This document shows, in pieces, positions 1-35,437 of a DNA stretch of 35,437 nt. This DNA comes from Dehalococcoidia bacterium (GTDB lineage Bacteria; Chloroflexota; Dehalococcoidia; Tepidiformales; Tepidiformaceae), in assembly GCA_007118095.1 (NCBI GenBank), contig SKSF01000194.1, positions 1-35,437 on the forward strand, in the 5' to 3' direction. The translations under genes and the position numbers were made by a program. Under the pieces are notes generated by a model. The model was not told the origin of the DNA. It searched no databases and saw nothing but the letters and a program-made list of their open reading frames with translations. Each line of letters opens with the position of its first letter. Positions within the stretch are counted from its first letter, which is position 1.

Positions 1-1671
1 AGGGCCGCTCGGGCGTTCATCGCGCTCGGGATGGAGCCGGGCGAGACGGTGGCGCTCGTAGCTCCGAGCAGGCAAGAGTGGGCAATCTTTGCTGTGGGTG
101 CGATGACAGCGCGACTTGTCCCGGCCGGGGTGTTTCCCACGTTTCCGAAGAACGATATCCGCCGGATTTGCCGGGAGACTGGTGCCAGAATTGTGCTGGC
201 AGACACGGCGGAGCTCGCCGAACTGGCCTCGGGTCGCGCCGATGACGAGCGTGCACCGCGCGTGGTTTCGCTGGCGGACGATGCGCTGCCGCCCGAAGGC
301 GGTCTGACCTGGGAGCAGTTCATGGCCCAGGGCGACGAGGCGTTTGCCGGGGAGCTTGCGTGGAGGACAGAGACGCTCCAACCCGACGATGTCGCGGCCG
401 TTGCATATTCCGTGGGGACGACCGGTACGCCGCGCGGGGCGCGACTGACGCACGATAATCTCTATTTCACGGCTTCAACAGCGGCCGAACACTACGGGAT
501 GGGGCCACGCGACCGCCACCTCTCTTATCTTTCGACGGCGCTGCTGGCCGAGCAACTTTTCGCGCTGTACATGCCGGCCGTCTCGGGGCACGCGGTGTAC
601 TTTTCGCGAGGGCCGGAGCGGCTCGGGCCGGACCTTCACGACATTCATCCGACGGTCTTTCTTGGCGTGCCGCGCATCTGGGACCGTTTCCAGTCAGCCA
701 TCGAGCAACGCATGGCCTCCTCGTGGCCGCCGCAGCGGCTCCTGTTCCAGCAGGCAGTGCGGGCGGGCAAGGGGGTGCGTGAGCGACACGCGAGCGGGGA
801 TGCTTCGCCTGTGCACCTGCGCGTGCGGCACAGTGCTTCGAAGTGGCTCGTGCACCGGAAGATGCGGGCCGCGCTCGGGTTGGATGCCTCTCGAGCGTTC
901 GTCAACGTTGCAGCGCCCGCGCCGACGAGCGTGCTGGATTTCTTTGCGGGGCTGGGCATGCCGATCCTAGACATGTACGGGCAGGTGGAGGCGAGCGGGA
1001 TCACGACGCTTAACGCGCCCGGTGACAGCAAGACAGGGACATCGGGGAAACCGCTCCGGGAGACGGAGATCGCCCGGGGCGAGGGTGGCGAACTCGCCGT
1101 GCGCGGGCGGCATGTCTTTGCCGGGTTCCTTGACCAGGAAAGGGATAAGGCGCCGGTTACGCACGACGGGTGGCTGGCCACAGGCGACACGGGCACGTTC
1201 GACTATGATGGCAATTTGATCCTCGCAGGCCGGAAGCGAGAACTCATCGTGACGGCGACCGGGCACCACATTGTGCCCGAGGCTATCGAAGCGCGGATCC
1301 GGGCGCATCCGCTTGTGCTCGACGCGGTGGTCGCGGGCCACAGGCAGCGTTTTCTCGTTGCGCTGGTCACGCTTGATGATGCAGCGGCCCAGCGGTTCGC
1401 GCGGCAACGCGGTATCGACGGCGAGCCTCGCGAGTCACCAGAGATCGAGCGGACCGTCGCGGAGGCAATCGAGGCGGCAAACGCGGCGGGAGATGAGCAC
1501 GAACAGGTTGTGCGCTTTCGCATCCTGCCGCGGGCGTTGAACGTGGATGAGGGGGAGCTGACGCCCACGCTGGAAGTCCGCCGGCATGTCGTGCTGGACC
1601 GGTACGCGGCGGAGATCGCGGCGCTGTATGCCGAGAGCGGCCATCCGGTCGCGGCGGCGGGCGGCAACTAA
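1..1671 (+). CDS. Long-chain acyl-CoA synthetase-like AMP-binding protein, 5' truncated by window edge
   Basis: The family activates fatty acids with ATP to acyl-adenylate and then to acyl-CoA, feeding beta-oxidation. The frame is open from base 1 and the residues before the first ATG (position 31) already read as the family N-terminal region (ARAFIALGMEPGETVAL), so the true start lies upstream of the window. Visible core motifs are the P-loop-like YSVGTTGTPRGA near residue 126, the adenine-binding region MYGQVEASG near 315, GWLATGDTGTFDYDG near 382 and GRKRELIVTATGHHIVPE near 402. Two features are odd. The usual Thr of the YGxTE motif is Val, and the C-terminal TPTLEVRR has Glu where long-chain synthetases usually have Lys, with no Lys in the last 50 residues. 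The fold assignment is secure; full thioesterification activity is uncertain. It converges on the next gene with a 12-base gap. Confidence 0.88.
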   Translation, partial: RAARAFIALGMEPGETVALVAPSRQEWAIFAVGAMTARLVPAGVFPTFPKNDIRRICRETGARIVLADTAELAELASGRADDERAPRVVSLADDALPPEGGLTWEQFMAQGDEAFAGELAWRTETLQPDDVAAVAYSVGTTGTPRGARLTHDNLYFTASTAAEHYGMGPRDRHLSYLSTALLAEQLFALYMPAVSGHAVYFSRGPERLGPDLHDIHPTVFLGVPRIWDRFQSAIEQRMASSWPPQRLLFQQAVRAGKGVRERHASGDASPVHLRVRHSASKWLVHRKMRAALGLDASRAFVNVAAPAPTSVLDFFAGLGMPILDMYGQVEASGITTLNAPGDSKTGTSGKPLRETEIARGEGGELAVRGRHVFAGFLDQERDKAPVTHDGWLATGDTGTFDYDGNLILAGRKRELIVTATGHHIVPEAIEARIRAHPLVLDAVVAGHRQRFLVALVTLDDAAAQRFARQRGIDGEPRESPEIERTVAEAIEAANAAGDEHEQVVRFRILPRALNVDEGELTPTLEVRRHVVLDRYAAEIAALYAESGHPVAAAGGN

Positions 1672-1683
1672 GGAAGACGCGAC

Positions 1684-2505
1684 TCAGTCGCGGGCAAGGG
1701 TGCCGCCACGGACTTTGCGGTCGTCCTCGAGGAACTTGCGCGGATGCCGGCCATCCACATTCCCGACCAGGTTCCCGAAGACGCTGTAGCCGAGAAGGGC
1801 CTGTAGCCCGGGGTCGAGCTGTTTGACTATCTCTTTTGGCACGGCCAGGAAGTGATTTTCCTGGGGGCGAAGCCAGCCGGCGCAGTATTCGAGGATGACG
1901 CCGAGGCGGGGGCTATCTGTGTTGTTAGCGCCGCCTGCATGGAAGACGTCGCCGACGAAAAACATGACCGAACCGGCAGGCATGACGGCGCGGACGGTGG
2001 GCGTGGAGTCGTCCGGGGCTTCGTCGCCCCAGCGATGGGAACCAGGAACGACGATGGTGGCGCCGTTGTCCTCTGTGAAGTCGTCGAGCGCCCACATGGT
2101 GTTTACGACCAGGGGCGGATGTGGCCTCGGGAGGGGATAGACGCCATCGTCACGGTGGAGGTTCTGAGCAGACTCGCCGGGGCCGATGTTGATGCCGACG
2201 GGTGCGCTGAGGAGAAAACCGGGACCGACGACGCGTCCGAGCACTTCGCTGACGAGTGGGTCGGTCGCCTGCGCGTCGAAGACGCGGGTGCGGGCAAAGA
2301 GCGCGTAGATGCGCTGCGTGCTGAAGCCTTCGAAGTCGTTGCGACCGGTGGGTGTGGACCGGAGCACTTGCTGGAGGTCGTCCTTCTTCGCGGCGACGTC
2401 GGCAGAGTCGAGGTAGCGTTCGACGATGGCGAATCCGTCGCGGTCGAGTGTGGTAAGCACATCTTCGGCAGATGTGTCGCGTGGCAAGGTGGTCACAGCA
2501 GTCAT
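1684..2505 (-). CDS. Phytanoyl-CoA dioxygenase (PhyH) family Fe(II)/2-oxoglutarate oxygenase
   Basis: A 273-residue protein of the PhyH family, which uses Fe(II), oxygen and 2-oxoglutarate to hydroxylate lipid-like or small-molecule substrates. The iron triad is visible as H117 and D119 in LHRDDG and H189 in DVFHAGG. R200 in SPRLG is the likely 2-oxoglutarate salt-bridge residue. The open frame extends 43 codons further upstream, but the ATG at 2505 has an excellent ribosome binding site (AAAGGAGG, about 7 bases away) and begins MTAVTTLPRD, so I place the start there. The substrate cannot be read from the sequence. Position beside an acyl-CoA synthetase gene is compatible with branched-chain or modified lipid metabolism, but the two genes are convergent rather than in one operon. 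Confidence 0.88.
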   Translation of the reverse strand: MTAVTTLPRDTSAEDVLTTLDRDGFAIVERYLDSADVAAKKDDLQQVLRSTPTGRNDFEGFSTQRIYALFARTRVFDAQATDPLVSEVLGRVVGPGFLLSAPVGINIGPGESAQNLHRDDGVYPLPRPHPPLVVNTMWALDDFTEDNGATIVVPGSHRWGDEAPDDSTPTVRAVMPAGSVMFFVGDVFHAGGANNTDSPRLGVILEYCAGWLRPQENHFLAVPKEIVKQLDPGLQALLGYSVFGNLVGNVDGRHPRKFLEDDRKVRGGTLARD

Positions 2506-2648
2506 TTCTGGCCTCCTTTCAGCGTGACCGAGTGTACTCCCGCGGGCGCAGTGCTGTAACGAGATCGTGAGCGCAAAGGGTGACGCGGGGTCGCCACAGG
2601 ATGGCGAGTCGGGGTTACACTGCACACCGTCCACGAGGAGGGATTGAT

Positions 2649-2915
2649 GTGGGTCTCCTTGCCTGGCTTCTGCTTGGCCTGATCGCCGGTGTGCTTGCGC
2701 AGCTCATTGTACCGGGGCCTGATCGCGGTGGCTGCGGTGGCATCATCGTCACCATTGTGGTGGGGCTGGCGGGGGCCGCGGTGGGCGGCTTCATCGGCGT
2801 GCAAGTGGGGTGGGGGACTGTGGATTCGTTTGATCTCCGCAGCATCGGGCTCGCGGTGCTGGGGGCGATCCTGGTGTTGCTGGCATTGCAGGCATTGCGG
2901 AGCGGGGCGCGGTAG
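2649..2915 (+). CDS. GlsB/YeaQ/YmgE-type small membrane stress protein
   Basis: An 88-residue, very hydrophobic, glycine-rich protein with three predicted membrane helices (roughly residues 3-20, 28-50 and 62-82). The opening GLLAWLLLGLIAGVLAQLI followed by a VPGPDRGG turn is characteristic of the GlsB/YeaQ/YmgE, or transglycosylase-associated, family. Members are small stress-linked inner membrane proteins of unclear biochemical role. The longer frame begins at 2580, but GTG at 2649 is preceded by GAGGAGGG with 6 bases of spacing and puts the first helix at the N-terminus, as in the family. A strong hairpin at 2924-2951 follows the stop. Confidence 0.82.
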   Translation: MGLLAWLLLGLIAGVLAQLIVPGPDRGGCGGIIVTIVVGLAGAAVGGFIGVQVGWGTVDSFDLRSIGLAVLGAILVLLALQALRSGAR

Positions 2916-2923
2916 GGATGCGA

Positions 2924-2951
2924 AAGGGGCCAGCACGGATGCTGGCCCCTT
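2924..2951. terminator. Bidirectional hairpin terminator between the GlsB-like gene and gyrA
   Basis: A perfect 12-bp stem (AAGGGGCCAGCA with TGCTGGCCCCTT) encloses the loop CGGA and is followed on the plus strand by CGCTTT. It lies 8 bases past the stop of the plus-strand gene and 27 bases past the stop of minus-strand gyrA, so it can serve both convergent transcripts. Confidence 0.75.
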
Positions 2952-2978
2952 CGCTTTGATGGAGGACTGAGGCCGGGG

Positions 2979-5600
2979 TTATTCGGCCGGGCTTGCGCCG
3001 TTTTCGTCGGCGCTGGCGCCGTTGGGGCTCGGTTCGGCGGGCGTCGCCTGTGTGCTGCCGCGCACCCGTGGCGCCTGGCCGGCGGCATTGGAGAGCGTGA
3101 TTGCGGCAACGCAGGAGACTTCGTCGCCTTCGCCGACGTTCATGACGATGACGCCCTGCGTGTTGCGGCCAAGGAGACTGATCTTGTCGACGGTGGTGCG
3201 GAGGACGATGCCATCGCGCGAGATGAGCATGAGCTCCTGGTCGGGCTGGATGATGCGGCAGGAGGCGACCTCGCCGGTGCGGTCGGTGATGTTGACGGTC
3301 TTGACGCCCTGGCCGCCGCGGCCCTGAGGTGGATACTCGTCAACGCGGGTCCGCTTGCCCATGCCGCGCTGCGTAATGACGAGCAGTTCTTCGCCGTCGT
3401 CAATGGTCTCGACGCCGACGACATGGGCGTGAGACGGCAGTTTGAGGCCGCGAACACCACCGCTGATGCGGCTCGCTTCGCGGAGGTCGCCTATCTCGAA
3501 GCGGATAGCCTGGCCGTGGGACGAAACCAGCATGATGTGGCTTTCGTTCGTTGCAAGGCGTGCGGCGACCAGGGTGTCGCCGTCGTCGAGGCGCATGGCG
3601 ATCTTGCCGTTGCGGCGGACCTCTTCGAACTGGTCGAGCGGGGTCTTCTTCACCAGGCCCTTGCTGGTGGCAAGGACGAGGAAGTCGCGAGAGTAGTCGC
3701 GCACGGCGATGATGTTCGTGACACGGTCACTGTTCTCTATTTCGATGAGGTTGGTGATGTAGGTACCGCGCGCGGCGCGCTTGGAGTCGGGGATGTCGTA
3801 GGCGTGGAGGTGGTAGACGCGCCCCGATTCGGTGAAGAAGAGCAGGTTGTCGTGCGTATCGCAGACGACCAGGCGCATGACGGCGTCTTCTTCCTTGACG
3901 GACAGACCCTTCTTGCCGACGCCGCCCTTGCGCTGCACGCGGAACTCTTCGAGCGCGGTGCGCTTGAGGTACCCCTGCTTGCTGATGGTGATGACGCTCT
4001 CCTGGTGGGGGACGAGGTCTTCTTCACGGATGTCGGTGGGGTCTGCCTCGATGATCTCGGTGCGGCGGTTGTCGCCGTACTTCTTCTTCAGATCCTTGAT
4101 GTCGTCGCGGATGAGGAAGTCGATCTTCCGGGGGTTCGCGAGGAGGTCCTCGAGGTAGGCGATGCGCTCGATGAGCTCCTGGTACTCCTCCTGGAGGGCC
4201 TGGCGTTCGAGGGCGGCCAGGCGGCGAAGCTGCATATCGAGAATGGCGCGGGCCTGCGCCTCGCTGAAGTCGAACGGGTTTTCGGTACCTTGCGGGAGCG
4301 CCTGGTTGCGGTCGGCGAGCAGTGAAACGACCGCGTCGGGGAGCTCGAGCTGGCCCTGGAGCAGCTCGAGCGCGTTGTTGGCGGAGTCGGCGCCCCGGAT
4401 GGTGGCGATGACCCAGTCGAGCACATCGATGGCCTTGATGAGGCCGGCGAGGATGTGTTCGCGCTCGCGTGCTTTTTCGAGCTGGTACTCGGTGCGGCGC
4501 GTTATGACGTTCTGGCGATGTTCGATGAAGTGCTGGAGTGCGCGCTTGAGGCCAAGGCGGCGGGGCTGGCCTTCGACGATGGCCATCATGTTGACGGCGA
4601 AGGAGGAGCGCATCGCGGTGTGCTTGTAGAGCTGGTTGCGGATCTGGTTGGCCTGGCCGTCGCGCTTGAGCTCGATGACGATGCGCATGCCATTGCGGTC
4701 GCTCTCGTCCCGGAGGTCGGAAATGCCTTCGATTTTCCGGTCGCGGACGAGGTCGGCCATTTTCTCGATGAGGTTGGCCTTGTTGACCTGGTAGGGGAGC
4801 TCGGTGACAACGATGCGGCTCTGGCCTGCGCGCGCGGACTCTTCAATGACGGTGCGCGCGTGCATGACGATGCGGCCGCGCCCTTCGCCATAGGCGAGGC
4901 GGAGCTGTTCCTTTTCCTTGCCAACGAGGGCGACGCCGGCGGTGGGGAAGTCGGGCCCGTGAACAACAGTGAGGAGGTCGTCGAGCGTCGCGCCGGGGTT
5001 GTCGATGAGCATGGTGACGGCGTCCGCGATCTCACCGAAGTTGTGCGGCGGGATGTTGGTCGCCATGCCAACGGCGATGCCGGAGGAGCCGTTGAGCAGC
5101 AGGTTCGGGACCCGGCCGGGAAGAACCTCGGGCTCGTTGTGGCTGCCGTCGTAGTTGACGCGGAAGTCGACCGTGTTCTGGTCGATATCGGCGACGAGCT
5201 CTTCTGCAATCCCGGTCATGCGGGCTTCGGTGTAGCGCTGGGCAGCCGGGGGGTCGCCGTCGACGCTGCCGAAGTTGCCCTGGCCATCGACGAGCGGGTA
5301 GCGCATGGAGAAGTCCTGGGCCATGCGGACCATCGCTTCGTAGACGGGGGCGTCGCCGTGGGGGTGGTAGCGGCCCATGACGTCGCCGACGATGCGGGCG
5401 GACTTTCGGTAGGGGGCGGCGGCGCGTGCGCCGCCATCGAACATGCCCCAGACGATGCGGCGCTGGACAGGTTTGAGGCCGTCGCGGACATCGGGGAGTG
5501 CGCGCGAGACGATGACGCTCATGGCGTAATCGAGATAGCTTTCGCGCATCTCCGATTCGAGACCGACCGTCCGGGAGATCGGTTCGGATTCCTGGGTCAT
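2979..5600 (-). CDS. gyrA: DNA gyrase subunit A
   Basis: GyrA is the DNA breakage-reunion subunit of gyrase; with GyrB it introduces negative supercoils using ATP. This 873-residue protein is full length. The N-terminal winged-helix/tower domain contains the active-site Tyr in [10 protein letters not shown] (Y123). The quinolone-resistance region reads [18 protein letters not shown], with Ala at the E. coli Ser83 position and Glu at the Asp87 position. [10 protein letters not shown] marks the GyrA-box, which distinguishes it from ParC, and is followed by the C-terminal beta-pinwheel repeats. The acidic, Ala/Pro-rich tail is low complexity. I chose ATG 5600 because GGAG lies 7 bases upstream; an in-frame GTG at 5606 is too close to that site. 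A TAAAAT -10 element lies upstream, and gyrB is not in the window. Confidence 0.97.
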
Positions 5601-5638
5601 GGGCACACTCCGGGCTGGGCAGGGAAACTGTTCACTCT

Positions 5639-5644
5639 ATTTTA
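5639..5644 (-). promoter_or_regulatory. Candidate -10 element of the gyrA promoter
   Basis: On the minus strand the sequence reads TAAAAT about 39 bases before the gyrA ATG, in an otherwise GC-rich region. No convincing -35 hexamer lies at 16-18 bases; a TTCACA is 22 bases upstream, which is too far. The -10 assignment rests on composition and position only. Confidence 0.45.
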
Positions 5645-5789
5645 CCATTGGTGGGCGTGGAGTGCCTGTGAACGAGTGACCGGCCACACGCTCAGCACCT
5701 GCTCGTGAAGCAATTGGCAGGAGAGGCTGCTCCTGACTTCTGCGATAGCGGCAGGCTGTGGCGTCTGGGGTGCGGCGTGCGATGATGCG

Positions 5790-6236
5790 GTGATGCGGGG
5801 CGTCTTTGTCACGAACGTGGGGAGCTTCCGGCGGCCTTCGCGGAAGGAGCAGATCGCGGCGTTCATCATCCGCTGGCTGATCACCGCGGTGTCGGTGTGG
5901 GTCGCGGCGGCGATCGTTGGCGGGATTCACCTGGAAGGGTGGGAGTCGACCATGCTGGTGGCGCTCATCCTGGGGGCGCTGAACGCGATCCTGCGGCCGC
6001 TGCTGGTGCTGGGGGCGTTGCCGGCGATCATCATGACGCTGGGACTGGGGCTCATCCTGATCAACACAGCGCTGCTGGCGCTGACGGCATGGATTGCCGG
6101 GCAATTCGACCGCATCGTGTTCGACATCGACGGGTTCTGGAGTGCGCTGTTCGGGGCGATCTTGATCAGCCTGGTGGGCTTTGTGATCACGCGGTTCATC
6201 CGGCCGGAGCGCCTGGCGCGGGAAATGGTGAGGTGA
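5790..6236 (+). CDS. PF04020-type (phage holin family IV-like) membrane protein
   Basis: A 148-residue integral membrane protein. After a basic N-terminus (RRPSRKEQ) four hydrophobic segments follow at about residues 22-45, 53-77, 79-104 and 116-138. The sequence IRWLITAVSVWVAAAIVGG, a short loop, then LGALNAILRPLLVLGALP matches the mycobacterial four-TM/phage-holin superfamily IV pattern (PF04020), in which NAxLRPll is the hallmark. Despite the family name, such chromosomal genes are usually not phage genes and their function is unknown. The start is GTG 5790 or ATG 5793; no good ribosome binding site precedes either. It is divergent from gyrA and convergent with the crotonase gene. Confidence 0.8.
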   Translation: MMRGVFVTNVGSFRRPSRKEQIAAFIIRWLITAVSVWVAAAIVGGIHLEGWESTMLVALILGALNAILRPLLVLGALPAIIMTLGLGLILINTALLALTAWIAGQFDRIVFDIDGFWSALFGAILISLVGFVITRFIRPERLAREMVR

Positions 6237-6238
6237 AC

Positions 6239-6270
6239 CCTCCCTCTCCCTTCGGGAAGGGAGAGGGAGG
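6239..6270. terminator. Perfect 14-bp hairpin between convergent genes
   Basis: The left arm CCTCCCTCTCCCTT pairs without mismatch with AAGGGAGAGGGAGG around the loop CGGG. It starts 3 bases after the stop of the PF04020-type gene and ends 16 bases before the stop of the minus-strand crotonase gene. There is no U-tract, but its position suggests a shared terminator or 3'-end stabiliser. Confidence 0.65.
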
Positions 6271-6285
6271 TAGGGTAGTGGGACG

Positions 6286-7221
6286 TTAGTTGCCGTATCC
6301 GGAGCGGGCGTCTTGCTGGCCGTCGCCGCGGGCGAGTTCTCGTTCCTGGGGGGCGGTTTCGTAGCGGCCGCGGAAGTCGCGGAAGGGCCCGTCGCGCCAT
6401 TCGAGTGCGGCTTTGAGCCCACCTTCGCGGACGCGCTTGCCCCATTCGCCTGCGGCGGGGCGATAAGCGCTGAGGGCCTGGATCTCGGTCCCGGACCAGA
6501 GGCCGGTGCGGATGCCCATGACTTCGTACTGGCGGTTGACTGACCGCTTCGAGTACATGAGCTGGTCGTTGTCGATATGGGCCATGCGGGTGGCGAACTT
6601 CTGGACGAAGGCGTCGAGCTGGTCGCCGGGGACGGCGTAGTTTGCCCAGCCGAGGCGTTCCATGTCCTCGCCGCTGTGGCTGTCGCCGACATACGCGAAT
6701 TCGCGGGCTTTGCTCATCGGCAAGTGCCAGGGCGCCCACATCATGTCCATGCTGGTCATGGCGCGAACGGGTGGATATCCGATCTGCGCATCTTCGGCGA
6801 CGATGCGGAAGTCGCAGATGGAGGCGAGCTCGGTGCCGCCAGCGAGGCAGTAGCCGTGGACCTGAGCGATGACGGGCTTGGAGAGCTCCCAGATGGTCCA
6901 GTTGGTGGCGACGACGTGGCGCGACCACTCCTGCGGGCCAGGGTGGGTTGAGCCCGTATCGGGGAGCTTCGAACGGGGATGGACGTAGGGGCTGTCGTCG
7001 CCCGCGGCGCGAGAGGGGGTGAGGTCATAGCCAGCGGAGAAGGCGCGGCCGGCCGCCTTGAGGATGATGACGCCGATCTCCGGGTCGGCTTCAGCTTCCT
7101 TCATGGCATGCATGACTTCACCGCGGAGGTTGTTGGAGAGGGCGTTGAGCTTTTCGGGGCGGTTGAGGGTGACGAAGGCGAGACGGCCTTCGGTTTCGTA
7201 GGTGATGTCCTCGTAGGACAT
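6286..7221 (-). CDS. Enoyl-CoA hydratase/isomerase (crotonase) family protein
   Basis: A 311-residue crotonase-fold protein. Crotonases bind acyl-CoA and stabilise a thioester enolate. Oxyanion-hole elements are visible in AGRAFSAGYDL and in GYCLAGGTELASICDFRI, and the first catalytic Glu (Glu144 of rat hydratase) is retained in GGTEL. The second catalytic Glu position is altered: AQIGYPPVRAM replaces the usual GQPE, so simple hydratase chemistry is doubtful. An insertion of about 30 residues after the first oxyanion motif (PSRAAGDDSPYVHPRSKLPD) and a long C-terminal extension make it longer than the usual 260 residues. ATG 7221 has GGAGG 8 bases upstream and gives the family start MSYEDITYE. 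It could be a hydratase, isomerase, hydrolase or decarboxylase. No beta-oxidation partner lies in the same operon. Confidence 0.87.
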   Translation of the reverse strand: MSYEDITYETEGRLAFVTLNRPEKLNALSNNLRGEVMHAMKEAEADPEIGVIILKAAGRAFSAGYDLTPSRAAGDDSPYVHPRSKLPDTGSTHPGPQEWSRHVVATNWTIWELSKPVIAQVHGYCLAGGTELASICDFRIVAEDAQIGYPPVRAMTSMDMMWAPWHLPMSKAREFAYVGDSHSGEDMERLGWANYAVPGDQLDAFVQKFATRMAHIDNDQLMYSKRSVNRQYEVMGIRTGLWSGTEIQALSAYRPAAGEWGKRVREGGLKAALEWRDGPFRDFRGRYETAPQERELARGDGQQDARSGYGN

Positions 7222-7343
7222 GGTGGCGACCTCCATGACTGAACAGGGTGTCCGGATGCTGGCGCGGCCGGGTGAAGGCGTCAAGTCCGCGTTGAGTGCC
7301 CCGGAGCTTTTCGTAGCCGGGATGGAACTTCACGGGGGGCGGG

Positions 7344-7372
7344 GTACGTCTTGTAGGGTGAACATGACGTAC
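7344..7372. promoter_or_regulatory. 7-bp inverted repeat upstream of the RDD gene, possible operator
   Basis: GTACGTC (7344-7350) and GACGTAC (7366-7372) are perfect reverse complements separated by 15 bases, lying 17 bases before the RDD-protein ATG. The spacer contains TAGGGT, which could be a weak -10. It may be an operator for a dimeric regulator or an mRNA leader hairpin. The assignment is by pattern only. Confidence 0.3.
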
Positions 7373-7388
7373 AGGGAGGGATTCGCAT

Positions 7389-7880
7389 ATGACGCAGCAG
7401 CCGGACTGGGGTGCACCCGCACATATGCAAGAGCCTGCCGCCCCCGGCGCGCCGAAGCCGGAGGAGGCGGAAGTCATCGGCAACCGGATTCTTGGCGCGA
7501 TCATCGACCTGGTGGCCGGGAACGTCGTGGGGTTCTTCGTGGCGCTGGCTGTCGGGCTCCTCGCGGTGTTCGTTACGGGTAGCTTCGCCGCCGGCAGCAT
7601 GGCACTCGTCTACCTGGTGGGCGGGCTTGCCGTGCTGGGGTATTTCGTGGTGATGGAGGCTACGCAGGGGCAGACGATCGGGAAGATGATGATGGGCGTG
7701 CGCGTCGTACGCGCGGATGACGGTGAACAGATTACCTGGGGCCAGGCCATCGGGCGGAACGTCCTGCGGTTCGTCGACGGGATCATGCTTTACCTGGTGG
7801 GCTTCATGGTGGCGATGTCGAACCCGATGCGGCAGCGCGTGGGCGACATGGCAGCGGGCACGGTGGTCATCGAGGAATAG
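7389..7880 (+). CDS. RDD family integral membrane protein
   Basis: A 163-residue protein with an N-terminal Pro/Ala-rich cytosolic segment (about 30 residues) followed by three or four membrane segments. The RDD pattern is visible as NRILGAIIDLV near residue 32 (Arg and Asp in the first helix), GQTIGKMMMGVRVVRADDG near 97 and RNVLRFVDG near 126. Family members are small membrane proteins, some proposed to be ion or solute transporters; the role here is unknown. ATG 7389 has AGGGAGG about 9 bases upstream. A hairpin and a second small membrane gene follow on the same strand, suggesting a two-gene unit. Confidence 0.87.
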   Translation: MTQQPDWGAPAHMQEPAAPGAPKPEEAEVIGNRILGAIIDLVAGNVVGFFVALAVGLLAVFVTGSFAAGSMALVYLVGGLAVLGYFVVMEATQGQTIGKMMMGVRVVRADDGEQITWGQAIGRNVLRFVDGIMLYLVGFMVAMSNPMRQRVGDMAAGTVVIEE

Positions 7881-7923
7881 GCGCGAGCCTGGCCGGAAAC
7901 GACAACTCGTGACGCGACCCGGT

Positions 7924-7961
7924 GGGATGCTGCCGCCACATTTAGCTGGAGGCAGCATCCC
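7924..7961 (+). promoter_or_regulatory. RNA hairpin overlapping the ribosome binding site of the next gene
   Basis: GGGATGCTGCC (7924-7934) and GGCAGCATCCC (7951-7961) form a perfect 11-bp stem around a 16-base loop. The last stem base is two bases before the ATG at 7963. The ribosome binding site GGAGG (7948-7952) straddles the 3' edge of the loop and the stem. It could control translation of the small membrane gene, act as a processing site, or terminate the RDD transcript. The lack of a U-tract argues against a simple terminator. Confidence 0.5.
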
Positions 7962-7962
7962 G

Positions 7963-8229
7963 ATGGAAGCAGTTGACGTCCGTCTTGTTTTCACATTCGA
8001 CGAGGTGATGGCGCTGGCAGTGGTCAGCGCGCCGCTCTGGGGCATCCTGTGCGCCCTTATTGCGCAGGCACGCTCGGCAAACGTCGCGGCGTGGGCGATC
8101 GCGGGCATGTTCTTTGGTCCGCTGGCCGCGATCCTGGCGGCGGTATGGAACGGCCCGCCATCGATGCAGGAGCAGCCGGCCGAAGGGCAACAGCGGGGGG
8201 AGTCGAAAGACCCGTTCCGGCGCGAGTGA
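7963..8229 (+). CDS. Small two-helix membrane protein, unknown function
   Basis: An 88-residue protein beginning MEAVDVRLVFTFDEVMAL. One hydrophobic segment covers about residues 14-29. A short basic loop (QARSANVA) precedes a second segment, AAWAIAGMFFGPLAAILAAVW, with the FFGPLA pattern common in small bacterial membrane proteins of unknown function. The last 25 residues are polar. The same frame is open from 7717, overlapping the RDD gene, but the ATG at 7963 has GGAGG 10 bases upstream and begins the hydrophobic part, so I place the start there. The site is covered by the hairpin at 7924-7961. Likely co-transcribed with the RDD gene. Confidence 0.68.
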   Translation: MEAVDVRLVFTFDEVMALAVVSAPLWGILCALIAQARSANVAAWAIAGMFFGPLAAILAAVWNGPPSMQEQPAEGQQRGESKDPFRRE

Positions 8230-8243
8230 TCACAGGACTGTGA
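8230..8243. repeat. Short palindrome TCACAG-GA-CTGTGA
   Basis: Six-base arms with a two-base centre immediately follow the stop of the small membrane gene. The centre is too tight for a good RNA hairpin, so a protein-binding dyad is possible. No further support. Confidence 0.3.
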
Positions 8244-8371
8244 CCGGGCTCGCGGTACGGCGGCGGATTGCGGATTATGGTGGCGGGACTGGGGGCCAAG
8301 CCCGACCTGTCCGCATGTATCGCGTCAGCAGCACCTTGACGACCCCCGGTGGAACCTTCTTGCAGGTGTTA

Positions 8372-8385
8372 CTGTCCTCGGACAG
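8372..8385. repeat. Short palindrome CTGTCC-TC-GGACAG upstream of the deacetylase gene
   Basis: Six-base perfect arms lie 41 bases before the deacetylase ATG, inside the 197-base intergenic region. This is a possible operator; the rest of the region shows no clear promoter. Confidence 0.3.
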
Positions 8386-8426
8386 GGGAAGTACCGACAG
8401 GGAGGTTTCGCGGGAGCGAACAGGTG

Positions 8427-9293
8427 ATGCGGGAAGTGATACGGGACCATTGGGGACTTTTCGCGATGGGAGCCGGGTGCCTGATGCTCGCCATCGCGGC
8501 AGCGATCGCCCTGGGCCCGACGGATGTGACAACGCCGACGCCCGTGGCGACCCAGGAGTCTGAGCCGACGGCCACGCCGGCGAATGCTGATGACCAGACA
8601 GAGGCGCAGTATTACGTGGTCCCGGCAATTGCCCGCGATGTCCCCGGGCAGGCTCCACCACCACCGACTCCGACGCCAACACCGAGCCCGACGCCGATCC
8701 CGCCGACTCCGACACCCTCGCCGGCGCCAGGCGCCGGGACGATCTACGTGACCTTCGATGACGGGCCGCACCCGACGTGGACCCCGGCGATCCTTAACAC
8801 GCTGGCTGCGCATGGCGCGCGGGCAACGTTCTTCGTTGTGGGTCAGCAGGCGGTGCATTACCCGCGCCTGCTGCAATCGGCGGTCTCAGCGGGGCACACG
8901 ATCGGCAACCACAGCTACACGCACCGGGACCTCACGCAGTTGAGCGCCGGCGCCGTTTCGCACGAAATCGAGCAAACACAGTCGGCCATCGCGAACGCGA
9001 CAGGACGCACATCGACTTGCTTCCGACCGCCATACGGGCGGACGAACGCGGTGGTAGCCAACGAAGTCGGGGCGCGGGGGATGTCAATGGTGATGTGGGG
9101 GATTGATTCGGGGGACTGGACACAGCCGGCAGCGCAAACGATGGCCGACCACGTGGTCCGGAACGCACGGAACGGCTCGGTCGTGCTTATGCATGACGGT
9201 GGCGGGAACCGGGCGCAGACGGTCGCGGCTCTCGATATCATCCTTACGCAGCTCCGGTCACAGGGATACACGTTCGCGGCCCTGAACTGTTGA
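8427..9293 (+). CDS. Secreted or membrane-anchored NodB-type polysaccharide deacetylase
   Basis: A 288-residue protein of the carbohydrate esterase 4 group, which removes N- or O-acetyl groups from peptidoglycan or other polysaccharides outside the membrane. An N-terminal hydrophobic segment (about residues 9-28, LFAMGAGCLMLAIAAAIAL) acts as signal or anchor. Then comes a Thr/Pro linker containing AIARDVPGQAPPPPTPTPTP, then the NodB domain from about residue 105. Catalytic motifs are complete: TFDDGPH (D111, D112), HSYTH (H162, H166), RPPYG, DSGDW and LMHDGGG. The frame is open from 8349, but ATG 8427 (or GTG 8424) follows GGGAG at suitable spacing and puts the signal segment at the N-terminus. 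It is a paralogue of the next gene. The exact substrate is unknown. Confidence 0.9.
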   Translation: MREVIRDHWGLFAMGAGCLMLAIAAAIALGPTDVTTPTPVATQESEPTATPANADDQTEAQYYVVPAIARDVPGQAPPPPTPTPTPSPTPIPPTPTPSPAPGAGTIYVTFDDGPHPTWTPAILNTLAAHGARATFFVVGQQAVHYPRLLQSAVSAGHTIGNHSYTHRDLTQLSAGAVSHEIEQTQSAIANATGRTSTCFRPPYGRTNAVVANEVGARGMSMVMWGIDSGDWTQPAAQTMADHVVRNARNGSVVLMHDGGGNRAQTVAALDIILTQLRSQGYTFAALNC

Positions 9294-9305
9294 GCGGGTG
9301 TTCGT

Positions 9306-9344
9306 GCGACGTTTGCAGGGGAGGCTCACCCCTGCAAACGTCGC
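9306..9344 (+). terminator. Perfect 16-bp hairpin between the two deacetylase genes
   Basis: GCGACGTTTGCAGGGG pairs perfectly with CCCCTGCAAACGTCGC around the loop AGGCTCA, starting 13 bases after the upstream stop. There is no U-tract. The hairpin would stop or process the upstream transcript, and it falls inside the open-frame extension of the next gene, supporting the later start for that gene. Confidence 0.65.
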
Positions 9345-9387
9345 AAGCGGACTGTTGAACCGGGAACCTGATGCTACGGTGGCCGAC

Positions 9388-11124
9388 ATGAAACGTATGG
9401 TCAGCGTAGCTGCAACGTTCGCCGCCGGGCTGGGGCTTGTCGCCTTTGCAATTGCCGCCACGGGCTCACCGCAATCCGCGGGTATTGAGCCGATCCAACC
9501 GCCGTCACCGGTGGAAGTGGAGCTGGACGACGGCGACGTCTGCACCCCGTATGCGGGACCGGCCGCGGAAGTTGAAGGGAAGCCGGTCACATTCGAATGT
9601 GCGTCGGGCGGGATGCTGGCAGGCGAAATCGACCGCTCGGGCGTGCCGTGGACGGTCCAGTTCGACCCTGGTGACGGTGCCGGGGTGCTGCAGGTGCGCG
9701 ACATAGCCGACACTCGATCGTTCCAGGGGCAAACGGCCGAGATTGGTGCACCGGTGGACGGTGAACCGACCGGAGCGCTCTTCGGTGTGCAGATGGAACG
9801 GGTTGAGGGTGCTCACCTGGTCACCTGGGACTTTGGGGATGGGGGAATGCCGTCGTACCGGGTGAGGTATGCGCGAGTGCCTGCCCAGGAACCCGGGACG
9901 GGGGACCCGGTGGACGTCCAGGGCGAGACGATGCTGGGCGTGGAGTTCTTCCCGGCGCGGCGCGGGCTGATGACTGACGATGGTATCGAAGAAATATACC
10001 CGGGCCCGGCACGCCTTCCCGCCGATGATAACGACAACATCCACGAGGCAGTCCTTCTTGGCGATTTCGAAGCGGAAATGACGTGGTACCTGGGGATGGA
10101 GGTGATGTCCGGGTTCGAGGTGACTGTGCTCGATGACCCGGCGCGACTGGTTCTGAGGGTATACGACCCTGTGCCAGCGGTAGCGGAGCAGCCTGAGCTG
10201 GGTATCGGGGACGAGGGAGAAGCGGTCGAGGTGCTGGAGCAGCTCCTGCTTGAGCGGGGCTATTTTCTCGACCAGGACCGGAGCGGCAGCTTCGGCGAAC
10301 CGCAGCGTCGCGCTGTGGTGGCATTCCAGGAAGCGCGCGGCCTGGTGCCCAACGGTGTCGCAGGGCCGGAAACGTGGGCAGAGCTTGCGGGCGCGCCACC
10401 ACAGGCTGCCGCAACCGGGAGCGTAAGTTACACGATCCCGGGGATTGCGCGGAACGTCCCGGGCCAGGCGCCGCCGCCTCCGACACCAACGCCCACTCCG
10501 AGTCCCACCCCGAGCCCGACGCCGGCGCCACAGCCGACACCGACCCCTACGCCGCCACCGGCTGCGGGGACGATCTACCTGACGTTTGACGACGGGCCAC
10601 ATGCTACGTGGACACCAGCAATTCTCGACACGCTGGCGCAGCACGGTGCACAGGGAACCTTTTTCGTCGTCGGACAGGAGGTTCAGCGTCACCCCGGCAT
10701 CCTGGTGCGGACGGTGAACGAGGGGCATGCGGTCGGAAACCACAGTTTTAGCCACGCGGACCTGACGGGCCTCGGCCGGGAGGCGTTCTTCAATGAAGTG
10801 CAGGGGACGCAACAGGTCATCCAGCAGACCGTGGGAGTGACGCCGACGTGCCTTCGGCCGCCGTATGGACGCGTGGATGCGACGGTGACCGCCCGGGCCG
10901 CCGAACTCGGCTTGAGCATCGAGCTCTGGGATATCGACACGCATGACTGGCGGCTGCCGGGGGCGCAGGTCATCGCCAACCATGTTATCGAGAACGCATA
11001 CGACGGCGCGGTGGTCCTGATGCACGACGGCAGCGGCAACCGGAGCCAGACTGCAGCGGCGCTTGAGACCATCCTGGCGCAGCTCGGCGGAGCGGGTTAC
11101 ACGTTCGGTGCGATGGACTGCTGA
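9388..11124 (+). CDS. Secreted polysaccharide deacetylase with AMIN-like and peptidoglycan-binding domains
   Basis: A 578-residue secreted enzyme. It has a signal peptide (residues 1-27, MKRMVSVAATFAAGLGLVAF). A beta-rich region at about 130-260 resembles AMIN-like domains of cell-wall lipoproteins (GALFGVQMERVEGAHLVTWD through FEVTVLDDPARLVLRVYDP). A peptidoglycan-binding domain of the PG_binding_1 type follows at about 270-335 (LGIGDEGEAVEVLEQLLLER, VVAFQEARGLVPNGVAGPET), then the IPGIARNVPGQAPPPP linker and Pro/Thr repeats. The C-terminal NodB domain has TFDDGPH (D401, D402), HSFSH, RPPYG, DTHDW and LMHDGSG. The domain order points to cell-wall peptidoglycan deacetylation. The frame opens at 9298 but would encode the upstream hairpin; ATG 9388 starts the signal peptide, although its ribosome binding site is weak. 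Confidence 0.9.
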   Translation: MKRMVSVAATFAAGLGLVAFAIAATGSPQSAGIEPIQPPSPVEVELDDGDVCTPYAGPAAEVEGKPVTFECASGGMLAGEIDRSGVPWTVQFDPGDGAGVLQVRDIADTRSFQGQTAEIGAPVDGEPTGALFGVQMERVEGAHLVTWDFGDGGMPSYRVRYARVPAQEPGTGDPVDVQGETMLGVEFFPARRGLMTDDGIEEIYPGPARLPADDNDNIHEAVLLGDFEAEMTWYLGMEVMSGFEVTVLDDPARLVLRVYDPVPAVAEQPELGIGDEGEAVEVLEQLLLERGYFLDQDRSGSFGEPQRRAVVAFQEARGLVPNGVAGPETWAELAGAPPQAAATGSVSYTIPGIARNVPGQAPPPPTPTPTPSPTPSPTPAPQPTPTPTPPPAAGTIYLTFDDGPHATWTPAILDTLAQHGAQGTFFVVGQEVQRHPGILVRTVNEGHAVGNHSFSHADLTGLGREAFFNEVQGTQQVIQQTVGVTPTCLRPPYGRVDATVTARAAELGLSIELWDIDTHDWRLPGAQVIANHVIENAYDGAVVLMHDGSGNRSQTAAALETILAQLGGAGYTFGAMDC

Positions 11125-11135
11125 GCGCCATTGTT

Positions 11136-11165
11136 TTGCGGCGCGTGAACGGTATCACGTAGGAT
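11136..11165 (+). promoter_or_regulatory. Weak candidate promoter for the metallo-hydrolase gene
   Basis: TTGCGG (11136-11141) is followed after 18 bases by TAGGAT (11160-11165), 74 bases before the ATG at 11240. The match to the housekeeping consensus is partial (3/6 and 4/6). Confidence 0.3.
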
Positions 11166-11239
11166 GAAGTGCGCCGGGGGAGCCCGGCCTGCCGCCAAAC
11201 CCGGGACGGGACGGCGAGCCTTCAGACCGGGGTTACCGG

Positions 11240-12283
11240 ATGACAGAGGTCCTTGAAGGCGTCTACCAGTTATTGACGCCTTTTCCGCAGTACACGATCG
11301 AGGAAGCGCAGAAGCTCCGGAAGGAGCTGGAAGAGAAGCCGCGCGTAACGAAGGGGCTGCCCTATGTGATGCCCTACCTCATCAAGCGCGGCGGCGAGAC
11401 GGTACTTATTGACTGCGGATGGAATACGGACGACGCGTACAAGGCGCTGGAAGACGGTATGCGCGAGTACGGTTCGCACCCGTCCGAGATCACGAAGCTG
11501 GTCATCACCCATGTGCACCCGGACCACTACGGGATGGCCGGGAAGCTGAAGCAGCTTTCGAGCTGCGAGGTCGTGATCCACGAGCGCGACGCCGAGGTCA
11601 TCAAGGACCGGTACCTGGCGCCGAAGCAGCTCACGGCGGGCATGGAAAAGTTCATGGAGATGCACGGCGTGCCGGAGATGAGCGCGCCCTCGATGTCGCA
11701 GGGCTCCATGGGCATGCTCGACAAGGTGGCGGCGGTGCCACCGGACCGTTCGGTGCGCGGTGGCGAGGTGGTAAAAGCCGGGGACTTTGAGTTCGAGTTG
11801 ATCTGGACGCCAGGGCACTCGCCGGGGCACCTGTGCATCTACGAGCCGAACCGGAAGATCCTGTTCACAGGTGACCACATCCTGCCAACCATCACGCCGA
11901 ACGTGTCTATCCATGCGCAGACGCACGGGAGCCCCCTCGGCGATTACATGCGGTCGCTCGATGTTGTCGAGAACCTGGACGCGGACTATGTCCTGCCGGC
12001 GCACGAGTTCGATGTGAAGGTGCTGAAGCAACGCATCACGGAGATCCATGACCATCACAAGGCGCGGCTCGACGAGATGCTGCGCTGCGTCGACAAGGGC
12101 GGCTCGACGGCGTGGGACGTCGCCGGGCGCGTGCAGTGGGCAACCGGGAAGCTCGAGGATTTCGAGCCCTGGATGCAGCGAGCGGCTGTCGGCGAGACGC
12201 TGGCCCACCTGGAATACATGTTTGAACTGGGGCAGCTCGCGAAGGTAATGCGCGGCGAGCACCAGTACTGGATCCCGGCGTAG
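11240..12283 (+). CDS. Metallo-beta-lactamase-fold hydrolase
   Basis: A 347-residue MBL-fold protein. The zinc motif THVHPDHYGMAG supplies H91, H93, D95 and H96. Further ligands are in TPGHSPGHLCIY, FTGDHILP and the C-terminal VLPAHEFDV. The segment TNDAYKAL-like before the core and the all-alpha tail (ITEIHDHHKARLDEMLRCVDKG, then VGETLAHLEYMFELGQL) resemble the winged-helix-like C-terminal domain of the LACTB2/hydroxyacylglutathione-hydrolase-like branch. Substrates in this branch include thioesters, lactones and nucleic acids, so the reaction cannot be fixed. There is no signal peptide, so it is cytosolic. ATG 11240 has only a weak upstream purine stretch. It stands alone on the plus strand and converges on the next gene. 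Confidence 0.87.
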   Translation: MTEVLEGVYQLLTPFPQYTIEEAQKLRKELEEKPRVTKGLPYVMPYLIKRGGETVLIDCGWNTDDAYKALEDGMREYGSHPSEITKLVITHVHPDHYGMAGKLKQLSSCEVVIHERDAEVIKDRYLAPKQLTAGMEKFMEMHGVPEMSAPSMSQGSMGMLDKVAAVPPDRSVRGGEVVKAGDFEFELIWTPGHSPGHLCIYEPNRKILFTGDHILPTITPNVSIHAQTHGSPLGDYMRSLDVVENLDADYVLPAHEFDVKVLKQRITEIHDHHKARLDEMLRCVDKGGSTAWDVAGRVQWATGKLEDFEPWMQRAAVGETLAHLEYMFELGQLAKVMRGEHQYWIPA

Positions 12284-12336
12284 GGACTTAGCTGAGGACC
12301 CGGATTGGCAGCACCCCGGGGTTTGTCGTTGGCCAC

Positions 12337-12825
12337 TTATGGGACGGCCGGTGATGGTTCGTCGTGACCTTCGCCGGGGCCGTGTGCACGGCCGTGGAGG
12401 GTCTGGGGCCGGAGTCGCCAGGCTATGCGGCCAAGGCGCTGGAAGCGGGATTCGAGTTCCTGTTGGGCCCACGCGGGAGCGTCAGCGAGCCGGTCGCCGA
12501 GGTCCACGGCAAAGGACATCGCTTCGGCGGGATCGTCGATGATCTCGAATGCGCCGTTGCCCGATACGCTGGCCCATTCCCAGGGGCCCGTTTCGACTGT
12601 GCTGTCGATCTGGAATCCGACGTGCGGGTTTTCGCCGGCCATCCGGGTTTTCCGCCCGGGGGTGGTGAACCCGTTGAGGGCGTTGTCTTTCCAGACGTAG
12701 AAAACGGGGACGACGAAGACTTCACCGCCTGCCTGGAACGCGAGACGGACGATGCGCTCGCTCGCGAGGACGATGTGCGTCTCTTCGGGGGTCAGGTCGC
12801 GGAACCCCATGTCCGTATGATGCAC
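12337..12825 (-). CDS. Pyridoxamine 5'-phosphate oxidase-like (PPOX class) FMN-binding protein
   Basis: A 162-residue split-barrel flavin-type protein. MGFRDLTPEETHIVLASERIVRLAFQ leads into VFVVPVFYVWKDNALNGFTTPGRKTRMAGENPHVGFQIDS, the usual PPOX barrel with the TPGRKTRM segment in the FMN/F420-phosphate-binding position. WASVSGNGAFEIIDDPAEA is the next conserved strand-turn. Members include F420- or FMN-dependent reductases, heme-degrading proteins and stress proteins; the exact function is unknown. The C-terminal 25 residues are low-complexity and His/Pro-rich. Start choice is uncertain: GTG 12825 opens the frame and ATG 12810 begins MGFRD; neither has a strong ribosome binding site. Confidence 0.83.
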   Translation of the reverse strand: MHHTDMGFRDLTPEETHIVLASERIVRLAFQAGGEVFVVPVFYVWKDNALNGFTTPGRKTRMAGENPHVGFQIDSTVETGPWEWASVSGNGAFEIIDDPAEAMSFAVDLGDRLADAPAWAQQELESRFQRLGRIAWRLRPQTLHGRAHGPGEGHDEPSPAVP

Positions 12826-12858
12826 GAATGCGCCGTAGCAGGCCCACGGAGGTTATCG

Positions 12859-12944
12859 AACGGGGCGGTGGCCACCTCCCGGGAATAGCGGCGGGGCAGT
12901 CACTCGAGAAACTCGTCCAGAAGGCGGCGGCATCCCGCCCCGTT
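12859..12944 (-). other. Intergenic region bounded by a 10-bp inverted repeat, possible structured leader
   Basis: AACGGGGCGG (12859-12868) is complementary to CCGCCCCGTT (12935-12944). The 66 bases between contain smaller dyads such as GGTGGCCACC. The element lies upstream of the PPOX gene start on the minus strand, in a 199-base gap. It may be a structured 5' leader, or chance in GC-rich DNA. It matches no RNA family I recognise. Confidence 0.25.
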
Positions 12945-12990
12945 ATCAAGTGAACGATCGGGCGCTGTCTTTGGATTTATGTAACCAACA

Positions 12991-13015
12991 GCCCTTTACG
13001 CTGCCGCACAAGGGC
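12991..13015 (-). terminator. Weak hairpin after the Gmad2-domain gene
   Basis: AAGGGC and GCCCTT form a 6-bp stem with a 13-base loop just beyond the stop of the minus-strand gene, and a moderately AT-rich stretch follows. The stem is short, so this is a tentative terminator. Confidence 0.3.
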
Positions 13016-13024
13016 CGGGAAAGA

Positions 13025-13639
13025 TCAGGGCCTGCGGTAGCCGGAAACGGCGGCGAATGTGGTGGAGGCGAGGAGCAGCATTGCCAGGACCAGCACCACC
13101 AGCAGCGGGAAGAAGGTGCTCGCCTGGTCCAGGATCCCCGTACCCGTCTCGGGCGGGCCGGGAGTTGCCGCGGGAGTCGGCTCGACCTCGTCGGCGACGA
13201 GCGTGACTTCGACCTGGACGACGTTCACTGGCGACCCATCCTGGGCTGATTCTTCGAATACGCGAAGGCAGCCGGGGCCGGTTCCGGGCACGTCGAACTC
13301 AAGCGTGGTCGCGTAGGGCGCCAGGGCCGGCCCCGCTTCGGCAGCCGTCGTGAAGGTATCGACGAGTTCGTCGCCCTGTGCATCGAACAGGGTGAGGCGG
13401 ACGTTCGCTTCGAAGACGCGCGCCTGGCCCTCTACGGCCATCGGCGACGTCACTTCATCGCCATCGACAGGGGTATCGACGATGACATTCGGATCATCGG
13501 CGTCGACCGGGTCAGGGTTTTCGGGGCAGACTCCGCCCTGTGCAGTCGCGGGTGAGGCCATCAACGCCATTGCAGCGGCAAAGACGATGGCCGCCAACAA
13601 CGCGGCCGCGAGCGAGAAGCCTATCCGTGGCACAGACAT
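13025..13639 (-). CDS. Secreted Gmad2 immunoglobulin-like surface protein with C-terminal anchor
   Basis: A 204-residue exported protein. It has a signal peptide (residues 1-34, ending SPATAQGG). An Ig-like Gmad2 domain covers about 50-152 (NVIVDTPVDGDEVTSPMAVE, VRLTLFDAQGDEL, TLEFDVPGTGPGCLRVFEES, NVVQVEVTL). A Pro/Thr/Glu spacer leads to the motif PPETGTG, then a membrane helix (FFPLLVVLVLAMLLLASTTF) and the tail GYRRP. This tripartite end resembles a variant sortase sorting signal, and the same pattern ends the surface protein at 34343. ATG 13639 has GAGG about 8 bases upstream. Gmad2 domains are linked to sporulation-like or cell-surface proteins in other bacteria. The specific role is unknown. 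Confidence 0.83.
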   Translation of the reverse strand: MSVPRIGFSLAAALLAAIVFAAAMALMASPATAQGGVCPENPDPVDADDPNVIVDTPVDGDEVTSPMAVEGQARVFEANVRLTLFDAQGDELVDTFTTAAEAGPALAPYATTLEFDVPGTGPGCLRVFEESAQDGSPVNVVQVEVTLVADEVEPTPAATPGPPETGTGILDQASTFFPLLVVLVLAMLLLASTTFAAVSGYRRP

Positions 13640-13748
13640 CGTGGAGCCTCACTTTTAGGTGGCGAAACGGGAACACCACCTTTCCCCACTGAGCGTGCAC
13701 CGGGAAAGACGCCTTGACAACCCCCAACGGACGGAATTTGCGGAGCTG

Positions 13749-14393
13749 TTATGGCCTGCCGCCCGGGGACGACGCCGTTCGACGGATCACGAGGGCTGCC
13801 ACGAGCAGGCCGGCGCCAAGGAGCACCAGGGTACCGGCAATGACAAGAAACAGGGTGGTGTCCTCCCCGGTACCGTCGCCATCATCCGCGCCGGACGCCT
13901 CATCACCGGGCGCATCGCTGGCTCCCCGGGCGTCGGCGACGGCGGCGGGATCGAGCGAGAAGAAGGCATCGGAGATTTCGCCTGTGAGCGCTGCATCTAT
14001 CCCGGATTCGAGGGCGAGGACCAGGTTGTTGTTCCAGTACAGGGTGTAGCCGTCGAAGGCACCGGTCGGCGTGTGCGGCTGCGGTGACTGGCCGCTGACG
14101 GCTTCCCAGTCGGCTGCGAGCGCCTGGTGGTCGCTGTAGATGATGTGGATGGTGTGGGCCGAGCCGGCTTCGCCGGTAACCGTCATCGCGATGCCATCGA
14201 CGGCCAGGGCTTCAGCTGTGAAGGGTTCGTCGTCGACCGAGACATCGAATCCGCGCGCTTCGAGCTCGTCCTCAAGGCTACCCGCTGCGGCGACCGGAGC
14301 AGGCGCCAGCACGGCGGGAAGAACTGCAACGAGCAGCGCTGCAATGATGAGAGCGCTTCGCCCGGGTCGTGGGCACCTGCGCAAACGAGCCAC
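13749..14393 (-). CDS. Exported single-anchor protein of unknown function
   Basis: A 214-residue protein. A basic N-terminus (ARLRRCPRPGR) and a hydrophobic stretch (SALIIAALLVAVLPAVLAPA) form a signal peptide. An ectodomain of about 110 residues follows (LEDELEARGFDVSVDDEPFT to LTGEISDAFFSL), then an acidic Gly/Asp/Ala spacer, a C-terminal helix (LFLVIAGTLVLLGAGLLVAA) and RR. I recognise no domain. GTG 14393 is preceded by AAAGGAGG at 6-base spacing, which decides the start over the frame opening at 14444. Unlike its neighbour it lacks PPxTG, but the spacer-helix-basic end still suggests a membrane-anchored surface protein. It is followed by the Gmad2 gene on the same strand. Confidence 0.72.
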   Translation of the reverse strand: MARLRRCPRPGRSALIIAALLVAVLPAVLAPAPVAAAGSLEDELEARGFDVSVDDEPFTAEALAVDGIAMTVTGEAGSAHTIHIIYSDHQALAADWEAVSGQSPQPHTPTGAFDGYTLYWNNNLVLALESGIDAALTGEISDAFFSLDPAAVADARGASDAPGDEASGADDGDGTGEDTTLFLVIAGTLVLLGAGLLVAALVIRRTASSPGGRP

Positions 14394-14516
14394 GTGTCCC
14401 TCCTTTGTGACGGGAAGCACCAGTGCTGCGTGGGAGCGCGGCATTACGGTGCCACCAGAAAGGGATACAGTGGCGGCGCGCCAGCGTCCATTTGACGGGG
14501 GATTGACCGGGGGGCG

Positions 14517-15752
14517 TCAGCTCCCGGCCGGGCCGGTAATGGTGATGGGCATCCCCAGGGCACCCTGGCCGAGCGTCATCGCGAGCTGGTCGGTCTTCCA
14601 GGCCATGACGTTGCCGCCGATGAGATCGCGGACCATACGCTCCATGGGGCGCTTCTTCACGTAGGCGTGGGCACCACACACCTTCATCGATTCAACAGCG
14701 ATTTCTTCGCCCATGCGCCGGAGGTGGTAGACGGTACGCGTGACCTTGCGGGTGAACTCGTGCTGGCTGGGAAACGTTTCATCAAGCGAGCGCACCATGT
14801 CGTAGAGGATGACGCGGCCCGTGCCGAGCCAGTGGTCCATATAGCCGATGTCGACCTGTGCCCAGCCTTCTTCGGATCGGAAGCCGGGCGTGACAGCGCC
14901 GCTGAGACCGGGCCCGGCGAGGTACCCGTGGCGTTCGCCAACGTAGTCAACGGTGAAGTCGAATGCGGCCTGTGCGTTGCCCAGCCAGATGGCGAGGATC
15001 CCCAGTGCCCCGCGGGCGCGGTCTTGCATGATGCCGCCCTGGCCACCTTCGGCCTGGAAGACGGCGCGAAGGACAGCCATGGGGATGACGGCGGCCTGGC
15101 TGCGGGGGATGCGCAGGTCTTCACAGACGATATCGTGACTGGCGGTGCCCCGGAGGCCCATGCCATCCCAGTTACCCATGATGTTGAGCCCGGGCGTGCC
15201 CTTCTCAGGCAGACAGAGGGCGAGGTCCGGCTCGGCGTCTTCGCCACGGGGCACGCGGCCACCAACGATGACGTACTTCGCCGCGTCGCTGCCGGAGGCG
15301 AAGCCGCTCTTGCCGTTGATGACCAGGTCTTCGCCATCCTCCTGGATGGTGTAGCCAGCAGTGCGGTTATCGAGGTCCCCCGTGGGGACCGAGGCGGGCC
15401 CGCAGAGCAGCGCGCCGTTCTTCGTGACGTCCTGCACAACTTCCTGGCCACGGGCGAACATGGGGATGTTGCTGAGCAGCTCCGCGCCGAGGAGGTGCAT
15501 GTTGAGCGCGACGGCGGTTGAGGGGTCGCCGTAGGCGATTTCTTCGATGATGCGGATATGGGCTTCGGCGCCGATGCCGAGACCGCCGACGGACGTGGGG
15601 AGGGCCATACCCGGGATGCCGAGCTGCTGGAGGTCGGCGATGTTTTCGTGCGGGAACGAGCCTTCGCGGTCGTAGTGTTCGGCGCGGGCCGTGAAGGTTT
15701 CCCGGGCGAGGGTCCTGACCTTTTCGACGAGTTCAGCTTCCCATTGTTCCAT
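14517..15752 (-). CDS. Acyl-CoA dehydrogenase-like flavoprotein lacking the usual catalytic Glu motif
   Basis: A 411-residue protein of the acyl-CoA dehydrogenase superfamily. It has an N-terminal helical domain (AHIRIIEEIAYGDPSTAVAL), a middle beta domain (LDNRTAGYTIQEDGEDLVIN, GKSGFASGSDAAKYVIVGG, MGLRGTASHDIVCEDLRIP) and a C-terminal helical FAD domain. The family usually ends in GGYGYxxxxPxERxxRD followed by a YEGT-like catalytic Glu. Here CGAHAYVKKRPMERMVRD is followed by LIGGNVMAWKTDQLAMTLGQ, with no Glu in the expected place. It may instead be a flavin monooxygenase, nitro-compound oxidase or other ACAD-fold enzyme. ATG 15752 has AGGGG 8 bases upstream. Genes on both sides are on the same strand. 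Confidence 0.83.
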   Translation of the reverse strand: MEQWEAELVEKVRTLARETFTARAEHYDREGSFPHENIADLQQLGIPGMALPTSVGGLGIGAEAHIRIIEEIAYGDPSTAVALNMHLLGAELLSNIPMFARGQEVVQDVTKNGALLCGPASVPTGDLDNRTAGYTIQEDGEDLVINGKSGFASGSDAAKYVIVGGRVPRGEDAEPDLALCLPEKGTPGLNIMGNWDGMGLRGTASHDIVCEDLRIPRSQAAVIPMAVLRAVFQAEGGQGGIMQDRARGALGILAIWLGNAQAAFDFTVDYVGERHGYLAGPGLSGAVTPGFRSEEGWAQVDIGYMDHWLGTGRVILYDMVRSLDETFPSQHEFTRKVTRTVYHLRRMGEEIAVESMKVCGAHAYVKKRPMERMVRDLIGGNVMAWKTDQLAMTLGQGALGMPITITGPAGS

Positions 15753-15835
15753 TGCGTGCCCCTGTGGTTCTCGAATGTTGTTCGAGCTTAGCCGGAAGCG
15801 AAGGATTCGCATACCCCGGCCCCCGGAAAACGAGG

Positions 15836-16645
15836 TTAGTCCTCGCCGGCTGGTGTGGGCGTGCTTTCGTACCCGTCCCCGATGGCGGGTTCGCGATCGA
15901 AGTCGTGACCATAGGCGACGATGCCGGCAAGGAGCGACGAAGCGCCGAGGAGTTCGATGGACTCTTCGACCAGAAAGTCCATAAGCCAGAAGTGGAAGAG
16001 GAAATCGCTCCAGCCATCGGGCCGGACCATGTCACCGTCGGCGAGGAGGTTGTGCCAGAAGTTGCCGGCGCGTTCGTAGAAGTCGGCTTCCTGGTGCATG
16101 GCGGAAGAAGTGACCGCCACGGCATAGAAGACGAACCCGAGGACGAAGAAGAGCGTAGCGTGGCCGGACGCGAAGGGGTAGCGCCAGTAGCGAAAGATTG
16201 CGTAGACCATGACGAAGGCAATCGGGCCGAAGAAGAAGAATTCAAAGAGGGTGCGCTGGTCTTCCATGTAATGGCGCGCGTAAAGCCAGAAGTGGTGGCG
16301 CGGGTTCCCGGTGTCCTCGAGGAGCATGAGGAACATGCCGGCGGCGATGACGGTGAAGAAGATGGCGGCGTCGCGGTAGGAGGCGGAGGAGAGTACGCCA
16401 GACAGGCGGGCGGCGAGGATCACTCCGGTGCCGAGCATGACCCACTGGAGCATTTCGGTGGGACTTGCTTCGCGGAAGAGGTGGTACCAGACGAGGGGTT
16501 CGTCTTCGAGGACGCTGTCCTGGAGGGCATCGCTGAGGCCGAAGAGGTTCTGGCCATCGACGAGGATGACGAGCAGCCACGCGAGGCCGAGGTAGATGAG
16601 AGTGAACGCCACGATGCGGGGCGCGGTGAGCAAGGGGACGCGCAT
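15836..16645 (-). CDS. Multi-spanning membrane protein of unknown function
   Basis: A 269-residue protein with six apparent membrane segments, at about residues 5-28, 62-84, 92-113, 132-153, 160-182 and 215-245. Several charged or aromatic clusters sit in or beside the helices: FMLLEDTGNPRHHFWLYAR, HYMEDQRTLFEFFFFGP, HQEADFYERAGNFWHNLL and FHFWLMDFLVEESIELLG. The repeated His, Glu and Asp residues could bind a metal or cofactor, but no family is recognised. ATG 16645 is chosen over the longer frame because CGGAGG is directly upstream and the first helix then begins near the N-terminus. The last 30 residues are soluble and Thr/Pro/Asp-rich. Confidence 0.7.
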   Translation of the reverse strand: MRVPLLTAPRIVAFTLIYLGLAWLLVILVDGQNLFGLSDALQDSVLEDEPLVWYHLFREASPTEMLQWVMLGTGVILAARLSGVLSSASYRDAAIFFTVIAAGMFLMLLEDTGNPRHHFWLYARHYMEDQRTLFEFFFFGPIAFVMVYAIFRYWRYPFASGHATLFFVLGFVFYAVAVTSSAMHQEADFYERAGNFWHNLLADGDMVRPDGWSDFLFHFWLMDFLVEESIELLGASSLLAGIVAYGHDFDREPAIGDGYESTPTPAGED

Positions 16646-16732
16646 GAAGCCTCCGGAGAATGCTATGCGCGGACGGCTGGAAGTGCACCCCGCGTGTAAG
16701 GCGCAGGCAAGGCAGGACGCGTCCAGCCAGAG

Positions 16733-16773
16733 AACCACGCCGGGCGAATCGCGATGGCCCGCCCGGCGTGGTT
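16733..16773 (-). terminator. Perfect 13-bp hairpin downstream of the HAD gene
   Basis: AACCACGCCGGGC and GCCCGGCGTGGTT pair perfectly around a 15-base loop, about 29 bases past the HAD stop on the minus strand. Only CTCT follows, so termination may be Rho-assisted. Confidence 0.6.
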
Positions 16774-16801
16774 TCGAAGGAACCGCTCTGCCGGGCGGAT
16801 G

Positions 16802-17482
16802 TTACCCGGGCTTGTGGGTGGCGCGGGGTGAGTGGGGGAGGGAGATGCCCAGGGCTTCTTCGAGCTCGGCGATGGCGTCCAGGGTTTCGTCGACCTTGAT
16901 GGTGTGCATGCCGAGGGCGCGTGCGCCTTTGAGGTTGGCGCCGAGATCATCGAGGAACGCGGATTCGGGCGGGGTGACGCCGAGTTCGCCACAGCACATT
17001 TCGAAGATGCGGGGGTCGGGCTTGCGGAGGCCGACGATGGCGGATTCGATGACGACCGGAAAGAGGGAGTGGACATCGAGGCCGGAGGTCCGCTTTGCGG
17101 CTTCGCCTTCGCGCGCGACGTTGTTTGTTATGACGCCCAGGTGGACGTGGTCACGCAGCGTTTCGACGACTTCGATCATTTCGTGCCGGGGCTGGAACCC
17201 CTGGAAGAACCATTCGAGGAAGTGTTCACCGTTTGCCTCGGCGCCGAAGGCGGCAACGGCCGCTTCGAATTCGGCGGCGAACTGGGAGGGAGAGAGCTGG
17301 CTCTGTTCGAACCGGGACCAGAGGCCATCATGCGGCGCGAAGATGGCGTGGCGGGCTTCGTCGGGGATGCCATATTCGGCTGCATAGGCCTTGATGCGCG
17401 TGACGGGTGATTCGGTGAGAACGCCGCCGACATCGAAGATGACGGCGCGGATGTTGTTGTTGCCGCTCAGGACTGCCTCCAT
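16802..17482 (-). CDS. HAD phosphatase of the ACAD10 / epoxide-hydrolase N-domain type
   Basis: A 226-residue haloacid dehalogenase-fold hydrolase. Motif I is FDVGGVLTESP, in which the first Asp is the nucleophile and the second Asp of the usual DxD is Gly, as in YihX-like and ACAD10-like members. Motif II is GVITNNVAREGE, motif III the Lys of GLRKPDPRIFE and motif IV FLDDLGANLKGARALGM. The FLDDLGANLKGAR block is typical of the subfamily that includes the N-terminal phosphatase domain of soluble epoxide hydrolase and the HAD domain of ACAD10. An acyl-CoA dehydrogenase gene lies 65 bases upstream on the same strand. Start choice is ATG 17482; a GGAGG just inside it suggests that initiation at a later codon is also possible. 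Confidence 0.88.
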   Translation of the reverse strand: MEAVLSGNNNIRAVIFDVGGVLTESPVTRIKAYAAEYGIPDEARHAIFAPHDGLWSRFEQSQLSPSQFAAEFEAAVAAFGAEANGEHFLEWFFQGFQPRHEMIEVVETLRDHVHLGVITNNVAREGEAAKRTSGLDVHSLFPVVIESAIVGLRKPDPRIFEMCCGELGVTPPESAFLDDLGANLKGARALGMHTIKVDETLDAIAELEEALGISLPHSPRATHKPG

Positions 17483-17547
17483 ATAGCCGTGTGTTTGGTG
17501 TTTGTCCCAGTATGGTGCGCCCCGGGTTGCATGGCGACCCCGGAAGA

Positions 17548-18753
17548 TTATCCGCGCGGGAGCCCGAGGCCACGGGTGGCGATGACGTTTCGCTGGACTT
17601 CGGACGTGCCGCCGCGGACAGTGGCCGGGACCATGCCGATGTAGTGATGGGCCAGGGACGACGCCGGGCCATCTTCGAGGAGGTTGGCCTTGAGGCCCGC
17701 GACCTGCATGCCGGTCTGGGCGAGGCGCTGGGAAAGCTCGGAGCTGAAGAGCTTGGCGGCGGACGCTTCGTGGTTCGGGATCTGGCCACGGTTCTGCATG
17801 GAGATGACGCGCAGCGAGAACTGGTACATGACTTCGGTCTCGACGTAGCGCTCGGCCAGGTCGCACTGAAGGGGTTTGCCGCGGACGCGAGCGGCGAGGT
17901 CCGGGTCATCGGCAATGGTGTTGAGGAGCCGCTGGAGGCTGCGGCGCGCGTTGACGGCGCCGGAGATGTTCGAGCGTTCGAAGTCGAGCAATGTCATGCC
18001 GACGTACCAGCCGCGGTTCTCCTCGCCGACGACGTTCTGGGCGGGGATGCGGACGTCATCGAAGAAGACTTCGTTGAAGTAGTGGCGGCCACCCATATCG
18101 ACCAGGGGGCGGACCGTGACGCCCGGGGCGTTGATGTCTTCGATGAGGACGAAGGAGATACCGCGATGCTTCGGCGCTTCAGGGTCGGTGCGGACGAGCG
18201 CGAAAATAGCGTCGGCGGTGTGCGCGCCGGAGGTCCAGATTTTCTGGCCGTTGAGGATGTAATCGTCGCCGTCGCGGACGGCGCGCGTCTGGAGGGACGC
18301 GAGGTCGGAGCCCGCGCCGGGCTCGGAATAGCCCTGTGCCCAGACAACTTCGCCGGCGAGGATACCCGGGAGGTACTGTTGCTTCTGTTCTTCGGAACCG
18401 TGCGTGATGAGGGTGGGGCCGAGCATCGCGACGCCAGAACCGCCGACGGCCGGCGCGCCGGCCCAGGCGAGCTCCTGGTTGAGGATGAACTGTTCCATGG
18501 GCGAGAGGCCGCCACCGCCGTATTCGGCGGGCCAGTGGGGTGCAACCCAGCGGCGCTCGTAGAGGGCCGCGTGCCAGGCGTTGGCGGCTTCGCGCGCGGC
18601 CGGGTCACTGGAGCGGCGGTCGAATTCCCACGCACGTTCGCCGGGACCACCGCGTGCAGCCGCCTCGCGGTATCGTTGCGGGAGGCCGTTTTCGATGAGG
18701 TCGCGGACTTCGCGGCGGAACTGTGCCTGTTCGGGGGTGTCGTGCCAATCCAT
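17548..18753 (-). CDS. Acyl-CoA dehydrogenase
   Basis: A 401-residue FAD enzyme oxidising an acyl-CoA or related thioester to its enoyl form. The N-terminal domain is clear from WHDTPEQAQFRREVRDLI to APHWPAEYGGGGLSPMEQFI. The middle domain contains WAQGYSEPGAGSDLASLQTR and GQKIWTSGAHTADAIFALV. The C-terminal domain contains RNVIATRGLGLPR. The region that often supplies catalytic Glu reads VRGGTSEVQRN, with Gly in place of Glu as in a subset of ACADs. ATG 18753 has GGAGG about 9 bases upstream; the longer frame from 18831 overlaps the neighbouring divergent region. It probably forms an operon with the HAD phosphatase gene downstream. Substrate unknown. Confidence 0.92.
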   Translation of the reverse strand: MDWHDTPEQAQFRREVRDLIENGLPQRYREAAARGGPGERAWEFDRRSSDPAAREAANAWHAALYERRWVAPHWPAEYGGGGLSPMEQFILNQELAWAGAPAVGGSGVAMLGPTLITHGSEEQKQQYLPGILAGEVVWAQGYSEPGAGSDLASLQTRAVRDGDDYILNGQKIWTSGAHTADAIFALVRTDPEAPKHRGISFVLIEDINAPGVTVRPLVDMGGRHYFNEVFFDDVRIPAQNVVGEENRGWYVGMTLLDFERSNISGAVNARRSLQRLLNTIADDPDLAARVRGKPLQCDLAERYVETEVMYQFSLRVISMQNRGQIPNHEASAAKLFSSELSQRLAQTGMQVAGLKANLLEDGPASSLAHHYIGMVPATVRGGTSEVQRNVIATRGLGLPRG

Positions 18754-18917
18754 AGCGGGGCCCTCCAGAGTGGTGGCCAGTATGCCGGGTTGGGTCAGCG
18801 TCGGAAAGGGCGACACCCGAGGCGGGGGCATTCGAGATAGGCGAAGAAGGGGCTATCGAAACCGGCGGGATAGTCATCCGCTATACGGTTGAGCGGCGAC
18901 CGCGACGGAAGAAGACC

Positions 18918-19559
18918 GTGGAGCTGCGGTTGCTCGAGCCCTATCACGTGCGGGTGGCCGCGCCGACGACAGCATCGCGCGAGGACATCGAGGCTATCGT
19001 CCGGAAACGGGCAGCCTGGATCGTCGAGCAGCCGGTGGCGCCAGCCGGTGGGGCACCCCCGTGGCCACCACTCTTTCGGGGTGATGACGTCGACATCCTG
19101 GTCGAGGCCACGGTCGGTCGCGGGGGAGTGAGCGGGCCGGACCATGGTGTCCTGACTGTGCGGGTTCGAACCGGTGTGCCGGCGGAGGAGCGCGACGACG
19201 AGGCAGGGCGGCTGCTGCAGGGGTGGTTTTCGGAACGGGCGCACGAGCTGGTCCGCGCGGCGGTAGCACGGTGGCAGGGGCGCGTCGCCGGGACGCCGGG
19301 TCGCGTGCTCATCCGGAACCAGAAGACCCGATGGGCAAGCTGCGCGGCGGACGGCACGCTGCGGTTCAACTGGCGGGTGGCGATGCTGCCCCCCGCGTTG
19401 CTGGAGTACATCGTGGTGCACGAGTTGGTGCACCTGGAGGTGCGCAACCATTCGCCAGCGTTCTGGGCGCGGGTGGGCGCACTGTTGCCGGGTTACGCGG
19501 AACGGCGACGGGAGCTGCGGACGATGGAGCGGCTTCTGGGCCGTCATTCGCCCCGGTAG
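18918..19559 (+). CDS. YgjP/M48-like metallopeptidase with N-terminal extension upstream of first canonical start
   Basis: A 213-residue product from the first canonical start (GTG 18918). The C-terminal catalytic part is clear: TRWASCAADGTLRFNWRVAM, then the zinc motif HELVHLEVRNHSPAFW (HExxH plus a downstream His), then LPGYAERRRELR, as in YgjP/DUF45 proteins. However, the same frame is open back to 18756 and just before the GTG reads GIVIRYTVERRPRRKKTVEL, which looks like the normal YgjP N-terminal strands. No ATG, GTG or TTG occurs in frame between 18756 and 18918. ATA codons at 18837 and 18870 or ATC at 18876 would be needed to include that segment. The gene overlaps the next convergent gene by 16 bases. 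Function is probably cytosolic and proteolytic, but the substrate is unknown. Confidence 0.85.
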   Translation: MELRLLEPYHVRVAAPTTASREDIEAIVRKRAAWIVEQPVAPAGGAPPWPPLFRGDDVDILVEATVGRGGVSGPDHGVLTVRVRTGVPAEERDDEAGRLLQGWFSERAHELVRAAVARWQGRVAGTPGRVLIRNQKTRWASCAADGTLRFNWRVAMLPPALLEYIVVHELVHLEVRNHSPAFWARVGALLPGYAERRRELRTMERLLGRHSPR

Positions 19560-20212
19560 AGGCCCAACTGGCCTTCCGTACGCGTTTCGTAAGTGACGCC
19601 GCCGGAGCGGAAGCGCACCAGAAAGCCGTCAATGCGCGCAGCATGGCTGTCCTCCGCGAGGCGGATGCGGGCGATGACCTGGAGTTCGCTGGCGCTTTTT
19701 GTCCCCGGTGTGAGGACAGCACCCTCCACTGGTACCAGTTCCGGTGCGAGGTACGGATCGAAGGTGTCGACCACACCGAGGGCACGGTCGTCGCTTAGCC
19801 AGGGGTAGAAGACCGCGAGCTGGAGCTCTTCAACACCGCGGGTGACGGAAACGGGCCGAACCGCCAGGAGCTCAATGTCGTTGTCCGTGCGGTTGCGGAG
19901 CAAAAGGGCACCGAATGATGCGCCCCCCTGTTCACCGACTGGCGTTTCCACCGTGGCGGCGGAAACGGCAAGGATGGCATTCCCGGTGTCCCGGATTGGG
20001 GCCGCGTTCCCCGAACCCTGCAAGGAGCCCAGGGTGGAGGACGCGGTCAGTGCGGAGAAGACCATGACGAAGGTCCACGCAAACGTCGCGCGCAATGCGA
20101 TGGGCTCACCGGCAGGTGACACGGCATTCCTCGCGGACAGGAGCTTGCTCTGCCGTGGCGGATGGTAGCGAGCAGCGGGTGTTCTTGTCACCCGTGCTTC
20201 GTGGGCGGACAT
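19544..20212 (-). CDS. Membrane-anchored extracytoplasmic protein of unknown function
   Basis: A 222-residue protein. A basic N-terminal region of about 40 residues precedes one hydrophobic segment (FAWTFVMVFSALTASSTLGSL, about 44-64). The rest (about 155 residues) is predicted beta-rich (GALLLRNRTDNDIELLAVRP, ARIRLAEDSHAARIDGFLVR, VTYETRTEGQLGLY). I recognise no domain. The form suggests an N-terminal signal anchor with an exported beta-sandwich. ATG 20212 has GGGAG 8 bases upstream. The 3' end overlaps the convergent metallopeptidase gene by 16 bases. Coding is supported by the start signal and by the beta-rich sequence, but no homologue is recalled. Confidence 0.68.
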   Translation of the reverse strand: MSAHEARVTRTPAARYHPPRQSKLLSARNAVSPAGEPIALRATFAWTFVMVFSALTASSTLGSLQGSGNAAPIRDTGNAILAVSAATVETPVGEQGGASFGALLLRNRTDNDIELLAVRPVSVTRGVEELQLAVFYPWLSDDRALGVVDTFDPYLAPELVPVEGAVLTPGTKSASELQVIARIRLAEDSHAARIDGFLVRFRSGGVTYETRTEGQLGLYRGE

Positions 20213-20335
20213 TGATGTCGCTCCCGCGTTGCAACCCGGACGCCCCGGTGACGACTACTGGATGACAATGGCGTGACGGGGTTGGCGGTAGGGCCGGAAG
20301 TTACCCCTCGGACAGTGTGGCGGGGAGGGGAGCCT

Positions 20336-20764
20336 CTATGGGCTCGCAGCATAGCTGATGAATTCGAGCAGATTGCCGTCCGGGTCGCGCGTGTAGATGC
20401 TCGTGCCCGCTTGTGCGCCGCCACCGCGGCCGCCCTCGCGTTCGACCGGTCCGACTTCGATGGGGGCGCCGGCGGATTCGAGCGCCGCCTGGAGTGCCTC
20501 GGACGTGCCTTCCCAGACGAAGCAGAAGTCGCCGCAGCCTGGCTTCGCGGCGGGGGCGCGCAGGGTGAACTGCTCGTTGCGCCAGAGCCGGGGGCCGTGG
20601 ACGTTGATCTTGTTCGGGCCGAAGACGATCGAGAAGTAGGGCTGGTCGCCGGCGTTAAAGGCTTCTTCGCCGCGGATGATGAACCCGAGCGCGCGATAGA
20701 AGGCGATGAGGCGGGCGGGCTCGTCGGTCGGGATTGCTGCGTGGTCGAAGCCGGCGATGGTCAT
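20336..20764 (-). CDS. VOC (glyoxalase/bleomycin resistance/dioxygenase) superfamily protein
   Basis: A 142-residue protein made of paired beta-alpha-beta-beta-beta modules. The first module begins MTIAGFDHAAIPTDEPARLIAFYRALGF, with a likely metal-binding His in FDHAAI. A second His is in KINVHGPRLW, and YTRDPDGNLLEFISY closes the second module with the Glu of LLEF as the usual metal ligand. This is the complete small VOC fold. The family includes lyases, epimerases, dioxygenases and drug-binding proteins, so the activity is not assignable. ATG 20764 is preceded by CGGAGGAAAT, a strong ribosome binding site that rules out the longer frame from 20845. Confidence 0.88.
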   Translation of the reverse strand: MTIAGFDHAAIPTDEPARLIAFYRALGFIIRGEEAFNAGDQPYFSIVFGPNKINVHGPRLWRNEQFTLRAPAAKPGCGDFCFVWEGTSEALQAALESAGAPIEVGPVEREGGRGGGAQAGTSIYTRDPDGNLLEFISYAASP

Positions 20765-20838
20765 ATTTCCTCCGGTGGGAGCGGTGGGGTGACAGTTTGC
20801 CCGGGCGGCGCGGGAGTGACGAGAAGCACGTGCGGATG

Positions 20839-20867
20839 GTGGCATGGAATGATAGGGGCGCTACAAT
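20839..20867 (+). promoter_or_regulatory. Candidate promoter of cysD-cysNC
   Basis: GTGGCA (20839-20844) and TACAAT (20862-20867) are separated by 17 bases. TACAAT matches 5 of 6 consensus bases and GTGGCA 4 of 6. The expected start near 20874 gives a leader of about 64 bases before the cysD ATG. Confidence 0.5.
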
Positions 20868-20879
20868 TGTCGAGTAACT

Positions 20880-20894
20880 TGACCGACAAGGTCA
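20880..20894 (+). promoter_or_regulatory. TGACC-GACAA-GGTCA dyad in the cysD leader
   Basis: A five-base inverted repeat lies just after the inferred transcription start of the sulfate activation operon, with an overlapping CTTG/CAAG dyad. It could be an operator for a sulfur regulator or a small hairpin. Evidence is positional only. Confidence 0.3.
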
Positions 20895-20937
20895 CCTTTG
20901 CGATGCACTGGTGGCGTGACGCGAGGTAGCGCGAACG

Positions 20938-21843
20938 ATGAGCACGATCCTGACGCATCTCCAGCGGCTCGAGGCGGAGAGCATTCACATCATGCGCGAG
21001 GTGGCCGCCGAGGCCGAGCGGCCGGTGATGCTGTACTCAATCGGAAAAGACAGCAGCGTGATGTTGCACATCGCGCAGAAGGCGTTCTACCCGTCGCCGC
21101 CGCCCTTCCCACTGCTCCATGTCGACACGACGTGGAAGTTCCGCGAGATGTACGAGTTGCGCGACCGGATGGCGGCGGAAGCGGGGATGGAGCTGCTGGT
21201 CCACATCAACCCGGAAGCGCAGGAGATGGGGATCAACCCGTTCACGCACGGGTCGGCGGTGCACACGGATATCTGGAAGACGCAGGGACTGATCCAGGCG
21301 CTGGACAAGCATAAGTTCGACGTGGCGTTTGGCGGCGCGCGGCGCGATGAGGAGAAGTCGCGAGCGAAGGAGCGGGTGTTTTCGTTCCGGAACGCGCAGC
21401 ACCGCTGGGACCCGAAGAATCAGCGGCCGGAGCTGTGGTCGCTGTACAACACGCGGAAGAACCATGGGGAAAGCATCCGGGTGTTCCCGCTTTCGAACTG
21501 GACCGAGCTGGATGTGTGGCAGTACATCTACCTGGAGCAGATCCCGATGGTCCCGTTGTACCTGGCCAAGGAGCGGCCGGTGGTGGAGCGCGACGGGACG
21601 TTGATCATGGTGGATGACGACCGGATGGATCTGGCAGAGGGCGAGGAGCCGCAGATGCGCAAGGTCCGGTTCCGGACGCTGGGGTGCTACCCGCTCACGG
21701 GGGCTATCGAATCGGAGGCGGAGACGTTGCCAGAGGTGATCCAGGAGATGCTGCTGGCGAAGACGTCGGAGCGCCAGGGCCGTGTGATCGACTTCGATTC
21801 GAGCGGTTCGATGGAAAAGAAGAAGCAGCAGGGTTACTTCTAA
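20938..21843 (+). CDS. cysD: Sulfate adenylyltransferase subunit 2 (CysD)
   Basis: CysD carries the catalytic ATP pyrophosphatase activity that makes adenosine 5'-phosphosulfate (APS) from ATP and sulfate, driven by the GTPase CysN. This 301-residue protein is full length. It has the PP-loop [13 protein letters not shown] near residue 33, [31 protein letters not shown], and the family blocks [17 protein letters not shown] and [33 protein letters not shown] and the C-terminal [10 protein letters not shown] are also typical. ATG 20938 gives the standard [20 protein letters not shown] start. The stop overlaps the next start by one base (TAATG), indicating translational coupling with cysNC. Acts in the cytosol. 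Confidence 0.97.
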
Positions 21844-23744
21844 TGGCAAGCTCCGACCTGATTGCGACGGATATCAAAGGGTACCTGGACGCGCACGCAC
21901 GGAAGGACTTCCTGCGCTTCATCACGTGCGGGAGCGTGGACGACGGGAAGAGCACGCTGATCGGCCGGCTGCTGCATGAGTCGCAGCTCATCTTTGAAGA
22001 CCAGCTCGCGGCACTGGAGGCGGATTCGAAGCGGGTGGGGACGCGCGGCGGCGAAATCGACTACGCGCTGTTGCTCGACGGGCTGCAGGCGGAACGCGAG
22101 CAGGGCATCACGATCGATGTGGCGTACCGGTTCTTCTCGACCGACCAGCGGAAGTTTATCGTGGCGGACACGCCAGGGCATGAGCAGTACACGCGGAATA
22201 TGGTGACCGGTGCGTCGACGGCGGACCTGGCGGTGATTCTTGTGGACGCCCGGAAGGGCGTGCTGGTCCAGACGCGGCGGCACAGCTACCTGGCATCGCT
22301 GCTTGGCATCCGGCACGTGGTGCTGGCCGTGAACAAGATGGACCTCGTGGAGTATTCGGAAGAGCGGTTCCGGGAGATCGAGGCGGAGTACCGGGGGTTT
22401 GCCAAGGGACTGGGTGTGGAGGATGTGGTGTGCATCCCGATGTCGGCGGTGCACGGGGACAACGTGGTGACCGTTTCGGAGCGGACGCCGTGGTACCAGG
22501 GACCGGCGCTGATGGAACACCTTGAATCGGTAGAGGTGACGGACGCACGGCAGGCAACGCCGTTCCGGTTGCCGGTACAGTGGGTCAACCGCCCGAGCGC
22601 GGACTTCCGGGGGTTCTCCGGCACGGTGATGAGCGGGATGGTGCAGCCCGGGGATCGCGTGCGGATACTGCCGTCAGGCCGGGAAAGCACCGTGACCCGC
22701 ATCGTGACCCTTGAGGGCGACCAGCCAGAGGCGGTGGCGCACCAAGCGGTGACGCTGACGCTGGCGGACGAGGTTGACGTGAGCCGGGGCGATGTCCTCA
22801 CGGCCGCGCAAGCCCCGGCAAGTGTCGCGGACCAGTTCGAGGCGACGATTGTATGGATGGCGGAGGAGCCGCTGTTGCGTGGGCGCGGGTACCTGATGAA
22901 GATCGGGACCGCGAGGGCAACGGCGACCGTTTCGCCGGTGAAGTACCAGGTGAACGTGAACACGCTCGAGCAGCAGCCGGCGGAACGGCTGGAGCTGAAC
23001 GAGGTGGGAGTCTGCGAGCTCGAGCTGGACCGTGCGATCCCCTTCGACCGGTACGACGAGAACCCGGAGATGGGGAGTTTCATCCTGATCGACCCGATCA
23101 GTAACGACACGGTCGGGGCGGGGATGCTGCGGTTCGCGCTGCGCCGGGCGGAGAATGTGCACTGGCAGGCCGTGGACATCGACAAGCAGTCGAGGTCGGA
23201 CCTCAAGGGGCAGCAGCCGTGCATTGTGTGGCTGACGGGCCTTTCGGGGTCGGGGAAGTCGACGATTGCGAACCTCCTGGAGCGCAAGCTATATGCGCTG
23301 GGGCGGCATACGTACCTGCTCGACGGGGACAATGTGCGGCACGGGTTGAACAAGGACCTGGGCTTCACAGCACAGGACCGGGTGGAGAATATCCGGCGGA
23401 TCGGCGAAGTGGCGGCGCTGATGGTAGACGCCGGGCTGATCGTGATCACGTCCTTCATCTCGCCGTTCCGGGCGGAGCGACGGATGGCGCGATCACTGGT
23501 GAACGAGGAAGAGTTCGTCGAGGTGTTCGTGGACACGCCGGTGGAGGTCGCGGAAGAGCGGGATACGAAGGGCCTCTACGCAAAGGCGCGACGGGGGGAA
23601 ATCACGAACTTCACGGGCATCGATTCGCCCTATGAGCCGCCGGAGCACGCCGAGGTCCACATTGAGACAACGCGCTTGACCGCGGAGGAAGCGGCGGACG
23701 CGATCATCGCCTCGCTGCGGGAGCGCGGGATTATCCGCGTTTAA
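21843..23744 (+). CDS. cysNC: Fused sulfate adenylyltransferase GTPase / APS kinase (CysN-CysC)
   Basis: A 633-residue bifunctional enzyme. The N-terminal CysN part (about 1-440) is an EF-Tu-like GTPase driving APS formation: P-loop GSVDDGKS (30-37), [18 protein letters not shown] and NKMDLV, followed by two beta-barrel domains. The C-terminal CysC part (about 455-633) phosphorylates APS to PAPS: P-loop GLSGSGKS (466-473), [25 protein letters not shown], and [19 protein letters not shown]. The fusion resembles NodQ/CysNC proteins. The start is the ATG sharing one base with the cysD stop; the longer upstream frame runs inside cysD. A strong hairpin directly follows the stop, so cysD-cysNC is a two-gene operon supplying PAPS for sulfate reduction or sulfation. 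Confidence 0.97.
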
Positions 23745-23770
23745 CCGCGCCTCGCCGTCGGGAGGCGCGG
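23745..23770 (+). terminator. Terminator of cysD-cysNC
   Basis: CCGCGCCTC and GAGGCGCGG form a perfect 9-bp stem directly after the TAA, with an 8-base loop, followed by AAGCAGTTTTG. The partial T-tract fits an intrinsic terminator. Confidence 0.75.
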
Positions 23771-23835
23771 AAGCAGTTTTGCCATGATGCTTGGGGGGAT
23801 ATTGCGTACGCGGGGCGCCGCCGCGGGGAGGAATG

Positions 23836-24372
23836 GTGCGCCGACTTTGCCGTGCCCTGGTGTTTGTAGCGCTTGCTGGTATAGCAGCGGCAGGTTGTAA
23901 CGCGTTTGACGATGGCGTTCGCGATTCACCGGGCGCGCCGGAGCTTCCACTCTCGCCGACGCCTTCGAGTGAGGAGGCGCCGAACCTCGAAGCCGATATC
24001 GAATCGCAGATCAACGGCATCCGGGAGGATCACGCCCTTGTGCCACTCAACCGGCACGAAGGGCTGGGGGCGATTGCGCGAACGTATAGCTGCCGTATGG
24101 GCGCCGAGGATTTCTTCGCGCATGAAAGCCCGGAAGGGGAGACGGTAGCTGACCGGGTGGAGGAGGCTGGAATCGCCGTCCAGGTAGTAGGCGAGAACCT
24201 GGCGTGGTTGTCGGGTATCGCAGAGCCGGCGACGAGTGCGGTGGAGGGCTGGATGGAGAGCGAGGGGCACCGGGAAAACATCCTGATGGAGGAGTACCGG
24301 GAGACGGGCGTGGGCGCGTGCCTGTACGACGGGACGTGGTACTTCACGCAGATCTTCGCGGTATTGCGTTAG
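23836..24372 (+). CDS. CAP-domain (SCP/PR-1-like) secreted lipoprotein
   Basis: A 178-residue exported protein. The basic N-terminus and hydrophobic segment (RRLCRALVFVALAGIAAAGC) end in a Cys that probably receives lipid, although AAGC is a weak lipobox. A Pro/Ser/Glu spacer precedes the CAP domain, about residues 50-178: INGIREDHALVPLNRHEGLG, FFAHESPEGETVADRVEEAG, VVGENLAW, VEGWMESEGHRENILMEE, GVGACLYDGTWYFTQIFA. The paired His/Glu positions of the CAP cleft are visible in AHESPEG and SEGHRENIL. Bacterial CAP proteins are envelope proteins of mostly unknown biochemical role. GTG 23836 lies 4 bases after GGAGG; ATG 23833 is only 1 base away and less likely. Confidence 0.88.
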   Translation: MRRLCRALVFVALAGIAAAGCNAFDDGVRDSPGAPELPLSPTPSSEEAPNLEADIESQINGIREDHALVPLNRHEGLGAIARTYSCRMGAEDFFAHESPEGETVADRVEEAGIAVQVVGENLAWLSGIAEPATSAVEGWMESEGHRENILMEEYRETGVGACLYDGTWYFTQIFAVLR

Positions 24373-24448
24373 CTCAACAGATGCCCGAACAGGGCAGGCC
24401 GGGCGTGCTACGCTGAGCGGGAGATTGCAGCCGCGCGGCGAGGGAAGC

Positions 24449-24547
24449 ATGGCACGCTCGAATGCATGTGAGCGGCGCAATCGATACACGCGGGGATGCA
24501 CGTATGGATGTATAGGCGGTGCCTGTACCTGTACGGGGCGCCTCTAG
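24449..24547 (+). CDS. Candidate Cys-rich micro-ORF upstream of aceE
   Basis: A 32-residue reading frame in the 270-base gap before aceE. It begins MARSNACERRNRYTRG and has five Cys (7, 17, 21, 26, 28), four of them within 12 residues. GAGGGA lies about 3 bases before ATG, and the small frame ends with TAG. Possible explanations are a Cys-rich regulatory leader peptide, a small metal-binding peptide, a peptide precursor or chance. Nothing else in the gap is coding-like. The protein is unproven; Cys density and the ribosome binding site are the only support. Confidence 0.3.
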   Translation: MARSNACERRNRYTRGCTYGCIGGACTCTGRL

Positions 24548-24642
24548 CCGCGCACCACTAACGCGAACGTGGCGAGGGGTTTACGTTCTCATCAAGGTGA
24601 TGGGTTAGCGAAACCCTGCCAGCCAAGGAGGTCCTGGTACCT

Positions 24643-27330
24643 ATGACGCTTCTTTCACGCTCACGGGCGAATGGTCCCGGGCAAGTCGACGGCGAGGAGC
24701 TTGGGGACTGGCTCGACGCACTCCGCGACGTGATCCAGCTCCATGGCCGCGAGGCGGCGGCGGAGCTCTTGAGCGAGCTGCAGCTCCATGCGCAGCGCGC
24801 GAATGTAGAGCTCCCGGTTACTTCGCAAACGCCGTATGTGAACACCATCCCCGTGGACAAGCAGCCCCCGTACCCGGGGAACCCGGGTATCGAGCGCTCG
24901 ATACGAAGCCTCGTTCGGTGGAACGCGATGGCGATGGTGGTCGCGGCAAACCGCGTCTCGGAAGGGATTGGCGGACACATCTCGACGTATGCGTCGGCGG
25001 CGACGCTCTACGAGGTGGGCTTCAACCACTTCTTCCGGGGGCCGGACCACCCCTCGGGTGGCGACCTGGTGTATTTCCAGGGGCATGCGACGCCCGGTAT
25101 CTACGCGCGAGCATTCCTGGAGGGCCGGCTGACCGAGGAGCAGGTCCACAATTTCCGGCGCGAGATGGCGGAGGAAGGCGGCCTTTCTTCGTATCCCCAC
25201 CCGTGGCTGATGCCTGACTTCTGGCAGTTCCCGACGGTCTCGATGGGCCTGGGGCCGATTATGGCGATCTACCAGGCGCGATTCATGCGGTATATGGAAG
25301 ACCGCGGGCTGAAGCCGCGGACGAACCAGAAGGTCTGGGTCTACATCGGCGACGGGGAGACGGACGAGCCGGAAGCGCTGGGGGCGATTTCGCTGGCCGC
25401 GCGGGCGAAGCTGGATAACCTGATTTTCGTGGTGAACTGCAACCTGCAGCGGCTGGACGGGCCGGTGCGGGGAAACTCGAAGATTATCCAGGAGCTGGAG
25501 GCGGTGTTCCGCGGCGCGGGGTGGAACGTCATCAAGCTCATCTGGGGTTCGGAATGGGATGAGCTGTTCGCGCAGGATGACGAGGGCGTGCTTGCGCAGC
25601 GGGCGATGGAGGTGGTGGATGGCGACTATCAGAAGTACACAGTCTCGGGCGGCGCGTACATTCGCGAGCACTTCTACGGTGTGGACGACCGGCTTCTCAA
25701 TATGGTGGAGCACCTGAGCGACGACTACCTGTGGCGGATGCGGCTTGGCGGTCACGACCAGGGCAAGGTGTACGCGGCCTACAACGCGGCATTCCATCAC
25801 GAAGGTCAACCGACGGTGATCCTCGCGAAGACGATCAAGGGCTACGGGCTCGGCGAGGCTGGTGAGGGCCGGAACGTCACGCATCAGCAGAAGAAGCTGA
25901 ACGACGACGAGATGCTGCGGTTCCGCGACCGGTTCGATATTCCGCTGACGGACAAGGATGTGGTGGAGGCGCCACTCTACCGGCCGGGGGATGACACCCC
26001 GGAGATCCAGTACATGCAGGACCGGCGGCGGGCGCTCGGGGGATACCTGCCGCAGCGGCGCACGGTCTCGTGCAATATGACGACGCCGGGCGACAAGCTC
26101 TGGGCAGAGTTCCAGGAGGGGACCGGCGAACGCGAGGCTTCGACGACGATGGCGTTCGTCCGCATCCTGACGAAGCTCCTGCGTGATCCCACGATCGGCA
26201 AGTACATCGTGCCAATCGTGCCGGACGAGGCGCGGACGTTTGGGATGGACACGTTCTTCCGCCAGTTCGGGATTTACTCCCACGTTGGCCAACTCTACGA
26301 CCCGGTGGACTCGGACAGCCTGCTTTACTACCGAGAGTCGAAGGATGGCCAGATCCTGGAAGAGGGGATCTCGGAGGCTGGGTCGATTTCGTCGTTTATC
26401 GCGGCGGGGACGGCGCACGCTACGTACCAGCAGTGCATGATTCCCTTTTATATCTACTACTCGATGTTCGGGTTTCAGCGGGTCGGGGACCTGATGTGGG
26501 CGGCCGGCGACCACCGGACACGCGGCTTCCTGGTAGGCGGAACGGCTGGCCGGACGACGCTGGCGGGCGAAGGGTTGCAGCACCAGGACGGGCACAGCCA
26601 CCTGCTGACTTCGGTCATCCCGAACCTGCGCTCGTATGACCCCGCATACGCGTTCGAGATCGCAGTAATCCTGCGCGAGGGTATCCGCCGGATGTACGAA
26701 GAGGAAGAGGACATCTTCTATTACCTGACGGTGGGGAACGAGAACTATGTGCAGCCCCCGATGCCGGAAGGCGCGGAGGAAGGGATTCTCCGCGGGATGT
26801 ACCGATTCCGGGAGTCGCAGAAGGGTGGCGACGGGCCACGGACACAACTCATGGGCAGCGGCGCTATTTTGAATGAGGTGTTGAAGGCGCAGGAGCTGCT
26901 GGAGGAGCGTTACGACATCGCGGCGGACGTCTGGTCGGTGACGAGCTTTACGGAGCTCCACCGGGACGCGCTGGACTGCGAACGATGGAACATGTTGAAC
27001 CCGGGCGAGGAACCGCGGGTGCCTTACATCACCCAGTGCCTGGAAGGGAAGCCGGGGGTGTTCGTCGCGGCGAGCGACTATGTCAGGACACTGCCGAATG
27101 CGCTGGCTCGCTGGGTGCCGGGGCCGCTGGGCTCGCTCGGGACGGACGGCTACGGCCGCAGCGAGGACCGTCAAGGGCTACGCGACTTCTTCGAAGTGGA
27201 CTCGCGATATGTGACGCTGGCGGCACTGGAGCTCCTGGCGCGCAATGAGCACCTGGACTACGAGGTGGTGCAAACGGCGCTTCGCGACCTCGGTATCGAT
27301 CGCGACAAACCAAACCCGCTGTACGCCTGA
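24643..27330 (+). CDS. aceE: Pyruvate dehydrogenase E1 component, homodimeric type
   Basis: AceE decarboxylates pyruvate with thiamine diphosphate and transfers the acetyl group to lipoyl-E2. This 895-residue protein is full length and of the single-chain homodimeric type, not alpha/beta. The thiamine diphosphate motif is GDGETDEPEALG with the Asn pair region FVVNCNLQRLDGPVRGN. The family start PYVNTIPVDKQPPYPG and ERSIRSLVRWNAMAMV, the block GHISTYASAATLYEVGFNHF and the C-terminal FVAASDYVRTLPNALARWVP are diagnostic. ATG 24643 has AGGAGG 11 bases upstream, slightly long. The next gene, aceF, starts 15 bases after the stop, indicating an aceE-aceF-lpd operon. Confidence 0.97.
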   Translation: MTLLSRSRANGPGQVDGEELGDWLDALRDVIQLHGREAAAELLSELQLHAQRANVELPVTSQTPYVNTIPVDKQPPYPGNPGIERSIRSLVRWNAMAMVVAANRVSEGIGGHISTYASAATLYEVGFNHFFRGPDHPSGGDLVYFQGHATPGIYARAFLEGRLTEEQVHNFRREMAEEGGLSSYPHPWLMPDFWQFPTVSMGLGPIMAIYQARFMRYMEDRGLKPRTNQKVWVYIGDGETDEPEALGAISLAARAKLDNLIFVVNCNLQRLDGPVRGNSKIIQELEAVFRGAGWNVIKLIWGSEWDELFAQDDEGVLAQRAMEVVDGDYQKYTVSGGAYIREHFYGVDDRLLNMVEHLSDDYLWRMRLGGHDQGKVYAAYNAAFHHEGQPTVILAKTIKGYGLGEAGEGRNVTHQQKKLNDDEMLRFRDRFDIPLTDKDVVEAPLYRPGDDTPEIQYMQDRRRALGGYLPQRRTVSCNMTTPGDKLWAEFQEGTGEREASTTMAFVRILTKLLRDPTIGKYIVPIVPDEARTFGMDTFFRQFGIYSHVGQLYDPVDSDSLLYYRESKDGQILEEGISEAGSISSFIAAGTAHATYQQCMIPFYIYYSMFGFQRVGDLMWAAGDHRTRGFLVGGTAGRTTLAGEGLQHQDGHSHLLTSVIPNLRSYDPAYAFEIAVILREGIRRMYEEEEDIFYYLTVGNENYVQPPMPEGAEEGILRGMYRFRESQKGGDGPRTQLMGSGAILNEVLKAQELLEERYDIAADVWSVTSFTELHRDALDCERWNMLNPGEEPRVPYITQCLEGKPGVFVAASDYVRTLPNALARWVPGPLGSLGTDGYGRSEDRQGLRDFFEVDSRYVTLAALELLARNEHLDYEVVQTALRDLGIDRDKPNPLYA

Positions 27331-27345
27331 GGCCTGGAGGAACAG

Positions 27346-28800
27346 ATGGCACTTGAATTCAAGCTCCCCGACCTGGGCGAGGGGATCGAAGAGGCAGACG
27401 TGATCACCGTGTTCGTGAGCGAAGGTGACACGGTGGAGGAAGAGCAGAGCCTCTTCGAAGTCGAAACGGACAAGGCGACGCTGGAAGTCCCCTCGCCCGC
27501 GAGCGGGACGATCAAAGAGCTGCGCGTGAAGGAAGGTGACACCATCGCCCCCGGGCAGGTGGTAGCAGTCATCGAAGAGGGTGGCGCTTCCGCGGAAGCG
27601 GAGCAGGAACCGGCGGAATCCGCCGAACCAGCGAGCGCCGAAGAGCCCGCGGAGACGGAACCCGAGCCGGCCAAGGCCGAGCAAGGGGAAGCCCCCGCTG
27701 AGGAACCTGCGCAAGAGACCTCGGAGCCGGAGGAAGAAGCAGCGGAGTCTGATGAGCCGGCTGAGCCTGGAGAACGGCAGCCCGAACGCCCGGCCGCACG
27801 GGCAGAAGAGGCTGCCGGGGAATCCCGCCGGCACGCGGAACCTGCCGGCACGGCGACGGCGCCCCCGGCGCCGTCGCCGAACGGTGACGGCGCGGCGATA
27901 CCGGTGCCCGCGGCGCCTTCGGTGCGCAAGCTCGCGCGCGAAGTTGGCGTGGACATTCGCGCAGTCCCGGGGAGCGGTGAAGGCGGCCGGATCACGACCG
28001 AGGATGTGAAGGCATTCGCTCGAAACCGTGGGAACGGCGCGCAGGGAGCGGCCCTGCCGCGCTTCGCGCCGGAGCCGCTGCCCGACTTTTCACAGTTCGG
28101 GGATGTGGAGCGCGAGGCAATGTCACGCGTGCGGCGCGCGACCGCAGAGAACCTGGCAACTGCCTGGGCGACCATCCCGCACGTGACAATCTTCGAGAAG
28201 GTAGACGTGACGGAGCTGGAAGAGTTCCGGAAGCGTTACCGGGACGCGGCCGACGCGGCCGGGGGCAAGCTAACGTTCACGGCGATCCTGCTGAAGATCG
28301 TGGCGGCGGCGCTGAAGGCGCATCCACGGTTGAACGCGAGCATCGATATGAGCACGCAGGAGATCGTGTACAAGAAGTACTATCACGTGGGCGTCGCGAC
28401 GGACACGGAGCGCGGCCTGCTGGTGCCGGTTATCCGGGATGTGGACCAGAAGAGCATCGTGGCCCTTTCGGTCGAGTTGACGCAGCTTGCGGAACAGGCC
28501 CGCTCCGGCAAGCTTCCGCCGGACAAGATGCGCGGTGCAAGCTTCACGGTGACGAACCTTGGGCCGCTCCGCACGGGGTTGTTCACGCCGATCATCAATC
28601 CACCGGAAGTTGGCATCCTCGGTGTTGGCCGCATGGACGAAGAGCCGGTCTACACTGAGAATGGTCTTGAGCCACGCAAGATGCTCTCGCTCGGACTGTC
28701 GTTCGACCACCGGCTGGTGGACGGGGCCGACGGCGCGCGATTCATGAGCTGGCTGGTGGACGCGATCAACGAGCCGCTGCTGCTCGCGCTCGAGGGATAG
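27346..28800 (+). CDS. aceF: Pyruvate dehydrogenase E2, dihydrolipoamide acetyltransferase
   Basis: E2 carries acetyl groups on lipoate and transfers them to CoA, forming the structural core of the complex. This 484-residue protein has one lipoyl domain (1-80) with the modified Lys43 in ETDKATLEV. A long Glu/Pro/Ala-rich swinging linker runs from about 82 to 185. A peripheral-subunit-binding domain follows at about 188-222 (SVRKLAREVGVDIRAVPGSG, GRITTEDVKAF). The C-terminal acetyltransferase domain holds SFDHRLVDGADGARFM, the catalytic His/Asp motif. GGAGG lies 6 bases before ATG. A single lipoyl domain is within the normal range. It could in principle serve another 2-oxo acid complex, but the adjacent aceE fixes it as pyruvate dehydrogenase. 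Confidence 0.96.
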   Translation: MALEFKLPDLGEGIEEADVITVFVSEGDTVEEEQSLFEVETDKATLEVPSPASGTIKELRVKEGDTIAPGQVVAVIEEGGASAEAEQEPAESAEPASAEEPAETEPEPAKAEQGEAPAEEPAQETSEPEEEAAESDEPAEPGERQPERPAARAEEAAGESRRHAEPAGTATAPPAPSPNGDGAAIPVPAAPSVRKLAREVGVDIRAVPGSGEGGRITTEDVKAFARNRGNGAQGAALPRFAPEPLPDFSQFGDVEREAMSRVRRATAENLATAWATIPHVTIFEKVDVTELEEFRKRYRDAADAAGGKLTFTAILLKIVAAALKAHPRLNASIDMSTQEIVYKKYYHVGVATDTERGLLVPVIRDVDQKSIVALSVELTQLAEQARSGKLPPDKMRGASFTVTNLGPLRTGLFTPIINPPEVGILGVGRMDEEPVYTENGLEPRKMLSLGLSFDHRLVDGADGARFMSWLVDAINEPLLLALEG

Positions 28801-28846
28801 TCTGACACGCCCACGGGCAGCGGGGCAGAGACGAAAGGACCACACC

Positions 28847-30280
28847 GTGCCAGATGCTTCGGAAAAGACCCGGCTTGTCGTCGTCGGCGGCGGCCCGGGT
28901 GGCTACGCGGCCGCGTTCTTTGCGGCGGAACACGGGATGGATGTCACGCTCATCGACGGGGAGAAGAACCCTGGCGGGGTGTGCCTCTACCGGGGATGCA
29001 TCCCTTCGAAGGCGCTGCTGCACGCAGCGCACTTGATCGATGATGCCCAAGATGCCGCCGAGATGGGTATCCGCTTTGGCCCGCCGGCTATCGACCTCGA
29101 GAAGCTGCGAAAGCACAAGGACTCGGTGGTGTCGAAGCTTGTCCGCGGCCTGGGTTCGCTTGCGAAGCAACGTGAAGTGACGTACATCCAGGGGTACGCC
29201 CGGTTCGACACGCCGCGCAGCCTGAAGGTGGAGACTGCGGACGGGGAAGAGCAAGAGCTGTCTTTCGACTATGCGATCGTGGCGACGGGGTCGCGCCCGG
29301 CGACCATCCCGTCGGTCAGCATCGATTCGCCGCGGGTCATGGACTCGACGAGTGCACTCGACCTGGAGGAGGTTCCGGACCGGCTCCTGGTGGTCGGCGG
29401 GGGGTACATCGGGCTGGAGCTCGGGAGTGTCTACGCGAGCCTCGGTTCTTCGGTGACGGTCGTTGAGATGACATCGAGCCTGTTACCTGGGGTCGACCAT
29501 GACCTGGTGGAACCGCTGCAGCGCCGCCTGAAAAAGCAGTTCGAAGCGATACTGCTGGACACGCGCGTCGTGAACGTGGAAGAGGATGACGACGGGTTGA
29601 ACGTGCACCTGTCGGGCGCTCCTTCAGGGGCCACGGAACGGCATTTCAGCCGGATGCTGGTGGCCGCCGGGCGAAAGCCGAATACGGATTCGGCGGGGCT
29701 GGAACGGACGGCGGTGGAACTGGACGAGCGGGGATTCGTCTCGGTGGACGAGCAACGGCGCACCGGGGAGCCGACGATCTTTGCTATCGGTGATATCGCT
29801 GGCGAGCCAATGCTGGCGCACAAGGCGACGCACGAGGCCCGGGTCGCCGTCGAAGCGATCGCAGGGCAAGCGTCAGCGTGGGACCCCGCGGCGATACCTG
29901 CCGTCGTGTTCACTGACCCGGAGATTGCCTGGGCTGGAATCACGGAGACGGAGGCGCTGACCCGCGGTATCGACCACGAAGTGACGCGCTTTCCCTGGGC
30001 AGCGCTGGGACGTGCGGCAACGCTGGGGCGTAACGATGGTGTCACGAAGCTGATCCTGGAACCGCAAACGCACCGGGTGCTGGGTGTCGGCATCGTTGGC
30101 CGCGGCGCAGGCGAGCTGATTGCAGAGGGCGTGCTTGCGGTGGAAATGGGGGCTGTGGCGAGCGACCTGCAACACACGATCCATCCGCACCCGACGGCTT
30201 CGGAGTCGCTGATGGAGGCGGCCGAGACGCTCTTCGGCATGAGCCCGCACTATGTGGAGCGGAAACGGCGCCGGCGGTAG
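28847..30280 (+). CDS. lpdA: Dihydrolipoyl dehydrogenase (E3)
   Basis: E3 reoxidises dihydrolipoyl-E2 with FAD and NAD. The 477-residue protein has the N-terminal FAD site VVGGGPGGYAAAFFAAEHG and the redox disulfide in GGVCLYRGCIPSK (C46, C51). The second dinucleotide site is VVGGGYIGLELGSVYASLGS. The FAD-binding block is IFAIGDIAGEPMLAHKATHE, and the dimer-interface base motif is HPHPTASESLMEAA. GTG 28847 is preceded by AAAGGA at 8-base spacing, which settles the start. The gene is 46 bases after aceF, completing the operon. Besides pyruvate dehydrogenase, E3 can serve other 2-oxo acid complexes or the glycine cleavage system. A hairpin follows the stop. Confidence 0.96.
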   Translation: MPDASEKTRLVVVGGGPGGYAAAFFAAEHGMDVTLIDGEKNPGGVCLYRGCIPSKALLHAAHLIDDAQDAAEMGIRFGPPAIDLEKLRKHKDSVVSKLVRGLGSLAKQREVTYIQGYARFDTPRSLKVETADGEEQELSFDYAIVATGSRPATIPSVSIDSPRVMDSTSALDLEEVPDRLLVVGGGYIGLELGSVYASLGSSVTVVEMTSSLLPGVDHDLVEPLQRRLKKQFEAILLDTRVVNVEEDDDGLNVHLSGAPSGATERHFSRMLVAAGRKPNTDSAGLERTAVELDERGFVSVDEQRRTGEPTIFAIGDIAGEPMLAHKATHEARVAVEAIAGQASAWDPAAIPAVVFTDPEIAWAGITETEALTRGIDHEVTRFPWAALGRAATLGRNDGVTKLILEPQTHRVLGVGIVGRGAGELIAEGVLAVEMGAVASDLQHTIHPHPTASESLMEAAETLFGMSPHYVERKRRRR

Positions 30281-30301
30281 GCGCACACAAGGGACAATCC
30301 G

Positions 30302-30330
30302 CATGAAGGAGGCCGTTGGCCTCCCTCATG
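30302..30330. terminator. Bidirectional terminator between lpdA and the microprotein gene
   Basis: CATGAAGGAGGCC and GGCCTCCCTCATG form a 13-bp stem with one mismatch around the loop GTT. On the plus strand TGCTTCTT follows. The right arm contains the stop codon of the minus-strand microprotein, so the hairpin is shared by the two convergent transcripts. Confidence 0.65.
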
Positions 30331-30418
30331 TGCTTCTTAGCCAGGCGAAGACGACGGACGCCCCAAGGCCGACGGCGATCGCCAGTATGGTTGCGAACGA
30401 GTTGGCGATGTTTCTCAT
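30326..30418 (-). CDS. 30-residue single-helix membrane microprotein coupled to the flavoprotein gene
   Basis: A complete 30-codon frame whose ATG shares one base with the TGA of the upstream flavocytochrome-like gene (TGATG), the classic arrangement for translational coupling. The product begins MRNIANSFATILAIAVGLGA and continues as one hydrophobic helix, ending AWLRST. Nearly the whole peptide is one transmembrane segment (about 8-27) with a basic N-terminus. It may be a small subunit or regulator of the preceding membrane flavoprotein. It is shorter than usual gene-calling thresholds. The stop falls inside the terminator hairpin. The evidence is positional and compositional; no homologue is recognised. 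Confidence 0.62.
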   Translation of the reverse strand: MRNIANSFATILAIAVGLGASVVFAWLRST

Positions 30419-31797
30419 CAGGCGAGCACGAACTCCTCGATCTGGATCTGGGAAAGCGGTATGCCGAGGTCGAGCAGACCTTCGCGAACCGCTTCGAGCA
30501 TGGGTGGCGGGCCGCAGATGAAGTACTGGTACACCTGGCGGTTTCCCGGCAGGTGGCGGTCGAGGATGTCGGCATTGACGAAGCCGGATTCGCCCTGCCA
30601 GTCCTCCGGCGGCTTTTCGAGGACGTGGACGACCTGCAAGTTCAACTGTTGCTGTAGCTCATCGAACTCTTCGCGGTAGGTGACGTCTTCCCAGGTGGGG
30701 TTCGCGTTGAAGAGGAGCAGGGGGCGCTGGTCGCCGTCGGCGGCGAGAGACCGAAGCATGCTCATGATCGGCGTGATGCCAATGCCACCGGCGAGGAAGA
30801 CGTAGCCGGGCGCGGGGAAGCGTTCGAAAGTGAACGCACCGTAGGGACCATCGATATAGGCGCGGGTCCCTACGGGAGTGTCTTTGACGCGGGTGGTGAA
30901 GTCGCCCGCTTCTTTGATGGTGAAGTGAAGCGTGCCGGACTCGTCGCGGGGCGGAGAGGCCAGCGAAAAGGGGTGTTCCTCGGACAGGAAGGGATTCCGG
31001 CCAAGCGTGAGCCATGCGAACTGGCCGGGCCTGAAGTGGAGACGTTCGTGGCCTTCGGGTTCGAGCTCGAGAGTCCAGGACTTACCACGCTCCTCGTGAA
31101 CGGCGGCGACACGATAGGGATAACGCAGCATGCGCACGGGTTTGATGACACGTGCGTAGATGACGAGCACGATGACAGCGCCAGCCATGGCAGCCCACAG
31201 CCATGCTTTCCACGTAGTGTCGAGGTACGGCCCGGCCAGCACGATATGCGCATAGGAGAACGCGAGGATGGCAACGGCAATAGCTGCATGTGACAGGTGC
31301 CAGTAGCCATAGGGTATGCGGAGTTGCGCGCGCCACAGCGTGACCCCCGCCTGGACGAGCAGCCCGGCGATAGCAAGCATTCCGGCTGCCTGGGGCCATC
31401 CAGCTTCGAGCGGGTTGAGGAGGGACCAGCTCCGCTCAGCGGCGAGGATTAGAGGGTGAACCAGGACGAAGACAATGGCAACGAGGCCGATCTGCCGGTG
31501 GTACTGCAGGACAACATCGATGCCAAAAGGGGCTGTGAACGTGCGAATGCGCGCCGAGACGACAAACTGCAGGACCATCATCGCAAGGCCGACGAAGCCA
31601 AGCGCGACCGAAAACTCGACCCAGAAGGCACGAGCCGGCGGCCGTTCGCCCACAGCAGCCACGACCAGCGGAAGGACAAGGAGAACGAGATAGACGGCAA
31701 CCCAGATGAACCCACGTCGAAGCAGCGGCTGACCCCTTCGATCCCTCGACGGCGCAATATTCTGCGCCGCCCAGGACATTCTGTTCTTTGGGGACAT
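30418..31797 (-). CDS. Ferric-reductase-like transmembrane flavoprotein (FNR type)
   Basis: A 459-residue membrane flavoprotein. The N-terminal half has about six membrane helices, including FIWVAVYLVLLVLPLVVAAV, HRQIGLVAIVFVLVHPLIL, HLSHAAIAVAILAFSYAHI and WLWAAMAGAVIVLVIYARVI. The His residues HRQ, VHP, HLSHA and SYAHI are probable heme ligands, as in the ferric-reductase-like domain. The C-terminal half is an FNR module: RPGQFAWLTLGR and EEHPFSLASPP bind FAD, GPYGAFTF and GGIGITPIMSML bind NAD(P), and the end is FICGPPPMLEAVREGLLDLG. It lacks a C-terminal 2Fe-2S domain. It probably moves electrons from NAD(P)H through flavin and heme across the membrane to an unknown acceptor. Start ATG 31797 is tentative; ATG 31779 is possible. 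Confidence 0.87.
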   Translation of the reverse strand: MSPKNRMSWAAQNIAPSRDRRGQPLLRRGFIWVAVYLVLLVLPLVVAAVGERPPARAFWVEFSVALGFVGLAMMVLQFVVSARIRTFTAPFGIDVVLQYHRQIGLVAIVFVLVHPLILAAERSWSLLNPLEAGWPQAAGMLAIAGLLVQAGVTLWRAQLRIPYGYWHLSHAAIAVAILAFSYAHIVLAGPYLDTTWKAWLWAAMAGAVIVLVIYARVIKPVRMLRYPYRVAAVHEERGKSWTLELEPEGHERLHFRPGQFAWLTLGRNPFLSEEHPFSLASPPRDESGTLHFTIKEAGDFTTRVKDTPVGTRAYIDGPYGAFTFERFPAPGYVFLAGGIGITPIMSMLRSLAADGDQRPLLLFNANPTWEDVTYREEFDELQQQLNLQVVHVLEKPPEDWQGESGFVNADILDRHLPGNRQVYQYFICGPPPMLEAVREGLLDLGIPLSQIQIEEFVLA

Positions 31798-31862
31798 CCT
31801 AGTCGGGGGGACATATCAACCGCGCAACCGCGGAAGCACTCTGCCCGTTTCAGCCGGGACGC

Positions 31863-32135
31863 CTAGCCGGGGATAGCTTCGGAGTAGGGATCGAATCCGC
31901 GCTTTCGCAGGCCAACGCGGATACGTGCGGCGATTTCGCCAGCGAGCATGGGACGCTGCGATGCGATGAAGGTGGCTACGGGGCGGCGGCGCCGGTCTGT
32001 GCCGGCAAAGTCGGACAGCCCTGGTCTCTGGATAGAGATCCCGCCATCCTCCTGCACCATGACAACGGTCGAAGGGGTAGCTTCCCTCAGTAGCCGCGCA
32101 ACTTCGGCTGCGACCAGCTCCACGTCAACGTCCAT
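31863..32135 (-). CDS. Small soluble protein of unknown function
   Basis: A 90-residue protein starting MDVDVELVAAEVARLLREAT, then STVVMVQEDGGISIQRPGLS, a basic turn TDRRRRPVATFIASQRP and LAGEIAARIRVGLRKRGFDP. The alternating helix-strand pattern looks like a compact folded domain, with no signal peptide or membrane segment. I recognise no family. ATG 32135 follows AGAGGA at 5-base spacing, which rejects the longer frame from 32210. It lies 65 bases upstream of the flavoprotein gene on the same strand. It is divergent from the selenoprotein gene, so a shared regulatory region is possible. Confidence 0.6.
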   Translation of the reverse strand: MDVDVELVAAEVARLLREATPSTVVMVQEDGGISIQRPGLSDFAGTDRRRRPVATFIASQRPMLAGEIAARIRVGLRKRGFDPYSEAIPG

Positions 32136-32288
32136 GGATCCTCTGCTCCTGTGAAGGAAAAGCTTAGCTGTTGGGGAACTTTCGTGCGACGATCCACCGT
32201 GCAAAATCACATCCCAAGTTGTGTCGCCGGGATGTCAGAACGCTGAATAGGGTTTCCCCCAACCCGGGTGGTCGCATGCGTATGATTG

Positions 32289-32315
32289 GGCGGAAACCGC
32301 CGGGACATACCGGCG
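32289..32315 (+). promoter_or_regulatory. Mutually exclusive leader hairpins before the selenoprotein gene
   Basis: GGCGG (32289-32293) can pair with CCGCC (32297-32301) around AAA. Alternatively CGCCGG (32298-32303) can pair with CCGGCG (32310-32315) around GACATA. Both use bases 32298-32301, so they cannot coexist. The second ends 2 bases before the ribosome binding site GGAGG (32318-32322). It may affect translation of the Sec gene; inference only. Confidence 0.35.
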
Positions 32316-32325
32316 CGGAGGACCG

Positions 32326-32856
32326 ATGAGCATCACGTACCTGGACCCGTCGTCGGAGGCGACATTTGCGGACGAGCCCTATGCTCTGGCGACTGACACC
32401 CGGGCGGCGGGGCTGCGGGTGGGATTGCTAGCCAACTCCTTCCCGGGGGCGGTCCCGTTCATGGCGCAACTCGAGACAGCGTTGCGGGAGAAGCTGCCAG
32501 GCGCCACCTTTATCCACTTCCAGAAACCGGGCGTGACCCGGGTCCGGGACGAGCTTGCTGACGAAATCGGCGAGCAGTGCGACGTTTCCGTCGCGGCGTG
32601 GGGTCATTGAGGGAGCTGTACGTCCGGCACCGTGCGTGACGGCATACTCCTTGCACAACGAGGTCTCCCATCAATCGCGCTGGTGACCGAACGGTTCTGG
32701 GAACAGGGTCACCAGGTAGCATTCTCGGCCGGGATGACGGGAATCCCGCGGGTGAAGCTTCCGCATCCGCTTGCCGGGGCGACAACGGAACAGCTTCTCG
32801 AAGCGGCGCGGAAGGCTGTCCCGGACATCGTCGCAGCATGGGAAGGATGGGGCTGA
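32326..32856 (+). CDS. UGSC-family selenoprotein, TGA at 32608 read as selenocysteine
   Basis: A 176-residue protein when in-frame TGA (32608-32610) is read as Sec95. The frame before the TGA encodes GLRVGLLANSFPGAVPFMAQ and GVTRVRDELADEI, ending DVSVAAWGH. Directly after it the frame reads GSCTSGTVRDGILLAQRGLP, SIALVTERFW and VAFSAGMTGIPRVKLPHPLA. Joined, this gives Sec-Gly-Ser-Cys, the name-giving motif of the UGSC (seleno)protein family, in which other members have Cys-Gly-Ser-Cys. The two pieces lie in the same frame, so no frameshift is needed. A stem-loop follows the TGA. GGAGG lies 3 bases before ATG. The stop overlaps the next ATG by one base. The Sec/Cys pair suggests redox chemistry, but the reaction is unknown. 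Conventional calling would report two fragments. The alternative is a nonsense mutation. Confidence 0.87.
32608..32650 (+). promoter_or_regulatory. Candidate bacterial SECIS stem-loop after the Sec codon
   Basis: After TGA, GGAG (32612-32615) can pair with CTCC (32647-32650), enclosing an upper helix GTACG (32618-32622) with CGTGC (32631-32635, one G-U pair) and the 8-base loop TCCGGCAC. The apical loop begins 13 bases after the TGA and contains GG. Bacterial SECIS elements lie immediately after UGA inside the coding region, so the location fits. Alternative pairings exist, so the fold is tentative. Confidence 0.5.
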
Positions 32857-33935
32857 TGCAGGCAACGCGTTACCAGGCGGAAGACGAGGCGGTGGCAGCG
32901 GAGGAACTGTTCGAGTCCGGGTGGACCGACGGGCTGCCGGTGGTGGTGCCAACGCCCGAGCGTGTAGGGATGATGCTCGCGACCGGTGGGCTCGACCCGG
33001 ATGCCGTGCTGGGCACTGTGGGGCCATTGAACGGGACGGCGACGGTGGAAAAGGTCGCAGTGAACGCGGTCATGGCGGGGTGCCAGCCAGACTGGTTCCC
33101 GGTTGTCATCGCCGCAGTGCGGGCGGTGAGCCGGCCCGAATTCGATATCGGCGAAATCCAGAGCACGACACATGGACTGGGGCCGGTGGTGGTGGTGAAC
33201 GGCCCGGCGCGGGAGATATGCGGCGGGATAGCTTCCGGGTGGGGCGCGCTGGGGGCGGGCCATCGACCCAATGTCACCATAGGGCGGGCGCTGCGGCTCG
33301 TGTTGATGAACATCGGTGGCGGGCGGCCCGGGGTCACTGACATGGCTTTGCACGGGCAGCCGGGAAAGATTGCCTGTTGCTTCGCCGAGGCGGAGGAAGA
33401 GAGCCCGTTCGCTCCGCTCCACACCACATTCGGGTTCGCTGCAGAGGACAGCGCGGTGGTGGTCGCAGGTGTCGAAAGCCCACACTCGGTCGTTGCGTCG
33501 CCGAACCGCGGTGACCCCGAGGCAGCCGAACGGCTGGTACGGGTGATCGGGCGATCCATCGCGAACGCGGGTTCAAACAACACGTATTTCGGGACCGGGA
33601 ATGTGCTGGTCGTGCTCAACCCGGACCATGCCCAGTTGCTCGCCGACTTCGGGTATACGCGCGAGTCCTTGCGCGCCCGGGTTTGCGAGGAAGCGGTGAC
33701 GCCACGGGAGACGCTGGAGTCGTTCGCGCCGCTCAACCCGGTCCGGGGCGAAGAACCGCTGGTGCGGGCTATACGGGATGAACGGAACCTGCTGATCGCA
33801 GTCGCCGGGGGCACAGGTGTGTATTCGCAGGTGATGAACTCGTGGGGTGGCGGGACCTACGGCAACGTGGCAGTAGCACAGGAGATCGAGATCGACCAGG
33901 CGTGCGAGTTGCCCGGCACCGGGTACGCGCCCTAG
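32856..33935 (+). CDS. GWTDGLPVV-family partner protein of the UGSC selenoprotein
   Basis: A 359-residue soluble protein. The N-terminal signature ELFESGWTDGLPVVVPTPER is followed by TVEKVAVNAVMAGCQPDWFP, QSTTHGLGPVVVVNGPAREI, ATIG-type TIGRALRLVLMNIGGGRPGV, GKIACCFAEAEEESPFAPLH and TGVYSQVMNSWGGG. I recall this architecture beside or fused to UGSC domains in other bacteria; I know no biochemical function. A conserved Cys occurs in MAGC and a Cys pair in IACC. The start is ATG 32856, which overlaps the selenoprotein stop as TGATG; ATG 32838 is in frame but lies inside the preceding gene. The coupling suggests the two proteins act together at fixed ratio. No signal peptide is present. Confidence 0.82.
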   Translation: MQATRYQAEDEAVAAEELFESGWTDGLPVVVPTPERVGMMLATGGLDPDAVLGTVGPLNGTATVEKVAVNAVMAGCQPDWFPVVIAAVRAVSRPEFDIGEIQSTTHGLGPVVVVNGPAREICGGIASGWGALGAGHRPNVTIGRALRLVLMNIGGGRPGVTDMALHGQPGKIACCFAEAEEESPFAPLHTTFGFAAEDSAVVVAGVESPHSVVASPNRGDPEAAERLVRVIGRSIANAGSNNTYFGTGNVLVVLNPDHAQLLADFGYTRESLRARVCEEAVTPRETLESFAPLNPVRGEEPLVRAIRDERNLLIAVAGGTGVYSQVMNSWGGGTYGNVAVAQEIEIDQACELPGTGYAP

Positions 33936-33949
33936 CGAGGGCGCATCGG

Positions 33950-34174
33950 CTACCGGGAGCCAGCCTCGCCGTCGTCCTGTCGTTCGCCGGATGACGAGCG
34001 TCCGCGATCGAGGCGCTCGTTGGCGGCTTCTTTCAGTTTTTCGGCGCCTTCCTGGCCTTTTTCGACGGCAGCTTCGGCCACTTCGCGGGCTTTTTCGGCC
34101 GCGTCGCGAGCAGCTTCGGCACCGCGTTCGGGCAGGGACTTTTTCCGCCGGAGGATCCGGTCGAGGAGTTTCAT
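33950..34174 (-). CDS. Small charged coiled-coil protein
   Basis: A 74-residue protein starting MKLLDRILRRKKSLPERGAE and continuing as a highly charged Ala/Glu/Lys heptad-like helix (AARDAAEKAREVAEAAVEKG, EGAEKLKEAANERL), ending in a disordered Ser/Asp/Arg tail. The 11-residue-like repeats of Ala/Lys/Glu resemble small stress or LEA/YtxH-like proteins, but no family is certain. ATG 34174 follows AAGGAAGG and begins the basic amphipathic N-terminus, so the longer frame from 34237 is rejected. A TATAAG (34193-34198, minus strand) could be a -10, though it is very close to the start. The gene converges on the UGSC partner gene. Confidence 0.62.
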   Translation of the reverse strand: MKLLDRILRRKKSLPERGAEAARDAAEKAREVAEAAVEKGQEGAEKLKEAANERLDRGRSSSGERQDDGEAGSR

Positions 34175-34276
34175 CGCAGGACACCTTCCTTCCTTATAGA
34201 CAATGGGACAGCGGGTGGAGGTCCAGGGTGGATCCATCGTAGCGCAGGCTGACGGACTCGCGTGCAGGGGAGACGA

Positions 34277-34302
34277 AAGGGGCGCCCGGTTGGGCGCCCC
34301 TT
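34277..34302 (-). terminator. Terminator of the surface protein gene
   Basis: AAGGGGCGCCC and GGGCGCCCCTT form a perfect 11-bp stem with a 4-base loop, 41 bases downstream of the minus-strand stop. On the minus strand the 3' arm ends CCCCTT followed by TCG. The stem has the same AAGGGG/CCCCTT ends as the terminator at 2924-2951. Confidence 0.7.
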
Positions 34303-34342
34303 CATTTTGCCTGTGCCGACGTGCCCTGGCTGATGGCGCGGA

Positions 34343-35437
34343 CTACACGGAACCGGCTGCACGGCGGCGACGGGCGAGAGCGACCATCGTGAGGGAGCCA
34401 AGGATGGCAACGGCAGCCGCAACGATGGAGATGAAGCCGAAGGTCCCGCCATCCATGGAGAAGCCAGCGCCAGTGTCGGGTGGGCCAGGTGTAACCGTGG
34501 CGTCCGGGTCATCGACGGGCGTAGCGGTGGGTTCGGGTGTCCCGGTCACCGGCGTTTCTGTCTCCGGTGTTTCGGTCACCGGGGTCTCCGTCACCGGGGT
34601 TTCCGTGGCAGGCGGCGTCGTTGGTGTCGGCGTCGGTGCATCCGGGGCTTCCTTGTTGAAGAAGATGACCAGGTCATCGTCGTCGCCGTGGAGTTCAACC
34701 GGGATGTTGGTGGTTTCGACGCCAGCGGAGACGTGGCCATCATCTTCGAGGTAGTGGCCGATGCCGCTATAGCCCTCTTGCATTACCTCGGAGACGGTGC
34801 ATTCGCCAGCGGGCGCGGGATCGAGTTCGAAGACGATGGTGCCGTCGCTGTCGGCGCCGGTGGTGCCGCTATAGATGGTATCGCCGCAGACGAGGTCGAT
34901 CTGCCAGCCGTCGGCAGGTGTGTCACCGGGCATTGGGCCATCGAGCAGGTCGTCGGCGTTGCGCGGTTCGCCGATGTATTTCTCGACCGTGAGGACGGCC
35001 GGGCAAAGTTCGGGTGTGCCAGGCACGGGCTGGATGGCGAAGATGGAGTATTCGAGCTGGAAGATGAGCTCGTCCTGCTCCCAGGGGAAGCTTTCGGCGG
35101 TCACGGTGTTCGTGGTTGTGCCTGGTTCGCAGCTATCCGCGCGGGGGGCTTCGGTGTGGACATGAAGCTCAACCACGGCGCCCGCCTCGATGACACAATC
35201 GATGTCTTCGACAGCGTCGCCTTCTTCGAGGTTGCAGGCGGGCTCATCGGCGCTGGCGATGGCGCCGGGGTCAGTGAGCGTGAGGTCATGGGGGATGATC
35301 TGCTCGGAGTTGTCGATGGTGATAGTCCAGAGGGCGCGGCCGTCGTCCCAGCCGGTCCCCTGTTTATCGATGCGCAGGTCTTCGCAGGCGTCCGGGTCAC
35401 CGGGGACGGTGGTGGGGACTTCCTGGGCGGGGCTGCC
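34343..35437 (-). CDS. Large surface protein with SpaA-like domains and PPxTG-like C-terminal anchor, 5' truncated
   Basis: The frame is open without a stop to the window edge, so at least 364 C-terminal residues are seen and the N-terminus lies beyond 35437. The visible region has beta-sandwich modules: ITIDNSEQIIPHDLTLTDPG and CNLEEGDAVEDIDCVIEAGA, as in DUF11-like domains, then LTVEKYIGEP, ADGWQIDLVCGDTIYSG and GECTVSEVMQEGYSGIG, as in SpaA/prealbumin-like folds. A Thr/Pro/Glu repeat spacer leads to PPDTGAG, a membrane helix (GFISIVAAAVAILGSLTMVA) and RRRR, resembling a sorting signal. Internal GTG 35176 is not the start. The protein is probably displayed on the cell surface; ligand unknown. 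Confidence 0.83.
   Translation of the reverse strand, partial: GSPAQEVPTTVPGDPDACEDLRIDKQGTGWDDGRALWTITIDNSEQIIPHDLTLTDPGAIASADEPACNLEEGDAVEDIDCVIEAGAVVELHVHTEAPRADSCEPGTTTNTVTAESFPWEQDELIFQLEYSIFAIQPVPGTPELCPAVLTVEKYIGEPRNADDLLDGPMPGDTPADGWQIDLVCGDTIYSGTTGADSDGTIVFELDPAPAGECTVSEVMQEGYSGIGHYLEDDGHVSAGVETTNIPVELHGDDDDLVIFFNKEAPDAPTPTPTTPPATETPVTETPVTETPETETPVTGTPEPTATPVDDPDATVTPGPPDTGAGFSMDGGTFGFISIVAAAVAILGSLTMVALARRRRAAGSV
34545..34604 (-). repeat. Tandem 15-bp repeat in the spacer of the surface protein
   Basis: Four imperfect copies of GTCACCGGGGTTTCC (plus-strand sense) lie head to tail. They encode ETPVT-type units in the Thr/Pro/Glu spacer before the anchor. Copy number is likely to vary between strains. 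Confidence 0.75.

Follow-up and report, generated by a model that had tools for sequence, protein, structure and literature searches.

An in-frame UGA in a UGSC-family selenoprotein gene of a Tepidiformaceae bacterium, its conserved companion gene and sequence kinship with the GrdB/PrdB selenocysteine domain

Introduction

How should two short open reading frames be understood that lie in the same phase and are separated by a single TGA, when the reading of this triplet as selenocysteine (Sec) creates the motif UGSC? Such an arrangement is found on the forward strand of contig SKSF01000194.1 from a Dehalococcoidia bacterium (Tepidiformaceae; assembly GCA_007118095.1), which was analysed over its whole length of 35,437 nucleotides (the window) and which is one contig (C27) of a 3.2-Mb draft genome in 227 contigs that is 98% complete. 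According to a 2008 survey, the UGSC-containing protein is one of the selenoprotein families met most often in the ocean (PMC2398784), and a review of 2026 leaves its function open while grouping it with thioredoxin (Trx)-fold proteins (PMC13188914). The locus thus raises two questions: is the internal TGA a Sec codon of one gene and, if so, what might the resulting selenoprotein do?

One gene across an internal TGA

The frame opens on the + strand with an ATG at 32326, preceded by a ribosome-binding site, GGAGG (32317-32321), that can be read directly from the sequence 4 nt 5' of this ATG. It remains open up to the TGA at 32608-32610 and continues beyond it to a second TGA at 32854-32856, which serves as the stop. 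Read through, the gene (32326-32856) has 176 codons with Sec at codon 95, and its 176-aa product contains the stretch ...AAWGHUGSCTSGTVRDG... around residue 95; the cysteine of the UxxC motif, C98, is nearly invariant. The original prediction that the two frames form a single gene is borne out by the match of the joined protein to the Pfam UGSC family PF24696, which spans the stop (residues 5-173, E=1.8e-42, 145.8 bits against a cut-off of 25). Each half also matches on its own, residues 1-94 before the TGA to profile positions 2-92 (1.3e-11) and residues 96-176 after it to positions 94-171 (2.8e-22). As these separate matches are in register, the halves are contiguous in one family, and a chance line-up of two adjacent open frames on this profile is negligibly likely, just as had been argued for the coincidence of stop and motif.

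The gene is a real, ordinary member of a selenoprotein family that, as was also correctly stated at the outset, is already known (PMC2398784, PF24696, NF041046); because this knowledge dates from 2008, the surprise is much smaller than the first rating suggests. The window protein shares with the family a full-length match and Sec in the UGSC motif; Cys homologues exist there as well, and the 2008 survey reports fusion to a companion domain, 'Unknown_1' (PMC2398784). The protein belongs to a GHUGSCTSGTVRDG subfamily that scores under the curated cut-off of NCBIfam NF041046 (125 bits), so that automatic annotation may split the gene into two fragments. The window protein itself reaches 112.9 bits with this model; the relatives L087 (108.5) and L152 (77.7; from Xenophilus azovorans DSM 13620, with a Sec copy) likewise fall below the cut-off, and L002, L104 and L162 (a natural fusion in Bacillus dakarensis, also with Sec) lie above it. 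A search of the window against Rfam gave no match. Elsewhere in the window (20938-23744) lie sulfate-assimilation genes, encoding a PAPS reductase-domain protein (probably cysD) and a fused GTPase/APS kinase (cysNC).

Selenocysteine decoding in the host and its relatives

That the host should decode UGA as Sec had been implied by the motif alone, and its gene content agrees: the same genome encodes SelA (429.7 bits, its gene broken off where a contig ends and the C-terminal part lying on a second one), SelB (308 bits, or 329 with in-frame neighbours), a tRNA-Sec with the anticodon TCA (UCA; 72.6 bits) and SelD. The selD gene is itself interrupted by a TGA (pattern CGGUASK); selenophosphate synthetase SelD belongs to the Sec machinery and is unrelated to UGSC as a protein, but both use an in-frame TGA in this genome. 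A second UGSC gene of the host (L002, C205:33083-33589, minus strand) also has the TGA within UGSC and encodes a protein 29% identical to that of the window; it is of the ALADUGSCTTCSVHD type (UxxCxxC, GrdB-like), and no companion gene adjoins it. The genome holds, in addition, a TGA-interrupted gene (AALLIPV-U-PFC) for a PrdB/GrdB-like selenoprotein (L171; C115, about 12413-12811 and beyond), and genes similar to it occur in related genomes of the family.

How well is the Sec column conserved? Across 38 genomes of the same family, exactly one TGA is present in each of the UGSC matches (37/37), and phylum-wide (400 genomes) a TGA occurs in all but a few. One UGSC-like match, L086, contains both a TGA and a TAG and may be a decayed copy. 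A profile of the companion protein encoded downstream (see below) led to 80 named loci from Actinobacteria, Proteobacteria, Chloroflexi, Rokubacteria, Firmicutes and others, and a UGSC gene lies within 4 kb in 71 of them. Column 95, which had been singled out for checking, holds Sec or Cys in these homologues; the earlier statement that other members carry Cys is right insofar as such members exist, but Sec is the rule and Cys rare, with TGA in 73 genes of these 71 loci and TGC in only four (from a Cryobacterium, a Sphingomonas, a Binatia and a Hyphomicrobiales genome).

SelB exceeds its cut-off in 19 of the 21 Sec genomes tested and in none of the four Cys genomes, and a strong tRNA-Sec (57 bits or more) is found in 18 of the former and again in none of the latter (L118, in which the UGSC codon was not seen, was left out of this comparison); such an association with codon type is what Sec decoding predicts. 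One Sec genome (L147) has neither SelB nor tRNA-Sec over threshold, perhaps owing to incompleteness, and in one of the Cys genomes (L106) a SelB-like match stays below threshold at 204.9 bits. A single-protein scan of the contig collection returned no match, probably because a lone sequence makes a poor pattern and because Cys codons are unlike TGA; the companion profile succeeded in its place.

Since independent genomes carry the TGA at the same column, sequencing error is excluded. A conserved in-frame UGA that alternates with Cys in homologues, together with SelA (split over two contig ends), SelB, tRNA-Sec and SelD in the host, is what is expected of a bacterial selenoprotein, and on this comparative evidence the internal stop of the window is a genuine Sec codon, U95 of the UGSC motif.

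A candidate SECIS hairpin

A bacterial SECIS is a hairpin immediately 3' of the UGA, the small apical loop of which contains a guanosine (PMC1088965). At 32624-32642 on the + strand, 14 to 32 nt 3' of the UGA, the sequence CCGGCACCGUGCGUGACGG could form such a hairpin, the stem of which would consist of CCG/CGG and CAC/GUG flanking a G-A mismatch, with guanosines inside the apical loop CGUGC (32631-32635), which begins after 20 nt from the UGA. In 10 subfamily orthologues, all 60 hairpin cells show standard pairing (60/60), and one pair has undergone a compensatory change, from C-G to U-A, in two closely related sequences. The codons GGC ACC GTG CGT GAC recur unchanged in nine Sec orthologues save for one CGT, synonymous sites elsewhere in the UGSC gene vary, and the Cys orthologue L094 has GCC ATC GTT CGC GAC at these codons, the conservation being lost. 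Folding of the hairpin region as a single sequence was not significant (z -0.08), so the case for the hairpin rests on comparison. A first hairpin-score test was dropped as evidence, some Cys genes also having beaten their shuffles. By comparison, then, the UGA is closely followed by a hairpin whose small apical loop contains G, in keeping with the described bacterial SECIS; given a single covarying pair and the insignificant single-sequence fold, this candidate is best called well supported, not proven.

Fold of the UGSC protein and its kinship with GrdB/PrdB

What kind of domain carries U95? An AlphaFold2 model built from 62 sequences (pLDDT 95.8) comprises five successive strand-helix units in which U95 opens the helix that follows strand 3, and the fold is thus predicted to be Rossmann-like (beta-alpha)5 and not the published 'Trx-like' one; the beta-alpha-beta-alpha-beta-beta-alpha order of thioredoxins, with UxxC after the first strand, does not appear in the predicted structure. 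Fold searches with this model returned only generic Rossmann-like matches (Z up to 10.9) across unrelated families, and they were left unused for function. Pfam matches of two UGSC members to carbonic anhydrase (best 0.007) were taken as chance.

The predicted fold bears directly on the proposal, going back to the 2008 ocean survey, that UGSC is a Trx-like thiol/selenol oxidoreductase whose redox-active UxxC would serve in disulfide exchange or detoxification. Although the motif and its nearly invariant C98 would suit this role, a (beta-alpha)5 domain with Sec after the third strand would not; no Trx family appears among the listed Pfam and NCBIfam matches of the 62 members, and sequence profiles tie UGSC to GrdB/PrdB instead, all of which makes the proposal an unlikely one.

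The tie to GrdB/PrdB emerges from several profile comparisons. Among the 62 UGSC members, NCBIfam matches go to TIGR01917 GrdB (30 members, the best at 1.1e-5), GrdF (19), TIGR01918 (11) and GrdH (9), and unrelated families match at most two of the 62; the window protein has no TIGR01917 match among those listed, and the match of L149 to this model (about 20 bits) falls in the Sec region. When the Sec domains of 19 GrdB/PrdB proteins, each translated across its own TGA, were aligned with UGSC by hhalign, the probability was 95.5% (E 1.4e-8) with Sec placed on Sec, versus 0.8% for a reversed decoy. With an HMM of the GrdB/PrdB domain, 39 of the 62 UGSC proteins were recovered at E<=0.01, and no match came from 62 reversed, 62 shuffled, 84 neighbouring and 60 companion proteins. 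The similarity covers about 70 residues around Sec at 12-15% identity, and both groups share a strand-U-helix-GIPTV pattern as well as UxxC, which in GrdB proper is UGTC.

By these measures the Sec domain of GrdB, GrdF, GrdH and PrdB (TIGR01917, TIGR01918, TIGR04483; PF07355) is a homologue of UGSC, which, with its Sec in register, falls within the GrdB/PrdB selenoprotein B superfamily, a link of which no statement was found in the literature searched. The similarity speaks for a shared origin of the Sec domain without implying that the reaction is the same. GrdB proper, recognized by TIGR01917 at 602 bits over its full length with the N-terminal domain, is something else: only about 50-70 residues match, and UGSC is a stand-alone domain of about 170 aa that lacks the long N-terminal part. 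It also differs from the GrdB system in having CoA, transport and organic-acid genes as neighbours in place of a Grd operon, and a partner that is not of the pyruvoyl GrdE type. That Pfam does not display the link may be due to the fact that matches to PF07355 (GRDB) end just before Sec (positions 344-347), perhaps because the source proteins of this family were truncated at the UGA. Glycine-reductase-like loci do occur in the same phylum (L208-L213, in genomes G205, G056, G305, G102, G229 and G287), where GrdB genes, those read through having their TGA at UGTC or UGSC, adjoin GrdE-like proteins.

The companion gene

The stop codon of the UGSC gene overlaps the ATG of the next gene as TGATG (32854-32858), and this gene (P0002, 32856-33935, + strand, about 359 aa; mechanical ORF start 32838) is on that account probably translationally coupled to UGSC. 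Throughout the phylum, and at most of the 80 named loci, a homologue of it accompanies UGSC, usually as the gene directly upstream or downstream and in 20 cases as part of a fusion; residues C82 and C181 are near-invariant, and comparison with Pfam and NCBIfam matched no family. A new element here is that the downstream gene is a conserved UGSC companion, sometimes fused to it, without a Pfam or NCBIfam family; it probably corresponds to the 'Unknown_1' of the 2008 survey (PMC2398784). A survey of neighbouring genes found TctC receptors (8/84), CoA-transferases, acyl-CoA dehydrogenases and two SelB genes, which suggests organic-acid metabolism; these neighbours are too mixed for a substrate to be named from them.

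Is the companion related to any known subunit? Homology to GrdE is unsupported (hhalign probability 0.19 against a GrdE-like profile), and sequence searches of solved structures with both UGSC and the companion gave nothing convincing. A fold search pointed to class I fumarase alpha subunits (E 3e-3, probability 0.77, TM 0.28) and to cyclic amide hydrolases; all these matches were set aside as weak, the best VIA Z of 5.7 belonging to unrelated proteins.

Could Sec be inserted, then, without any GrdB-type turnover, UGSC being a selenium-dependent carrier, sensor or metal-binding subunit of its companion? Such a role would accommodate a small domain that usually adjoins a larger conserved protein or is joined to it, the two near-invariant cysteines of the latter, and its slight resemblance to fumarase alpha subunits of class I, which bind an Fe-S cluster; that resemblance is, however, weak, and kinship with catalytic Sec domains favours a nucleophile, so that a carrier or sensor appears quite improbable. 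As for the view that the TGA simply terminates translation or stems from a sequencing error or a pseudogene mutation, which would leave a 94-aa product only, the draft state of the assembly (227 contigs) could be invoked in favour, but with the TGA kept at the exact column in dozens of species, a downstream half that is conserved and matches the family alone, a conserved SECIS-like hairpin and a full Sec machinery in the genome, it deserves hardly any credence.

Proposed function

An activated carbonyl group holds the substrate in both glycine and proline reductase, where the selenolate of protein B is believed to attack this substrate and so to give a selenoether that is then cleaved by a thiol (PMC10298544). 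By homology, UGSC is most likely a selenolate-nucleophile reductase subunit that works with its companion on a metabolic substrate. SelB with Sec-tRNA(UCA) would recode the internal UGA, aided by the downstream hairpin, to yield a Rossmann-like (beta-alpha)5 domain homologous to those of GrdB and PrdB (glycine/betaine/sarcosine and proline reductases), which would act together with the translationally coupled companion. Because of this homology UGSC should supply the selenolate. With the substrate bound and activated by the companion, U95 would attack a carbon of the substrate so presented, and C98 or an external thiol would resolve the resulting selenoether; through such a reductive cleavage the pair would take part in organic-acid or CoA metabolism. 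Since sequence comparison does not connect the companion with GrdE, which is the pyruvoyl-bearing partner of GrdB, its chemistry may differ, and the way in which glycine reductase activates its substrate may not hold here. Taken jointly, a UGSC selenoprotein made by hairpin-aided UGA recoding, with a Sec domain of the GrdB/PrdB type and Rossmann-like fold, and engaged in companion-paired reductive cleavage, is in our judgement a probable description of this locus, with appreciable room for error.

Implications

It is conceivable, though we would advance it only tentatively, that UGSC and its companion constitute a widespread class of two-subunit, sometimes single-chain, selenoenzymes of soil and marine bacteria, in which a Sec domain sharing its descent with GrdB/PrdB would be combined with a different activating subunit for reductive cleavage. 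If this is true, the activating subunit of the class is one not previously described. The tie to GrdB/PrdB, together with a defined though unnamed companion family, would turn 'function unknown' into a testable type of reaction, and it draws attention to a subfamily, marked by GHUGSCTSGTVRDG, that is likely to escape current annotation models.
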